Source: Draconibacterium aestuarii (lineage in GTDB: Bacteria; Bacteroidota; Bacteroidia; Bacteroidales; Prolixibacteraceae). From it: a DNA stretch of 64,000 nucleotides. The stretch spans positions 186,001-250,000 of the forward strand of contig JAPOHD010000012.1 in the NCBI GenBank assembly GCA_026671195.1, given 5' to 3'. Shown in pieces: positions 1 through 64,000 of this stretch; position 1 is the first letter of the stretch; every line of letters begins with the position of its first letter. The notes under the pieces were generated by a model. The model had not been told where the DNA came from, did no database searches, and saw only the letters and a program-made list of their open reading frames with translations. A program made the position numbers and the translations under genes.

Positions 1-3000
1 AGCTGGAATGGTGGTTTATTTCTTTTCGACCAGAAAAATGAAACATTTTCCAGAGTGGAAATCAAACCCAAACAAATGGGTAGTCAGAATACAGATTTTG
101 ATATTATTCTGGATATTTATGAAGATCGGGATCATAATATATGGATAGCAACGGATGCAGGAGGGATTGTACGTATTGGGAGCAGCCAGCCATTTGGGGT
201 AGTTTCAGTCAACAGTAATCCCGATTGCGGACTAAAAAATTTTCACATAAGTGCTTTTTATAAATCGCCTGATGGCGTTTTGTACGTGGGAACACGTGGA
301 GGAGGATTATACAAAACTTCTGACAATAAAAAATTTGATTTAGTCCCATTTTCCAGGTCTGGTAGTTCTACATCTATCATAAGGTTTGTCAAACACTTTT
401 CTGAGCATATTCTGTGGATTGGCACCGGACAAGATAGCTACGAACTTGATTTGACTGAGAAAAAAAGCATGTTGAGACCTATTCAGGATAAAAACATTTT
501 TGGCATCAAAAAACTCACATCTTTCTTAAAAGTGGATAATAGTTTGTTAGTTGGTAGCCAGCAAAATGGATTGTTTTATATCTCAAATTATTTTATTGGT
601 TCACGGGAATTGGTAAATATAAGACCCGATAATAGCCCTGTATTGAAAAACGAAAGGATTAACTTTATTAAAGAGGATTTGAGCGGACGTATTTGGTTGG
701 GTACATACAAAGGGGTTTATTTTTTCGATAAAACCATCCAAAAGATTTTGGATATCAATTTTGATGATGATGCCAAGTTAACAAGCGATATTATTTATTG
801 CTGGCACCAAACCAGCGATAGTGTATTTTGGATAGGTACCCCAAGTGGATTAAATAGGCTCACGCAAGCTAAAAATGGTAAATTCATGGTAAGGCATTAT
901 TATCTTGAGGACGGCCTTCCTGACGATTTTATACATGGAATTTTATCGCCCGATAACAAGGATCTCTGGGTGAGCACAAATTCGGGTCTGGCAAAATTAA
1001 ACATCGAAAATAATCAGATTTTCTCTTTCGATAAAACCGATGGTTTGCAGGGAATGATGTATAGCGAAGATAAGGGTTATATGGCAGCTGACGGTACTAT
1101 GTACTTTGGTGGCAACATGGGGTATAATTATTTTAAACCGAATGAAATAGTAATTAATGAGACGATTCCACCTGTTGTATTTACGAGGCTAAAGATATAT
1201 GATAAGGAAGTCTTTCCGATGGAAAAAGTAAATGGAAGGAGGCTTTATGAGAAACCCATAAATTCAAACCCTGAAATTTATCTCACCTATCAGGAAAATG
1301 AATTTACAATCGAGTATGCTGCATTAAATTTCAATGCCCCTGAGCGAAACCAGTATGCCTATAAATTGGAAGGTTATGATAGTGATTGGATATACGTAGG
1401 ATCAAAAAGATCGGTCACGTATATCGGGTTAAAACCAGGTACCTATATTTTCAAAGTTAGAGGATCGAATAACAATAATGTGTGGAATTTGGAAGGAAAT
1501 TCCCTAACAATCTATATAAAGACTGCCCCATGGAAATCATGGTATGCTCTTATTATATACACATTGCTCATCATCGGACTGGCATCTTTAATTCGTTGGA
1601 ATGCGATAAGGCAAGTGAAGTTAGCCAATAATTTAAAATTGGAAAAGATATTGCACAAACAGGATCTGAAGTTGAATGAAATGAAATTGAGGTTTTTTAC
1701 AAACATTTCACATGAGTTTCGCACTCCACTAACACTAATTTTGGCGCCCCTAAAAGAATTATTGACAAAAAAAGAATATTACCCACTTCCGGCTGAAATC
1801 CAAAATAAAGTCGAAATAGCTCTGAATAATTCACTCCGTTTAATGAAATTAGTGAATCAGTTACTCGATTTCAGGAAAGTAGAGTCAGGAAATATGAAAC
1901 TGGCAACAAGTTTCACAAATATTAACAAATTTGTTGCAGAAGTATGTCACCCGTTTTTTGAACTGGCTAAAATAAATAGAATAAATTTTAAATTAACCAT
2001 CGATCCGGACAATGAGGATATCTGGATAGATCGCGACAAAGTAGAAATTGTTATTAATAATTTAGTATCAAATGCATTTAAACATATTCACGAAAACGGG
2101 ACGATTGGAGTACAGCTTTCTCATACTGAAGAAACGGTGCTTTTGAGTGTTTCAGACAATGGTTCAGGTATTCCTGATTATGAGATAGACAAGATATTCG
2201 ACCGTTTTTACAGGATTGAAAAAGTAGAAGGTGAAGGCAGTTCCGGAATTGGTCTTGCACTTGCTAAACGATTTATAGAACTTCACAAGGGTACAATTTC
2301 AGTTAAAAGTGAACCAAATATAAAAACCGAATTTAATATCTCGTTTCAAAAAGGCTCAAGTCATTTAAAGCCCGAAGAAATGCATGAACTGAAAATTGAA
2401 AAATCGAATTTTGTTATTCAGGATCAAATTGTTGTGAACAGACTACCTGTTCGTCAAAAATCCGAGATAGTATCCAGAGATTGTGTTCTTGTTGTAGAGG
2501 ACAATCCGGATCTAAACAATTATCTGGTTGATCTTTTGGAACCATACTATAATGTAGAATTTGGTTTTGATGGCAACGAAGGATTTGAAATTGCAAGAGA
2601 CAAAAAACCACAACTAATTATTTCAGATATTATGATGCCTAATGTTGATGGTTTTGAATTTTGTAAAAAGATCAGAGAAAACAAAGACACCACAACCATC
2701 CCATTTATCTTTCTCACGGCAAAAAGTGATGAACAATTTAATTTGCTGGGAACAAAATCAGGAGCCGACGATTTTATTTCAAAACCTTTCGACCCAAATC
2801 TTTTGTTGGAAAAAGTTAAGAATATGCTTGAAAGCAGGAAAAAACTAAAGGAGCAATACACCAAAATAGTCCGTTTGGAACCATCAGCACTTGAAATCTC
2901 ATCATCGGATGAAGTATTTCTTGATAAAACTATTGCAATAATTGAAGCTAACCTGCAAAACTTAAATTTTACCTCGCATACTATAAGTCAAAAAATGAAC

Positions 3001-3240
3001 ATGAGCCGAACATCTTTTTATCGTAAACTGAAAGAATTAAGTGATATGTCCATTGGCGAGTTTATTCGGTCAATTCGATTAAAACGTGCTGTTCAACTCC
3101 TGGCCGACAAAGAACTCACTATAACCGAGATTGCTTATTCAGTTGGTTTTAGTGATGCAAAATACTTCCGTTCGATATTTCAAAAACAGTTTGGTTGCAC
3201 GCCTTCGGATTATAGGAATAAATTGAATGAATTAAAATAG
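1..3240 (+). CDS. Hybrid two-component system sensor/regulator (5' truncated by window edge)
   Basis: This is a one-protein signalling system (HTCS) that senses a glycan fragment in the periplasm and controls the adjacent susCD locus. The frame is open to base 1, so the GTG at 55 is not the true start and the N-terminus lies outside. Visible in order are beta-propeller repeats with WIGT/WLGT-type motifs (to about 1100), a Y_Y_Y domain (about 1270-1510), a transmembrane helix (about 1535-1600), HisKA with NISHEFRTPL (His codon 1711), HATPase with NLVSNAFKH and GSSGIGLALAK, a receiver with LIISDIMMPNVDG (phospho-Asp codon 2626), and a C-terminal AraC HTH (about 2905-3230). Family knowledge places such proteins beside the polysaccharide locus they activate; regulation of 3539-15984 is inferred from position. 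Confidence 0.95.
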   Translation, partial: SWNGGLFLFDQKNETFSRVEIKPKQMGSQNTDFDIILDIYEDRDHNIWIATDAGGIVRIGSSQPFGVVSVNSNPDCGLKNFHISAFYKSPDGVLYVGTRGGGLYKTSDNKKFDLVPFSRSGSSTSIIRFVKHFSEHILWIGTGQDSYELDLTEKKSMLRPIQDKNIFGIKKLTSFLKVDNSLLVGSQQNGLFYISNYFIGSRELVNIRPDNSPVLKNERINFIKEDLSGRIWLGTYKGVYFFDKTIQKILDINFDDDAKLTSDIIYCWHQTSDSVFWIGTPSGLNRLTQAKNGKFMVRHYYLEDGLPDDFIHGILSPDNKDLWVSTNSGLAKLNIENNQIFSFDKTDGLQGMMYSEDKGYMAADGTMYFGGNMGYNYFKPNEIVINETIPPVVFTRLKIYDKEVFPMEKVNGRRLYEKPINSNPEIYLTYQENEFTIEYAALNFNAPERNQYAYKLEGYDSDWIYVGSKRSVTYIGLKPGTYIFKVRGSNNNNVWNLEGNSLTIYIKTAPWKSWYALIIYTLLIIGLASLIRWNAIRQVKLANNLKLEKILHKQDLKLNEMKLRFFTNISHEFRTPLTLILAPLKELLTKKEYYPLPAEIQNKVEIALNNSLRLMKLVNQLLDFRKVESGNMKLATSFTNINKFVAEVCHPFFELAKINRINFKLTIDPDNEDIWIDRDKVEIVINNLVSNAFKHIHENGTIGVQLSHTEETVLLSVSDNGSGIPDYEIDKIFDRFYRIEKVEGEGSSGIGLALAKRFIELHKGTISVKSEPNIKTEFNISFQKGSSHLKPEEMHELKIEKSNFVIQDQIVVNRLPVRQKSEIVSRDCVLVVEDNPDLNNYLVDLLEPYYNVEFGFDGNEGFEIARDKKPQLIISDIMMPNVDGFEFCKKIRENKDTTTIPFIFLTAKSDEQFNLLGTKSGADDFISKPFDPNLLLEKVKNMLESRKKLKEQYTKIVRLEPSALEISSSDEVFLDKTIAIIEANLQNLNFTSHTISQKMNMSRTSFYRKLKELSDMSIGEFIRSIRLKRAVQLLADKELTITEIAYSVGFSDAKYFRSIFQKQFGCTPSDYRNKLNELK

Positions 3241-3538
3241 TGATATTCAGATTTTTATAGAGGTATCTGGACTGATTGCCCCCTTTTGTTGAACCATCCA
3301 TTTTCTGTGTTCTGAACCATTTCTTCCCCTTTATTAACCCAAATATATCCCTGTACTGAAGTGATAATTCTTCAACTTTGCCTAAAGAAGAAATTAAGTA
3401 TACCAGAACTTATGACTGAATGGAAATCATTCTTATTGCGGATCTTTAATTACCGCACAATTAACTTCCTATTGTATATTCTATTGATTGCAATTGTAAT
3501 TTTTTTAATCATATTAATTATTAACTAAATGAAATCTA
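3241..3538. other. Intergenic region upstream of susC
   Basis: This 298-bp AT-rich gap separates the HTCS stop from susC and presumably carries the susC promoter and the HTCS operator. I could not find a convincing -33/-7 pair or a clear direct repeat. A 13-codon ATG frame at 3529 overlaps the susC start in another frame and is probably chance. Confidence 0.4.
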
Positions 3539-6500
3539 ATGAGACAAACAAATCGAACTTTATGTAAAAAATTGTGCTTTATAATAGCGACATTTTTTTT
3601 AGTTGCTTCTGCATGGGCTCAGCAAAACGTTATTACCGGGACTGTTACCGATGAAAGCGGGCAACCTCTTCCCGGTGTAACTGTTGTGGTTAAAGGCACT
3701 GTCAACGGTACCACTACCAATGTTGAGGGGAACTACTCAATCTCTAATGTTCCCAACGAAGGCACACTGGTATTCTCTTTTGTGGGTATGAAAACTCAGG
3801 AAATTGTTGTATCGGGTAAAACCAGTATTATTGTTAACATGGTAGCAGAAACAATTGGAATTGAGGAAATTGTTGCTGTAGGGTATGGCACCCAGAAAAG
3901 GAAAGATCTTACCGGATCTGTTGTCACGGTTAAAGCGGAAGATTTTACCCCCGGGGCAAACTCAAATGCCATTGAGCTACTAAAAGGTACTGCTGCGGGA
4001 GTTGTCGTAAGCCAAACAAACTCTGCCCCAGGAGCTAGCCCTTCAATAAGGATTAGAGGGGCAGGTTCTATTAACAGTAGTAATGCTGTTTTGTACGTAG
4101 TTGATGGTATTCCGGGCATATCACCATCATCTTTAAGCCCGGGTGATATTGAAAGTATCGAGATTTTAAAAGATGCTTCTGCAGCCTCAATTTATGGAAC
4201 CCGTGCAGCTAATGGTGTCGTTCTTGTTACCACTAAAAAGGGAAAAAAAGGAAAACCAGTATTTACATATAATGCGTATGCCGGAATTCAGGAACCAGCG
4301 AATTTAATTGATGTTTTGGGTGCAAAGGATTACATGGAATTTGTTAACCTACGATTGGATTGGGCTAATAGAGCGCCAGCATTTAGTGACAGTGATATCG
4401 CTAATGCAGGTCAGGGAACAAACTGGCAAAAAGAAATCACAAGAAAGGCAACTGTGCAAAACCATCAAATAGGAATTTCTGGTGGGGCTGATAATGGCAG
4501 TACCTATTATTTTGGCGTGAATTATTTTGATCAGGATGGTATTGTTCTTGGATCAGATACTAAAAAATATAATGTAAGGAGTAACATTACTTCAAAACCT
4601 ATTGAACACCTTACCGTTAATTTTGGGATTAATTATACGAACCAAACAGTAAGTAGTCTTAATAATCCAACGGCAGATGGAGGGTTGTTTCAGAGTGCTT
4701 TAAGGATGTCTCCCGCAGTTCCTACGGGTATCGATCCAGCAACAGGGCGTTATTATATTGATTCTTACAATAATACAGATGCTCCGTACACAGACATTGT
4801 AGGTCGTTCTGATGTCACAGTGTATAGAAGATTTTATTCGTTTTTAAGATCAGATTACGAAATTGTTGACAATTTAGTAGCCACTCTTAACCTGGCAGCA
4901 GAAGACAATAATAGCCGTCGTGACAGGTATACTAATAGATTAACATTAGGTGGTTTAGGTGCTGGCGGCGTCGCTAACATTAATGCTGGTGAATCTACCC
5001 ATTGGTTGGTTGAAACCTTATTAAAATATGAAAAGAATTTTAACGAAAAACATGATTTTTCTATTTTAGGTGGAGCCACATGGGAAAAATTTGATTCAAG
5101 AAATGTTGGTGCCAGTTCAAGAGGGTTTCTTTCAGATGTTTTAGCTACCAATGCATTACAAAGTGGTGATAGTGAATTAGGTGATAATGTATCCAGTAGT
5201 AGAAATGTAAACCAGCTAAATGGTTTTTTAGGACGTGTAACTTATGGATATGATGATAGGTATCTTTTAACAGCAACATTAAGAGTTGATGGATCTTCTC
5301 GTTTTGCTAAAGGCAACAAATATGCATACTTTCCTTCGGCCTCTTTCGGATGGCGTATATCTAATGAAGAATTTTTAACAGATACAGAATGGATATACGA
5401 CTTGAAATTTAGAGTGGGTTATGGACAGTTAGGTAATCAAGGTATCAATAACTTTGAAACCAGAACAACTTTAGTACCGGGAGGAAACTCAGTTTTTGGA
5501 GATGTTATTGCACAGGGAGTAGTTCCACCACGATTGGCTAATCCAAATTTAACATGGGAAACAACTTCAGAAATCAACATCGGGTTGGATTATGGATTTG
5601 TTAATAACCGGATTAATGGTTCAGTAGATTATTTTAAAAGAATAACAGTGGATCAATTATTTAATAAACCACTGCCTTCTGTTGTAGGTTTTACAAATGT
5701 AAGAACCAATATTGGAGAGGTAACAAATTCTGGTATAGACTTTACTTTGAACACCAGGAATTTTACGGGTAATTTTAAATGGAATACGTCATTAACGGTA
5801 TCTTACCTTAAAAATGAAGTGACCGATTTACCTGACTTTCAACAAGAATTACTAGGAGGCTATGCTTTTAATAATGGAGGAACTTATTGGGTTGTAAAAG
5901 AAGGAGCCGCACTCCGGTCATATTATGGATATATTGTAGATGGCCTTTTCCAGGAGGGAGATGATATAGCAAATTCTCCAACTCCAGCAGAAAATTTTCA
6001 ACCTGGCATGCCACGTTTTAGAGACATTAGTGGTCCGGATGGTGTACCCGATGGTAAAATTAATGCAGATGATAGAACCATTTTAGGCTCTCCATTTCCG
6101 GATTATACATTTGGGCTCCGTAATGAATTTAGTTATAAAAATTTTACTTTGGATGTGTTTATCAACGGTTCTCAGGGAGCCGAAACATTTGATGCATACG
6201 TTGCAGAAACCATTTATCCGCAAAACCTCTATGGCAATGCGTTTTCCAGTTATTATTTTGATAGATGGACACCAGACAATCCAAATACCAGTATCCCTTC
6301 CGGACAAAATTTCTCACTTTATGGAGGACAGCAAGTAGTTAATTCTTTGGATGTTCGGGATGTTTCATATGTGCGGTTGAAAAATGTGACGCTGACTTAT
6401 AAGGTACCATTAACTACTAATAAATTGTTTTCAGATTTAAGCATTTATATTTCAGGGGATAATCTTGTTACATGGACAGATTTTATTGGTTATGATCCGG

Positions 6501-6595
6501 AAGGTAGTATTTATGGAGATAGTTTAGAATCAAAATCGTATAATAGTTACCCTATCGCGCGTACCTTTAGGTTAGGATTAAATATTAAATTCTAA
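3539..6595 (+). CDS. SusC/RagA-family TonB-linked outer membrane protein
   Basis: This is a TonB-dependent outer-membrane transporter that imports oligosaccharides together with its SusD partner encoded 13 bp downstream. The 1018 residues start with a signal peptide ending near SAWAQQ, followed by a carboxypeptidase-D-like domain (about 30-115, VITGTVTDESGQPLPGV), a plug with VAVGYGTQKRKDLTGSV and VDGIPG, and a long beta-barrel ending in phenylalanine (GLNIKF), as usual for outer-membrane barrels. Length is typical of the family. The ATG at 3539 is supported by the signal peptide directly following it. The substrate cannot be read from the sequence; the neighbours suggest a sulfated galactose-containing glycan. 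Confidence 0.95.
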   Translation: MRQTNRTLCKKLCFIIATFFLVASAWAQQNVITGTVTDESGQPLPGVTVVVKGTVNGTTTNVEGNYSISNVPNEGTLVFSFVGMKTQEIVVSGKTSIIVNMVAETIGIEEIVAVGYGTQKRKDLTGSVVTVKAEDFTPGANSNAIELLKGTAAGVVVSQTNSAPGASPSIRIRGAGSINSSNAVLYVVDGIPGISPSSLSPGDIESIEILKDASAASIYGTRAANGVVLVTTKKGKKGKPVFTYNAYAGIQEPANLIDVLGAKDYMEFVNLRLDWANRAPAFSDSDIANAGQGTNWQKEITRKATVQNHQIGISGGADNGSTYYFGVNYFDQDGIVLGSDTKKYNVRSNITSKPIEHLTVNFGINYTNQTVSSLNNPTADGGLFQSALRMSPAVPTGIDPATGRYYIDSYNNTDAPYTDIVGRSDVTVYRRFYSFLRSDYEIVDNLVATLNLAAEDNNSRRDRYTNRLTLGGLGAGGVANINAGESTHWLVETLLKYEKNFNEKHDFSILGGATWEKFDSRNVGASSRGFLSDVLATNALQSGDSELGDNVSSSRNVNQLNGFLGRVTYGYDDRYLLTATLRVDGSSRFAKGNKYAYFPSASFGWRISNEEFLTDTEWIYDLKFRVGYGQLGNQGINNFETRTTLVPGGNSVFGDVIAQGVVPPRLANPNLTWETTSEINIGLDYGFVNNRINGSVDYFKRITVDQLFNKPLPSVVGFTNVRTNIGEVTNSGIDFTLNTRNFTGNFKWNTSLTVSYLKNEVTDLPDFQQELLGGYAFNNGGTYWVVKEGAALRSYYGYIVDGLFQEGDDIANSPTPAENFQPGMPRFRDISGPDGVPDGKINADDRTILGSPFPDYTFGLRNEFSYKNFTLDVFINGSQGAETFDAYVAETIYPQNLYGNAFSSYYFDRWTPDNPNTSIPSGQNFSLYGGQQVVNSLDVRDVSYVRLKNVTLTYKVPLTTNKLFSDLSIYISGDNLVTWTDFIGYDPEGSIYGDSLESKSYNSYPIARTFRLGLNIKF

Positions 6596-6608
6596 AAAAG
6601 TAAAAATC

Positions 6609-8099
6609 ATGAAAAAATATATTTTAAAGACCAACTTTTTGATAATATTCACGGTATTGTTATTATCAAATTTTAGTTGTAGCAATTTCTTGGAAGAAGA
6701 AGTATATACAGAATATGATCCAGATGCTTTTCTGGCAACTCAATCAGGTGTTGATGCGTTGTTAACTGGAGTTTATTCCGGGTCAACCATCACTGGATTT
6801 CAGGCCAGAGATTATTATTACATTTTGAGTGAATTTGTAACAGACATTTCTTTTGAAACAGACGGAGGCCTTGCAAGTCAATTAAAACCAGTACAGGAAT
6901 TTAACTGGAATTCTGGTATACCATACATTAATAGTCTTTGGAATCAGATGTACCAAGCTATATCAAGAGCAAATAATGTTATAAATGTTACTGCAACATT
7001 AACTTCAACAGACCAAGCCGTAATTGATAAAATAGTAGCCGAATGTCGATTTATTAGAGGGTACAGTTATTTTTACCTGCACGGCTTTTTTGGGCCAACA
7101 CCCATTATCGAGATTCCTGTAGGTGCTAGTTTAGATGAGATTGAAGCTATCGGTAAATCAAGCCTTAGAGCGACAGAAGAGGAGTACAGGGCTTATGTAG
7201 AAGCAGATCTCCAATTTGCAGCATCTACATTAGCTGCCGGAGGTTTTAGTAGTAGAGCAAACAAAGGAAATGCATATGCTGCTTTATGCAAATTTTATCT
7301 AAGCAATAAAGAATGGCAAAAAGCCGCAGATGCTGCGAATACTGTTTTGGGCTTAGGTTACACACTATACCCAGATTATACAAAACTATTTACCATTGAG
7401 GGTGAAAATAATAATGAGTTTATTTTAAGAACCGAATGCAAAGTGGGCTCTAATCAAGTGAATATATACATGGCACATGCGTTTCCGCAGAGATATAGAG
7501 TATTACCTAACTGGACTAATTATGGAGCTCAATTTAGAACCTGGACGGCGTTTGTTGAAACTTTTGAACTACAAGATGAGAGAAGAAAACTCTTCCTTAC
7601 AGAGCATATTCCGAATAATTCTACCGAGGTAAAATATATGCTTAGAGATCCTGAGACTGGAGCTGCCCTAAATGATGCACGAAGTTTTAAATATGTTCCT
7701 GATCCTGATGCTGTGAATACGCAACATGGGAATGATATTCCTCTAATACGTTTGGCAGATATCATTTTATCCCGAGCTGAGGCATTAAATGAATTAAATG
7801 GCCCTACCCAAGAGGCTATCGAACTTATTAATCAAGTAAGGAACCGAGCCAAAGCGACACCAATTGCATTAGGTGATTACCCAAATAAAGAATCTTTAAG
7901 GGACTTTTTATTAGCAGAACGTGGTAGAGAGCTTTACACGGAACAAGCCAGAAGGGACGACCTTATTAGGCATGGTAAGTTTGTTTCTAATGCCATTGCA
8001 AGAGGATGGCCTGCAAAAGACTATATGAATTTATATCCAATACCTCAACAGCAAATAGATAACAATCCTAATTTAGTACAAAACCCGGGATACAATTAG
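6609..8099 (+). CDS. RagB/SusD family nutrient uptake outer membrane lipoprotein
   Basis: This is the surface glycan-binding lipoprotein that caps the SusC transporter. The 496 residues have a lipoprotein signal peptide with LSNFSC (lipidated Cys24), the SusD opening FLEEEVYTEYDPDAF, tetratricopeptide-like helices (SRANNVIN, ECRFIRGYSYFYLHGFFGPTPII) and the C-terminal SusD motif RAEALNELNG...INQVRNRA...LLAERGRELYTEQARRDDLIR. Start and length fit the family. It lies 13 bp after susC, so the two are co-transcribed, and a terminator-like hairpin follows at 8156. Confidence 0.95.
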   Translation: MKKYILKTNFLIIFTVLLLSNFSCSNFLEEEVYTEYDPDAFLATQSGVDALLTGVYSGSTITGFQARDYYYILSEFVTDISFETDGGLASQLKPVQEFNWNSGIPYINSLWNQMYQAISRANNVINVTATLTSTDQAVIDKIVAECRFIRGYSYFYLHGFFGPTPIIEIPVGASLDEIEAIGKSSLRATEEEYRAYVEADLQFAASTLAAGGFSSRANKGNAYAALCKFYLSNKEWQKAADAANTVLGLGYTLYPDYTKLFTIEGENNNEFILRTECKVGSNQVNIYMAHAFPQRYRVLPNWTNYGAQFRTWTAFVETFELQDERRKLFLTEHIPNNSTEVKYMLRDPETGAALNDARSFKYVPDPDAVNTQHGNDIPLIRLADIILSRAEALNELNGPTQEAIELINQVRNRAKATPIALGDYPNKESLRDFLLAERGRELYTEQARRDDLIRHGKFVSNAIARGWPAKDYMNLYPIPQQQIDNNPNLVQNPGYN

Positions 8100-8155
8100 T
8101 GTTCAGTTTCGACCTGCTTATTTAGTCATTGTATAATGAATAGCTAATGAATGAG

Positions 8156-8202
8156 AAAACACTTTGGGTTTGATCGTTTAGATCATTCCCAAAATGTTTT
8201 TT
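8156..8202 (+). terminator. Putative terminator after susCD
   Basis: AACACTTTGGG pairs imperfectly with CCCAAAATGTT across a 19-bp loop, followed by T6. It begins 57 bp after the susD stop, so it probably ends or attenuates the susCD transcript before the enzyme genes. Confidence 0.55.
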
Positions 8203-8437
8203 CGTCGGGTTTTATTGAGTTTGGGAAAGTGTTATGAAATGTCTTTATATAATCCAAAAAACACGTGTTAATCATTTGATAACTAATGGCTTGGTGTTAT
8301 AGGTGCTCTCAGGTCATTAACAAAGGAACCAATTTGAAAAGTAATATATTTATTCAACTTGTTTTTATTGTTGTAATTCCAACTTTTCCAGATGATATCT
8401 CCTAAGCTGATTAAGCAAAAATTAATTCCGATTATAA
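8203..8437. other. Intergenic region, no gene seen
   Basis: AT-rich sequence between the susCD terminator and the sulfatase relic. I see no open frame or strong repeat. It may be eroded sequence from the lost 5' part of that sulfatase. Confidence 0.3.
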
Positions 8438-8680
8438 TTGAGCAATTATTTTGATAGATTGCTATACGACTGGAAAGTTGTGAAACCAAGAGACGGTGAT
8501 TATGAGTTTTATAATTTGCGCGAAGATCTGTCGGAGAAAAACGATTTGTCGGCACAGTTTTCTGAGATAAAAAATTCTATTGATAGAGAAACTCAATACG
8601 CGGGAATCAAAGCTTCAAACACCAAAATGGACCAATTGAGGTGGTTGGATTGGATACAGCCAGATACACGGAAAGTTTGA
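8438..8680 (+). pseudogene. C-terminal remnant of a sulfatase
   Basis: The frame ends in TAA/TGA context after about 75 codons and reads YDWKVVKPRDGDYEFYNL then REDLSEKNDLSAQFSEIK. This matches the usual C-terminus of S1 sulfatases, where a W-K-L segment is followed by an acidic ELYNL-x-x-D-x-x-E-x-x-(N/D)-L turn; the intact sulfatase at 16570 has the comparable DELYNLRTDLEEQHNI. Nothing of the catalytic N-terminal domain (CxPxR) precedes it, and the only starts are weak (TTG at 8438). I read it as what remains after most of a sulfatase gene was deleted; a functional small protein is unlikely. Confidence 0.6.
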
Positions 8681-8765
8681 ACCAGTAACTTGCTTCTTTT
8701 TGGGGTAGAATCAGTCGTTTTAAAACAATGAACTATAAACCGAAATTAAATTACACAAAAATCAA

Positions 8766-9779
8766 ATGAAAGAAATAGTATCACTTTTTGCGTTAAAGCT
8801 TTTCGCACTCGTAATTATTGTAAGTACAGCGATAATTCCTGCCCGTTCCCAGGAACTGCATAAATATACATCGTTTAAAACCGGAGGCGAATGGTTGGAT
8901 ACCGATGGTGTTCACATTGATTGTCATGGAGGGAACATCCTTTATGTTGAGCATTTAAAAACTTTTTACTGGTATGGTGAACACCGTGGGCAACCAAGGG
9001 GGGCATCCTGTTACTCATCAACCGACCTGTACAATTGGAAAAAAGAGGGGGTTGTAATTGAAAAAGGAGATATTCAGGTTTTCGAACGTCCTAAAGTTGT
9101 TTACGATGAAGTCAACAAAAGATATGTGATGTGGTTTCATTACGATGGTACTCTGAATGGTCGGGGTTATGGCATTGCAGAACTGGGTATTGCTATTAGC
9201 GATAGTCCGACAGGGCCTTTTGTCCTTCAGGATCACTACCGTCCGAATGGTCATGAGTCGCGTGATATCGGTATGTATTTCGAACCGGATACAAAGAAAG
9301 CCTACATTGGTTATGCCGCTGATCATGTAAATCTAACAATCAGAATGGTTGAATTATCGGAAGATTACCTGAGTACAACAACCAACGATGTGGACATTGA
9401 AGCTCATTGTGAAGGGCCTGGTATTTTGAAAAAGGATGGAACCTATTATCTTTTAACAAGCCAGTGTTCGGGATGGACGCCCAATCCGGGAACGTATTAT
9501 ACAGCTTCATCGATTATGGGGCCATACACCAGTCAGGGAATTCCGTTTATTGGCGATGCCGGTAACAACTCTTTTAACTCGCAACCCTGTTTTATTTTTA
9601 AAATCCCCGGTTATAAAGATGCCTTTTTATACATGGGTGACAGATGGAATGGTGGTGGCAGTCCAAAATCGGAATACGTATTTTTACCTATTACGATTAC
9701 AGAAAAAGGTAAAATGGAAATACACTGGCGTAACGAGTGGGATCTGAGCATATTTACACCAGAAAGGAAAAGACACTAA
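8766..9779 (+). CDS. Glycoside hydrolase family 43-like protein (galactanase/galactosidase type)
   Basis: A secreted 337-residue enzyme with a signal peptide (cleavage near PARSQ). The fold is five-bladed beta-propeller GH43/GH117-like: DGVHIDCHGGNILYVE, FYWYGEHRG, SSTDLYNWKKEG, FERPKVVYDEVNKRYVMW, AHCEGPGILKKDGTYYLLTS, and a DAFLYMGDRW segment near the end. The HGG...YWYGEH combination resembles GH43 subfamilies that act on beta-1,3-galactan or related galactosides; that specificity is inferred from memory of the family, not shown. It precedes the sulfatase at 9793 by 13 bp and is presumably in the same transcript. Confidence 0.8.
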   Translation: MKEIVSLFALKLFALVIIVSTAIIPARSQELHKYTSFKTGGEWLDTDGVHIDCHGGNILYVEHLKTFYWYGEHRGQPRGASCYSSTDLYNWKKEGVVIEKGDIQVFERPKVVYDEVNKRYVMWFHYDGTLNGRGYGIAELGIAISDSPTGPFVLQDHYRPNGHESRDIGMYFEPDTKKAYIGYAADHVNLTIRMVELSEDYLSTTTNDVDIEAHCEGPGILKKDGTYYLLTSQCSGWTPNPGTYYTASSIMGPYTSQGIPFIGDAGNNSFNSQPCFIFKIPGYKDAFLYMGDRWNGGGSPKSEYVFLPITITEKGKMEIHWRNEWDLSIFTPERKRH

Positions 9780-9792
9780 ATATTTCGGAATA

Positions 9793-11337
9793 ATGAATAA
9801 GCTAGGTTCCTTCTTGTTACTATTGCTGATTACTTTTTCAGCATGTAACCAGGCTCAAAAGTCAGCTCAAAAACAACCCAATCTGTTGATTATTTTCACT
9901 GATGAACACCGAAGGCAGTCAATGGAATTTTGGCAGCAGCCCGAATACAAGGGAGTTATAAATGGTGTCAGCGATCCGGTATTTACTCCAAATCTGAACA
10001 ATCTTGCAGCGGAGGGAGTAGTTTTTACGCAGGCAATGAGCACTCACCCGGTTTGTAGTCCTCACCGGGCCATGCTCTTAAGCGGTACTTTCCCAATGCA
10101 AAACGGAATTTGGAAAAATTGTCATTTAAATTCTGATACCGATCTTAAAGAAGATTTGGCATGTTTTACCGATGTTCTTTATGATAACGGCTACAATACG
10201 GCCTACTTTGGAAAGTGTCATTGGATTAAACCAACCAACGTTTTCGATCAGGATGCCAATTATATTGGAACGACAGAAGCTCCCGGTGGAGAGATGCCAA
10301 ATAAATTTGATATCTATATTCCACCGGGTCCGGACAGGCACAGTGTTGAATATTGGTACCAGGTGCTTAAAGACAACCATTTTGAGCACTATGTTTATTC
10401 CAATGATCCGGATGTCGTTGGAGGAAAAAGCGATAGGGAAATGTACAAGTCCATGGAATTTTCATCAAAACATGAGGCCCGAACAATTATCGATTATCTT
10501 AAAAATAATCGTAATCAACGTGACTCAGACAAACCTTTTTGTATCACCTGGTCGCTAAACCCACCGCATCCACCATACAATAAATTAGCCGATTGTGAAA
10601 AGGAATCGTACGAACTATATGAAAACATGTCGCACGACCAACTTTTTAACCGACCCAACCGAACAGATAAAGCTTCCGATTTGAACGCCAGGGTTTATTA
10701 TGCCAATGTAACTTCAACCGATAAATATATCGGTCAGGTTATTCACACACTCGATTCACTGGGTATGGCAGATAATACGCTGGTTGTTTTTACTTCAGAC
10801 CATGGCGAGATGCTTGGCAGCCACGACAGAATGCAAAAAAACTGTGAATATGAGGAAGCTTTTGGTGTACCTTTAATTATCCGTTACAAAGGCGTTTTGA
10901 AGCACAAACTCGATGATCTTCTTATAGGAACCACTGATCTTTATCCAACATTTCTGGGTTTAATGGGCTTGGATCATTTAATTCCGGAACAGGTTCTTGG
11001 AACAGATTATTCTGCCACAATTAAAAATGATCAAACCGAAACAGTAGACAGACCTGTCTCTACTCCGTTCATTTCAATAGAAGGCAATAAAAAGGGATTA
11101 CGTACAAATAAATACACTTTTACAGTATATGGTGATGGCAGTACAACCTTATTCGATAATTTGAGTGATCCCTATCAACAGGCGAATCTCAAATTCGATA
11201 TGTTGTCTGCGGAGGATCAGCAGATGTTGAGAGAGGAGCTCGGCTACTGGCTGAAATTATCTCAGGATCCCTGGGTGAGTGAAAAATTACATTCTGATTT
11301 TATTGATTATTCGGTAACAGCGGAAAAACATCTGTAG
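9793..11337 (+). CDS. S1-family sulfatase, lipoprotein
   Basis: It hydrolyses a sulfate ester on a glycan, probably at the cell surface or in the periplasm. The 514 residues begin with a lipoprotein signal (ITFSAC, Cys18). PNLLIIFTDEHRRQ supplies metal ligands, and C88-S-P-H-R92 is the CxPxR site whose cysteine is converted to formylglycine in active S1 enzymes. A second metal site VVFTSDHGEMLGSH and a lysine-containing C-terminal domain follow. The Asp-Glu in FTDEH, where many sulfatases have DD, points to a subfamily different from the other two here. No anaerobic maturase gene is in the window. Confidence 0.9.
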   Translation: MNKLGSFLLLLLITFSACNQAQKSAQKQPNLLIIFTDEHRRQSMEFWQQPEYKGVINGVSDPVFTPNLNNLAAEGVVFTQAMSTHPVCSPHRAMLLSGTFPMQNGIWKNCHLNSDTDLKEDLACFTDVLYDNGYNTAYFGKCHWIKPTNVFDQDANYIGTTEAPGGEMPNKFDIYIPPGPDRHSVEYWYQVLKDNHFEHYVYSNDPDVVGGKSDREMYKSMEFSSKHEARTIIDYLKNNRNQRDSDKPFCITWSLNPPHPPYNKLADCEKESYELYENMSHDQLFNRPNRTDKASDLNARVYYANVTSTDKYIGQVIHTLDSLGMADNTLVVFTSDHGEMLGSHDRMQKNCEYEEAFGVPLIIRYKGVLKHKLDDLLIGTTDLYPTFLGLMGLDHLIPEQVLGTDYSATIKNDQTETVDRPVSTPFISIEGNKKGLRTNKYTFTVYGDGSTTLFDNLSDPYQQANLKFDMLSAEDQQMLREELGYWLKLSQDPWVSEKLHSDFIDYSVTAEKHL

Positions 11338-11414
11338 AAATAATTTAAGGTAAAAATATCACCTTGATTAATAATGAAATTAATGAGTATCAAACTCATA
11401 GAAATATAAGGACA

Positions 11415-12830
11415 ATGAACAATAAATTTTTTGTAGGCCGAGCCATCTGGCTTTTATTGATTATTGCTGCTTTAACAACCAGCTCATGTAAAACGAATCA
11501 GAACGGGAAACCCAATATAATCGTTTTGCTAGTGGATGATGCCGGTTATGCCGATTTTGGTTTTATGGGATGTGAAGATCTTCAAACTCCAAATATCGAT
11601 AACCTGGCTTCCAGGGGCGTGGTATTTACTGATGCACATGTTTCTGCTTCGGTTTGCGGACCTTCACGTGCCGGGTTGATTACCGGACGTTATCAGCAAC
11701 GCTTTGGTTTTGAGTGTAATCCGGGAGATGGTGCAGTTCTCGATTCAAAAGAACAAACTATCGCTGCAACTTTAAAAAAAGCAGGCTACACAACTGCTGC
11801 ATTTGGAAAATGGCATTTGGGGGCAAAACCCGGATATCGGCCAACCGAACGGGGATTCGACTATTACTGGGGATTTTTGGCCGGAGGCAGAAGCTATTTC
11901 CCAAATCCAAGACAGGATGTTGAAGGAAACACACGTGCCATTACCGAGAATACGACACACGTTACATTCGATGGCTATTTAACCGATCGGCTTGGCGAGA
12001 AAGCTGTGGATTTTATCGACCGGAATAAAGACAATCCTTTTTTTATTTACTGGGCTCCGAATGCTGTACACACACCTATGGAAGCTACTGAGGAGGACTT
12101 GAAAAAGTTTGAAGGTCATCCGCGTCAGCAACTGGCCGCAATGACCTGGGCGCTTGACAGGGCGGTTGGTAATATTGTTGACAAGCTGGAACAAGAAAAG
12201 CTGTTGGACAATACATTAATCTTCTTCCTGAGCGACAATGGCGGAGCGCATAATAACCAATCATCCTGTTTGCCCTTAAAAGGATGGAAGGGAAATGAAT
12301 TCGAAGGCGGACTTCGTGTGGCCTTTTTTGCTACCTGGGCCTCAAAATTAAAGGGAGGTAGAGAATTCGATGGTTTGAGTTCATCTATGGATATTTTTGC
12401 CACTTCGGCAGATGCAGCCGGTATTTTGGAACAATGCGAAGGACTTGATGGGGTTTCTTTGCTTCCTTATTTGACAGGGGAAACAGAAGGGGAGCCGCAT
12501 TCCGAATTGTTTTGGCGAAAAGACCAAAAAGCTGCTGCAAGAATTAACGATCATAAATTAATACGTGTTGAACAACTGCCTTCAGTAATGTACAACTTGT
12601 CTGAGGATATTAGCGAAACCAATAATCTGGTAGATAAGAACCTGGAAAAGCTAAATGAATTGGAAACCAAATTAAGCGAATGGGAAAAAGAATTAATGGA
12701 TCCACTTTGGACGGAAGGACACACCTGGGATACGATTACATGGATGATACACCAGGATTTGATGAATAACCGTGAGGTGAGAGTAAAAGATCCGGCACAG
12801 TTGAAAGAGTATTTGTCGAATAAAAACTAA
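11415..12830 (+). CDS. S1-family arylsulfatase-like lipoprotein
   Basis: A sulfatase of 471 residues from the ATG at 11415. I chose this over the TTG at 11364 because it is preceded by AAGGAC and immediately starts a lipoprotein signal (LTTSSC, Cys25). The active site is PNIIVLLVDDAGYAD with C81-G-P-S-R85 as the formylglycine motif, GKWHLGAKPGYRPTERGFD, and FLSDNGGAHNNQSS as the second metal site. Overall it resembles the common type I arylsulfatase/N-acetylgalactosamine-sulfatase architecture. It lies 77 bp after the previous sulfatase and 31 bp before the GH2 gene. Confidence 0.9.
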   Translation: MNNKFFVGRAIWLLLIIAALTTSSCKTNQNGKPNIIVLLVDDAGYADFGFMGCEDLQTPNIDNLASRGVVFTDAHVSASVCGPSRAGLITGRYQQRFGFECNPGDGAVLDSKEQTIAATLKKAGYTTAAFGKWHLGAKPGYRPTERGFDYYWGFLAGGRSYFPNPRQDVEGNTRAITENTTHVTFDGYLTDRLGEKAVDFIDRNKDNPFFIYWAPNAVHTPMEATEEDLKKFEGHPRQQLAAMTWALDRAVGNIVDKLEQEKLLDNTLIFFLSDNGGAHNNQSSCLPLKGWKGNEFEGGLRVAFFATWASKLKGGREFDGLSSSMDIFATSADAAGILEQCEGLDGVSLLPYLTGETEGEPHSELFWRKDQKAAARINDHKLIRVEQLPSVMYNLSEDISETNNLVDKNLEKLNELETKLSEWEKELMDPLWTEGHTWDTITWMIHQDLMNNREVRVKDPAQLKEYLSNKN

Positions 12831-12846
12831 AATAAATTACAAATAA

Positions 12847-15984
<3,138 letters not shown>

Positions 15985-16073
15985 ATAACCAAAGATTCAA
16001 ATCTACTTACGAATTGCACAGGGGCAGAGCAAGTAGTATTTTGAAAGGGTGCATTGTAACCTGAAATGAAAAT

Positions 16074-16119
16074 CCATCTGTCTCCGGTTCCTGATAGTTT
16101 CAGGGGCTGGAGCTGATGG
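16074..16119. repeat. Imperfect 46-bp inverted repeat downstream of GH2 gene
   Basis: CCATC...CTCC...CCTGA pairs with TCAGG...GGAG...GATGG around a TAGTT loop. It starts 90 bp after the beta-galactosidase stop. No T-tract follows, so it is either an RNA stability hairpin or a mobile-element footprint next to the sulfatase relic. Confidence 0.4.
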
Positions 16120-16283
16120 ATACTAAGATGAATCTTGTTGCCATTATGAGCAGATCGATAATCCACCTGCAAAAAAGTGAAATGTTGATATTTTCTATCC
16201 GGCCCGAAATGAAACAGAAAAGTATTAATCAACAAAATTTGCATGAAGCAATAGAAAAAATGATGCATTCCGTATTAAAAGAA

Positions 16284-16406
16284 ATGAAGCTTCTGTTTTC
16301 CGTTTCGTTAAGCATATTGTTGTACCAATCTGTTTTTGCACAGCAACCGAAAGTCCTTTTTGTAATAAGCGACGATCAGTCTTTTGCGTACTTGAATAAG
16401 CAGTAA
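16284..16406 (+). pseudogene. N-terminal remnant of a secreted sulfatase
   Basis: The frame from the ATG at 16284 encodes a signal peptide (MKLLFSVSLSILLYQSVFAQ) followed by PKVLFVISDDQSFAYLNKQ and a stop after 40 codons. PxVLFVISDDQ is the start of an S1 sulfatase, where the Asp-Asp pair binds the metal. The catalytic CxPxR region and everything after are missing, and the next 140 bp have no matching frame. I infer a truncated sulfatase gene; expression of a 40-residue protein cannot be excluded. Confidence 0.65.
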
Positions 16407-16569
16407 TGATTGGCAGGTTCGCAGGTTTGTCTTCAATAGATTATGAAATCGTTTCACCAATGCATCCTAAAACTTATCCGATGTTATAAATTGATTTTTA
16501 CGATTTGGTAGCAAGGTATGACAACAATTTAGCGAAGAATTTAATATGATAGAACTAAAACATTTTATA

Positions 16570-18153
16570 ATGAATAATAAGATCATCTTTTCAATATTAG
16601 TGACATTAATCTTTGTGATTACTTCATATGGTAATGAAAAAAGTACCACAAAAGATCGACCAAACGTTGTTTTTATCCTGGCCGATGATTTGGGATACCA
16701 TGATCTAAGCTTCGCCGGAAGTAAATATTACGAAACACCAAACATCGATAAAATTGCAGATGAAGGGACTGTGTTTACCAATGGTTACGCTGCTTGTCAG
16801 GTATGCAGCCCATCAAGGGCAAGTATAATGACGGGAAAGTTTCCTGCCAGGCATGGTATTACTGATTGGATAGGAGCCAGAACCGGTCAGGACTGGAGAA
16901 AATCTGGTCATAATAATAAGCTCCTTCCGGCGGAATATAAGCTTAATTTGGCAGCAGAATATACCACGCTTCCGGAGGCTTTAAAAGAAGTCGGGTATAA
17001 AACTTTTTTTGCAGGTAAATGGCATCTTGGTAAAAAAGGTTCCTGGCCTGAAGATCATGGTTTTGATATAAATAAAGGCGGCTGGGACTCTGGAGGCCCA
17101 AAGGGGGGATATTATGCGCCCTGGACTAATCCGAATTTAGAAAGTGGTCCGGATGGAGAAAACCTATCAACGCGCTTAGCCAAAGAAACGGTAAAGTTTC
17201 TTGAAGAAAATAAAGATACAGCCTTTTTTGCTTATCTGTCGTTCTATGCGGTTCATGGTCCTATTCAGACAACTCAGGATAAATGGGCAAAATACCGGAA
17301 AAAGGCTGAAGAAACCGGCATTGTAAATTCTGGATATAAAATGGCTGCACGACTTCCGATACGACAAGTGCAGGATAATCCCATCTATGCAGGTTTGGTT
17401 GAAACAATGGATGATGCTGTTGGGCTTGTGCTGAATTCTTTAAAAGAATTAGGACTCGATAAAAACACAATCGTAATTTTTACATCAGATAATGGTGGCG
17501 TTGCTTCCGGTGACGCTTTTTCAACATCAAATTTGCCACTTCGGGGTGGGAAAGGTTATCAATTTGAAGGTGGTATTCGGGAACCCTATATCATAAAAGT
17601 TCCAGGAATGACAAACGGCGAAAGATCAGATGTGCCGGTATCCGGAACCGATTTCTATCCGACCATTCTCGATCTTGCCCGTGCTGATTTACGTCCGAAC
17701 GATCACCAGGACGGAATAAGTCTGTTGCCTGTTTTAAAAGGTCAGGTTGTTCCTGAAAGACCTTTGATTTGGCATTATCCTCACTATGGCAACCAGGGAG
17801 GGGACCCAAGTTCAATCATTCGCCTGGGGGATTGGAAGTTGATTCATTATTATGAGAATGATAAAGATGAACTATATAATTTAAGAACAGATTTGGAGGA
17901 ACAGCATAATATTGCAGAAGAGAATCGCTTAAAGGTTAAAGAACTGAAAGCCCGGCTGTTTGATTATTTGGAAAGTGTAAATGCCATATTTCCTGAAAAA
18001 GATCCTGACTTTGACCCCGAAAAAGCAAAACAACGATATAAGGATATGAAAAACAGAAGACTTCCGCAATTGGAACAGGAACGAATGCTCTTTTTATCAA
18101 AAGACTTTGAACCTGGTAATAATTGGTGGGGTAGTAAAGTGACAAAGGACTGA
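16570..18153 (+). CDS. S1-family sulfatase, secreted
   Basis: A sulfatase of 527 residues from the ATG at 16570, which opens a signal peptide; an ATG at 16546 in the same frame would add eight residues and is the alternative start. PNVVFILADDLGYHDLSF supplies the first metal site, C79-S-P-S-R83 is the formylglycine motif (VCSPSRASIMTGK), GKWHLGKKGSWPEDHGFD and IFTSDNGGVASG complete the active site, and DELYNLRTDLEEQHNI is the conserved C-terminal turn. It resembles the common sulfatase type acting on sulfated galactose or fucose glycans, but specificity is not readable. It is separated from the GH2 gene by the relic-bearing gap and may have its own promoter. Confidence 0.92.
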   Translation: MNNKIIFSILVTLIFVITSYGNEKSTTKDRPNVVFILADDLGYHDLSFAGSKYYETPNIDKIADEGTVFTNGYAACQVCSPSRASIMTGKFPARHGITDWIGARTGQDWRKSGHNNKLLPAEYKLNLAAEYTTLPEALKEVGYKTFFAGKWHLGKKGSWPEDHGFDINKGGWDSGGPKGGYYAPWTNPNLESGPDGENLSTRLAKETVKFLEENKDTAFFAYLSFYAVHGPIQTTQDKWAKYRKKAEETGIVNSGYKMAARLPIRQVQDNPIYAGLVETMDDAVGLVLNSLKELGLDKNTIVIFTSDNGGVASGDAFSTSNLPLRGGKGYQFEGGIREPYIIKVPGMTNGERSDVPVSGTDFYPTILDLARADLRPNDHQDGISLLPVLKGQVVPERPLIWHYPHYGNQGGDPSSIIRLGDWKLIHYYENDKDELYNLRTDLEEQHNIAEENRLKVKELKARLFDYLESVNAIFPEKDPDFDPEKAKQRYKDMKNRRLPQLEQERMLFLSKDFEPGNNWWGSKVTKD

Positions 18154-18388
18154 TTTTGTTTTGTTCAAGTAGTTTTACATAGAATTACATAAAAGAAACA
18201 GTGCAAAGTATATTTTTATAATATTAACAGTTTTGGTAGCCTATTGTTATTGTATGACTAGGTTGCCATTGAAAGCAAAGCCCATTTCGATTTTTTTTAA
18301 TTATCTCTATATTCGCATAAATCGGCTTGCCTAAAAAATCAACAGTATTTATGGCGATATAATCCTGCATAAAAATCACCTTAAAAAT

Positions 18389-19003
18389 ATGAGCAAATTG
18401 AAGATAGTAGCAGTAATATTGATTTCAGGCCTTTTAATATCATCATGTGGAGCAAAAACACAAAACAAAACGAAACAAAACGAATTTGAGAATGAGGCTG
18501 TGTTAAAGAAGAACGAAGAAATTTCCTTCGACAAAACATTAATTTTTCAGGCCTCACTAGACGGAAATATACAAATTGTACAAAATGCTCTGGACAAGGG
18601 ATTTGATACTAATTCTGTTGATGAAAATAAAAGAACGGCATTAATGTTGGCTGCATACAACGGAAATACTGAGATCGTAAAACTTCTGATTAATCAGGGA
18701 GCAAAGGTTAATTCAACAGACGAGATTGATCGAACGGCCCTAATGTATGCTTCAACGGGCCCATTTGTAAAAACTGTTATAACATTATTAGAGGCTGGGG
18801 CAGAACCAAATTTGATAGAGAAAGAAGAAAATTGGACTGCTGCGATGATGGCAGCTGCTGAAGGTCAGCTCGATGTTTTAAAAACACTAATTGCTTATGG
18901 TGCCGATCTTGACATGGTCGATGTTGATGGCGAATCTTCATTGGATTTTGCCAGTTCAAACGGACACACGGCTGTAGTTGAATACATAAAATCAAAAGAC
19001 TAA
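18389..19003 (+). CDS. Ankyrin-repeat lipoprotein
   Basis: A 204-residue exported lipoprotein: signal peptide with LLISSCG (lipobox Cys20), a short charged linker, then four ankyrin repeats (about 55-200) with the usual RTALMLAAYNGNTEIVKLL pattern. Such repeats mediate protein-protein contact. The partner is unknown, and the flanking genes (sulfatase upstream, integrase downstream) give no clue. In other bacteria periplasmic ankyrin proteins often partner secreted enzymes or catalases; nothing here tests that. Confidence 0.85.
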   Translation: MSKLKIVAVILISGLLISSCGAKTQNKTKQNEFENEAVLKKNEEISFDKTLIFQASLDGNIQIVQNALDKGFDTNSVDENKRTALMLAAYNGNTEIVKLLINQGAKVNSTDEIDRTALMYASTGPFVKTVITLLEAGAEPNLIEKEENWTAAMMAAAEGQLDVLKTLIAYGADLDMVDVDGESSLDFASSNGHTAVVEYIKSKD

Positions 19004-20228
19004 ATAGTCGATTATTGCCAACGATTAAAGCATAAACAGAACTAATATAGAAAATAAAACAATTATTGTTTAGACTATTTCTGATTCCGGCAAGAGGAGC
19101 GAGACTTACATTGCTAAAAATATCGAATGAGCGATAATTTAATAGAACTTGGGATTTTGGCCGCTAAACTTCTTGCTATAAGAGATTGACGAAATTGCAG
19201 ATCATTCTCGCAGGAATATCATACCTTCATGGAACGCTGCATCAAATACCAAATTGGTTTGTTTGAACAGTTCAATGAATACACTAGAATTAAGCCATAT
19301 TATATCAGTTTATTTTTTGCCTTGTTTCAGCGAAGAAATAAAAGGTTTCAGAAACCTGTTCCTCATATTTGAGTAAGAGGTTATGCATCTGACACGTACC
19401 GACTTGAAAGTTTCCTGTATCAAATTTGATACAGGAAGTGCGATAGGAAGTGATACAGGAACTGCGATTAGAACTGCGACAAGAAGTGCGATGTTATTCG
19501 AGAAAGTAAACCTTTCTACCCACGAAAAAAAGAGCTATTAAAAGTTTTATAAATTTCCCTATGCCACGGCATCTCACACTCGCAGTCTTTAATTCACCTC
19601 CATTCGTTCATACTTCATGGAACCGGCGTTGTTTTGTCTTTATATTTGAAAAGCCTTAGGCACCGCACGGAAAGAACAGCCCCTTTGTTTCACGGCAGGA
19701 CTGTACTTCCCTTTAGCCTGCTCGCCTTGCGTGTTATTGTAGTATTATAAATTTGAAAGATGGAAAACAAAAAAAGAAAGCCAAAGTTAGCCATCCTACG
19801 CACCATCCGACCCAGATTTAAATACAAGGCTAAAGTAAATGCCCTGATTTTATAAATTGAAATCTGAGCGGAACGAATATTAGTTTTCAGGGCAGCCTTG
19901 TATTTAACCCCGGATGGCAAGTCTGAGACTTTCTTTTCTTTTTTTTCTTTTTTTCTTCTCTTTTGGGGATATTTTATTTTACAAAATAAAATCAATAGAG
20001 CCTGTTCTCATATACTTAGTCCCAAGTGAATGACTTAGTTGGTGGGGGAGAGGTTGGCAAGATGTGATTTTGTTTCACAAAATCCCTCGTGCCTTTCCGG
20101 CAAGGACTTTTAATCTGTCGATTAAAAGCTTGATTAATTCTTCGAATTAAGATCTTTAAGGGAATATGAAGATGATTTTAAAAACAATGTCCATTACTAT
20201 TAGGCAACGGACATTGAAATGTTAATCA
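19004..20228. other. 1.2-kb non-coding region with palindromes, beside the integrase gene
   Basis: I see no credible gene. At 19412-19437 lies a perfect 26-bp palindrome, followed by two near-identical 17-mers (19428-19444 and 19452-19468) and weaker copies up to about 19492. At 19818-19831 and 19894-19907 a 14-bp inverted repeat (ends in AAGGCT/AGCCTT) has outer arms CCATCCG/CGGATGG at 19803 and 19911, so the stretch 19803-19917 could fold as RNA. A 101-codon minus-strand frame (19690-19995), very Lys/Arg-rich, runs through this fold and is probably not a gene. The region is likely part of the element carried by the integrase. Confidence 0.5.
19412..19437. repeat. Perfect 26-bp palindrome followed by degenerate repeats
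   Basis: The half-site TTCCTGTATCAAA is followed directly by its exact reverse complement. The right arm is reused: GATACAGGAAGTGCGAT (19428) recurs at 19452 with one change, and GAACTGCGA/GAAGTGCGA fragments continue to 19491. It may be a protein-binding site or the end of a mobile element. Confidence 0.7.
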
Positions 20229-21446
20229 TCATATCGCCTTCTTCTTTTCACTAAGTTTCGTTTGTAGCATATCCATATCTACTGAGATTTTCTGATCCAA
20301 AACTTTGGCATAAATCTGCGTCGTTTTCAAGGAGGTGTGTCCAAGAATTTTAGAAACAGTTTCAATCGGAACGCCATTTGCCAATGTAACAGAAGTAGCA
20401 AAAGTATGCCTGGCTATATGCATTGTGATATCCTTATTGATTCCGCAGATATCGCCAAGCTCTTTGAGGTAACTGTTCATCTTTTGATTGGTTAGAACCG
20501 GAAGTAACTTTCCGTTATTTTCGTTTGTAGGGTATTTTGAATATTTATCTAATAATTCCTTTGCCTTGGGAAGCAATGGAATTCGGCACCGAGTACTGGT
20601 CTTTGTTCTGTCGATAATTATCCAGTCCTTTTTGTCTATACCTTTATGCAGGTGACTTTTATTCAATTTATAAATATCAGAATAGGAGAGACCGGTGTAA
20701 CATGCAAAAACGAATATATCGCGTACAATGTCTAATCTTTTAATCTGTATCTTCTTTTGTTCTAACCGATCAAGTTCGTCGGAAGTAAGGATTTCTCGTT
20801 GGGTGGGAGCTAAACCAACCTTATATTTTTTATATGGATTAATTGAAATATGCTCCATGGATATAGCCAGATTAAGAACTCTTCTTAAATGTTTATGATA
20901 GTTCCATGCGGTGTTCTGATGCACTTTATATTTTCGTTTAAGATAAATATCAAATGCATCAAGAAAACCAAATTTGATCGTCTGTACAGGATAATCGTTT
21001 TTCTTATAATGATCCTTGATAAAAGTTGCCAGTCTTTTTCTCGATGATTTATAGTGTTTGTAGGTTTCTTTCGAATAACCACCAGTTTTGGCAACCATAC
21101 TCTCCAGGTAATAGTCAAAAACTTCCAGTACACCTGTCTTATTATCAACCTCCAATAGGTAGTCCTTTATTGTACTAACGGAGAAATCTTCTCCGGATGA
21201 CCTCAATTGATTGTAATAATCCTGGATCTCCGTTTTTAACTTGTCAAGTCTCTCATTGGCAGTATACGCATTAGGAGCGCGGTCTTTAACTCTTCCTTTT
21301 GCTTCACTCCAATGTTTGGGCTGAATAAACAATCCGGTGGAAAGATCTACTCGTTTTGATTTAACCGTGAATCTAACATAGATGGGCAGCTGACCATCAT
21401 CATTTAACCTCGATTTTCGAGGATAAAAATGCATAATAACTCTCAT
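20229..21446 (-). CDS. Tyrosine recombinase/integrase (IntDOT-like)
   Basis: It catalyses site-specific integration or excision of a mobile element. From the ATG at 21446 it has 405 residues; that start is chosen over the longer frame from 21548 because a strong Shine-Dalgarno AAAAGGAGGT sits 5 bp upstream. Domains are an N-terminal arm-binding domain (MRVIMHFYPRKSRLNDDGQ), a SAM-like core-binding domain (about 110-200) and a C-terminal catalytic domain. Visible catalytic residues are HIARH (His, Arg), LGHTSLKTT (His) and the nucleophile in QIYAKV. In box I the usual Arg of TGLR is Ser (TGLSYSDI), as known in IntDOT of CTnDOT. The tRNA-Leu gene upstream is the probable target. Confidence 0.9.
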   Translation of the reverse strand: MRVIMHFYPRKSRLNDDGQLPIYVRFTVKSKRVDLSTGLFIQPKHWSEAKGRVKDRAPNAYTANERLDKLKTEIQDYYNQLRSSGEDFSVSTIKDYLLEVDNKTGVLEVFDYYLESMVAKTGGYSKETYKHYKSSRKRLATFIKDHYKKNDYPVQTIKFGFLDAFDIYLKRKYKVHQNTAWNYHKHLRRVLNLAISMEHISINPYKKYKVGLAPTQREILTSDELDRLEQKKIQIKRLDIVRDIFVFACYTGLSYSDIYKLNKSHLHKGIDKKDWIIIDRTKTSTRCRIPLLPKAKELLDKYSKYPTNENNGKLLPVLTNQKMNSYLKELGDICGINKDITMHIARHTFATSVTLANGVPIETVSKILGHTSLKTTQIYAKVLDQKISVDMDMLQTKLSEKKKAI

Positions 21447-21583
21447 AATTACCTCCTTTTTAATTGTTAATAAATGATTCCGGTTGATGCTTAAAACTAC
21501 TGAATATTGAGTAAAATGAAAACAGTAAAAAGCACCAAAAAGAACCAAATAAAATGTTAAAAATCAGTTAATTATAGAGTTTT

Positions 21584-21632
21584 GAGGGACCATGGAATTG
21601 TGAAATTTGCTATGGTCCCTCTGTGGTCCCTC
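21584..21632. repeat. Candidate integrase-binding site / att region
   Basis: GAGGGACCAT (21584) is inverted as ATGGTCCCTC (21612-21621), and TGGTCCCTC repeats directly at 21613 and 21624, two bases apart. The cluster lies between the integrase start and the 3' end of tRNA-Leu, where arm-type and core sites of tRNA-targeting integrases are expected. The assignment is inferred from position and symmetry. Confidence 0.45.
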
Positions 21633-21677
21633 CAAATAAGGCTATATATGACCTTTTTGGGTATTTCACTAAAAAAG

Positions 21678-21711
21678 AAAAGCGCTTAAAATCAATGATT
21701 TAAGCGCTTTT
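21678..21711 (-). terminator. Terminator downstream of tRNA-Leu
   Basis: AAAGCGCTTAAA-type arms form a stem of about 15 bp with one bulge and a 4-base loop; on the minus strand it is followed by TTTTCTTTTTT. It lies 22 bp beyond the tRNA CCA end and would end the tRNA transcript. Confidence 0.75.
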
Positions 21712-21732
21712 GCTATTTTTTAATATCTAAAA

Positions 21733-21819
21733 TGGTGCCCAGTAAAGGACTCGAACCTTCACGCCCTTGCGAGCACTAGTCCCTGAAACTAGCGTGTCTA
21801 CCAATTCCACCAACTGGGC
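21733..21819 (-). tRNA. tRNA-Leu (anticodon CAG)
   Basis: Read on the minus strand, the gene begins GCCCAGTTGGTGGAATTGG and ends GGGCACCA, with CCA encoded. The acceptor stem GCCCAGT/ACTGGGC pairs perfectly, the T-loop reads GGTTCGAGTCC, the anticodon stem is CTAGT/ACTAG with loop TTCAGGG (anticodon CAG), and the long variable arm GTGCTCGCAAGGGCGT is typical of leucine tRNAs. It probably served as the integration site for the element whose integrase lies at 20229-21446. Confidence 0.95.
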
Positions 21820-21845
21820 TAATTTGGTGCGCCAAAGATATAAAA

Positions 21846-21881
21846 AAATCCGCCTTTTCGTCATTTCGAATAGGCGGATTT
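21846..21881 (-). terminator. Rho-independent terminator of pyrBI
   Basis: AAATCCGCCT pairs with AGGCGGATTT over a 16-base loop. Read on the minus strand it is followed by a T-run and begins 20 bp after the pyrI stop. Confidence 0.85.
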
Positions 21882-21900
21882 ACCTTAAATCGTTATTTTG

Positions 21901-22371
21901 TTAGAGTACCACAATTTCGTCGTCGGCAGTGATTTTTTCGCAGTATTTGCATTTTAATGCAATGGGTGCTTCCGATATTACTTTAAAACAAGTGGTTACT
22001 ATTTCGTTGTTCGTAATACATTTCGGATTAAAACACTTCGCAATACCCACTATTTTGTCGGGAATAACTACAATTTTCTTTTCAACCACATCGTAATCCT
22101 TAATGATATTCAGTTTTGCGTGTGGTGCAATCATTGCAATTTTATTGATCTCATCATCTTCAAAAAACTTATCAGAAACTTTAATAATTGCTTTGGCACC
22201 CAGTTTTTTACTGTCAAGATTGGTGCCGAATGTTATCTGGTTTTCAATTTTATCCAATTTTAGAATTGAAATTACCTTAAATAAGTTTTTGGCAGGAATA
22301 TGGTCGATAACAGTGCCATCTTTAATAGCACTAACTTTCAGTTTTAATTTCTTTTTGCTATTCTCGTTCAT
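21901..22371 (-). CDS. pyrI: Aspartate carbamoyltransferase regulatory subunit
   Basis: PyrI binds CTP/ATP allosterically and joins catalytic trimers of PyrB into the dodecameric enzyme of pyrimidine biosynthesis. The 156 residues show the N-terminal nucleotide-binding domain (LKVSAIKDGTVIDHIPA, with the conserved IDHI segment) and the C-terminal zinc domain with Cys113, Cys118, Cys141 and Cys144, the same spacing as the E. coli zinc site. It starts 8 bp after the pyrB stop, so the pair is translated from one mRNA and closes with the hairpin at 21846. Confidence 0.96.
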   Translation of the reverse strand: MNENSKKKLKLKVSAIKDGTVIDHIPAKNLFKVISILKLDKIENQITFGTNLDSKKLGAKAIIKVSDKFFEDDEINKIAMIAPHAKLNIIKDYDVVEKKIVVIPDKIVGIAKCFNPKCITNNEIVTTCFKVISEAPIALKCKYCEKITADDEIVVL

Positions 22372-22379
22372 CGTAATAA

Positions 22380-23288
22380 TTATTTAAGGTTCATAACATG
22401 GGCAATAATTGCTTCGCGTGTATACATCCCGTTCAGTGCCTGTTCAAAATAGTAGGCTTTTTCGTTGTTGTCAACATCGGTGCTAATTTCGTTTACACGT
22501 GGCAGTGGGTGTAAAATTCTTACGTTGGGTTTGGTATTTTCAAGCATTGAATTTTTTAGGATATAAATGTTCCTTACCTTTTCGTATTCCATCGGATCAG
22601 AGAAACGTTCTTTTTGAACACGGGTCATATAAATAATATCGGCTTCGGAAATAATGTCGGTGAATTCTTCATGTTCGAAATAGCGAATTCCTTTCTCTTC
22701 GAGGTGATGTTTATAGGCGCGTGGCATTTGCAGAACCTGTGGAGAAATAAAGTTAAATATCGGGTTTTCAAATTCAGACATAGCTTGAAGCAGCGAGTGT
22801 ACAGTTCGTCCGTATTTCAGGTCGCCCACCATAAACAGATTCAGGTTGTCGAGTGTTCCTTGTGTTTTTAAAATAGAATATAAATCGAGCAGGGTTTGTG
22901 TTGGATGCTGGTTAGCGCCGTCGCCTGCATTAATTACCGGAACGCTGGAAACCTCAGCAGCATAACGTGCTGCACCTTCGAGAGGATGTCGCATTACAAT
23001 GAGGTCGGCATAGTTGCTCACCATTTTTATAGTGTCGTGTAAAGTCTCGCCTTTTGTTGCGCTCGAACTACCCGGATCGGCAAAACCAACTATTCGTCCC
23101 CCCAAACGACTGATGGCTGTTTCGAAACTTAAACGTGTTCGTGTTGATGGCTCAAAAAAAAGGGACGCAACTACTTTCCCCTTTAAGAGTTCCTGGTTTG
23201 GATTTGTTTCAAAATCAGCAGCCAGTTCCATAATTCTCAGATATTCTTCTTTTGTGAAATCTGTAATCGAAATTAAATCCTTCTTCAT
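22380..23288 (-). CDS. pyrB: Aspartate carbamoyltransferase catalytic subunit
   Basis: PyrB condenses carbamoyl phosphate and L-aspartate to N-carbamoyl-L-aspartate. The carbamoyl-phosphate loop [27 protein letters not shown] and HPLPRVNEI are all present; [14 protein letters not shown] marks the aspartate domain. The start at 23288 (302 residues, normal for the family) has TAAGGC a few bases upstream; an in-frame ATG at 23324 would add 12 residues and would lie directly behind a terminator-like hairpin. The leader between 23289 and about 23570 looks like a pyrBI attenuator and is described separately. Confidence 0.95.
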
Positions 23289-23324
23289 TGCCTTAAATAT
23301 TGATTTGTAGAATTTGAATGTCAT

Positions 23325-23400
23325 AAAAAAAGAAAACCAACATTTTTTTGAAATAAATGTTGGTTTTCAATAGATAGAAAAAAAAGTATTTGTTTTTTTC
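23325..23400 (-). promoter_or_regulatory. Putative transcription attenuator in the pyrBI leader
   Basis: On the minus strand, a run of eight T (23385-23378) is followed by a 14-bp hairpin (arms at 23355-23368 and 23332-23345, GAAAACCAACATTT type) and then seven T (23331-23325), 36 bases before the pyrB ATG at 23288. An open frame crosses the hairpin and stops at 23293, just before pyrB. E. coli pyrBI is controlled by exactly such an arrangement (U-rich pause, leader peptide, terminator). The alternative is a plain terminator for the gene ending at 23603. Confidence 0.5.
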
Positions 23401-23602
23401 AGAAAATGCGATTGCTTTAAAAAACTGTAAGATGCAATTTTCAGAAAATAGAACCTTCTTTATTAGGTTATTACAACCTATACGAAGAATACTGGATTGG
23501 AATATCACGCATTGCATCATGATTTCAAAAATAACTTGTTTCACTAATTTATCTTGAAAAATAGCCATCCTACTTATTAGCTTTTTATTAACACTACCAA
23601 GC

Positions 23603-24205
23603 CTAATTTAGTCTTTTAATTTTTACTCCATACAGGTCTTCAAAAATGGCCTGTACTTTTGAGGCTTCTGTTCTTCGGATAGTAAAAGTTAACTTACAAT
23701 CTTCTTGAAAATTGGTGTTAATAATGTTTATTGCCTCTTGTTTTGAAATTTGCATAACCGCATTTAATACATCATAACCAAACTGAAGTTCGAAAGTATT
23801 TTCTATAAGTTTTGATATGATTTCTGCGTTGTTTAAAGCTTCGATTGTGGAATTTTTGTAGGCGTTAATTAGTCCGCTAACACCAAGCAAAGTTCCCCCA
23901 AAATAACGGACAACAACTACCAGTATATTTGTTACTTCGTAACTTTGTAACTGTCCCAGAATTGGTTTTCCTGCCGTTGATGATGGTTCGCCATCGTCAT
24001 TTGCGCGTGTCTTTATTTCTTCGGTGCCCAATCGCCATGCATAACAGTGATGACGGGCGCTGTGGTGTTCTTTTTTTAGTTTCGTAATTATGTCTTTAAC
24101 CTCGTATTCGTTTGATAGAGGATAGGCATACGAATAAAATTTGCTGCCTTTGTCTTTAAAGTAACCGGTACTCTCTTTTTCTATGGTTTTGTATACGTCG
24201 TTCAT
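23603..24205 (-). CDS. IMPACT/YigZ family protein
   Basis: A 200-residue cytoplasmic protein of the conserved YigZ/IMPACT family, whose eukaryotic members bind the GCN1 translation-stress factor and whose bacterial role is unsettled. The family signature is clear: SKFYSYAYPL near the N-terminus, HHSARHHCYAWRLG, NDDGEPSSTAGKPILGQL and VVVVRYFGGTLLGVSGLINAYKNS, followed by the C-terminal DUF1949-like ferredoxin-fold domain. Its ATG overlaps the stop of the upstream permease gene by one base (TAATG), implying translational coupling. Confidence 0.92.
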   Translation of the reverse strand: MNDVYKTIEKESTGYFKDKGSKFYSYAYPLSNEYEVKDIITKLKKEHHSARHHCYAWRLGTEEIKTRANDDGEPSSTAGKPILGQLQSYEVTNILVVVVRYFGGTLLGVSGLINAYKNSTIEALNNAEIISKLIENTFELQFGYDVLNAVMQISKQEAINIINTNFQEDCKLTFTIRRTEASKVQAIFEDLYGVKIKRLN

Positions 24206-25059
24206 TACAGTAATAAATAGAGGCTGAGTATTGCCAAAACAATGCCCGCAAAGTTAATCTTATTCAGCTTTTCATTAAAAAGTAAAGTGCCTAAAAGTGT
24301 GGTAAAGGCAACAATCGACATGTTATTAAGTGCAAAAACAAGCGAACTATCCATATGGGTTTTATTTAAGGCGTTCATGAAAAAATAGAGCGATCCGAAG
24401 TTGGCAACACCCAGCAAAATACCTAATAGTAGGGTAGGAGTTTGAAAATTAAACTTTTTACTTTTTGTGAATGCTGAGAAGAAAATTCCACATAAAAAGG
24501 CCACAAAAAATACTACGGTGGTGTAAAGTGTTACTTCGTTTTCAGAAATTTTTACTGCCTGAACGTATTTAACTATGGAATCGACCAAACCGCTTCCCAA
24601 AAAGATCAGCAAGGGAAGAATAACGAATAACAGGTTCGTTTTTTTTACGTTTTTCTTGTAAACCGTTAATAAAACTGCAATTGTAGCAGTTCCTAAACCG
24701 ATATATTTTAATGTTGAAATGTGTTCGTTAAAATAAATAAGCGAAAAAAGTACAGGAAATACCAACGATAATTTGTTGGCAAGCGTGGTTACTGTAATTC
24801 CTGCTTTCTGTGATGAATGGCCAATTAAATAAAACATTAGAATAAACAGTATTCCGAGAATGATTCCAAAAGGTAGCCAATGGATTGAGCTTTCCACTAA
24901 TCCGGTTTTGAACGGATGGAACAACATAAGCCCTAATATTGTTGCAGTCAGGTAATTGTATGTGATTAAAGTAGAAAGTTTACAATTGTAATTTTTTGCA
25001 ATCCGGAATGTCACATAAATCATCGTGGACGAAAGGATACTGAAAATAAGATGTGCCAT
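24205..25059 (-). CDS. DMT superfamily (EamA-like) permease
   Basis: A 284-residue integral membrane protein with about ten hydrophobic helices in two homologous halves, as in EamA/drug-metabolite transporters. Examples are LIFSILSSTMIYVTFRIA at the start and FAGIVLAILSLYLLL at the end; the segment TLANKLSLVFPVLFSLIYF...EHISTLKYIGLGTATIAVLL matches the inner repeat of the family. Substrate unknown. It is coupled by overlap to the IMPACT-family gene. Confidence 0.85.
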   Translation of the reverse strand: MAHLIFSILSSTMIYVTFRIAKNYNCKLSTLITYNYLTATILGLMLFHPFKTGLVESSIHWLPFGIILGILFILMFYLIGHSSQKAGITVTTLANKLSLVFPVLFSLIYFNEHISTLKYIGLGTATIAVLLTVYKKNVKKTNLLFVILPLLIFLGSGLVDSIVKYVQAVKISENEVTLYTTVVFFVAFLCGIFFSAFTKSKKFNFQTPTLLLGILLGVANFGSLYFFMNALNKTHMDSSLVFALNNMSIVAFTTLLGTLLFNEKLNKINFAGIVLAILSLYLLL

Positions 25060-25072
25060 ATTATTGCATAAA

Positions 25073-25099
25073 AAAGGCAGACTTTACAGGTCTGCCTTT
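25073..25099 (-). terminator. dnaA terminator
   Basis: AAAGGCAGAC pairs with GTCTGCCTTT over a 7-base loop and is followed on the minus strand by a T-run. It begins 4 bp after the dnaA stop. Confidence 0.85.
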
Positions 25100-25102
25100 A
25101 TA

Positions 25103-26530
25103 TTACATTTTTAATTTCTTTTCTATGTCTTCTACAAATTGCCTGAAGTTTTTGTCGGTATCTTTTAAGTTGTTTACCGTTTTGCAAGCGTGTAATACAG
25201 TTGCATGATCTTTACTTCCAATTTGTGCGCCAATGCTGGCGAGCGAATATTTCGTTAAACTTTTTGAGAAGTACATGGCAATCTGGCGTGCCTGTACAAT
25301 TTCGCGTTTACGTGTTTTTGCCTGAAGCGCATCAACCGGCATGCTAAAGTAATCGCAAACTACTTTTGAAATGTATTCGATCGAAAGTTCGCGTTTTGAG
25401 TTTTTAACCAACTTAGTTATCAACTTGGCTGCCAGTTCAAGCGTTATTTCACGTTTGTTCAACATCGACTGTGCCAATAAGGAAACGAGTGCACCTTCCA
25501 GTTCGCGCACATTATTGGTTACGTGTGATGCAATATATTCCAATACTTCATCAGAAAGTGAAATTCCGTCTTTATATACTTTACGACGCAGAATTTCCAT
25601 GCGTGTTTCAAAATCAGGCGTTTGCAAGTCTGCTGTTAATCCCCATTTGAAACGCGATAACAACCTTTGCTCCATTCCTTTCAATTCGATAGGCGGTTTG
25701 TCTGATGTTAGAATCAGCTGCTTGCCCATTTGATGCAAATGATTGAAGATATGGAAAAACGTCTCCTGAGTTTTTTCTTTTCCGGCAAATTCATGTACAT
25801 CGTCTAGTATCAGCACATCTACCATCTGGTAGAAATGCAAAAAATCATTACGATTATTATTACGCGTAGCTTCAGTAAACTGAGTTTGAAACTTATTTGC
25901 ATTTACATATAATACAACCTTGTCAGGGAAACGTTCTTTAACTTCGATCCCAATTGCCTGCGAAAGATGCGTTTTCCCCAGTCCGGAGTTTCCGTATATC
26001 ATTAAGGGATTAAAAGCAGTTCCACCCGGATTTTGCGAAACAGCATAACCGGCACTTCTGGCCAGACGATTACAATCGCCTTCCACATAATTCTCAAACG
26101 TATTGTCTGGTTTTAATTGTGGATCGATTTGTAACTTTTGAATTCCCGGAATAATAAACGGGTTTTTAATGGTGGCCTTTTCTTCAGCTCTAAAAGGCAC
26201 CGTTAAAGGCTTATTTTGAATTTTGTTGTTGTTATTTGTCGGATAACTAACCGTGTATGGTTCACTACTATTCTTATTGCTAAGAACTACATTGTATTCA
26301 AGTTTTGCTCCGGCGCCTAAAACCATACGTAGAGTTTTTCGCAAAATGTCGATAAACTGTTCTTCCAGATATTCATAGAAGAAAGCGCTTGGCACTTGAA
26401 TTGTTAATACTTTGTTTTCTAATTTAACCGGTTCTATTGGTTCAAACCAAGTTTTAAAGCTGCTGTTAGGAACGTTATCTCTGATAACGTTGAGGCATTT
26501 TTCCCATGCAGATTTGTATTCGTTACTCAT
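25103..26530 (-). CDS. dnaA: Chromosomal replication initiator protein DnaA
   Basis: DnaA binds DnaA boxes at oriC and opens the duplex in its ATP form. The 475 residues show domain I (about 1-85, WEKCLNVIRDNVPNSSFKTWF), a linker, the AAA+ domain with Walker A GNSGLGKTH (180-188), Walker B VLILDDVHEF, sensor I ILTSDKPP, the Arg-finger region RLLSRFKWGL, and domain IV with IGSKDHATVLHACKTV, the DNA-contacting signature. Length is typical. Its neighbours are not dnaN or gyrB, so gene order does not mark the origin. Confidence 0.98.
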   Translation of the reverse strand: MSNEYKSAWEKCLNVIRDNVPNSSFKTWFEPIEPVKLENKVLTIQVPSAFFYEYLEEQFIDILRKTLRMVLGAGAKLEYNVVLSNKNSSEPYTVSYPTNNNNKIQNKPLTVPFRAEEKATIKNPFIIPGIQKLQIDPQLKPDNTFENYVEGDCNRLARSAGYAVSQNPGGTAFNPLMIYGNSGLGKTHLSQAIGIEVKERFPDKVVLYVNANKFQTQFTEATRNNNRNDFLHFYQMVDVLILDDVHEFAGKEKTQETFFHIFNHLHQMGKQLILTSDKPPIELKGMEQRLLSRFKWGLTADLQTPDFETRMEILRRKVYKDGISLSDEVLEYIASHVTNNVRELEGALVSLLAQSMLNKREITLELAAKLITKLVKNSKRELSIEYISKVVCDYFSMPVDALQAKTRKREIVQARQIAMYFSKSLTKYSLASIGAQIGSKDHATVLHACKTVNNLKDTDKNFRQFVEDIEKKLKM

Positions 26531-26817
26531 TTAAAATTGCTGGATAATCGAGGTTCTACAAAAATTTCCTAGTGGTATTCCGAGAACAAAATTTGCGAAA
26601 AAAAAGTGAAAAAAAAAATCACCAAACTATTGTTAATATCTTTATTTTCTTAGTGGTTTCTTTTTCAGCTGTTTAACACGTGATTTTTTTGTAATATTTT
26701 TAAGTGGCTCACAGTCAGAACGTTGTCTTCAATGCCTTGATACGTAAGGCAATAACTGGTAGGTAGTGGTTGGGCTATTCGTTTTAATGGGTGTAATTAT
26801 CTATCATTAGGTATTAA
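26531..26817. other. Intergenic region upstream of dnaA
   Basis: A 287-bp AT-rich gap. I looked for an origin and found only one partial DnaA box (TTATCCA on the minus strand at 26540-26546) and a small inverted repeat TGCCTT/AAGGCA at 26733-26751, so I do not call oriC. A candidate dnaA promoter lies at 26559-26590. Confidence 0.4.
26559..26590 (-). promoter_or_regulatory. Candidate dnaA promoter
   Basis: On the minus strand TTTG (26590-26587) is followed after 20 bp by AATTTTTG (26566-26559), one base off the Bacteroidota -7 consensus TAnnTTTG. Transcription would start about 20-25 bp before the dnaA ATG. Confidence 0.4.
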
Positions 26818-28071
26818 TTACCTGATGGATTTTAATGCTTTTTCTAATTTTATCAACCGTCCGTTTTTAAATGCGACTATACTTGATTCAGGAAATTGTT
26901 TCCTTATTGATTGGTGTAATTCTTCAATTTCAGAATAGAGACTGGTTGATCCAATTAAGTATGAATACACACCATTGGATAAATATTCTTCTACATCTTT
27001 TAAATTAAAAAACACATCACTCTTTGTATCAACTTTTGTTTTGGATGAAACAAGATGTACTTTAAAGATGATGTTTTTGTCCGATGCATCGTCTTTTGTA
27101 TTAATGTAAACTTCTTTCCCAAAATCCATGGCTGAGAATTTAAGATAACGTTTTGGATTTTGTTGCATATCGGCAATCAGAAAGGCCATATTTTCTGCCA
27201 GTGAATTAATTGAGTTATATAATTCCGGATCGTTTAAAAGTAAACCCGCTGTTCCTTCGTCGTTGTTTAGTTTTTCGAGGATCAGAATAATTTGGTTCGA
27301 AGCTTCGGTTAGGTTTTCAAGCATTGGCGAAACAGATATATTAGATAATGTATCACTAAAAGCACTTAAATTCTGCATAATGTTATCCAGATTGTGGGCG
27401 TTGGCTTTTAATACTGTTGTAAGTTGGTTTGTGTTCGAGAAAATACTTTTTATAGTATCTTTTTGTGTGGTCATTAAATCCTGGAGTTCTGCGGTGGTTG
27501 CCTCCATATTATCCATGGTTTTATTAAAGCTCCTAAAACTGGCAGTTAGATTATCACGGGCATCTTCATTTAATATTACTGTCAGCACGGTTATTGCCGA
27601 ATCAACTGTACTCAGCAATTCTTCTGCTTTCGATTTTAAAGGAAGCACCTGCATACTCACCTGTTCTTTTAAATCTTGTTCAACTTCACCGGGAATGGTG
27701 TCGTTACTCAGGTAAAAATTTTTTTCGTTGCTGAAATTAATTTTTATGGCACGTGTTCCCATTATGTCGCTGCTTACAATTTGAGCGACAGAATTGCGTG
27801 GAATTCGAAAATCGGAATTCACAGAAAATGTAACAATCAGCCGGCCACTATTGTCGGGGGCAAAGTTAATATTGCTAACCTGGCCTACCTGGAATCCGTT
27901 TAGTGTCACCTTGGCCGATTTTGCCAATCCGTCTATCCGGTTATAAACCACGTGATAGTAATCACTTCTTTTGAAAATATCATTTCCTTTAAGGTAGCTT
28001 AAGCCCCATATTAATACAGTTAGAGAAAATACGATTAAAAGTCCGAGTCGAGTGAATTTTGATAATCTCAT
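26818..28071 (-). CDS. MlaD/MCE-domain protein
   Basis: Likely the substrate-binding subunit of a phospholipid-trafficking (Mla-type) system, anchored in the inner membrane and facing the periplasm. From the ATG at 28071 the 417 residues have one N-terminal helix (RLGLLIVFSLTVLIWGLSYL), an MCE domain (about 30-115, VVYNRIDGLAKSAKVTLNG, GQVSNINFAPD), then a long helical region with ELLSTVDSAITVL and repeated NL-x-x-I motifs as in MCE tails, and a short C-terminal domain. A 5-codon longer start at 28086 is possible. The permease and ATPase partners are not in the window. Confidence 0.88.
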   Translation of the reverse strand: MRLSKFTRLGLLIVFSLTVLIWGLSYLKGNDIFKRSDYYHVVYNRIDGLAKSAKVTLNGFQVGQVSNINFAPDNSGRLIVTFSVNSDFRIPRNSVAQIVSSDIMGTRAIKINFSNEKNFYLSNDTIPGEVEQDLKEQVSMQVLPLKSKAEELLSTVDSAITVLTVILNEDARDNLTASFRSFNKTMDNMEATTAELQDLMTTQKDTIKSIFSNTNQLTTVLKANAHNLDNIMQNLSAFSDTLSNISVSPMLENLTEASNQIILILEKLNNDEGTAGLLLNDPELYNSINSLAENMAFLIADMQQNPKRYLKFSAMDFGKEVYINTKDDASDKNIIFKVHLVSSKTKVDTKSDVFFNLKDVEEYLSNGVYSYLIGSTSLYSEIEELHQSIRKQFPESSIVAFKNGRLIKLEKALKSIR

Positions 28072-28121
28072 TGTCGAAAAATACAATTTTTAATGTAAAA
28101 GTAGATAATTCAGCCTTTTTT

Positions 28122-29324
28122 TTACCTTTTCTTCATTATGTTTTTTACAGAAATTAACTTCTGGTTTTCGAATGCGACAACAAAAGAATTTTCAAATTTA
28201 TTACTGATTCTTTTTTTCTCGTCATCGGCTTTTTCCAGCGAATCGAATTTGCCTGAATAATATCGGCTGATATTCCCTGCATCAATCCGAAAAATATCTT
28301 TTTCGCCTTTAAAGTTATCCGGAGTAGGCTCCAGTTTCTTTTTTAAGGCCATAATTTGTACCGAAAAATATAGCTCAGGATTCGGTTTGGGTGGCTCAAT
28401 ATTGGTAGGATTTTCCGTTTCGTTTATTTCTGTTTTAATTTGTAAAGGTTGAACGCTGGCTTCAATTGTGTTTTTTTCAATTACGGGTACTGGATTTTCG
28501 TTGGTTACCAAAATGAATTTACTTTTTTCTTCAATTTCGCTTTTGTACACGGTAAATGCCTGGTAAATGGCCAGAGCCAGATTTGTTTTTCCTGTATCGC
28601 TTTGCAGATAATTTCTTTCGTTGGTATGGCTTAAAAAACCGGTTTCGATAAGTACGCTGGGCATGGTAGTTCTTCGTAGTACCAGGAATCCTGCCATTTT
28701 TACACTTCTGTCAATACGTTTTGCATAGTTGCGAAACTGGTTTTGTATATTCGAAGCAAACATCACACTTTGTTCCTGAAATTCTTCCTGCATGGTTTCA
28801 AACATGATATACGACTCTGGTTGATTCGGATCAAATCCTTCGTAGGTTGTATTGTAATCGTCTTCCAGTAAAATAACGGCGTTTTCTTTTTTTGCCACCT
28901 CCAGGTTGTCGTTGTTACGGTGAAGTCCCAAAACAAATGTTTCTGTTCCCTGAACTGATTTAACATCTACTGCATTCACATGAATGGAAATAAAAAGGTC
29001 GGCTTCGTTTTTATTGGCAATTTCTGCTCGTTTATGTAAAGGAATAAATATGTCGTTGCTGCGCGTGTATACCACCTTAATGTCGGGAAAGTTGCTTTTT
29101 ATGTCGTTCCCCAGTTTTAACGCAATGTCCAGAACAATATCTTTTTCACGGGCGTTTCCAACAGACGCACCAAAATCCTTCCCTCCGTGTCCGGGATCAA
29201 TCACCACTACCGAAATTTTTGAGTTATCTTTTTTAGCAGGCCTCTCTGGAATACACTGCCCCGCCAGATACCCCATAATAAAGGTGATTGTTAACAATGA
29301 TGAGTAAATAATTCTTCTGTTCAT
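28122..29324 (-). CDS. N-acetylmuramoyl-L-alanine amidase with SPOR-like C-terminus
   Basis: It cleaves the amide bond between muramic acid and the stem peptide, acting in the periplasm at division or remodelling. The 400 residues begin with a signal anchor (about 1-22). The Amidase_3 zinc site is complete: VVIDPGHGGKDFGA (His), REKDIVLDIAL (Glu), ISIHVNAVD (His) and VLIETGFLSHTNE (catalytic Glu). After a proline-rich linker, residues about 310-400 look like a SPOR peptidoglycan-binding domain (YFSVQIMALKKK...YYSGKFDSLEKADDEKKR). The MlaD gene follows 50 bp downstream, so both envelope genes are probably in one operon. Confidence 0.92.
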   Translation of the reverse strand: MNRRIIYSSLLTITFIMGYLAGQCIPERPAKKDNSKISVVVIDPGHGGKDFGASVGNAREKDIVLDIALKLGNDIKSNFPDIKVVYTRSNDIFIPLHKRAEIANKNEADLFISIHVNAVDVKSVQGTETFVLGLHRNNDNLEVAKKENAVILLEDDYNTTYEGFDPNQPESYIMFETMQEEFQEQSVMFASNIQNQFRNYAKRIDRSVKMAGFLVLRRTTMPSVLIETGFLSHTNERNYLQSDTGKTNLALAIYQAFTVYKSEIEEKSKFILVTNENPVPVIEKNTIEASVQPLQIKTEINETENPTNIEPPKPNPELYFSVQIMALKKKLEPTPDNFKGEKDIFRIDAGNISRYYSGKFDSLEKADDEKKRISNKFENSFVVAFENQKLISVKNIMKKR

Positions 29325-29495
29325 TTTCGCTTTGTACTTCTAAATACCTTATATAAACACACCAAATAGTTTCATTATTATATTTATTGCATTTATTTTT
29401 GGTGCCAAATATCCATATATACAGGTTAATATCGTAAAAATATAAATATTAGAAAGATTTTACATTTATTAGTGCAATAGTAAAGCCCATATTTC

Positions 29496-29503
29496 TATTT
29501 TTG
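29496..29503 (+). promoter_or_regulatory. Candidate -7 element of the LptD-like gene
   Basis: TATTTTTG fits the Bacteroidota -7 consensus TAnnTTTG and lies 36 bp before the TTG start at 29539. The -33 element is weak. Confidence 0.45.
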
Positions 29504-29538
29504 TCGAGCCAGTGTAAGGTTGAAACTCATAAAATATT

Positions 29539-32235
29539 TTGTACAAGATAATCTTAACATATATAGTTGTTGTTTTTCCTTTTCTATTATTTGGTCAGGA
29601 ACCAACGATAACCATAGCAGATGAAATGAAGGCAACAATTGATGCTTCAATTGTTCCTGCAGGAGAAATGGATACAACTCTCGTGTTTGAAACCTATCAG
29701 GACAGTATGCGTACTGATTCGGTATTTGCTGTCGATACGGTGAACGATCCATTTCTGGATGATCCGATAACCTACAATGCAGCCGATTCAATGATCGTTT
29801 CCATCGATGGACAGAAAGTATATTTGTACAACGATGCCACGGTGAACTACCAGGATATTGAACTTACAGCATATTATATTGAATTGGATTTGGAAACCAA
29901 AGAGATTTATGCTGAGGGAATAGCCGATTCGATCGGGGAACTTTCCCAAAAGCCACTGTTTAAACAGGGATCGGAAGAATACGAATCGGAAACTATGCGG
30001 TATAACTTTAATTCGCAAAAGGCTTTTATTACCAAAGTTGTTTCGCAACAAGGGGAAGGTTATATTCACAGTGATCGTACCAAAAAAATTGGGAAAGATG
30101 TATTTATTACAGAAAAGGCAAAATATACAACGTGCGATGCAGATCATCCGCACTTCTATTTGCAAATGACCAAAGCCAAAGTAATTGCGAATAAAAAAAT
30201 TATTACCGGCCCGGCATATATGGTGCTGGAAGATTTTCCAATCTACTTTCCGTTAATACCGTTTGGTTATTTTCCGAATTCGCCATCGTACTCTTCGGGT
30301 ATTTTAATTCCAAAATATGGTGAAGAACAAAACCGTGGATTCTTTTTGCGCGAAGGAGGGTATTATTGGGCAGCAAGTGATTACTTCGATCTTGCTGTTA
30401 CGGGAGATATTTATTCAAAAGGATCGTGGGGTACACACATAAAAACAAATTACCGAAAACGGTATAAGTTTAACGGAAACTTTGGTTTCGATTATGCCAT
30501 TAACAAGTATGGAGAGGAAGGACTGGATACCTATTCCAGATCGAAACAGTATAAATTAATGTGGTCGCACTCGCAGGATGCAAAAGCAAATCCCAACAGT
30601 ACTTTTTCGGCCAGTGTGAACTTATCGTCGAGCGGTTACGACAAGCAAAATGCATACAACACAAACGATTATCTGACAACCACAAAATCGTCGAGTATTT
30701 CTTATTCGAAGAGATTTGAAAATACTCCTTTTAATATGTCGATGAACCTGCGTCATTCGCAAAACACAAAAGACAGTACCATGTCGTTGTCGTTACCTGA
30801 AATGACCTTTAGTATGGCTAAAGTGTATCCGTTCCGCCCGAAAAACAGAAGTGGGAAAATAAAATTTTACGAGAAGTTTGGTATTAATTATACAGGTAAT
30901 TTAAAAAACTCGATTACAGCAAAAGAGGACGAAATACTGAGTAGTTCGTTTGCAACCGACTGGAAAAACGGTATAAAACACAATGTCCCTATTTCGTTTC
31001 CGAGTTTTAACCTGTTTAAATACGTGAACTTTAGCCCGGGTATTAGCTATAACGAAAAATGGTACTTTAAACAATATAATTATACGTTCGAAGAAGGTGC
31101 CGATTACGAGAATAATCCATCCGGAATTCCGAGCGATATTAGGGTAGATACCATAACCGGATTAAACCGTGTGTACGATTATGCCTACAGTATAAGTTCG
31201 TCGACCAACATTTACGGAATGTATCTGCCCCGAAATCCGAATTCAAAAATTAAGGGGATCAGGCATAAAATGACTCCTTCTGTTGGTTTTAGCTACAGGC
31301 CTGATTTCGGACAGGATAAATTTGGATACTGGCAGGAAGTTCATCGCGATTCAACAACCCATTATTACGACACCAACCTGGGGGGAATTTACGGAGGGTC
31401 GCCGGGAAGGGGAGAATCAGGTGCCATTTCGTTCTCGTTAACCAACAACCTTGAAATGAAAATGCTGGATACCCGCGATTCGACCAAAACAGATAGCGAG
31501 CAAAAATATAAAAAGGTGAAACTGATTGATAACCTGAGTATTTCATCCTCTTACAACCTGATTGCCGACTCGTTAAACCTGGCTCCGTTTAATATTCGGG
31601 CCCGCACTACAGTTGCCGGCGTGAGCATTAATATGGGAACTACACTCGATCCGTATATGGTAGACGAAGACTACCGAAGAATTCATAAATATGCCTGGAA
31701 CGAGCGTAGCGGAATTGGAAAACTGGGGCGTGTAACACGTGCTAATTTATCGTTTGGAATGAATTTCAGATCGAAGGATAAGAAAAAGGACGCTAAAGGT
31801 GGAGGCGATAACAAACCTACCGGCCCGGGTGTGGATGAAATGTTGGAAGATGCTCCGGTACTGCCTGTTTTCGATAATTACGCTGATTTTAGCATGCCCT
31901 GGGATTTTGGTTTTGATTATAGCCTTAACTATACCGGTGCAACCAAATCGTATCCAAACGGACGAGTGACTCAAACACTTGGAATGAGAGGTAATTTAAG
32001 TATCACTGAAAAGTGGAAACTAAGTGCTAATACCAACTTCGATATTCAGGCCATGGAGTTTTCGTTTACCTCGTTTAATTTAACACGCGATTTGCATTGC
32101 TGGAATATGGCATTCAACTTTGTTCCGTTCGGATTTAGAAAAAGTTATAGCTTTACTATCAGTGCCTCGTCATCAATGTTACAGGATCTGAAAATTCAGA
32201 AACAAAAAAGTCATTACGATAGTATGACTTTCTAA
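29539..32235 (+). CDS. LptD/OstA-like LPS-assembly outer membrane protein
   Basis: It probably inserts lipopolysaccharide into the outer leaflet. The 898 residues start at a TTG; no ATG or GTG exists between it and the in-frame stop at 29530, and the TTG directly begins a signal peptide (IILTYIVVVFPFLLFGQ). Residues about 75-210 carry an OstA-like beta-jellyroll (YLYNDATVNYQDIELTAYYI, EAKYTTCDADHPHFYLQ-type), and the rest is a long barrel with GPAYMVLEDFPIYFPLIPFG and FPNSPSYSSGILIPKYG, the conserved LptD core. It is transcribed divergently from the amidase. Confidence 0.9.
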   Translation: MYKIILTYIVVVFPFLLFGQEPTITIADEMKATIDASIVPAGEMDTTLVFETYQDSMRTDSVFAVDTVNDPFLDDPITYNAADSMIVSIDGQKVYLYNDATVNYQDIELTAYYIELDLETKEIYAEGIADSIGELSQKPLFKQGSEEYESETMRYNFNSQKAFITKVVSQQGEGYIHSDRTKKIGKDVFITEKAKYTTCDADHPHFYLQMTKAKVIANKKIITGPAYMVLEDFPIYFPLIPFGYFPNSPSYSSGILIPKYGEEQNRGFFLREGGYYWAASDYFDLAVTGDIYSKGSWGTHIKTNYRKRYKFNGNFGFDYAINKYGEEGLDTYSRSKQYKLMWSHSQDAKANPNSTFSASVNLSSSGYDKQNAYNTNDYLTTTKSSSISYSKRFENTPFNMSMNLRHSQNTKDSTMSLSLPEMTFSMAKVYPFRPKNRSGKIKFYEKFGINYTGNLKNSITAKEDEILSSSFATDWKNGIKHNVPISFPSFNLFKYVNFSPGISYNEKWYFKQYNYTFEEGADYENNPSGIPSDIRVDTITGLNRVYDYAYSISSSTNIYGMYLPRNPNSKIKGIRHKMTPSVGFSYRPDFGQDKFGYWQEVHRDSTTHYYDTNLGGIYGGSPGRGESGAISFSLTNNLEMKMLDTRDSTKTDSEQKYKKVKLIDNLSISSSYNLIADSLNLAPFNIRARTTVAGVSINMGTTLDPYMVDEDYRRIHKYAWNERSGIGKLGRVTRANLSFGMNFRSKDKKKDAKGGGDNKPTGPGVDEMLEDAPVLPVFDNYADFSMPWDFGFDYSLNYTGATKSYPNGRVTQTLGMRGNLSITEKWKLSANTNFDIQAMEFSFTSFNLTRDLHCWNMAFNFVPFGFRKSYSFTISASSSMLQDLKIQKQKSHYDSMTF

Positions 32236-32286
32236 AAAAACGAACGGCATTCAGCACACGCAGTTTAATTTCAAAATTCTATAGAG

Positions 32287-32664
32287 ATGAAAAAGATTAT
32301 TGCTACAACAAATGCACCAGCAGCAATTGGCCCGTATAGTCAGGCTGTGGAAGTAAACGGTACATTATATATTTCGGGGCAGGTACCTTTGGTGCCTAAA
32401 ACCATGACAGTTGTGGAAGGCGGTATAAAAGAACAAACGCTGCAGGTGATGCAAAATATTAAGGCGATTTTAAGCGAAGCTGGTTATTTGTTTACCGATG
32501 TTGTTAAATCGACCTGCCTGTTAAGCGATATGGCCAATTTTAAAGCCATGAACGAAGTATATGGTGAATTCTATAAAGAGAATCCTCCTGCACGTGCTGC
32601 ATTTGCTGTAAAAGAATTACCGCTTGGAGTGTTGGTTGAGATTGAAACCATTGCGGTGAAATAA
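32287..32664 (+). CDS. ridA: RidA family enamine/imine deaminase
   Basis: RidA hydrolyses reactive 2-aminoacrylate and other enamines released by PLP enzymes. The 125 residues carry the complete family pattern: IATTNAPAAIGPYSQAV at the N-terminus, GTLYISGQVPL, TLQVMQNIKAILSEAG, VVKSTCLLSDMANFKAMNEVY, and the substrate-binding Arg within PPARAAFAVKELPLGVLVEIE. It lies 51 bp behind the LptD-like gene on the same strand. Confidence 0.95.
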   Translation: MKKIIATTNAPAAIGPYSQAVEVNGTLYISGQVPLVPKTMTVVEGGIKEQTLQVMQNIKAILSEAGYLFTDVVKSTCLLSDMANFKAMNEVYGEFYKENPPARAAFAVKELPLGVLVEIETIAVK

Positions 32665-32714
32665 GCGCGTATTTGATTCGAATTTTATTCTTAAATAGCT
32701 TGTGTAATATTCCA

Positions 32715-33212
32715 AGGGCAATCCTGAAAGTTTATTTCCTTTCCGACGGTTGTCGACAACAATCCTGATGATTTATTTGCATTACGACGGCTGTCGATAT
32801 AAAAATTGATGATTCATTTTCTTTCCGACAACTGTCGGCATTAAAATTGACGATTTATTTTGTTCGCGACCGCTGTCGACAACAATCCTGATGATTTATT
32901 TGCATTACGACGGCTGTCGATATAAAAATTGATGATTCATTTTCTTTCCGACAACTGTCGACACTAAAATTGACGATTTATTTTGTTCGCGACCGCTGTC
33001 GACAACAATCCTGATGATTTATTTGCATCGCGACGGCTGTCGACATATAAATTGATGATTCATTTGCTTTACGACAACTGTCGGCATTAAAAATGGCGAT
33101 TTATTTTGTTCACGACCGCTGTCGACAACAATCCTGATGATTTATCTGCATCACGACGGCTGTCGATATGAAAATTGATGATTCATTTGCTTTGCGACAA
33201 CCGTCGGCATCC
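32715..33212. repeat. Array of twelve palindromes with exact 41-bp spacing
   Basis: Twelve sites of the form CGAC-N4-GTCG start at 32744, 32785, 32826, 32867, 32908, 32949, 32990, 33031, 33072, 33113, 33154 and 33195, so every interval is exactly 41 bp. The 29-bp spacers share a core like ATTGATGATTTATTT and fall into three classes that cycle, giving a 123-bp higher-order unit. All twelve palindromes are intact (96 of 96 core bases), while spacers carry substitutions. No frame is open across it. The spacers are not unique, so it is not CRISPR. Function unknown. Confidence 0.95.
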
Positions 33213-33326
33213 ATTCTAACGTTACTTCTAACAGGAGGGAAAGAACATCAAAAAAAGATTGAACAGGGTAACAACAACCTGCCATTTTTCGTTACAAGCT
33301 TTGTAATTGTATGGAGATGAATAACC

Positions 33327-34130
33327 GTGGATTACTGGTCGAACATAGAAGCTTCTGCAAACGATCCTGAGCTACTTAAGATTGATGCATTTGAGGCACA
33401 ATTGGGGGGAATTCCTGACGGTGTGTATAAAATACGTGAACTGATTACACGTTTCGAAATTTGTCATTTTAAATATCAAAAGCATCTCCAAAAAATAAAA
33501 GAATCAATACTGAAACTTGAACCATTGGTTACTCCCGATACTATAGGTCGCTACCATATACAACATGGCGAAACTGTTTGGGAAAAAGATTCTACCGGGA
33601 AAAGCCTTTTGGGGCAACAATATGTATGGGCCATTAAACATTGGTTGGGGCATATCACTTCAAAAAATCTTCCCAAACAATCTGATAAAAAACTTGTGAA
33701 GCAGGTTGCCAATTATTTGGGAGTGAAGGATGAGATGAAAATAAGGCTGGTGCGCCTTTTGCTTGCCCGGTTAACCTGGGACTGGAAACTGTATGAGGAG
33801 ATGAAGCAGGACGATAAATACAAAGACCTGGAGTTTCAGGTTTGTCGTATGGATATTTGTCATTATGCTTTCCCCGGCAATTTCGACAACCTTTTACGGG
33901 CAGTAGGGAAATTGCAAGCCTTGGATAATTTTGAGGGTTGTGGTACTTGTAATGCTTTCATTAAAGAATTTGTTGAACAGGAACTGCAGGTATTGAACGG
34001 TTTGCTAAAATCGTTTACAAACAAAAATCTGACTGACAAAAAAAGTTGGACACAAGGCTGGTTGTTTGCGTGTTTGGTTAAAACCTTAAAAGAGCAGACC
34101 GGATTATCGGAACCGGTAATAGAGATATAA
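33327..34130 (+). CDS. Hypothetical protein, 267 aa
   Basis: I do not recognise this family. The protein is soluble, largely helical and charged, without signal peptide or membrane helix. A short cysteine/histidine cluster stands out (FQVCRMDICHYAF and GCGTCNAFIKEF), which could bind metal. The GTG at 33327 is the only plausible start: a stop lies nine bases upstream (33318), a GGAG lies about ten bases before it, and the next Met is far inside. It sits between the 41-bp palindrome array and the ribosomal-protein operon. A role with the array is possible from proximity only. Confidence 0.75.
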   Translation: MDYWSNIEASANDPELLKIDAFEAQLGGIPDGVYKIRELITRFEICHFKYQKHLQKIKESILKLEPLVTPDTIGRYHIQHGETVWEKDSTGKSLLGQQYVWAIKHWLGHITSKNLPKQSDKKLVKQVANYLGVKDEMKIRLVRLLLARLTWDWKLYEEMKQDDKYKDLEFQVCRMDICHYAFPGNFDNLLRAVGKLQALDNFEGCGTCNAFIKEFVEQELQVLNGLLKSFTNKNLTDKKSWTQGWLFACLVKTLKEQTGLSEPVIEI

Positions 34131-34135
34131 AAAAT

Positions 34136-34165
34136 AAAAGGGCTTCCGAAACCGGAAACCCTTTT
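34136..34165. terminator. Bidirectional terminator
   Basis: AAAAGGG-TTCCG pairs with CGGAA-CCCTTTT (one mismatch, 3-base loop). It separates the convergent 267-aa gene and the rplI gene and has A/T-runs on both sides. Confidence 0.8.
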
Positions 34166-34198
34166 AAGTCGTTTTAGTATTGTGTTTGCTACTAAATA

Positions 34199-34645
34199 TT
34201 ATTCAGCAACAACTTCAAATTCAATTTCAACCACAACTTCTTTGTGTAGTTTAATTTTTGCAGTGTGTGTACCCACTTCTTTAATGCTATCCTCAGGAAT
34301 AGAAATCTGCTTGCGGTCGATTTCAAATCCTTTTTTGTTAATAGCTTCAGCCAATTGGATGGTGTTAACCGAACCAAATATTTTGCCCGAAGTACTGGTT
34401 TTAGCACCAATAGTGATTTTCTTGTTTACAATTTGCTCTGCAATTTTAGTAGCTGCATCTTTCAACTTAGCTTCTTTGTGAGCGCGTTGTCTGATGTTCT
34501 CAGCCAAAACTTTTTTAGCCGATACAGTAGCAACAATTGCTTTTTTCGAAGGAATTAAAAAGTTACGACCGTAACCGTCTTTTACTGTTACAATGTCGTC
34601 TTTGCTTCCTAAACGTTCTACGTCTTGTGTTAATATAATTTCCAT
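34199..34645 (-). CDS. rplI: 50S ribosomal protein L9
   Basis: L9 binds 23S rRNA and limits frameshifting. The 148 residues start with EIILTQDVERLGSKDDIV and carry the L9 signature VKDGYGRNFLIPSKKA; a long central helix and the C-terminal domain (IQLAEAINKKGFEIDRKQI) follow. AGGAGG precedes the ATG. It is the last gene of the rpsF-rpsR-rplI operon, 14 bp after rpsR. Confidence 0.98.
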   Translation of the reverse strand: MEIILTQDVERLGSKDDIVTVKDGYGRNFLIPSKKAIVATVSAKKVLAENIRQRAHKEAKLKDAATKIAEQIVNKKITIGAKTSTSGKIFGSVNTIQLAEAINKKGFEIDRKQISIPEDSIKEVGTHTAKIKLHKEVVVEIEFEVVAE

Positions 34646-34659
34646 TTCAAGTCCTCCTT

Positions 34660-34926
34660 TTATTTCATCATATCGGTTACAAATGGTAGCAATGCAACCT
34701 GACGGGCACGTTTAACGGCCTGGCCAACTTTGCGCTGGTACTTTAACGAAGTTCCGGTAATACGACGAGGTAAAATTTTACCTTGCTCGTTCAGGAATTT
34801 CTTCAAAAACTCTGGGTCTTTGTAATCAACGTATTTGATTCCGTTTTTCTTGAAACGGCAATACTTTTTCTTTTTGATCTCTACTGACGGTGGAGTCAGG
34901 TATCTGATTTCACTTGCTTGTGCCAT
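34660..34926 (-). CDS. rpsR: 30S ribosomal protein S18
   Basis: S18 binds 16S rRNA next to S6 in the platform of the small subunit. The 88 residues show [38 protein letters not shown] and [20 protein letters not shown], the S18 signature. An AAGGAGG precedes the ATG at 34926, and the gap to rpsF is 3 bp. Confidence 0.98.
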
Positions 34927-34929
34927 GAT

Positions 34930-35286
34930 TTACGCCTCCTTTTTTTCTGTTTTTGCTTTACGAAGATTTCTTCTCTTTTCGCTATATGCCGCAGCATATT
35001 TGTCAAGTTTCACTGTCATGAAACGAATAACTCGCTCGTCACGACGGAAGTCAGTCTCCATTTTAGTAATGAATGCAGGATCGGCTTTAAACTCAAACAA
35101 ATGATAAAAGCCAGTAGATTTTTTTTGAATTGGGTAAGCCAGTTTTTTCATGCCCCAATCTTCTTCGTGGATCAATTCACCTCCGTTGCTGGCGATGATG
35201 TCCTTGAATTTGTTTACCGCTTCCTTTACCTGTGGCTCAGATAAAACGGGAGTACAAATGAAAACGGTTTCGTACTGATTCAACAT
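34930..35286 (-). CDS. rpsF: 30S ribosomal protein S6
   Basis: S6 pairs with S18 in the 30S platform. The 118 residues carry [20 protein letters not shown], the [19 protein letters not shown] strand-loop-strand and [21 protein letters not shown] lysine-rich tail is present and the length is normal. First gene of the operon, driven by the promoter at 35339-35369. Confidence 0.98.
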
Positions 35287-35338
35287 AATCGTCTAATTTT
35301 TAATTTATTAAATATTAATATCCAATATTTTGGACGCG

Positions 35339-35369
35339 CAAAAGTAGAAATAAATTGTTATTTATCAAA
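35339..35369 (-). promoter_or_regulatory. Promoter of the rpsF-rpsR-rplI operon
   Basis: On the minus strand TTTG (35369-35366), 19 bp, then TACTTTTG (35346-35339): a match to the Bacteroidota primary-sigma consensus TTTG-N19-TAnnTTTG. The start would fall about 45 bp before the rpsF ATG. Confidence 0.8.
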
Positions 35370-35429
35370 CACTTTGCATGTTTTTTATAGGAGTTCAGGC
35401 TTTGTTAACGTTTTTGGGAAAAACAAGTT

Positions 35430-35507
35430 GTCATTTCGACGACTTAGGAGGAGAAATCTTTTTCAAGTTACAGAATTCTCATCTTCGTACCTCAGATTCG
35501 AAATAAC
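35430..35507. repeat. Interspersed-type inverted repeat
   Basis: GTCATTTCGA (35430-35439) is mirrored by TCGAAATAAC (35498-35507) with one mismatch; between them AGGAGGAGAAATCTTTT resembles the GTCATTTCGA...GAGAAATCT repeats I know to be scattered through many Bacteroidota genomes. It lies in the gap between the rpsF promoter and the carboxylase operon. The rest of the 312-bp gap shows no gene. Confidence 0.5.
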
Positions 35508-35598
35508 ATCTGGTCCGACAGCTATCAAAAAGAGATCGATGAAGATTGATTTAAGTACTACCATCAATCTCCTATCAATCTCTTCTCAGTTTATCTTT

Positions 35599-37134
35599 TT
35601 ACAAAGGAATATTTCCGTGCTTTTTAGGTGGATTCGACTTGCGTTTGTTTTGTGTCATATCCAAAGCATCGATAATTTTTTTACGTGTATCACGAGGATT
35701 AATAATTTCGTCGATATAACCCAGCGATGCTGCTTTATACGGATTGGCAAATTTTTCGCGGTAATCGTCAACAGCCTTTGCTCTTTCCTCCGGGCTTAAT
35801 CCGTTTCGGTGAATGATGTTAATGGCTCCTTCGGGTCCCATAACCGCAATTTCGGACGTAGGATAAGCCAGATTTACGTCGGCACCAATGTGTTTACTCG
35901 ACATTACATCGTAGGCTCCACCGTAGGCTTTGCGCGTAATAACCGTAATTTTAGGTACTGTGGCCTCTGCAAATGCGTACAACAGTTTTGCACCGTGTTT
36001 AATTATACCGCCAAATTCCTGGCTCGTACCCGGTAAAAATCCCGGAACATCGACAAACGTAATAAGTGGCAAATTAAATGCATCGCAAAAACGAACAAAT
36101 CGAGCAGCTTTTACCGAAGAGTTTATGTCTAATACTCCGGCCAGATGCGCAGGTTGGTTGGCAACAATTCCAACTGGTTTTCCTGCAAAACGTGCAAAAC
36201 CGACAATAATATTTTGTGCATATTGTTGTTGTACTTCCAAAAAGTGTTTGTTGTCAATCACATTTTGAATAATGTCGTGCATGTCGTATGGTTTGTTCGG
36301 ATCGGCAGGAACAATCTCTTGTAAACTTTCTTCCATACGATCGGAAGGATCGACAGTTGGTTTTACCGGTGGATCTTCCAGATTGTTTGATGGCAAAAAG
36401 CTTAACAGCTCGCGAATCATCATAAGGGTTTGGTCCTCGTCGCTGCCATTAAAATGAGCCACACCACTTTTGGCATTGTGCGTATTTGCTCCGCCCAATT
36501 CTTCTTTTGTAACGTCTTCGTGTGTAACGGTTTTTATTACTTCAGGGCCGGTAACAAACATGTGGCTTTTCTCATTCACCATAAAAATGAAATCGGTAAG
36601 GGCAGGGGAGTATACGGCTCCACCGGCACATGGGCCAAGTATTGCTGAAATTTGGGGAATTACCCCCGAAGAAATTACATTGTTGTAAAAAATGTCGGCA
36701 TAACCCGCCAAACTCTCTACACCTTCCTGAATACGTGCACCACCCGAATCGTTTAAGCCAATTACCGGTGCTCCCATTTTTAGAGCCAGCTCCTGAATTT
36801 TTACAATTTTATCGGCATTGGCGCGGCTTAACGAACCACCAAAAACCGTAAAGTCTTGAGCAAAAACATAAACCAATCGTCCGTTTACTTTTCCATAACC
36901 GGATATGAGTCCATCTCCTAATACTTTTTGGGTCTCCATCCCGAAATCGTAATTCCGGTGGGTCATTAATTTATCTATTTCGTTAAACGTGCCCGAATCG
37001 ATCAGTTGGTTTATTCTTTCCCGTGCCGTTTTTTTTCCGGCAGCATGTTGTTTCTCATTTCTTGCTTTTCCGCCACCTTCTTCAGCTTTGGCGTTAAATT
37101 CTTCCAGTTGGCGGTATTTGTCTTGTAGATTCAT
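35599..37134 (-). CDS. Acyl-CoA carboxylase carboxyltransferase subunit (propionyl/methylmalonyl-CoA type)
   Basis: It transfers CO2 between biotin and an acyl-CoA, most likely propionyl-CoA to give methylmalonyl-CoA, or in reverse. The 511 residues have the two crotonase-fold domains of PccB/Mmd[78 protein letters not shown] and [19 protein letters not shown]. It is the last gene of a three-gene operon with the biotin carrier (14 bp upstream) and biotin carboxylase. Specificity for propionyl-CoA is inferred from family likeness. Confidence 0.93.
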
Positions 37135-37148
37135 ATAAATATTTTGCT

Positions 37149-37658
37149 TTAGTCGAGTTCAATTAATAGTTGGTTACCGTCTATGGTGTCTTCGTCTTTT
37201 ACATACACTTTTTTAACGACTCCATCTTTGGGCGCTTTGTATTCACTTTCCATTTTCATGGCTGAAATGATTACAACGGTTTCGCCTTCTTTTACTACAT
37301 CACCTTCGCTAACCAAAACTTTAACAACCTTGCCAGGCATTGGCGAGGTTACTTTATTCTCGACTGATGATGCTCCATTCGCATTTCGGTTTCGTAAATA
37401 CCTGGCTTCTGCATCAATTACTTGAACATCGAAAGTGTCATAAAGCGTGTAGGCTGTGTATTTTTTGGGTTCAGCTTCGGGGACTAGTTCAATATTATAG
37501 GAGTGACCATTTTCCAAAATTGAAAATGTTCCGTCGGCAGTATGCATTAAATCTACCTCGTAAACTTTTCCGTCTACATCCACTTCCAGAATATTCCCAT
37601 CTTGTTTTAGCAGGTTAACCCAAGCTATCCTGTCACCTATTTTTATTTCTATTGCCAT
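37149..37658 (-). CDS. Biotin carboxyl carrier protein of an acyl-CoA carboxylase
   Basis: It carries biotin between the two catalytic subunits encoded on either side. The 169 residues have an N-terminal region (about 1-85) that may contact the partner subunits, then a biotinyl domain ([20 protein letters not shown]) with biotin attachment at Lys135 in the AMKM motif. It lies 9 bp after the biotin carboxylase gene and 14 bp before the carboxyltransferase gene. Confidence 0.92.
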
Positions 37659-37667
37659 AATCTTTTC

Positions 37668-39173
37668 TTAAAAATGATTTACGTAAGGAATTTTTTTCCA
37701 ACGACTTTGTGCCGGAGTAAATTCTTTCGTGTTTGCTTCTGTACTTCCAATTTTATCAAGATAATCGATCAGTGTTGCGATAATTACCATATCAATTGGA
37801 TCTTTTTTCGGAGCTTTTGAAAGGAGCTGTTCCTCATTTTTTTCAATAAAATGGGTGTCGTAATTTCCTGAAATAAAATTTTCATTGTTCATTACACGTT
37901 CCAACATTTTTATTGAAGTCTTTACGCCTGTAATTTTATATTCGTAAAGCGCACGTCGCATGCGGGCTATGGCTTCGTTTCTTGTTTTACCCCAAACAAT
38001 AAGTTTCGAAATCATTGGATCGTAGTAAATAGGAATCTCATACCCCTCGTAAACATATCCGTCGGTACGGACTCCAAGTCCCAGTGGAGTGGAAATTTTA
38101 TATACTTTCCCGGCGCAAGGCATAAAATTATTGTCTGGATCTTCAGCATAAACACGGCATTCAATGGCATGTCCCTTTTGCTTTAAATCTTCTTGTTTAA
38201 AAGCCAGTTCCCTACCTTCGGCAACATATATTTGTTGTTTTACCAGGTCAATTCCGGTTACACGTTCTGTAATTGGGTGCTCTACCTGCAAACGTGTATT
38301 CATTTCCAAAAAGTAGTAATTCAGTTCATTATCAACCAAAAATTCGATAGTACCTGCCCCATAATAATTAACTGCTTTGGCAGCCTCAACTGCAGCATTT
38401 CCCATTTTTTCACGCAGTTCGGCAGTCATTAAAGGAGATGGCGTTTCTTCAATCATTTTCTGATGCCGGCGTTGAACAGAGCATTCGCGTTCGAATAAAT
38501 GTACTGTATTGCCATGTTGGTCTGCCATTATCTGAAACTCGATGTGGTGTGGCGAAGTAATATATTTTTCAATGTAAACCGCATCGTTGCCAAATGCCGA
38601 TTTTGCCTCAGAACGTGCTGCCCGTACAGCAGACACTACTTCGGAGTGCTTTTTTACCAGCCGCATTCCTTTACCTCCGCCACCTGCCGATGCCTTAATC
38701 ATTACGGGCAACCCGATTTCTTCAATTACTGCCAGTACTTCCTCTTCGGTTTCAATTTCTCCATCAGTTCCGGGAACTACCGGAATTCCTGCTGCTGTCA
38801 TTGCTTCGCGCGCCTTTATCTTATCGCCCATGCGCACAATAACTTCAGGAGAAGGACCAATAAATATTATACCTTCCTGTTCACATCTTGTTGCAAATAC
38901 AGCATTTTCCGACAGAAAACCATAACCTGGATGAATGGCATCAGCATTACTGCGCTTCGCAATTTCAATAATTTTGTCGATGTTTAAATAACTCTCTGAA
39001 GAAGGTGCCTTGCCAACGTAATAGGCTTCATGTGCATATCTTACATGAAGAGAAGTCCGGTCGGCTTCAGAATAGATAGCCACAGTTTCTATGTCCAGTT
39101 CCCTACACGTTCGCATAACACGAATGGCAATTTCACCGCGGTTTGCGATCAGAATCTTTTTGATTTTCTTCAT
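37668..39173 (-). CDS. Biotin carboxylase subunit of an acyl-CoA carboxylase
   Basis: It carboxylates biotin using ATP and bicarbonate. The 501 residues show the ATP-grasp fold: KILIANRGEIAIRVMRTCRE, HPGYGFLSENA, IKASAGGGGKGMRLV (glycine-rich loop), RECSVQRRHQKMIEE, FLEMNTRLQVEHPITERVTG (catalytic ERVTG) and a C-terminal domain extended past the bacterial AccC length, as in propionyl-CoA carboxylases. First gene of the operon; ATG at 39173. Confidence 0.94.
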   Translation of the reverse strand: MKKIKKILIANRGEIAIRVMRTCRELDIETVAIYSEADRTSLHVRYAHEAYYVGKAPSSESYLNIDKIIEIAKRSNADAIHPGYGFLSENAVFATRCEQEGIIFIGPSPEVIVRMGDKIKAREAMTAAGIPVVPGTDGEIETEEEVLAVIEEIGLPVMIKASAGGGGKGMRLVKKHSEVVSAVRAARSEAKSAFGNDAVYIEKYITSPHHIEFQIMADQHGNTVHLFERECSVQRRHQKMIEETPSPLMTAELREKMGNAAVEAAKAVNYYGAGTIEFLVDNELNYYFLEMNTRLQVEHPITERVTGIDLVKQQIYVAEGRELAFKQEDLKQKGHAIECRVYAEDPDNNFMPCAGKVYKISTPLGLGVRTDGYVYEGYEIPIYYDPMISKLIVWGKTRNEAIARMRRALYEYKITGVKTSIKMLERVMNNENFISGNYDTHFIEKNEEQLLSKAPKKDPIDMVIIATLIDYLDKIGSTEANTKEFTPAQSRWKKIPYVNHF

Positions 39174-39462
39174 ACAATTTTCAATTCAATAAAAGTTTAA
39201 GCCGTCTTAAAATCTGTATAAATAACTCGGTTTTCGGAAAATTGTTTAAAGTCTAAAAAAGGTTGATCGACGAATTTACCTTTGCAGGGGTAATTGGCAA
39301 ATGAAAATGTGTTAATAAATGTGAATTGATATGAAATGACTCGAATAAAAATGAAATTATTAGAAAATACAAAGCTCTTGTTCTATTTTTTAATTTAATT
39401 CCGTAAAAAATTTTTTGTTAAGCTAAAAGATTCTATTTTAGGTCTCATTATTTTAACCAACC
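39174..39462. other. Divergent promoter region
   Basis: A 289-bp AT-rich gap between the carboxylase operon (minus) and the DUF5916-type gene (plus). TACCTTTG at 39277-39284 fits a plus-strand -7 box, but no -33 element lies at the right distance. Nothing else stands out. Confidence 0.4.
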
Positions 39463-42075
39463 ATGCTACATAAAATTTATTTAACCCTGTTTTTTGGGGT
39501 GTGTCTGTTTAATTTGTATGCTCAGGATTTGGATTATTCCTTGTCTGATGATTCATTGGTGAATCATTATGCCAGCATGAAACGCGCTTATTATGCTACC
39601 CGCACCGAGCTTGTTCCAAAAATTGATGGAAAGCTTGATGACGAGTGTTGGCAAAAAGTAGGATACTGGGATGGCGGATTTATTCAGCAGCAACCCCGCC
39701 AGGCTAAACCTCCGTCTCAAGAAACAGAAATCAAAATTCTTTATGACGATAAGTATTTGTATTTCGCCATTGTTGCATACGATAACGAACCTGAGAAAAT
39801 GAGTCCGTTGCTTGGGCCACGCGATGATTATACGGTTGGAGATATTGCCGGTATTGCTTTAGATTCGTACAACGATAAACAAACAGCTTTTGAGTTTAAT
39901 CTTACTTCTGCCGGGCAAAAGGTAGATTTAATGCACATGGGAGAATATGGCTGGGATTTTAACTGGAATGCGGTTTGGGACGGTAAAACCTCGGTTGGCG
40001 ATTCGGCATGGTATGCAGAAATGAGAGTTCCCTTCACTCAAATTCGTTTTGCAAACAAAGAAGAGCATATCTGGGGCATGCACATTTGGCGATACATTTA
40101 TCGGTTGAGTGAAGAAAGCCAGTGGAAATTGATTCCGATTGATGCGCCGGCTATGGTTTATATTTTTGGAGAGTTAAGGGGTATAAAAGATATTCCGTAT
40201 AAAAGGAATTTTGAGGTGATGCCTTATGGCAGTGCCAAATATCTTCCGGAAGCAAGCGATAAGTGGAAGAATGGATTTGGTGTTGACGGGAAAATTGGGG
40301 TGACATCGAATTTTACGCTGGATTATACTTTTAATCCCGATTTTGGACAGGTTGAAGCTGATCCGTCGGAACTGAACCTAACTTCGTATGAAATTTTTTA
40401 CGATGAAAAACGCCCCTTCTTTTTGGAAGGAAACAGCATTTTAGAATACAACTCAGGGAATGACATGTTGTTTTATACCCGAAGAATTGGGCACGCACCG
40501 AGCTTTGAACCTGATTATTCTGAAGAGGATGGCGAAAATATGTCGACGCCCGACAATACAACCATAATTAATGCTTTAAAGCTTACAGGTAAAAACAGAA
40601 AAGGCTTGTCTGTGGGATTTGTAAATAGTGTTACCGCCCGCGAGGAGGCAACAATAACAACTGCCAATGATAAGATTACAGAAGCGGTTGAGCCCTTTAC
40701 TAATTATACAATTGGTAGAGTTAAACAGGATTTAAATAATGGAAGTACTGTTTTGGGAGGGATATTTACTTCTACAATAAGAAATATAAAAGATGAAAAT
40801 CTGGAATTTTTAACAGGTAATTCGTTGGTTGGAGGACTAGACTTTGAGCACAACTGGCAAAATCGAAAATATTACGTTGCTGCAAAAAGTTTTGTATCGA
40901 ATATTAATGGCAGCGAAACTTCAATTGCGCGCCTTCAACGAAATTCGAGACACTATTATCAACGCGAAGATGCTGATCATCTGGAGTACGATCCAACAAA
41001 AACCAACTTGAGTGGTTGGGGTGGTGAAGTTGCAGGAGGAAAACGCAGTGGCAAGTTTGTTTATAGTGGCGAGTTGGAATGGCGTTCGCCCGGCGTTGAT
41101 CTGAACGATGTAGGTTATTTGCGACAGGCTGATTATATCGCTGAGGATTTTGATGTACAATATCGCGTAAATAAACCACGAGGAATATTGTTGAACTACT
41201 CTGTAAAATTAAGTCAGGGGCACAAATGGAGTTATGGGGGAGAAAACATATGGGACGATATGGATGTATATATAAAAATACGGTTTAAGAATTACTGGAG
41301 GTTTAATTTTTTAGTTGATCGTGTTTTTAACGAAATTAATACACGTGAACTTCGCGGAGGACCTTCGTTACGTATTGATGGAACAAATACAGTGAGGGTG
41401 TCCTTACAGACCAATTCGCAAAAAAACCTGATGCTTGCCCTCAACAAAAATTATATCAGAAACGATGACAATATAAGTAAAGAGGATAGTTATTCTTTTT
41501 TGGTTAACTGGCAAGTTAGTAATAGATTTTTATTATCAACTGAATCGGTATTTGCTAATGAGAACAACAATAATCAGTTTTTACGTTACAAAAGCATAGA
41601 TAACAAACGCAAATATGTGGTTGGATTGCTTGATAGACAAACCTTTTATACCACATTAAGGGCCGAATACTTTATTACGCCAGAGCTTTCCCTTCAGTAT
41701 TATGGCAGTCCTTATGTATCAACCGGACAGTTTCTGGATTATAGAAAAGTGGTTGATTCAAAATCATACGACCTTACAGAGCGCTACGAAGATCTTACGG
41801 TTGACGGTGGTTTGTTGATGGATGAAAACAATAATGTTTATCATGATTTTAATGATGAAGGAAGTTTCGATTTTACATTTCAGGAATTTCGTTCCAATTT
41901 TGTGGCGCGCTGGGAATATAAAACAGGTTCAACGCTTTATTTTGTTTGGACAAACAACCGCTGGCAATATCCCGATGAATATAGTACATCGATTTTTGAT
42001 GCGTTAAAAGGCATAAAAAAAGCAAAATCGGAGAACGCATTTATGATAAAACTAAGTTACTGGTTCTCTTTGTAA
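39463..42075 (+). CDS. CBM9-like/DUF5916 outer-membrane protein
   Basis: An exported 870-residue protein: signal peptide (cleavage near LYAQ), an N-terminal carbohydrate-binding-module-9-like beta-sandwich (about 45-240: PKIDGKLDDECWQKV, IKILYDDKYLYFAIVAYDNE, FEFNLTSAGQKVD) and a long DUF5916 beta-barrel-like domain (YTFNPDFGQVEADPSELNL, DEKRPFFLEGNSI) ending KLSYWFSL with terminal Leu. Such proteins are common in Bacteroidota and of uncertain role; membrane location is inferred from the barrel-type strands. Confidence 0.85.
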   Translation: MLHKIYLTLFFGVCLFNLYAQDLDYSLSDDSLVNHYASMKRAYYATRTELVPKIDGKLDDECWQKVGYWDGGFIQQQPRQAKPPSQETEIKILYDDKYLYFAIVAYDNEPEKMSPLLGPRDDYTVGDIAGIALDSYNDKQTAFEFNLTSAGQKVDLMHMGEYGWDFNWNAVWDGKTSVGDSAWYAEMRVPFTQIRFANKEEHIWGMHIWRYIYRLSEESQWKLIPIDAPAMVYIFGELRGIKDIPYKRNFEVMPYGSAKYLPEASDKWKNGFGVDGKIGVTSNFTLDYTFNPDFGQVEADPSELNLTSYEIFYDEKRPFFLEGNSILEYNSGNDMLFYTRRIGHAPSFEPDYSEEDGENMSTPDNTTIINALKLTGKNRKGLSVGFVNSVTAREEATITTANDKITEAVEPFTNYTIGRVKQDLNNGSTVLGGIFTSTIRNIKDENLEFLTGNSLVGGLDFEHNWQNRKYYVAAKSFVSNINGSETSIARLQRNSRHYYQREDADHLEYDPTKTNLSGWGGEVAGGKRSGKFVYSGELEWRSPGVDLNDVGYLRQADYIAEDFDVQYRVNKPRGILLNYSVKLSQGHKWSYGGENIWDDMDVYIKIRFKNYWRFNFLVDRVFNEINTRELRGGPSLRIDGTNTVRVSLQTNSQKNLMLALNKNYIRNDDNISKEDSYSFLVNWQVSNRFLLSTESVFANENNNNQFLRYKSIDNKRKYVVGLLDRQTFYTTLRAEYFITPELSLQYYGSPYVSTGQFLDYRKVVDSKSYDLTERYEDLTVDGGLLMDENNNVYHDFNDEGSFDFTFQEFRSNFVARWEYKTGSTLYFVWTNNRWQYPDEYSTSIFDALKGIKKAKSENAFMIKLSYWFSL

Positions 42076-42083
42076 CAAAAGTT

Positions 42084-42091
42084 TATCTTTG
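42084..42091 (+). promoter_or_regulatory. -7 element directly before the MATE start codon
   Basis: TATCTTTG matches the Bacteroidota -7 consensus. The GTG start follows after 5 bp, so transcription would begin at or next to the start codon, giving a leaderless mRNA. The -33 element is weak. Confidence 0.45.
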
Positions 42092-42096
42092 TCGCC

Positions 42097-43440
42097 GTGA
42101 AATTTCAACAGTATATTCCTTTTTACAAGCGTAACCTTGCTTTGGCATTACCAATTGTATTGTCGCAAATCGGGCAGGTTACAGTTTCGTTGGTCGATAA
42201 TATGATGGTGGGGCATGTAGGAACCACCGAGTTAGCTGCTGCTGCTTTTGCCAATAGTGTATTTATGATTGGGATGGTTTTTGGAATGGGAATTACGTTT
42301 GGACTTACTCCACTCGTAGGAAAAGCCTACGGAAATGGAGACTTGCATAAAGCCATTGTTTGGTTAAAAAATGGAGTTTTCTCGCATTTGATTGCCAGTA
42401 TGGGATTATCCATTATCATGTTTAGTGTGTATTTTCTTTTACCGCTAATGGGACAACCTGCCGAAGTTTTGAGTTTGGCTAAAACGTACTATTTATTGTT
42501 GTGTGCTTCTTATCTTCCTTTTATGTTGTTCTTTACTTTTAAACAATTTTTCGAAGGTTTGGGAAATACAAAAATGGCTATGCAAATTACTCTAACTGCC
42601 AATGTTGTGAATGTGTTTGTAAATTATGTGTTCATTTTTGGGAAATTGGGAATGCCAGCTATGGGACTAAATGGTGCCGGAATTGGAACACTGGTCTCGC
42701 GTATTATTATGCCGCTGCTTTTCAGCTTTTATGTTCTGCGCAATTCACGCTACCGAAGATATTTTGTATTGGCGCATTATCAACCTATGGTAAAAAAACA
42801 TGTACTATCGCTGCTAAAGATTGGTTTACCTATTGGATTTCAGTTAATTGTAGAAGTAAGTGCCTTTGCAATTGGGGCAGTAATGATGGGCTGGTTAGGC
42901 GAAACTCAGCTTGCAGCGCATCAGGTAGCTTTGGGCTTGGCTACGTTTAGTTATATGATTGCTTTGGGAGTTTCACAAGCCAACACAATTCGGGTAAGTC
43001 ATCAAATGGGTATAAAAGATTATATATCCTTGCGAAGGGCATCGTATGCATCTACGCATTTGGTATTGATGTTCATGACAGGTACAGCACTTATATTTAT
43101 TTTGGCACGAAATATATTGCCCTATCTTTTTACTACAGATGTTGAGGTGATTGAAATTTCCGCAGGTTTGTTAATTGTAGCAGCTATTTTTCAACTTTTC
43201 GATGGATTACAAGTAATTATGCTCAGCACGCTTCGAGGAATGGCTGACGTTACGTTTCCAATGTTTATCGCCTTTATTGCTTATTTACTGGTAGGTATTC
43301 CCACAAGCTATATCTTTGCTTTTCCGCTGAATGTTGGACCGCAGGGCATCTGGATTGGCTTTCTTGTGGGACTGAGTATTGCAGGAATCTTATTCTATCT
43401 GCGTTTTCGGAAAAATCTAAAGAAATTAGTAACCCCATAA
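42097..43440 (+). CDS. MATE family efflux transporter
   Basis: A multidrug/toxin exporter driven by H+ or Na+, in the inner membrane. The 447 residues have twelve hydrophobic segments; typical MATE stretches are LALPIVLSQIGQVTVSLVDN with MMVGHVGTTELAAAAFANS, and FEGLGNTKMAMQITLTANVV. The GTG at 42097 is chosen because the helix-1 amphipathic lead-in follows at once; the sequence before it contains a -7 promoter element. Confidence 0.93.
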   Translation: MKFQQYIPFYKRNLALALPIVLSQIGQVTVSLVDNMMVGHVGTTELAAAAFANSVFMIGMVFGMGITFGLTPLVGKAYGNGDLHKAIVWLKNGVFSHLIASMGLSIIMFSVYFLLPLMGQPAEVLSLAKTYYLLLCASYLPFMLFFTFKQFFEGLGNTKMAMQITLTANVVNVFVNYVFIFGKLGMPAMGLNGAGIGTLVSRIIMPLLFSFYVLRNSRYRRYFVLAHYQPMVKKHVLSLLKIGLPIGFQLIVEVSAFAIGAVMMGWLGETQLAAHQVALGLATFSYMIALGVSQANTIRVSHQMGIKDYISLRRASYASTHLVLMFMTGTALIFILARNILPYLFTTDVEVIEISAGLLIVAAIFQLFDGLQVIMLSTLRGMADVTFPMFIAFIAYLLVGIPTSYIFAFPLNVGPQGIWIGFLVGLSIAGILFYLRFRKNLKKLVTP

Positions 43441-43486
43441 TTTGGGTCCAAATATCAAATTGGTTTAAAATCTAAAGCAAAAAAAA

Positions 43487-43511
43487 CGGGTTATCTTCTA
43501 TTGATAACCCG
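43487..43511 (+). terminator. Putative terminator after the MATE gene
   Basis: A 9-bp perfect stem CGGGTTATC/GATAACCCG over a 7-base loop, with an A-run before it and only a weak T-run after. Confidence 0.6.
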
Positions 43512-43870
43512 ATTGTTCATAGTCTAGTTTAGTTAGATCAGAAAACTTATTAGTCTAACTGAGAAAAGGCAGTTTTTGATAAGTCTCTAATTCATTTCTT
43601 TATTAAAGCACGGCTAAGATAACATAAAATTGACTTAAATGTTAATCATTTTTAAATATTTATTAATATATGTTAAAAGATAAAGAATTATTACTGCTAA
43701 GTGTTTGGTATCTAGAAAGAACGACATGGCAAATATGTTATAAAATATTTCTATTTTATTTCTAAAATTTTATGAGAATCTTCATATTACTAGCAAATTA
43801 ATTCTTATGACAAATATCATGAAGTTTATTCCACTTGTTTACAGGATAGTTCAGCATACTTATTCCCGGG

Positions 43871-43885
43871 AAAAGTATACTTTTG
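43871..43885 (+). promoter_or_regulatory. Palindrome overlapping a -7 box before the Zn-dehydrogenase
   Basis: The perfect 14-bp palindrome AAAAGTATACTTTT (43871-43884) overlaps TACTTTTG (43878-43885), a -7 consensus match, 19 bp before the ATG. A repressor binding there would block the promoter; this is inferred. Confidence 0.45.
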
Positions 43886-43904
43886 AAAAATAAGATAAAT
43901 AAAC

Positions 43905-44942
43905 ATGAGAAAAGTTGTACTTACCGGTATCAGAGAAATGGAACTTGTTGATTCCGCCGTTCCTGAAATAAAAAACGAAAATGAGGTGAAAATAAAACTC
44001 AGTTCTATTGGTGTTTGTGGATCAGATATACACTACTATGCTGAAGGAAAGATAGGGAGTCAGGTGGTGGAGTATCCTTTTCCGGTTGGCCACGAGTGTT
44101 CCGGAGTAATTGAAGAAACAGGGGCGGGAGTAACGAATGTTAAAGTAGGCGATTTGGTTGTGGTTGATCCATCGGTACATTGCGGCGAGTGCGACCAGTG
44201 TTTGGCAGGCAGACCTCATACCTGTCGTAAAAATAAATTTTTGGGTTGCCCCGGACAATTGGATGGGTGTTTGTCGGATTATATTGTGATGCCCGATTTT
44301 ACCTGTTTCCCGGTAAACGGAAAATTGAATCCTGTACAAGCAGCTTTAATTGAACCGTTATCAATTGGTGTTTATACCGTGAAACTGGCGCAAATTAAAA
44401 GTACAAATTCTTCAGTGGGTATTTTTGGTGCAGGTCCCATTGGTTTAAGTGTATTAATGAAGTTGTTAGCCGATGGAATTACCAATATCGGGATGATAGA
44501 ACCTTTGGATTATCGTCTGGAGAAAGCCAAAGAGGTTGGTGCAAAATACCTGATTAATCCTGATACTGAAAATGTGGAGAATGAAATTGCGAAACAGGAA
44601 GGATTATTGCTTGATGTGGTTTTCGAAGCAAGCGGAGAGCAGGAAGCAATAACAAATGCCATAAATATTTTAAAGCCGGGTGGAAAACTGGTGTTGGTTG
44701 GAATTCCTCCGGATGCACAATATATTTTCGACATGGATCAAATGCGAAGAAAAGAGTTGATGGTAATAAATGTGCGTCGCCAAAATCATTGTGTTGAGGA
44801 GGCCATTGAACAGGTAGTCTCGGGTAAAATAGATGTGGAAAAAATGGTAACTCACACCTTTACACTGGAAGAAAGTAGTGTTGCCTTTGATATTGTTGAA
44901 GGGTATAAAGACGGAGCTATTAAAGCTATGATTGATTTGTAG
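43905..44942 (+). CDS. Zinc-dependent polyol/sugar dehydrogenase (medium-chain MDR)
   Basis: It oxidises a polyol with NAD(P), perhaps sorbitol, xylitol or a sugar alcohol. The 345 residues have catalytic zinc ligands Cys38 (GVCGSDIHYY), His63-Glu64 (PVGHECSG), structural-zinc cysteines 93, 96, 99 and 107 (CGECDQCLAGRPHTC), and a Rossmann motif VGIFGAGPIGLSVL. SDIHYY is typical for sorbitol/xylitol-type dehydrogenases. Single gene; the promoter lies just upstream. Confidence 0.9.
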   Translation: MRKVVLTGIREMELVDSAVPEIKNENEVKIKLSSIGVCGSDIHYYAEGKIGSQVVEYPFPVGHECSGVIEETGAGVTNVKVGDLVVVDPSVHCGECDQCLAGRPHTCRKNKFLGCPGQLDGCLSDYIVMPDFTCFPVNGKLNPVQAALIEPLSIGVYTVKLAQIKSTNSSVGIFGAGPIGLSVLMKLLADGITNIGMIEPLDYRLEKAKEVGAKYLINPDTENVENEIAKQEGLLLDVVFEASGEQEAITNAINILKPGGKLVLVGIPPDAQYIFDMDQMRRKELMVINVRRQNHCVEEAIEQVVSGKIDVEKMVTHTFTLEESSVAFDIVEGYKDGAIKAMIDL

Positions 44943-44955
44943 CAGAAGAAATGCT

Positions 44956-45771
44956 TTATTTTTTTTGAAGTTGTTTTTTCTTTTGCTGAATTAAATTTTG
45001 CTTGAAATTTCCATATGCATCAAATATAAAGCGGTTCGAGAGAATAATGCTAAAAAAGATATTGATGGTACACCCTACAAATATAGCTACCATTATCATT
45101 ACCTGATATTTAATGGCAACAGCAGGTGGGCTTCCTCCCAGAATCTGTCCGGTCATCATTCCCGGAAGTGTAACCAGGCCAATAACCGACATGTTAGCAA
45201 TCATTGGGTTTAAAGCAGCTCTGGCAGCATCTTCTATAAAAGGTCGTATCGCAATTTTACTGTTTGCGGTGTTGGTAAGTAAAAATTGATAGAGCTCTCT
45301 TTTCTCAGTGAGGCTGGTGAAGTATCTGTTTAACCCAACAATGTTATGGTTGAGAGCATTTCCGAGAACCATACCTGTAATGGGGATAAAATACCTGGCA
45401 TCGAAAACATAATCAAGCTTAAGTATAAATCCGAGGCAAAATGTATCAATAATAAGAATTGAAGTTAAACCCGCAATAAAAAAAGGAACAATAAAATACT
45501 TTCGGTTTAGCGATACTCGCCTGGTTATTGTAAATACACCCACAATTATCATTAAAAGCACCCATAAACTATTGACCCATGCATTATTTAATGTGAAAAT
45601 GAATTCGAGGTAAAGTGCCACTAAAAAAAGTTGTACGGCCATTCGAACAACGTTAATCAACACATCTTTTTCCATTCGGATCCGGAAATAATAGAAAAAG
45701 GCCATTGGAAAAATTAACAGCAGAAATCCCATAGCCAGTTCCCAAATATTGATGTCGATTATTGCATTCAT
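44956..45771 (-). CDS. FetB-like ABC transporter permease
   Basis: The 271 residues are very hydrophobic with about seven helices and carry the UPF0014/FetB pattern: GMVLGNALNHNIVGLNRY, NPMIANMSVIGLVTLPGMMTGQILGG and VAIKYQVMIMVAIF. E. coli FetB is the permease of an iron exporter that protects against oxidative stress. The stop-to-start overlap of 4 bp (45768-45771) with the ATPase shows translational coupling. Iron as substrate is inferred from family. Confidence 0.9.
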   Translation of the reverse strand: MNAIIDINIWELAMGFLLLIFPMAFFYYFRIRMEKDVLINVVRMAVQLFLVALYLEFIFTLNNAWVNSLWVLLMIIVGVFTITRRVSLNRKYFIVPFFIAGLTSILIIDTFCLGFILKLDYVFDARYFIPITGMVLGNALNHNIVGLNRYFTSLTEKRELYQFLLTNTANSKIAIRPFIEDAARAALNPMIANMSVIGLVTLPGMMTGQILGGSPPAVAIKYQVMIMVAIFVGCTINIFFSIILSNRFIFDAYGNFKQNLIQQKKKQLQKK

Positions 45772-46361
45772 AGTTCAATAATTTTATCAGAACTTTTAGC
45801 CCAGAGTTGATTGTGCGATGCAGAAATAATAGTTCTACCTTTTAACTCACCGATAACATTTATAAGAAGTTCAATTGATTTGTCATCAAGTGACGAGGTG
45901 GGTTCGTCCATTAAAATAATATCTTTTGGCTGGCTCAAACAAATTGAAATCAAAAGTCGTTGTTTCTGACCTCCACTAATTTTTGCAAAATCTTTTATTA
46001 GAATATCAGATTCTAAATCAAGTTTTTGATTGTATTCTTTAATTGCGTGTAAGTTTTGCGAGATTTCTAACAATTCAACCAACTCCATTCCATTTTTTAC
46101 AGGAAGATTAATATTCTGTGGAATAGAAATTATCTGTTTTCTGATTTCTCTAATTGTTGAATCATTAAGTACTTTCCCATTTATAATAATTTTCCCTTTA
46201 TTGGGTAAAACATATCCTTGCAAAAGGTTTAAAAGCGTTGATTTACCTCTTCCGGAAGGACCGCTTAGGCAAATTTTTTCGCCTTGATTAATAGTGATGG
46301 TCAGATTATCGAAAATTATTTTTTCGGAAAAGGAAAGGCTAATGTTTTCGAAATGAATCAT
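45768..46361 (-). CDS. FetA-like ABC transporter ATP-binding protein
   Basis: ATPase of the same exporter. From the ATG at 46361 it has 197 residues: Walker A GPSGRGKSTLLN, signature ISGGQKQRL, Walker B IILMDEPTSSLD and the switch His in ISASHNQLW. An in-frame ATG at 46385 would add eight residues. It is shorter than many ABC ATPases but normal for FetA. Confidence 0.9.
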   Translation of the reverse strand: MIHFENISLSFSEKIIFDNLTITINQGEKICLSGPSGRGKSTLLNLLQGYVLPNKGKIIINGKVLNDSTIREIRKQIISIPQNINLPVKNGMELVELLEISQNLHAIKEYNQKLDLESDILIKDFAKISGGQKQRLLISICLSQPKDIILMDEPTSSLDDKSIELLINVIGELKGRTIISASHNQLWAKSSDKIIEL

Positions 46362-46412
46362 ATCACTAAAATAGGAAGAATTCATTTGGAGTTACCTGAG
46401 ATACAAATAAAA

Positions 46413-46456
46413 AAAGAACCGTTTACTATATTTTAATCTACAGGAAACGGTTCTTT
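46413..46456 (-). terminator. gnd terminator
   Basis: AAAGAACCGTTT pairs with AAACGGTTCTTT, 12 bp perfect, and is followed on the minus strand by a T-run. A second weaker hairpin (AGGTTAG/CTAACCT) lies at 46467-46487, nearer the gnd stop. Confidence 0.75.
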
Positions 46457-46507
46457 ATTATTTAACAGGTTAGTAAGGAGCTAACCTATTTTGCTAACTC
46501 TTTTTTA

Positions 46508-47962
46508 TTACACATTGTATGTTGACGATGCTGTATCGCCACCACGTCCGGTCCAGTTGGTATGGAAAAATTCACCCCGTGGTTTGTCAATTCTTTCGTA
46601 AGTGTGCGCACCAAAATAGTCACGTTGTGCTTGCAGCAAATTAGCTGGCAAACGTTCGCTGCGGAAACCGTCGAAATAACAAAGTGCCGAAGTTAATGCC
46701 GGAACAGGAACTCCATTTGTAAGGGCAGTTGCACAAACTCTTCTCCAACCAGCCTGAGCCTCTTCAACTTTTTCTTTAAAGAATGGGTCGAGTAATAAGT
46801 TTGGCAATTCAGTATTTTTATCAAAAGCCTTTTTAATGTCGCCTAAAAATACAGAGCGGATGATACAGCCTCCGCGCCACATCAACGCGATATCTCCATA
46901 GTTTAAATCCCAGTTGTATTCCTTCGCAGCCTCCATCATTAAATTGTAGCCTTGTGCGTACGAAATAATTTTTGCGCCTAACAGTGCACTTTCAATATCG
47001 TCGATAAATTGTTGTTTATCACCTGTGAACTCAGCTTTTGGGCCGTTGATTACTTTGGCAGCTTCAACTCGTAAATCTTTTTGCGCCGATAAGCAGCGTG
47101 CAAAAACCGACTCGCCAATTAGTGTCAAAGGAATGCCCAAATCAAGCGCAGAAATTCCTGTCCATTTTCCGGTTCCTTTTTGTCCGGCCGTATCAAGGAT
47201 CATTTCAACGGTCTCTTCACCATTTTCATCTTTGTAACCTAAAATATCGCGGGTAATTTCAATTAAGTAACTGTCCAAAATGCCTTCGTTCCATTTTTTG
47301 AAAACCTGGTGCATTTCGTCGTTATTCATTCCCATCAATTCTTTCATCAACTGATAAGCTTCGGTAATTATTTGCATGTCGCCATACTCAATTCCATTGT
47401 GTACCATTTTAACAAAGTGGCCTGCACCATCGGTTCCAACCCACTCGCAGCATGGCGAACCATCTTCTACCTTTGCCGAAACTGCCTGGAAAATTTCTTT
47501 AACTGCCGGCCACGCTTTTGCCGATCCACCGGGCATAATGGATGGTCCTAAAAGTGCACCTTCTTCGCCACCCGAAACTCCGGTACCGATGTACAATAAC
47601 CCTTTACTCTCAACATATTTGGTACGACGAATGGTGTCAGGAAAATGTGAATTACCACCATCAATAATAATATCTCCCGGTTCCAGATGAGGAATTACGA
47701 GGTCAATAAAATCATCAACCGGCTTACCGGCTTTTACTAACATCATTACTTTTCGCGGTTTCTCTAACGAAGCGCAAAGTTCTTCGATTGAATGGGCACC
47801 GATGAAGTTTTTATCTGCTCCACGCCCATTTACAAACGCATCAACTTTTTCTACTGTACGGTTAAATACAGCTACAGTAAAACCTTTACTCTCCATGTTT
47901 AATACCAGGTTTTCGCCCATAACGGCTAACCCGATTAAACCAATGTCTGCTAATTTTTTCAT
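46508..47962 (-). CDS. gnd: 6-phosphogluconate dehydrogenase (decarboxylating)
   Basis: It oxidatively decarboxylates 6-phosphogluconate to ribulose 5-phosphate with NAD(P)+. From the ATG at 47962 the 484 residues carry the Rossmann start DIGLIGLAVMGENLVLN, VNRTVEK-type loop, IIDGGNSHFPDT, GTGVSGGEEGALLGPSIMPG (substrate loop), FVKMVHNGIEYGDMQ (catalytic Lys) and the C-terminal GGDTASSTYNV tail. In-frame starts upstream (47974, 48010) are less likely. Confidence 0.97.
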   Translation of the reverse strand: MKKLADIGLIGLAVMGENLVLNMESKGFTVAVFNRTVEKVDAFVNGRGADKNFIGAHSIEELCASLEKPRKVMMLVKAGKPVDDFIDLVIPHLEPGDIIIDGGNSHFPDTIRRTKYVESKGLLYIGTGVSGGEEGALLGPSIMPGGSAKAWPAVKEIFQAVSAKVEDGSPCCEWVGTDGAGHFVKMVHNGIEYGDMQIITEAYQLMKELMGMNNDEMHQVFKKWNEGILDSYLIEITRDILGYKDENGEETVEMILDTAGQKGTGKWTGISALDLGIPLTLIGESVFARCLSAQKDLRVEAAKVINGPKAEFTGDKQQFIDDIESALLGAKIISYAQGYNLMMEAAKEYNWDLNYGDIALMWRGGCIIRSVFLGDIKKAFDKNTELPNLLLDPFFKEKVEEAQAGWRRVCATALTNGVPVPALTSALCYFDGFRSERLPANLLQAQRDYFGAHTYERIDKPRGEFFHTNWTGRGGDTASSTYNV

Positions 47963-48064
47963 TTTATTTTTCATTATAATTTTTAAATTTTTAATTGTCT
48001 GTGCCGCCAATGAAGGAATCTTTGCTAAATCATCTGATAAATAGTGCCTGCATGTAAATAACGA

Positions 48065-49192
48065 CTAGGTTGAGATAGAAAATCCAAGAGCTTTCAATTT
48101 TTCCAAAGTCTTTTCTTCAATATTTCTTGCTTTTATGGTGAACGTATGAAATTCTCGTCGTACGGGATAATCGCCTCTAAGCTGTTCGAAAAGGTGTGGC
48201 GTGTCTTTTAATGCTTCATCATCGTTTTCAATGTCGTATGTTGAAAGAATTGCTTCGGCAAGAATCGAATATTCACGTCGTTGATTCCCGTCAATCTCAA
48301 TTACGGTATTCTCCGGAAGTTCAATACCCGAAGGTTCCCAATTATTTATTCCCAGATTGAAAAATTTGCTGATTGCCTGAATGCTCATTTTTGTACCGTT
48401 GGCTTTTCCATCTTTTGAATAACCTGCAATGTGAGGTGTGCCGTAATCTGTTTGATTTAATAAATCAAGATTTATTTCGGGTTCGTCTTCCCAACAATCA
48501 ACAATAAATCCAGCAATATCACTGGCCTCAATAGCGTTGTAAATCGATTCTGTATCAACAACTTCTCCCCGGCACGAATTTATAATCAGCGGCTTTTTAT
48601 TCAGATTTTGGAGAAATTCTTCGTCTACCATATGAAAAGTCGCGTCAGTACCTGTCATATTTAAAGGTACGTGAAAGGTAATAATATCAGCTTCTTTTTG
48701 AATGGTTTGCAACGAAACAAATTTCTCCGGTCCTTCGATACGTTCTCGTGGAGGATCATTCAGCAAAACGTTCATTCCCAGAATCTCACAGGTTCTTGCT
48801 ACTTTTGATCCAACGTTTCCAACACCGACCACACCAATTGTTAATCCCTCCAAATCTTTACGTTTGCGCATTGACCATGAGAAAAGGGCAGAGGCAATAT
48901 ACTGGTTTACACTTTCGGCATTACACCCCGGTGCATTCGTCCATTTAATTCCAGCTCTTTCGCAATAATCAGTATCAATGTGGTCGAAACCAATGGTAGC
49001 CGTAGCAATATATTTTACCTTCGAGCCAGCAAGTAAACTGCTGTTACAAATTGTCCTGGTACGCGTGATTATTGCATCAGCATCCTTTACAATTTCGTTG
49101 GTTGTGTCACTTCCCGGAAGATAAACCACTTCGGCAAAAGGCTCCAAAGCTCCTTTTATATAAGGTATTTTGTTATCAATTACAATTTTCAT
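48065..49192 (-). CDS. pdxB: Erythronate-4-phosphate dehydrogenase
   Basis: PdxB oxidises 4-phosphoerythronate in the DXP-dependent pyridoxal phosphate pathway. The 375 residues belong to the D-2-hydroxyacid dehydrogenase family: ATIGFDHIDTDYCERAGI, Rossmann GVVGVGNVGSKVA, NSCRGEVVDTESIY (catalytic Arg region), DCWEDEPEINLDLL (Glu) and TPHIAGYSKDGKANGT (His), the last being PdxB-specific. A C-terminal PdxB dimerisation region is present (LFEQLRGDYPVRREF). Confidence 0.93.
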   Translation of the reverse strand: MKIVIDNKIPYIKGALEPFAEVVYLPGSDTTNEIVKDADAIITRTRTICNSSLLAGSKVKYIATATIGFDHIDTDYCERAGIKWTNAPGCNAESVNQYIASALFSWSMRKRKDLEGLTIGVVGVGNVGSKVARTCEILGMNVLLNDPPRERIEGPEKFVSLQTIQKEADIITFHVPLNMTGTDATFHMVDEEFLQNLNKKPLIINSCRGEVVDTESIYNAIEASDIAGFIVDCWEDEPEINLDLLNQTDYGTPHIAGYSKDGKANGTKMSIQAISKFFNLGINNWEPSGIELPENTVIEIDGNQRREYSILAEAILSTYDIENDDEALKDTPHLFEQLRGDYPVRREFHTFTIKARNIEEKTLEKLKALGFSIST

Positions 49193-49224
49193 TAGTCTAT
49201 TCTATTTCAATTCGCCTAAATAGA

Positions 49225-50238
49225 TTACAGTCGCTGGTCTTTATAATAATCCTTCACCATCTCATCAAGTACCCAACTTGTTCGGGCAGCCGATTCACCG
49301 GTACTTATACATTTCCCATTTCCTCTTAATTCATCAACAACTTGTTGCACCAGATTTTGTGAAATGTGTTCCGGATTCTGAAATTTCAATTCCGTTATTC
49401 CATCATCTGTTTTAAGCTTTACATTTCCCGGTATGAAACAGGGCAAGCAAATTTCGCCTTTTTCTCCGATAATTTGTATATAATCTTCTTCCGAATTTTT
49501 ATCCACCACAAAACACCAGCTGCCTGTTCCAATCACTCCTGATTTGTGTTCCCATGTTCCGGAAACGGTATCTTCAGCAGGGTAAAGTGCTGCTACATTA
49601 GAAGCATTTCCTTTTACTTTTACAACTTCTTCAAAAATAAAGTCGAGGTAATCCAGCTGATGCGAAGCCAAATCAAAAAAATGACCAGCACCCGAAATTT
49701 CAGGGAAAACATGCCAGTGCATTTCTTCAGGAGTTTGGTTTCTTTCGTTTGCCTGTTTGTACAATTTAATATTCACCATTAATGGTTTGCCAATAACACC
49801 CGCTTCCAGCAACTCTTTAACTTTTAAAAATGCAGGTAAAGTTCGCCGGTAATAAGCTACCCATAAAGGCATGCCTGTTTCTTTCGAAACTTTTAGCATT
49901 TCTACACATTCTGCATACGACCTTGCCATTGGTTTTTCCACATAAACCGGTTTACCTGCTTGCATGGTTTCAATGGCATAACTGGCGTGCGAATCGGGTG
50001 GAGTGGCAATGTAAACTGCATCTACATCCGGATCGTTTATTAACTCGGAAGCATTTGAATACCATTTAAAGATATTGTGACGTTTGGCGTAATCGGCTGC
50101 TTTTTGAGCGTTTCGACGCATAACAGCCACTAATTTAGAGTTGTTGCTTTTGTAAAAGGCTGGTCCGCTTTTTACCTCAGTAACATCGCCGACTCCTATT
50201 ATTCCCCAATTAATAGTATTCTTTTTATCAATTTTCAA
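49225..50238 (-). CDS. Gfo/Idh/MocA family oxidoreductase
   Basis: An NAD(P)-dependent sugar oxidoreductase of 337 residues. WGIIGVGDVTEVKSGPAFY is the Rossmann dinucleotide-binding start, VYIATPPDSHA and YVEKPMARSYAE (the family EKP catalytic motif) follow, and a C-terminal substrate domain ends TSWVLDEMVKDYYK. It is cytoplasmic. It lies 32 bp from pdxB and may belong with the sugar-acid genes upstream, but a shared transcript is not certain. Confidence 0.88.
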   Translation of the reverse strand: MKIDKKNTINWGIIGVGDVTEVKSGPAFYKSNNSKLVAVMRRNAQKAADYAKRHNIFKWYSNASELINDPDVDAVYIATPPDSHASYAIETMQAGKPVYVEKPMARSYAECVEMLKVSKETGMPLWVAYYRRTLPAFLKVKELLEAGVIGKPLMVNIKLYKQANERNQTPEEMHWHVFPEISGAGHFFDLASHQLDYLDFIFEEVVKVKGNASNVAALYPAEDTVSGTWEHKSGVIGTGSWCFVVDKNSEEDYIQIIGEKGEICLPCFIPGNVKLKTDDGITELKFQNPEHISQNLVQQVVDELRGNGKCISTGESAARTSWVLDEMVKDYYKDQRL

Positions 50239-50336
50239 TTTTTACTAATTTAAGCTTGTATTATTTACAAAAAGCGTAAGTAGTTCTTTACATACTAAAA
50301 CAGAATCGTCCTAATTACCTGTAACCGGCATTTTCC

Positions 50337-51623
50337 CTAATATTCGAACCTATCCTTAAAAGCCCAAAGTCCGATTGCCGGATTGGAAATATAGAAAATT
50401 TCTTCACCGTCATTCAATGTATTATAACCGTCTTTTAGTTTTTCTGGATTGTATTTTGCGGTCATTTCATCAAAATCGGCATACTTAAATCCTACACTTT
50501 CAATTTCCTGCTGAGTGAGGTTTTCTTCTCCTTTACCCGGACAATACGTGATACTGAAACGACCTTCAGAAGAACCATGAATTAGATGGGCTGCAGCTCC
50601 CAGATTGTTTTGTAACTCTTCATTTTTGCTCACCATTTTTAAAGTATGTGGTGTTCCGAAATAGCCGTATTTTCGAATTAATTTATCGATTTGTTTGTCT
50701 TCGCCAAATTCTTTTAAAGCGGGTGCCAGTACAATGAGTTCACCATCATCGGCCAGGGCCATACGTGTGCGGTAAATACTTTTGTTGCCCAACCAGGTAC
50801 TTTTAAATTCGGTTGGATCGAGCCAAACTACTGCCTTTTTAATGGGCTTATCAACCATTTCAAAATTTACTAGCAACGATAGTTTAGCCGCTTTGTCGAA
50901 AACTTCAAAATCATCTCCAATAAAAAGTCCGTAGGTTTGTAATTTGCCTTGCTTGTTCAGTCCAACAACAGTTTGCACATAAACGATTGGTAAGTGGTTT
51001 GAAAAGTTTTCTGATGCATAATTAAATACTTTTCGTACAGGGGTATCGGCACGTCCCATCATTTTTTCCATACCATAGGCCGCACCAATATAATGACTTT
51101 TGTTAATGCCTTCGGTTCCACCTGTACCAACAAAAATATTTTTATTGTAATTGGCCATTCCCACTACTTCGTGCGGTACAACCTGACCAATGGAAAGAAT
51201 AAGGTCGAAATTTCCTTCAATCAGGAGTTTATTAACCTGGGCGGGCCATGTATAATCGCAGGCACCTTCCGATACTTCTTTGACAAACTCAGCAGGAACA
51301 GTTCCTAAAGTGATTACATCATTCCTCCAATCGTGTTCGCGAATCAAATCGGTTGGCATTTTGCCAAACATGTGACTAATTTGCTCCATAGTCATGGGAG
51401 TGTGTGTGCCAAGTGCAGGAAGTACGTCGGTGAGTTTCTCCCGGTAATATTCCCACGCAAATTCTGTAAGTTCTCCGGCACGAGAGGGGAGGCGTGTGTA
51501 ATCAGGCGGAATAGCCAGAACTTTTTGTATATCGCTCATTTTTTCCAGTGCTTCAAAAAGTCCTTTTTTCAGGTCTTCTCCTGACAGGGAAGTATCAATT
51601 GATCCTTTTTCAAAATATATCAT
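50337..51623 (-). CDS. LarA-family (nickel-pincer) racemase/epimerase homologue
   Basis: The 428 residues match lactate racemase LarA. His151 (VVPHEVVG), Lys161 (NYNKNIF) and His177 (NKSHYIG) have the same 10 and 16 residue spacing as LarA His174, Lys184 and His200, of which Lys184 bears the nickel-pincer nucleotide and His200 ligates nickel. PPDYTRLPSRAGELTE and ALGTHTPMTMEQI are family motifs. LarA homologues include epimerases for other hydroxy acids; with a KDG-kinase-like gene and a mannonate-reductase-like SDR alongside, an aldonate or hexonate substrate is likely (inferred). No larB/C/E cofactor genes are in the window. Confidence 0.85.
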   Translation of the reverse strand: MIYFEKGSIDTSLSGEDLKKGLFEALEKMSDIQKVLAIPPDYTRLPSRAGELTEFAWEYYREKLTDVLPALGTHTPMTMEQISHMFGKMPTDLIREHDWRNDVITLGTVPAEFVKEVSEGACDYTWPAQVNKLLIEGNFDLILSIGQVVPHEVVGMANYNKNIFVGTGGTEGINKSHYIGAAYGMEKMMGRADTPVRKVFNYASENFSNHLPIVYVQTVVGLNKQGKLQTYGLFIGDDFEVFDKAAKLSLLVNFEMVDKPIKKAVVWLDPTEFKSTWLGNKSIYRTRMALADDGELIVLAPALKEFGEDKQIDKLIRKYGYFGTPHTLKMVSKNEELQNNLGAAAHLIHGSSEGRFSITYCPGKGEENLTQQEIESVGFKYADFDEMTAKYNPEKLKDGYNTLNDGEEIFYISNPAIGLWAFKDRFEY

Positions 51624-51704
51624 ATCAAAATCTTTTAGACGAATGTGACTTGCTGTGTCTAAGCGGTATTAAACCGCAATAGACACACAGTCTTCAATAG
51701 ATTA

Positions 51705-52784
51705 TTATCTCTTCACACGTGCATTTCCACCCCAAATACTCCAAACCTGTTCTTCGTCTGCAGGCTGAGCATAGTCGGTTAAGAAAGTTGTTGCCATTGC
51801 TCCGGTTGCCCATCCAAATTGAGGCCATTTTTCGGCATCCCAGTTTTTCAGAATTCCGTAAAGCATTCCGCCCACAAAACCATCGCCGCCACCAATACGA
51901 TCAAGAACGGTGATTCTTCGTGGTTCAACCACATGCCAGTTTTCACCTTCCAACATAATGGCGCCCCATAGATGTTCGTTTACGCTGATTACTTCGCGCA
52001 GTGTAGTGGCAAATACCGAAGCATTTGGAAATGCTTCTTTTACACGGTTTATTAATCCTTTAAAACCTTCAATTTTTGCTTTTAGACCTTCGCCACCAGC
52101 TTCGGGGCCTTCAATTCCAAAACAAAGCTGGAAATCTTCTTCGTTACCAATCAAAATATCGGATACAGAAGCAATCTCTGTGAAATCTTTTCTTAATTGT
52201 TCTTCACGACCTTTCCAAAACGAAGCTCTGTGATTTAAATCAAACGAAATTTTTGTACCATACTTTTTTGCAGCCCTGGCAATTCCAAGGCAGAACTGTG
52301 TGGTTTCTGGTGAAAGTGCGGCAATTAAACCGGAAAGATGTACGATTTGAACACCTTCTTCACTAAAAATCCGTTCCAGATCAAAATCTTTTGCATTTAA
52401 AGTTCGCCCTACTTCGCCTGCACGGTCGTTAAAAACACGCGGACCTCGCGAACCATAACCACTGTCGGCAATGTTAATCTGATGACGATACCCCCAAGGA
52501 TCGCCTTGCTCCACTTCAGGACCTTCATAGTCCATGTGGCGTGCTTTTAAATTACTTTTTATGAATTGTGCAATTGGGCTGCTTTTTACAAAAGTGGTTA
52601 ATACTTTTACCGGTAAACCCAGGTACGACGAAATGCTGGCCACATTGGTTTCAGCACTGGTGGCATATAAAGTAAATTTGTCGCTTGAGTGCACCGGTTG
52701 GCCGTTTTCGGGAGTAATCCTGGTGCCCATACTGGTTGGAACCAGCATGGCGTATTTGCAATTTTGCTTGAGTTCGATATGCAT
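51705..52784 (-). CDS. PfkB family sugar kinase, probably 2-keto-3-deoxygluconate kinase
   Basis: It phosphorylates a sugar or sugar acid, most likely KDG. From the ATG at 52784 (359 residues; an in-frame start at 52829 is less likely as its lead is charged) it shows the ribokinase fold with VLTTFVKSSPIAQF, SFDLNHRASFW, SDILIGNEEDF and the catalytic VLDRIGGGDGFVGGM with the PfkB base Asp. SFDLNHR-x-x-x-W and GNEEDF are typical of KDG kinases. Confidence 0.88.
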   Translation of the reverse strand: MHIELKQNCKYAMLVPTSMGTRITPENGQPVHSSDKFTLYATSAETNVASISSYLGLPVKVLTTFVKSSPIAQFIKSNLKARHMDYEGPEVEQGDPWGYRHQINIADSGYGSRGPRVFNDRAGEVGRTLNAKDFDLERIFSEEGVQIVHLSGLIAALSPETTQFCLGIARAAKKYGTKISFDLNHRASFWKGREEQLRKDFTEIASVSDILIGNEEDFQLCFGIEGPEAGGEGLKAKIEGFKGLINRVKEAFPNASVFATTLREVISVNEHLWGAIMLEGENWHVVEPRRITVLDRIGGGDGFVGGMLYGILKNWDAEKWPQFGWATGAMATTFLTDYAQPADEEQVWSIWGGNARVKR

Positions 52785-53198
52785 ATTTTTTAAGTTTTTA
52801 TCAGCTTGCTTATTCGAGTAGCAAGGCAAGTGTTATTGTTTTTTTATTTTCTATTTTTAATTGTACAATCTTGTATTATACAATTTAGAGAAATTCCGCT
52901 ACTATTTCTGTTACAACTCAATTTGTTTTGTTGATACTACGTAAATAGGTAAAATTTAGTTTTTATTAATAATGACCAGCTCTACTTGTACTATTGTTGT
53001 TAGAACTAATTTTAAATGTCGTAGTAAAGAGTAAACTGTTTTGAACCATTTTTGTATTCCTATCTGGTTGAAAAGAAGTTTCGTTTACGCTAACGGTAAT
53101 TCGATTTTAAAAAGCCGAAATTTTGAATTTTCCGGCTTTGTGTTAATGTAATAACTAACAACGAATTATACTATTGTTTTGGTTTTGATCTAATTGCC
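52785..53198. other. Intergenic region between sugar kinase and SDR genes
   Basis: AT-rich, no gene. It contains a terminator-like hairpin at 53111-53139 and presumably the promoter of the kinase-larA transcript. Confidence 0.4.
53111..53139 (-). terminator. Terminator after the SDR gene
   Basis: AAAGCCG pairs with CGGCTTT with further pairing inside; on the minus strand a T5 run follows. It lies 60 bp beyond the SDR stop. Confidence 0.65.
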
Positions 53199-54050
53199 TT
53201 AAACACCACCAAAAGCGCTGTAACCACCGTCAACAGGAATTACAATTCCTGTAATAAAATTGGAAACATCAGAAATAAGGAACAGGGTAGCTCCTTGTAA
53301 ATCTTCAGGTTCTCCAAATTTTCCCATAGGTGTGTTGTCTACAATTTTCTGTCCGCGAGGGCTGTAATTGCCGGTTTTTTCATCCATAACCAAAAAACGG
53401 TTTTGATGAGTGATAAAGAATCCTGGAGCAATGGCATTTACACGAATCCCAACTTTCGCTAAATGAACCGACAGCCATTCGGTGAAATTATTTATAGAAG
53501 CTTTGGCAGCTGAATAAGCCGGAATTTTTGTTAATGGCTTGTACGAGTTCATCGACGATACATTTAACACAACTCCCTTTTTGTTTTTAAGCATGTCGGT
53601 GGTGAAAACCATTGTTGGTAACAAAGTACCTTTAAAGTTCAAGGCAAAAACTTTATCAAAACCTTCCATTTCTAATCCATAGAAAGTATCTTCCAGTTTA
53701 TCCATGTTTTCTTCAGTCATAACTTCCACTTTGGTAGTAGCTTGTGGACTGTTTCCTCCCGCACCGTTTATAAGAATATCGATTTCGCCAAGCTTCTCGT
53801 TAATTTCAACTTTGGCCTTTTCTAGTGAAGCTTTATCGAGTACATTGGCTTCAATACCAATAACTTCAGCACCCGATTCTGCTGCGATTTCTGCAGCTAC
53901 TTTATCTGCCACTTCTTTATTGATATCGGCAATGGCTATTTTAGTTCCAACTGAAGCGATGGCTTTAACCATGGCGGTTCCTAAAACACCCGCTCCGCCG
54001 GTAATTACACAGACTTTATTTTTTAAGTCGCTGAATGATAATGGTTCCAT
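53199..54050 (-). CDS. SDR-family oxidoreductase, D-mannonate oxidoreductase-like
   Basis: A 283-residue NAD(P)-dependent reductase. The cofactor motif is VCVITGGAGVLGTAM, followed by DINKEVADKV, LINGAGGNSPQA, NVSSMNSYKPL, catalytic PAYSAAKAS (Tyr-x3-Lys) and the end SNFITGIVIPVDGGYSAFGGV. A long insert after GGNSPQA and the ending resemble the SDR-type fructuronate/mannonate oxidoreductases of hexuronate catabolism. Neighbours (KDG-kinase-like, LarA homologue, LacI) agree. Confidence 0.85.
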   Translation of the reverse strand: MEPLSFSDLKNKVCVITGGAGVLGTAMVKAIASVGTKIAIADINKEVADKVAAEIAAESGAEVIGIEANVLDKASLEKAKVEINEKLGEIDILINGAGGNSPQATTKVEVMTEENMDKLEDTFYGLEMEGFDKVFALNFKGTLLPTMVFTTDMLKNKKGVVLNVSSMNSYKPLTKIPAYSAAKASINNFTEWLSVHLAKVGIRVNAIAPGFFITHQNRFLVMDEKTGNYSPRGQKIVDNTPMGKFGEPEDLQGATLFLISDVSNFITGIVIPVDGGYSAFGGV

Positions 54051-54055
54051 TTGAT

Positions 54056-55135
54056 TTATTTAAATTCTTTATAATATTCTACATTTTCTTTTGTAACAAT
54101 GTCGATCGAAGTATAACTCTTTTTTGCAACCTGACGTTTCTGAACCACACTTCTAAATAATTTATTAACCGATTTATATCCTTGTTCCTCTGGTCGTTGG
54201 CAGATTAGAAATTGCACCAGATTATTTCTCAGACATTCACGATTTTCCTTTAGTAAGTCATGTCCAATAACTTTAATATGGGGCATCTTTAATCGTTCGA
54301 GTAATTTACAGATATGAAATACTTTTGAGTTGGTCACAAAAATTCCGGTGATGTTGTTTTCCTTAATTTTAGTCTCAATTTTATTCATCCAATTGGGATC
54401 TTCGGTATCGGGAACATCGGTTGTAAACAGCTGGTGAACATTGTTTTCTTTTTTCTTATACCAGTCGTAAAAACCTCGCTCCCGCTGAACAAGGTGGTTC
54501 TGATTGTCCATTTCTTTGGCAAAGTGTACTACCAGTATATTTCCTTTCTGAACAAGTAAATCAAGCAGTTTACCAGATACCAAACCACTTTGATACGAAT
54601 CCTGACCGATATAACTCACCTGCCCGGCATGTTTTATTTCAGAATCAATAAAAACAAAGGGGATTTCCAATTTTTTAAGCGCTTCAATAAATGCCAGTGA
54701 TTCTTTTCTAAAGAAAGGAGCCAAAACCACACCATCCGGATGCAACTCCAAAATTCGTTCAGCTTCGCGAACAAAACTTTTAGAATCGGTTTGGTTAAAT
54801 GTAAAAGATTTTATTTGAACGCCGTATTGTCCTAATTCTGAGATTCGTTTTTCTACTCCTTTAAGAGGTTTGTTCCAATAGCCATCTTTTGAAGGTGGTT
54901 TTGGAAAAAGAGTGGCAAAAATGGCCGATTTTTTTGATGCCAACGTACTGGCCAGAATATTGGGTTGGTAATTCAGTTCTTCAATAATCGATAGAATTTT
55001 TTTCCGTGTAGATTCTGCTACCTCACCCCGATTGTGTAAAACCCTGTCAACTGTGCCGATGGAAACTTTCGCTTTTTCAGCGATATCCTTTATCCGTATT
55101 TGCTTATTTAGTTCGATAATGTTCTGTATTTTAAT
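54056..55135 (-). CDS. LacI family regulator, start codon apparently non-canonical
   Basis: A repressor of about 359 residues with an N-terminal LacI helix-turn-helix (IRIKDIAEKAKVSIGTVDRV, then the hinge region EELNYQPNILASTLASKK) and a periplasmic-binding-like effector domain. The DNA-binding domain is intact in frame back to a stop at 55145-55147, yet between that stop and codon 54943 there is no ATG, GTG or TTG. The TTG at 54943 would delete the HTH. I place the start at the ATT at 55135 as the best guess; other ATT/ATC/ATA codons follow at 55120-55129. It sits directly before the SDR gene and presumably controls it. Confidence 0.75.
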   Translation of the reverse strand: MKIQNIIELNKQIRIKDIAEKAKVSIGTVDRVLHNRGEVAESTRKKILSIIEELNYQPNILASTLASKKSAIFATLFPKPPSKDGYWNKPLKGVEKRISELGQYGVQIKSFTFNQTDSKSFVREAERILELHPDGVVLAPFFRKESLAFIEALKKLEIPFVFIDSEIKHAGQVSYIGQDSYQSGLVSGKLLDLLVQKGNILVVHFAKEMDNQNHLVQRERGFYDWYKKKENNVHQLFTTDVPDTEDPNWMNKIETKIKENNITGIFVTNSKVFHICKLLERLKMPHIKVIGHDLLKENRECLRNNLVQFLICQRPEEQGYKSVNKLFRSVVQKRQVAKKSYTSIDIVTKENVEYYKEFK

Positions 55136-55252
55136 TGTTTGTAATTAATCTGAGAGATTAATAGTACGTAAAACTACAGATTTTTTTTTATTATCGTGTT
55201 CGTACACGGAAAATTTTTACACAATATGTTTTGCAACAGAAATTGTGCAGAT

Positions 55253-56080
55253 TTACTGAAATGCAGCTTTGGAAGAATCGGGTGGAGTTTCTAAAATTTC
55301 AGGATGTTTAATCAGGTATTTTATTGTTCTGAACATTCTTCCTCCATGTGAACCATCAACAACACGATGATCGAGTGTAGCTGCCAGCAGCATCAATCTT
55401 CTGGGAACAATCTCATCGTTAACAACAGCTGGCTTTTTTACAACATTACCAAGTACCATTACAAACGAAACATTTGATGATGGCAACAACGAGCCATAAC
55501 CGGTATCAAGGCCCACTGTTCCAATATTCGACATTACGTATGAACCAAAACTATTTGAATCGAGACCAACTCCTGGTAACGAAATACCCCAGTGAATAGT
55601 TATGGTACGATATAATTTGAAAAGCCATGTTCTGAACGGCCAGGGAAAAGAAGCTAGCATACTTTTAGATTGCATAGTATCATTTTCGGTGCCTTTTCTG
55701 GAATCACGGATTCTTCCTGCAATCTTATCTGTAATTTCTTTTATGGTGAGTTGATCGGCGTTCTCAACTTTAACCGATCCCATTTCTCCACCAGGTAATA
55801 AAACACTAACGGTGGCATCAACCTGATTGCGTTGTTTTATTTTACCTCTTTTTACATAGGTATTCAGTTCTGGTACATCCTGGCGTATTGCCCGCCCGAC
55901 AATCAGCGTTAAAATGTATGTCAGCGTAGTTTTAATACCTTCCTTCCTTTTCTCAGAAATATATTTCTCCAGATCAGTTACATCTAATTCTACAGTACCG
56001 TAGATTTTAGAGTCGGTTGGTTTTTTGTAAATGGTTGACGCCACTTTGCGCCAGTTTGAATTATAGTCGATAGAACTCAT
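55253..56080 (-). CDS. 2-oxoacid dehydrogenase E2-like acyltransferase, catalytic domain only
   Basis: The protein contains only the E2 catalytic core: the start at 56080 is followed by SIDYNSNWRKVASTIYKKP, and the active-site HRVVDGSHGG matches the HxxxDG motif of dihydrolipoamide acyltransferases. There is no lipoyl domain and no E1/E3-binding domain, and the length (275 residues) fits the core. It may use free acyl-CoA like chloramphenicol acetyltransferase, which shares the fold. An in-frame start at 56149 would add 23 residues. No E1 or E3 gene is nearby. Confidence 0.8.
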   Translation of the reverse strand: MSSIDYNSNWRKVASTIYKKPTDSKIYGTVELDVTDLEKYISEKRKEGIKTTLTYILTLIVGRAIRQDVPELNTYVKRGKIKQRNQVDATVSVLLPGGEMGSVKVENADQLTIKEITDKIAGRIRDSRKGTENDTMQSKSMLASFPWPFRTWLFKLYRTITIHWGISLPGVGLDSNSFGSYVMSNIGTVGLDTGYGSLLPSSNVSFVMVLGNVVKKPAVVNDEIVPRRLMLLAATLDHRVVDGSHGGRMFRTIKYLIKHPEILETPPDSSKAAFQ

Positions 56081-56270
56081 ATAACGATTTTGTTTATTAT
56101 TAATCGTTCCTGAATAACGTTTTAATAAAATGTGGCTTTCGGGGGACAAAAGTAATTTATTATATTGATTTTAAGGAAAAAGTAAAATTTTGTTGTTTGA
56201 ACTGATTATAAATTGTTGTGCTGTGTTGTTTTAAATGGCAATAAAACATAGATTTAAGAGGTATGATAGG

Positions 56271-56309
56271 GTAGTACAGATTGATGGCTGTAGTACAGTT
56301 TAATTACAG
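56271..56309. promoter_or_regulatory. Candidate operator before the GntR gene
   Basis: GTAGTACAG repeats at 56271 and 56290 (19 bp apart), the second inside the perfect palindrome CTGTAGTACAG (56288-56298); a further half-site TTACAG is at 56304-56309. The cluster ends 12 bp before the GntR start, consistent with autoregulation. Confidence 0.4.
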
Positions 56310-56321
56310 AACTAAAAACCG

Positions 56322-57311
56322 ATGAACCGGAAAAAAGAATCACTTTCTAAATCTGAACAGATAATTGCGTCGATAACCGAATCTGTTCGTTTGGGCAAAA
56401 TTGTTCCCGGACAGACCATACCCAGTATCAATATTACTGCTCAAAAGTATGGTGTGGCTCGTAAAACAGTTGTTCGCGCCTACGAGAAGTTAAAAGGTCA
56501 GGGAGTAATTGAATCAAAACCAAAAACCGGATTTTTTGTGATCAACAAAAAGCCAAATTCAAAACTAAAGGTGTTGCTTGTTATCCATAGTTTCGATGGG
56601 CACTGGGAAATTCTTTACAACAATTTTTATGCAAAAGTGAGTGGTTACTGCGATATAGAAATATTTTTTCATCATTATAATATCAAGGTTCTTGAACTGA
56701 TTATTAATCGTAGCGTTGCCGACTACGATCTGGTAATTATTTCATCTTTTAATCATCCACGAATAAGAAGTGTTGTTGCCCGAATTCCTGCTTATAAAGT
56801 ATTGCTGGTTTCACGAAAAGACCGGCTGGACGACAGTTATAATTACATTATACAGGATTTTTATGAAGGAACTTATAAGGCACTTTGTGAGGCTAAAAAC
56901 CAAGTTCGAAAATACCAAAAGATCAACTTGAGTTTTCCTGAAAATGCAGGTCATTCTGAGACCTTAAAACAGGGCTTTCTGAAATTTTGCGATGAATTTT
57001 TGATAGAGAACACGGTGGTGCATTCGTTCAAAGATGTTGAAATAAAAAAGGGAGAGGCTTACTTTCTGATTAACGACAACGATCTTATCAGGGTATTAAA
57101 TGTGTGCAAAGTCCGAAACTGGATTCCTGGAAAAGAAGTTGGCGTTTTGTCGTATAACGAAACGCCTTTAAAACAAGTGATTCGCGATGGAATCTCCGTC
57201 GTGTCGTGTAATTTTGAGATGATGGCAAATGAAATGGCCTCTTTTATAAAAGAGCAAAAAACAATACATAAAATTATACCCATACAATTTATCGAACGAA
57301 ACTCATTGTAA
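56322..57311 (+). CDS. GntR family transcriptional regulator with sugar-binding-like domain
   Basis: A 329-residue regulator. Residues about 8-75 are a winged helix of the GntR type (SEQIIASITESVRLGKIVPG, YGVARKTVVRAYEKLKGQGV, ESKPKTGFFV); the remainder resembles a LacI-type effector domain (KVLLVIHSFDGHWEILYN, AYFLINDNDLIRVLNVCK). It starts the five-gene operon that runs to 61943, one base before the DUF1080 gene, and probably controls it. Confidence 0.88.
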   Translation: MNRKKESLSKSEQIIASITESVRLGKIVPGQTIPSINITAQKYGVARKTVVRAYEKLKGQGVIESKPKTGFFVINKKPNSKLKVLLVIHSFDGHWEILYNNFYAKVSGYCDIEIFFHHYNIKVLELIINRSVADYDLVIISSFNHPRIRSVVARIPAYKVLLVSRKDRLDDSYNYIIQDFYEGTYKALCEAKNQVRKYQKINLSFPENAGHSETLKQGFLKFCDEFLIENTVVHSFKDVEIKKGEAYFLINDNDLIRVLNVCKVRNWIPGKEVGVLSYNETPLKQVIRDGISVVSCNFEMMANEMASFIKEQKTIHKIIPIQFIERNSL

Positions 57312-57312
57312 T

Positions 57313-58038
57313 ATGAAGAAACTGATCTTATCGTTATTAATGGTGTGTACAATAGTTCCGGTTTTTTCGCAGAACAAATTAAGCGAGGAACAAAAAAAGG
57401 AAGGCTGGAAATTACTTTTTGATGGTACAAACCTGAATAGTTTTCGTGGCTTACATAAAAACGAAAATGTTTTTAAAGGTTGGACCGTTGAGAATGGTTG
57501 CATGAAAACCCTGCAACCAGGTAATGATGAAGCCGGTGGTGCTTTAATTACAAAGAAAAAGTATGCCGACTTTGAATTTCAGTGGGACTGGAAAATGGAA
57601 AGCAAAGGTGGCAACAGCGGTGTAAAATATTACGTTCTTGAAGAACTGTCGGATAGTAAAAAGTCGGGAATTGGCCTTGAGTACCAGATGCTCGATGATA
57701 ATAATCATGAGTGGATGTTAAACGGAAAAATGCAATCCGGGGATTTTCATACGCTTGGTGCGTTGTACGAGATTTACCCGGCAAAAAACAGAAAAATTAA
57801 TCCTTTGGACGAATGGAATACCAGCCGGATTGTGAGTAAAAACAACCATGTTGAACACTGGTTGAACGGGGTTGAAATTCTGGAATATGAAAGAGGTTCT
57901 GCTGATTTTAAAGAAAAAGTTGCGAATAGCAAATTTTCAATGTATCCTGGTTTTGGTGAAGCAAAAAAAGGACACATTCTTATACAGGATCATGGAAGTG
58001 TAATGTATTTTAAAAACCTTTTTATCAGGGAACTGTGA
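57313..58038 (+). CDS. DUF1080 (3-keto-disaccharide hydrolase-like) protein
   Basis: A secreted 241-residue protein: signal peptide ending VPVFSQ, then a single concanavalin-like domain with GWKLLFDGTNLNSFRG, DFEFQWDWKMESKGGNSG, GLEYQMLDDNNHE and WNTSRIVSKNNHVEHWLNG, the DUF1080 hallmarks. Some members hydrolyse 3-keto-glycosides, which fits the neighbouring Gfo/Idh/MocA oxidoreductase that could make 3-keto sugars. It directly follows the GntR gene. Confidence 0.88.
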   Translation: MKKLILSLLMVCTIVPVFSQNKLSEEQKKEGWKLLFDGTNLNSFRGLHKNENVFKGWTVENGCMKTLQPGNDEAGGALITKKKYADFEFQWDWKMESKGGNSGVKYYVLEELSDSKKSGIGLEYQMLDDNNHEWMLNGKMQSGDFHTLGALYEIYPAKNRKINPLDEWNTSRIVSKNNHVEHWLNGVEILEYERGSADFKEKVANSKFSMYPGFGEAKKGHILIQDHGSVMYFKNLFIREL

Positions 58039-59312
58039 TGACAAAAACTAAAAAATCAAATTTTCGCTGGGTTATTGTAGCCCTCCTTTTTTATTCCACA
58101 ACCATTGTTTATTTCGACCGTGTAATATTAGGAATTTTAGCCCCTTATATTTCAAACGAAATTGGTTGGAGCGAGCAGGAGTATGGTTACGTTGTATTTG
58201 CATTTCAACTTACTTATGCAATCGGACCGCTATTTATTGGTTTGCTGATCGATCGGTTGGGTACGCGTCTTGGCTTTTCGTTGGCAGTAATTGTTTGGGC
58301 GTTTGCAAGTTTGTCACACTCTTTCGCAAAAAGCTGGATTGGTTTTGCCATTGCCCGTTTGGGATTGGGAATTGGGCAGTCTGCAAATTTTCCGGCCAGT
58401 ATTAAAACTGTGGCTGAATGGTTTCCTCAAAAAGACAGAGCTTATGCTACCGGAGTTTTTAATGGAGGTTCAAACATCGGTCAGGTAATTGCGCCGCTTT
58501 TAATTCCGGTTGTTTTATACTTTTTCGTATCGTGGCGTTATGTTTTTGTTCTGTCGATGGTACTCAGTGCTACCTGGTTGATATTTTGGCTGATTTTATT
58601 CCGTTCGCCCAAAGAAAGCCGATTTGTAAACGATGCCGAGCGGGATTATATATGCAGCGATTCAGAGGAACTTGAAAAAGTAAAAGTTCCGTGGAAGCAA
58701 TTGGTAAAATACAGGCAAACCTGGGCAGTTGCACTTGGGAAATTATTTGCTGATCCTGTTTGGTATTTTTATCTATTTTGGGGTGCCAAATTTTTAAATG
58801 CTCAGTTCGGAGTTGAATTGAAAGGACTGGCACTTCCGCTTATAATTATTTACGTGCTTGCCTGGGCAGGAGGAATGGCCGGTGGTGCTGTCTCATCTTA
58901 TCTATTAAAAATTGGAAAATCAACCAATTTTGCTCGTAAAATAACAATGCTGGGAACTGCTTTACTGGTCCTACCGGTTATGTTTGTTCCGTTTATCGAT
59001 TCGTTACCTGTCTGTGTTGGTTTAATTGCTTTGGCTGCAGCTGCGCATAACTCGTGGTCGGCAAATATATTTACGGTTGCATCCGATTTGTTTCCCAAGA
59101 AAGTTGTTGGATCGGTAATTGGATTTTCAACCACCGTAAGTTCTATAATGGGCATGATTACTGCGCTTCTTATTGGCTATGCTTTAAACGAAGCCGGAAC
59201 GGAGGGCTATGTATTTCCTTTTGTAATAGCTGCCTTTGGGTATTTGCTTGGCCTGCTTGTTATTCACCTTGTATCGCCCAAAATGAAACCTGTGTCAATA
59301 AAAACCGATTAA
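58038..59312 (+). CDS. MFS transporter (hexuronate/ACS-type)
   Basis: A 424-residue permease with twelve helices. RWVIVALLFYSTTIVYFDRV opens it, and FIGLLIDRLGTRLGF carries the MFS loop-2 motif; GLGIGQSANFPASIKTVAEW and ATGVFNGGSNIGQVIAP are typical of anion:cation (ExuT-like) symporters for sugar acids. The ATG at 58038 overlaps the DUF1080 stop by one base (TGATG); a GTG three bases earlier is the alternative. Confidence 0.92.
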   Translation: MTKTKKSNFRWVIVALLFYSTTIVYFDRVILGILAPYISNEIGWSEQEYGYVVFAFQLTYAIGPLFIGLLIDRLGTRLGFSLAVIVWAFASLSHSFAKSWIGFAIARLGLGIGQSANFPASIKTVAEWFPQKDRAYATGVFNGGSNIGQVIAPLLIPVVLYFFVSWRYVFVLSMVLSATWLIFWLILFRSPKESRFVNDAERDYICSDSEELEKVKVPWKQLVKYRQTWAVALGKLFADPVWYFYLFWGAKFLNAQFGVELKGLALPLIIIYVLAWAGGMAGGAVSSYLLKIGKSTNFARKITMLGTALLVLPVMFVPFIDSLPVCVGLIALAAAAHNSWSANIFTVASDLFPKKVVGSVIGFSTTVSSIMGMITALLIGYALNEAGTEGYVFPFVIAAFGYLLGLLVIHLVSPKMKPVSIKTD

Positions 59313-59320
59313 CCTTTAAA

Positions 59321-60514
59321 ATGAATTCAAGAGAAAGAATAAAAAAAGCACTTAATTTTGAAGAGGCCGATCGGGTACCATACGATTTGGCTGCCACTAC
59401 CTGGACCGGAATTACAAATACCGCGTATCAGAATTATTTAAAATTTAAAGGAAAAGCTGCGGAAGAACCAATCTGGTCCGATGTTATTCAGCAAATTGTA
59501 GTTCCTTCTGAAAAAGTTTTAAATGAGCTTGATGCTGATGTTCGTGGAGTATTTCCATTAACCAGCCACAATTGGGATGTGTATGCTAGATTGAAAGATC
59601 GCGGCAATTATTTTGAGTATGTTGACGAGTGGAATTTTACACACCATTTCCCCAAAAAGGGATTTTGGTTTTCGCTGGTAAAAAGTCCGATGGCTGAAGT
59701 CGATTTTTCGGAAAACGGAGTTGTGGGAAAAGGCACCTGGCCCGAAGCCGGAAATTTGAAACGCTTTGACGGTTTACGGGAGAAAGCGATTCAATATAAC
59801 GAAAATGGCAAAGCTGTTTTTACCAAAGGACTTTGCGCAGGTTTATTTGAAATGCACCAGCGTGCGAGAGGAATGGAAAATGCCATGCTCGATCCGTTTC
59901 TTTTTGCTGAAAACTCGGATAAACTGGTGGGAAAATTAGCCGATTTAAAAATTGAATTTTGGGATGCAGCCTTAACCGAAATTGGCGATGTGGTTGATAT
60001 TGTTGGCGAAGGCGATGATTACGGCACGCAACAATCGCAATTGATTGCCCCTGAGCAGTTTCGGGAGTATTATCTGCCGCATTTTACCAGAGTTCTAAAG
60101 TTTATTAAAGACAAACGTCCTGATTTAAAAATAATGTTTCATTCGTGCGGGAATGTGCGTCCCATCATTCCTGATCTTATTGAAACGGGAGTTGATATAT
60201 TAAATCCGATACATATTACAGCCGCCGGAATGGAACCGATTCAGTTAAAAAAGGATTTTGGTAAAGATATCGTATTTTGGGGCGGGGGAGTGGACACACA
60301 ACATATTTTGCCATCGGGAACTCCGGAGCAGGTAAAAGACCATGTAAAACGTAATATAGACGCACTGGCGCCGGGTGGAGGTTTTGTGTTTAGCACGGTG
60401 CATAATATTCAGGCCGAAGTACCTCCGCAAAATATTGTAGCTATGTTAGATACATTGAACCAATTTGGAATATACCAGTCGAAAAATAAATTAGAACCAA
60501 ATAAATCGAAATAA
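59321..60514 (+). CDS. Uroporphyrinogen decarboxylase (URO-D/MtaA) family protein
   Basis: The 397 residues start with NSRERIKKALNFEEADRVPY, the usual opening of URO-D-family proteins, chosen over a longer frame that overlaps the MFS gene. HSCGNVRPIIPDL is the metal-binding region of the methyltransferase branch (MtaA/MtbA-like), and WGGGVDTQHILPSGTPEQVK ends the barrel. It is thus not a heme enzyme; a cobamide-dependent methyl transfer or related step on a sugar substrate is possible. It lies 8 bp after the MFS gene. Confidence 0.85.
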   Translation: MNSRERIKKALNFEEADRVPYDLAATTWTGITNTAYQNYLKFKGKAAEEPIWSDVIQQIVVPSEKVLNELDADVRGVFPLTSHNWDVYARLKDRGNYFEYVDEWNFTHHFPKKGFWFSLVKSPMAEVDFSENGVVGKGTWPEAGNLKRFDGLREKAIQYNENGKAVFTKGLCAGLFEMHQRARGMENAMLDPFLFAENSDKLVGKLADLKIEFWDAALTEIGDVVDIVGEGDDYGTQQSQLIAPEQFREYYLPHFTRVLKFIKDKRPDLKIMFHSCGNVRPIIPDLIETGVDILNPIHITAAGMEPIQLKKDFGKDIVFWGGGVDTQHILPSGTPEQVKDHVKRNIDALAPGGGFVFSTVHNIQAEVPPQNIVAMLDTLNQFGIYQSKNKLEPNKSK

Positions 60515-60515
60515 A

Positions 60516-61943
60516 ATGGAAAGACGAAAATTTATAGAAATGACCACAAAAAGTGGTGTTGCTCTGGGAACTATGCCTGTAATTTTTCCTAATTCACGAT
60601 GGAAAGGAGCTAACGACCGGGTAAACTTAGCTGTTATTGGTATTCGTGGAATGGGACAGTCTCATATTCAGGCATATCAGGCTTTAAATAATGTGGAAGT
60701 TACTGCTCTATGCGATGTGGACGAGAACCTTTTTGCAGAAAGAGTGAAAAAGCATTTTACTGATAAAAATCTGAAAGAGCCCGAATTATACAACGATATG
60801 CGAAAACTTTTCGAAGATAAAACAGTTGATGCAGTATCGGTTGTTACTCCAAACCACTGGCATTCTTTGGCAGGTATATGGGCAATTCAGGCAGGAAAAC
60901 ATGCCAGTATAGAAAAACCTTCCTGTCATACCATCGAGGAAGGGAAAATGCTGATAGAAGTGGCTAAAAAATACAGAAAAGTAGTTCAGGATGGAGCGGA
61001 ACAGCGAAGCAATCCTTCAGCTCAGTCAGCAGTGCAATTTATGAGCAATGGTAAATTGGGTGAAGTTTACCTTGCAAAAGGGATCTGTTACAAATGGAGA
61101 GATTCAATTGGTAGCTATCCTGACGGTTACATGAAAGAGAATGAAAGGTATGCAAATACGATAAACAGTAACTCATGGATCGGACCTTTTACTAAGGAAT
61201 ACATGAGCGGGGTTAACTATGATATGTGGCAGGGGCCGGCACCCGAAAAACCGTTTAACAGAAACCGGTTTCATTATAATTGGCATTGGTTCTGGGATTA
61301 TGGGAATGGCGATATGGGGAATCAGGGCGTACATGAAATGGATGTGGCACGTTGGGGACTAGGTGTTAAAATTCCGTCGAAAGTTAGTGCGGTTGGAGGA
61401 CATTTAATGTTCAACGATGATCAGGAAACACCAAATACTTTAATGGCAGTATTTGAATTTCCGAATCCTCAGGGTGGTGGACAAAAGAAGAAAATACTCC
61501 AATTTGAAGTCAGGCACTGGATGTCATATCCCGAAGGGAATTTGGGGAACAGAGAAAGCCTGAATAACTCGTATATGACAAGTAGTGCAAATACTGTTGG
61601 TAACTTGTTCTTTGGCTCAAAAGGCTACATGCTAAAAGATGTTGAAGGTTGGCAAACTTACATGGGGAAAGAAAGAGAACCGGGAGAATCGGGTAAAGGT
61701 TACGGCAACCACTACCAGAATTTTGTTGACGCAATTCGCGCGGATGATCCTTCAAAACTAACAGCACCAATTGAAGAAGGATTTTATTCGTGTGCTTTAA
61801 TTCATCTGGCAAATATTTCTTACAGACTTGGCCGCACCCTGGATATTGATACTGAAAACTTCAGGATTATTAACGACGACGAGGCCAATCGTATGTTTTC
61901 GAAAGAATACCGAAGTCCATATACATTGCCCAAAAGAATCTGA
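60516..61943 (+). CDS. Gfo/Idh/MocA family oxidoreductase with Tat-type signal
   Basis: A 475-residue oxidoreductase exported folded: the N-terminus MERRKFIEMTTKSGVALG has a twin-Arg motif and a hydrophobic stretch, so the cofactor is loaded in the cytoplasm. The NAD fold is VNLAVIGIRGMGQSHIQAYQ, EKP motif SIEKPSCHT, and the C-terminal domain holds NQGVHEMDVARWGLG. Such proteins act in the periplasm on sugars, often 3-keto chemistry. It starts one base after the URO-D-family stop and ends the operon. Confidence 0.88.
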   Translation: MERRKFIEMTTKSGVALGTMPVIFPNSRWKGANDRVNLAVIGIRGMGQSHIQAYQALNNVEVTALCDVDENLFAERVKKHFTDKNLKEPELYNDMRKLFEDKTVDAVSVVTPNHWHSLAGIWAIQAGKHASIEKPSCHTIEEGKMLIEVAKKYRKVVQDGAEQRSNPSAQSAVQFMSNGKLGEVYLAKGICYKWRDSIGSYPDGYMKENERYANTINSNSWIGPFTKEYMSGVNYDMWQGPAPEKPFNRNRFHYNWHWFWDYGNGDMGNQGVHEMDVARWGLGVKIPSKVSAVGGHLMFNDDQETPNTLMAVFEFPNPQGGGQKKKILQFEVRHWMSYPEGNLGNRESLNNSYMTSSANTVGNLFFGSKGYMLKDVEGWQTYMGKEREPGESGKGYGNHYQNFVDAIRADDPSKLTAPIEEGFYSCALIHLANISYRLGRTLDIDTENFRIINDDEANRMFSKEYRSPYTLPKRI

Positions 61944-62107
61944 AATAGGATAGACTAGTACATATAAAATTCTGGCCTTTGCTACCAAACAAAATACAAT
62001 TACTGAAAAGCATAGATTATTTTGTAATTTGCCCTCGATTTAATTTGGTGCAACATTTTCTGCATATCCATGTATTACTATTAGCCGAATGAAGATTAAA
62101 GTCTTTT

Positions 62108-64000
62108 ATGAAGAGGTCAGGAATTGAAACAAACATTATTTTATTTGCCATACTTATTGTACTGGCAGTTGGGATTTCTGGCTTTCTCGTACACCGAAGT
62201 TTAACGCAAATTGTGGATTCTATTCACGAGGAAGCCAGTACTGATTTCAAGCTAATTGTTATCAAGAATATTTCATTAGATCTGCTTGAGATTGAAAACA
62301 ATGTTCAGATCTATTCATTAACCAACAGTAAATCAAATTTAGAAAATTATAAGCGGGTAAACGAACGTTTAAATAGCAGTATTCAACTTTTGTCGGAGTT
62401 AAAAGATAAAGATAAAGCAGATGCATATTTGATTGATTCTGTAAAGTATCTGGCACAAGCAAAATTGGAAATATGGGAGGAAATTAAACAAATTAATACG
62501 GTTAAAACCAATGCGCAACCTCAATTTGAAGAACTCTATTCCATGTTGGAAAAAAAGGAAATAGATACAGTAAAAGTTGAAGTTCTGGTGGAGCCACCTA
62601 AAAAGAAAGGATTATTTAAAAAGATATTTGGGAAGAAAGACTCTGCAACCATCCGAATTGATACAAATTATGTGGAGAGAACGGTTGAAAACGAGGAAAT
62701 AAGAAGCGAGATTGAATCGCTTCAAACCGGACTGATACTGCAGGAAAAAAGAAAGAACAGGCGCGAATTACTGTTGATAGAACAAAATATTCGGGTTACC
62801 GAAAAGCTGAATGCTCTTATTTCAGAAATTGAAAAGGCAGAACGTGACAATTTAATTGAAAAGAAAAATGAAGCCGACAGGCTGGCAACAATTATTTACA
62901 AACGATTATCTGCTTTTTCTGTAGTTGCAGTTATTCTTTTGTTTGTTGTTTTGTTGTTGTTCGTAAGGTATTTGCAGAAATCGAGAAAGGTCCAGAAAGT
63001 ATTAAGCGATGCAAAACATGGAGTTGAAAAACTGGCGCAGGCAAAAGAAGCTTTTATGGCTAATGTTAGCCACGAGATGAGAACACCGGTAAATGCTATT
63101 TATGGTTTAACCGAACAATTGTTGAAAGAGAACAAAGATGAAAAAGTAAATGAAAAGCTGGGTATTCTTTTAAAATCTTCAAAACATTTAAAGGAAGTCG
63201 TAAACGATACCCTGGATTTTTCAAAAATACAGGCCAATAAATTAAAGATTACAACCACCGATTTTTCTCCGGAACAGATTATTAATGAAATTTTGGCCCT
63301 GCTTAAACCGGAGGCTTCAGCAAAACGTATTGATCTGGTTTATAATTGTAAAAATGAACTGCCCGCTGCCTTGCTCGGAGATCCGTTTCGCTTAAAACAG
63401 GTATTAATTAATATTATTGGGAACGCCATAAAATTTACAGAAAGCGGAAATGTTACTCTCACTGCCCATTCAAATCAAATTAGCAATAACCTGGTTAGTT
63501 TAATATTTCAGATTAACGATACAGGAATTGGAATTTCCGAAGAAAACCTGGAACTGATATTTGACGATTTTGTTCAAATTGAATCGGATTATACACGGAA
63601 ATTTAGCGGTACCGGGCTGGGGCTGTCGATTGTAAAAAAACTGGTTGAGTTACAAAAAGGTGAGATTTCGATAACCAGTGAATTGTCGAAAGGTACAAAC
63701 GTGTCGTTTTATATTCCATATAAATTGGGCAATCCCGAAAAAATAGAACAAACTAAACAAGAGGATATATTTGTTCCAGTGCAAGTGAAGAATTTGAGAA
63801 TTTTGGGCGTTGACGACGATGAGTACAACCGGTATTTACTACATGTGATTTTTGAAAAATGGGGACTTGAAAATTATACCGATGCAAAGAATGGCAAAGA
63901 AGCAGTGGATCGGGCACTGGAACAGGATTTCGATTTGATATTAATGGATTTGCGAATGCCCGATTTAAATGGAATTGAGGCTTCGAAATTAATAACTGAA
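62108..64000 (+). CDS. Hybrid sensor histidine kinase (3' truncated by window edge)
   Basis: The frame from the ATG at 62108 runs off the window with no stop, so at least 631 codons are seen. It has TM helix 1 (residues about 9-30), a coiled-coil-rich periplasmic segment with a basic KKKGLFKKIFGKKDS stretch, TM helix 2 (about 266-288), HisKA with FMANVSHEMRTPVNAIYGL (phospho-His 322), HATPase with NIIGNAIKFTESGNV and FSGTGLGLSIVKKLVELQ, and a receiver start with VDDDEYNRYLL and LILMDLRMPDLNGIEA (phospho-Asp 614). What follows is outside. Confidence 0.93.
   Translation, partial: MKRSGIETNIILFAILIVLAVGISGFLVHRSLTQIVDSIHEEASTDFKLIVIKNISLDLLEIENNVQIYSLTNSKSNLENYKRVNERLNSSIQLLSELKDKDKADAYLIDSVKYLAQAKLEIWEEIKQINTVKTNAQPQFEELYSMLEKKEIDTVKVEVLVEPPKKKGLFKKIFGKKDSATIRIDTNYVERTVENEEIRSEIESLQTGLILQEKRKNRRELLLIEQNIRVTEKLNALISEIEKAERDNLIEKKNEADRLATIIYKRLSAFSVVAVILLFVVLLLFVRYLQKSRKVQKVLSDAKHGVEKLAQAKEAFMANVSHEMRTPVNAIYGLTEQLLKENKDEKVNEKLGILLKSSKHLKEVVNDTLDFSKIQANKLKITTTDFSPEQIINEILALLKPEASAKRIDLVYNCKNELPAALLGDPFRLKQVLINIIGNAIKFTESGNVTLTAHSNQISNNLVSLIFQINDTGIGISEENLELIFDDFVQIESDYTRKFSGTGLGLSIVKKLVELQKGEISITSELSKGTNVSFYIPYKLGNPEKIEQTKQEDIFVPVQVKNLRILGVDDDEYNRYLLHVIFEKWGLENYTDAKNGKEAVDRALEQDFDLILMDLRMPDLNGIEASKLITE

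Follow-up and report, generated by a model that had tools for sequence, protein, structure and literature searches.

Tandem 41-43 bp dyad arrays and their linkage to DUF6261 genes in Bacteroidia

Across many genera of Bacteroidia we find a family of tandem arrays with units of about 41-43 bp, usually lying just upstream of a DUF6261 gene. Dyad arrays of this pitch linked to DUF6261 are apparently an undescribed kind of DNA array; an earlier note on this DNA had supposed that no system of such form was known, and the open-access literature that we searched contained none. One member of the family stands in a 64,000-nucleotide stretch of the Draconibacterium aestuarii genome (the whole of which we call the window), where twelve CGAC-N4-GTCG dyads follow one another at a pitch of exactly 41 bp. 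This window array has the 41-bp tandem unit and an N4 dyad in each unit but no adjacent DUF6261 gene, its dyad class being linked to DUF6261 at another place in the same genome (G000:C57). Judging from sequence comparisons, we consider it an even prospect that this array is kin to the DUF6261-array modules, a solo copy without the gene, and would act as a multi-site platform on duplex DNA, probably for an assembly containing DUF6261.

Results

The window array and its neighbours

CGAC-N4-GTCG occurs twelve times in the 64-kb window, every time within the array, against a chance expectation of 0.20 and a maximum of 2 in 100 shuffles. Our count agrees with the earlier note, which had described twelve palindromes at exact 41-bp steps, a 123-bp superperiod and intact cores amid drifted spacers. 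TRF describes the array as 11.4 copies of a 41-bp period with 72% matches or as 3.8 copies of a 123-bp period with 93% matches. All 96 of the 96 arm bases are unchanged. One unit apart, identity is 66% among spacers and 57% among N4 centres; three units apart, both reach 92%, and the spacer identity of 0.92 at this lag compares with 0.64-0.67 at lags of one, two, four and five units. With 5 to 9 stops in each of the six frames over 480 bp the array is no coding repeat, and with spacers that recur every 123 bp at 92% identity it is not a CRISPR, both as the note had argued.

Table 1. Positions of the window array, its neighbours and other arrays (window coordinates unless a contig or locus is named)
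Feature	Position	Strand	Remarks
Tandem array of 12 CGAC-N4-GTCG dyads	32744..33206	.	pitch exactly 41 bp
Dyad starts	32744, 32785, 32826, 32867, 32908, 32949, 32990, 33031, 33072, 33113, 33154, 33195		
Higher-order repeat, 123 bp	32744..33206	.	four rounds of three unit types, always in one order
Partial unit 5' of first dyad	32715..32743	+	spacer-like, without dyad; from the sequence
ridA-like gene	32287..32664	+	PF01042, E 9.7e-42; 80 bp before the array
Accessory gene, 267 aa	33327..34130	+	121 bp after the array
CGAC array, own genome	G000:C45		8 dyads
CGAC array, own genome	G000:C54		7 dyads
CGAC array, own genome	G000:C57		8 intact dyads and one damaged; adjoins intact DUF6261 gene
Pattern-found array	L085		DUF6261 beside it
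Pattern-found array	L090		DUF6261 beside it
Pattern-found array	L095		DUF6261 beside it; Bacteroidaceae MAG
Pattern-found array	L098		DUF6261 beside it; Phocaeicola MAG
Pattern-found array	L087		no DUF6261 in fetched DNA
Pattern-found array	L091		no DUF6261 in fetched DNA; Parabacteroides MAG, cut at the array
Pattern-found array	L094		no DUF6261 in fetched DNA; Mediterranea MAG
CGAC-N4-GTCG array, 41 bp	L097:384-641		diverged spacers; Verrucomicrobia MAG
CGAC-N4-GTCG array, 41 bp	L092:4984-5118		diverged spacers; Hymenobacter sp. BT18
41-42 bp array, other letters	L213:13972-14300		no DUF6261 nearby
41-42 bp array, other letters	L215:3050-3330		no DUF6261 nearby
41-42 bp array, other letters	L231:1184-1500		no DUF6261 nearby
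41-42 bp array, other letters	L276:18588-18840		no DUF6261 nearby
41-42 bp array, other letters	L287:2221-2430		no DUF6261 nearby

The setting given in the note, between ridA and an orphan gene, stands in its first half by the PF01042 match; the ridA-like gene is a neighbour, outside the array system. The supposed orphan is a rare accessory gene: among 393 genomes of the order, the own genome being one of the 393, four genomes from two other families have full-length relatives of it (45-54% identical) and a fifth has a short match. The other 36 genomes of the genus hold no match to it at E <= 0.001. Its product has no match in Pfam, PHROG, NCBIfam or PADLOC and proved unrelated to DUF6261, and none of the four full-length relatives is accompanied by a 41-43 bp array. 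DUF6261 was found nowhere in the 64-kb window, nor was a remnant of it within 2 kb of the array. In Rfam, the sole match between 32000 and 34000 was a sub-threshold one to the S15 leader, lying outside the array, and six loci gave no matches at gathering scores. A short 12/24-bp tandem repeat detected by TRF at 19427-19492 is unrelated to the window array.

CGAC arrays in the genome and genus

BLAST and a pattern search found three further CGAC arrays in the 6.37-Mb, 69-contig assembly of the same genome (G000; Table 1). Dyad pairs at 37-45 bp were present in 11 of 61 genomes (the own genome and 60 relatives), every one of them in the own genus, which includes Draconibacterium orientale FH5T (G006; NZ_CP007451.1, placed by NCBI in class Bacteroidia, order Marinilabiliales); a pair in G004, with 42-bp spacing and foreign spacers, is probably a chance match. 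Eighteen arrays (the window array, the three others of its genome and 14 of relatives) could be aligned in register, with a pitch of 41 bp and rarely 40. A sequence model of 94 columns for this kind of array, R1, matched at E <= 0.001 in 12 of 37 genomes of the genus; its match at G000:C4:218718-218796 corresponds to 32718-32796 of the window and so spans most of the partial unit before the first dyad. The earlier note had proposed searching relatives for the 41-bp pattern and kept neighbours, which indeed yielded more arrays, some beside DUF6261. It had also said that absence from close relatives, with core and spacer drifting equally, would count against its reading; here the outcome is mixed, since the R1 matches are confined to those 12 genomes and the drift is unequal. 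DUF6261 proteins of the clade that accompanies CGAC arrays occur in 8 of the 37 genomes. Each of these 8 also has R1-type arrays, and the remaining four of the 12 array-bearing genomes (G002, G030, G007, G012) lack such a protein at E <= 1e-20; as the genomes are related and the counts are not independent, this co-occurrence is supporting evidence only.

Weaker R1 matches included 41-bp arrays with other dyads. CCAC-N4-GTGG-like arrays, for example, occupy a common site in five genomes (L110, L111, L119, L120 and L124), those of L119 and L120 being degenerate, and GC-rich 41-bp arrays were met at other sites. When R1 was searched across the order, with 10 candidates scored per genome, three weak matches appeared outside the own genome; one, from another family (L157), is a clear array adjoined by DUF6261, and two (L158 and L159) do not look array-like. 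An unselected periodicity scan of 400 kb each from G034, G013, G000 and a control genus, G370, returned two, two and four 41- or 42-bp arrays in the first three, besides other periods; those of G000 include a CAA-rich repeat (L277) and a weak case (L280). No 41-43 bp array appeared in the 400-kb scan of G370, and with the TRF settings a 43-bp array was present in 1 of 100 of its windows. Further 41-42 bp arrays of other letters were seen in three genomes of the genus (Table 1), that of L215 seemingly made of 21-bp GGGGAT..GTGCCCC units, and G370 has several tandem repeats of 22-bp period, about two helical turns (L254:15455, L251:5018, L258:9285).

Arrays lie upstream of DUF6261 genes

Genes of DUF6261 (Pfam PF19775) adjoin 4 of the 18 registered arrays, the partner in D. 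orientale (L044) matching PF19775 at E 2.8e-23 and the other three being assigned by BLAST and profile. DUF6261 matches occur in 26 of the 37 genomes of the genus and, at E <= 1e-10, in 14 of a sample of 149 genomes from the order; a single genome has as many as 10 within the genus and as many as 16 in a different genus. We next consider the linkage from the side of the gene, using 72 DUF6261 loci fetched by protein alone as the best-scoring of each search (30, 29 new and 13; two of the 29 new loci, which came from the order-wide search, are from G000). TRF found an array of 38-45 bp at 65 of the 72 and none at 7. The pitch was 42 bp in 33 loci, 41 bp in 27, 43 bp in 4 and 45 bp in 1, so that 64 of the 65 fall at 41-43 bp, and the arrays contain 2.1 to 9.1 copies (median 5.6). 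With start codons chosen by script, the array was upstream of the DUF6261 start in 63 of 63 measurable loci, at 26-766 bp (median 145) and in 60 of them at 26-360 bp; it lies downstream of the gene in L077, and L075 is without a called start. Arrays of 41-43 bp accompany DUF6261 in the own genus and in 12 of 13 other genera.

Under a single criterion for loci and controls alike (a TRF array of 41-43 bp spanning at least 100 bp), 24 of 30 DUF6261 loci from the genus and 23 of 27 from the 13 other genera were positive, compared with 8 of 400 random 3.46-kb windows (2/100 in G000, 3/100 in G034, 2/100 in G013, 1/100 in G370). Control loci at rplI were positive in 2 of 30 cases, one being the window array itself, and those at OMP genes in 4 of 30, at a serpin/ECF site that itself bears CGAC arrays.

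Starting from the array, 15 stretches were retrieved solely by their DNA pattern, and in 4 of them DUF6261 adjoined the array; in L090, from Draconibacterium orientale, the DUF6261 gene occupies 1369-2103 on the minus strand. In the subset of seven arrays from Draconibacterium, Parabacteroides, Mediterranea, Bacteroidaceae and Phocaeicola records, three had no DUF6261 in the fetched DNA. Matches to a three-palindrome pattern came also from other phyla (Bacillus, Corynebacterium, Streptomyces, Spirochaetales, Selenomonadaceae, Planctomycetota). These mostly have near-identical units and may be ordinary minisatellites, and the scan does not bear on whether 41 bp is special because the pitch was preset at 41. 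DUF6261 was not found in the stretches fetched around the diverged arrays from a Verrucomicrobia MAG and from Hymenobacter (Table 1). Among 30 gene-less arrays one (L052) has a DUF6261 remnant, 55 C-terminal residues lying 88 bp away.

Two public records show the same arrangement: Parabacteroides distasonis NZ_OY725757.1, whose annotated 'DUF6261 family protein' (WP_011966849) has a 42-bp array upstream, and the unannotated MT839608.1, which carries DUF6261 with a 42-bp array upstream. The former (L338) is a 422-kb record named plasmid 12 that seems to be a chromosomal piece, as the genes der and era and one for beta-ketoacyl-ACP synthase III lie on it; the latter (L337), a 4-kb fragment from human faeces, is entered as unverified 'Bacteriophage sp.' and may come from a bacterium or from the edge of a prophage. 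A phage collection gave one 4-kb record with a DUF6261 relative, and plasmids gave no match to one query and one match to another. A viral origin was considered and rejected: the two-palindrome matches that 10 viral contigs gave resemble pairs formed by chance, and one single-protein search found no DUF6261 relative in viral contigs.

Many arrays at DUF6261 loci are followed, in whole or in part, by a conserved tail, approximately TTATGTTAAyAGTTTTTACC ... TTTAAACCGTGAATACGCGCCCTGAAATAA (L042, L044, L047, L066, L067, L113, L121, L239, L324, L326, L329), which is present even where the dyad is quite different. Seen from DUF6261, L044 and L047 have, beyond the array and some 200 bp of conserved tail, genes that resemble those of defence systems: L044:7935-8999 encodes a GmrSD_N protein that matches NsnA and PD-T4-2_A of PADLOC, and L047:8050-8802 a DUF6602 protein with PD-DExK/NucC matches.

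Dyad geometry persists while the letters vary

From locus to locus the letters of the dyad vary, and the pitch and the form half-site-N4-half-site persist. Statistics were computed on 59 of the 65 DUF6261-locus arrays, near-duplicates having been removed; the analyses of mismatches and arm conservation kept only dyads with arms of at least 5, and the latter covered the 47 arrays that have 3 units or more. The best dyad was stronger than in dinucleotide shuffles (Fisher p 1.6e-10 over the 59 arrays), 20 of the 59 being significant singly at p<0.05. Arm columns were better conserved than the rest (0.858 vs 0.771), with arms higher in 36 of 47 arrays (Wilcoxon 1e-5). The greater constraint on palindromes than on spacers that the note had suggested for the window array thus extends to arrays found by their gene, and both this comparison and the axis profile below used such arrays, not arrays found by palindrome. 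Arm conservation in the pattern-found arrays is partly selection bias, since intact palindromes were the means of fetching them, and their unit list contains some out-of-register rows, part of which also enter its arm-conservation figure.

Inverted repeats with arms of at least 6 occurred at spacings of 0, 2, 4, 6 and 8 in 10, 12, 12, 14 and 10 arrays, against 1.6-1.9 expected, and at spacings of 1, 3, 5, 7 and 9 in 2, 5, 6, 2 and 2, a slight rise being confined to 3 and 5. For axes placed between bases, the pairing excess peaks 2-8 positions out (0.66-0.83 vs 0.57-0.61, mononucleotide shuffles serving as control), is absent at 0-1 and is mild beyond 8. Even spacing combined with an excess at 2-8 and none at 0-1 gives the general form half-site-N4-half-site. 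One dyad finder favoured complementary centres; the even/odd spacing test is free of such a preference. Mismatches within dyads were 97 G.T and 106 A.C of 1689 pairs, an equality that speaks for duplex DNA over a transcribed hairpin, and a small positive control of 42 tRNA acceptor pairs, with 6 G.T and 0 A.C, ran in the expected direction. At the level of sequence statistics, then, the view that the symmetry of the dyads acts in DNA is supported. Curvature was dropped as a line of evidence: A/T tracts are phased near a quarter of the pitch in 39 arrays, which is uninformative because one tract per unit yields such a peak automatically, and the window array has no A/T-tract phasing at 10.25 bp (0.12).

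Pitch runs with the protein phylogeny

Mapped over all groups of a 70-protein DUF6261 tree, pitch requires 16 changes, compared with 30.3 after shuffling and with 0 of 200 shuffles as low, a link that is partly inheritance and is inflated by near-copies that share arrays. A clade of 13 proteins that includes the partners of CGAC-class arrays has a pitch of 41 bp throughout yet about six dyad classes; the CGAC protein L319 clusters with L320 and L327, whose dyads differ from its own, and dyads differ even among DUF6261 proteins that are 70-80% identical. The pitch is thus kept with the protein and the dyad letters are not, and this independence within a clade argues against sequence-specific recognition by DUF6261. 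The note had attached meaning to a pitch of about four helical turns, and both the course of pitch along the tree and the enrichment of 41-43 bp arrays at DUF6261 loci point the same way.

The protein itself has a D-x-x-R-D motif in which D69, R72 and D73 are nearly invariant among 34 diverse members. It is predicted to be all-helical by a four-sequence model of moderate confidence (pLDDT 77.5, pTM 0.46), with which a fold search found no significant match. Pfam, NCBIfam and the fold search revealed no recognised DNA-binding fold, PHROG and PADLOC no recombinase, and a sequence search at E <= 0.01 no relative of solved structure; sub-threshold matches were to CDPS (Pfam, NCBIfam), CARF3 (PADLOC, E 0.0027) and an exonuclease (PHROG, E 0.34). 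In the open-access literature searched by full text, the family's name turned up in one paper.

Copy number changes at a shared site

The intergenic region between divergent serpin and ECF sigma genes provides a natural series of copy numbers, compared by eye at 15 species loci. The array is absent from G029, G036, G003, G008 and G000; unrelated filler takes its place in G024, G006 and G012; about one unit is present in G013, G007 and G009, four dyads in G005 and G030, seven in G002 and eight in G034. By eye, G009 resembles G030 minus three units. Copy number thus seems to change largely by trimers, via exchange between units, which would also account for the 123-bp superperiod of the window array. 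At the window locus we considered that array and accessory gene had been inserted together as a cassette between ridA and rplI, and rejected the idea on finding no clean empty site, the gene order beside rplI varying between species. Neither terminal inverted repeats nor target duplications were seen by eye in the flanks of the 18 arrays or in the serpin/ECF series.

Discussion

One way to view these arrays is as a series of docking places, in which a protein assembly, probably containing the DUF6261 protein, would bind once per unit along a single face of the helix. Such an assembly would read pitch and symmetry more than letters, leaving each array to drift in concert. At DUF6261 genes the platform could serve autoregulation or local DNA organisation, and solo arrays, the window array among them, could be further places of docking or what is left of modules whose gene was lost. 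The chromosome-organising or copy-sensing protein that the note had envisaged is likewise a conjecture.

One alternative is a system like type III toxin-antitoxin pairs, in which the array would be transcribed into a tandem structured RNA that binds or inhibits the product of the downstream DUF6261 gene. The layout is similar, with 2.1-9.1 tandem units upstream of one gene; ToxI-type repeats are of 34-36 nt in 2.8-5.5 copies (PMC5086642), in 10 loci a mere 26-48 bp separate the array from the start codon, so that it may sit in a leader, and an N4 centre would also fit tetraloops. We nevertheless judge it improbable: the dyads have no G.U bias, a simple scan found a terminator-like signal on the gene strand in 2 of 60 array-gene gaps (with 3 on the opposite strand and 0.4 after shuffling), the DUF6261 model is all-helical, many arrays have no DUF6261 gene beside them, and dyads differ between 70-80% identical proteins where antitoxins of close type III toxins are reported to be conserved.

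Rather less improbable, though still unlikely, is that the arrays are neutral minisatellites, born of slippage or unequal exchange, carried about with other DNA and drifting, their apparent constraint being recent homogenisation. The serpin/ECF site varies largely by whole trimers (none, about one, four, seven or eight dyads) and bears unrelated filler in other species, and R1-type arrays are patchy in the genus (12/37), all of which speaks for such a process. It leaves unexplained, however, why arrays of unrelated letters share one pitch, why they are linked to one gene family in many genera, and why they have an N4 dyad geometry with better-kept arms. The least probable of the readings weighed here, and a distinctly improbable one, makes DUF6261 and its array a transposon-like element comparable to REPtrons, with solo arrays as non-autonomous copies. 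The multiplicity of DUF6261 (up to 10 matches per genome in the genus and 16 in another), the dispersed copies of a single dyad class, the common leader and tail around several linked arrays and the accessory genes beside some of them are in its favour, but no terminal inverted repeats or target duplications were seen by eye, and DUF6261 has only sub-threshold matches, none to a recombinase. The docking platform, probably for a DUF6261-containing assembly, is the reading that we prefer.

With the linkage, DUF6261, which has been annotated solely as a family of unknown function and occurs in several genera of Bacteroidia, gut species among them, gains a defined DNA partner, and its function becomes directly testable. 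Free drift of letters under a fixed pitch and dyad geometry is unusual in bacterial DNA. A bolder proposal, which we offer as doubtful, is that DUF6261 would be the first of a class of bacterial proteins to read the spacing of a DNA satellite in place of its letters: a ruler of about four helical turns that stabilises freely changing arrays, with a private array for each paralogue and solo arrays as further organised places.

Comparison with known systems

Several known systems resemble the DUF6261 arrays in part. MITE464/PgRS of Porphyromonas gingivalis, in a related gut and oral group, consists likewise of multi-copy 41-nt tandem repeats (PMC4596501), and BrickBuilt of 23-nt tandem repeats that are always intergenic; both have IS5-like terminal inverted repeats, of which none were seen by eye in the DUF6261 arrays. 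The type III toxin-antitoxin systems (ToxIN, CptIN, TenpIN) also place a tandem array before one gene and keep the unit length while the sequence diverges. The DUF6261 arrays are unlike them in that the terminator is mostly missing, RNA pairing bias is absent, dyads are not conserved among close proteins and gene-less arrays are common. Searches bearing on whether DUF6261 belongs with the endoribonuclease families ToxN, CptN or TenpN gave Pfam DUF6261 itself, sub-threshold Pfam CDPS and NCBIfam hits, and no significant fold match. REP elements and the REPtrons of RAYTs are dispersed palindromic repeats partly tied to one gene family (PMC3733652), as here, the REPs being 20-40 bp palindromes tagged GTAG or CGTC and often dimers. 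DUF6261 arrays, in contrast, are direct 41-43 bp units beside a protein without a transposase match. Among the 20 flanking proteins scanned with Pfam there was no RAYT tyrosine transposase.

Plasmid iterons and par centromeres are phased multi-site arrays beside the gene of a protein that acts on DNA. The DUF6261 arrays differ from these in being chromosomal, in having many paralogous copies with letters of their own, and in a pitch of about four turns. The proposed ruler would resemble eukaryotic centromere proteins, which tolerate changing satellites; a pitch-reading protein, if confirmed, would offer a bacterial model for satellite-like DNA.
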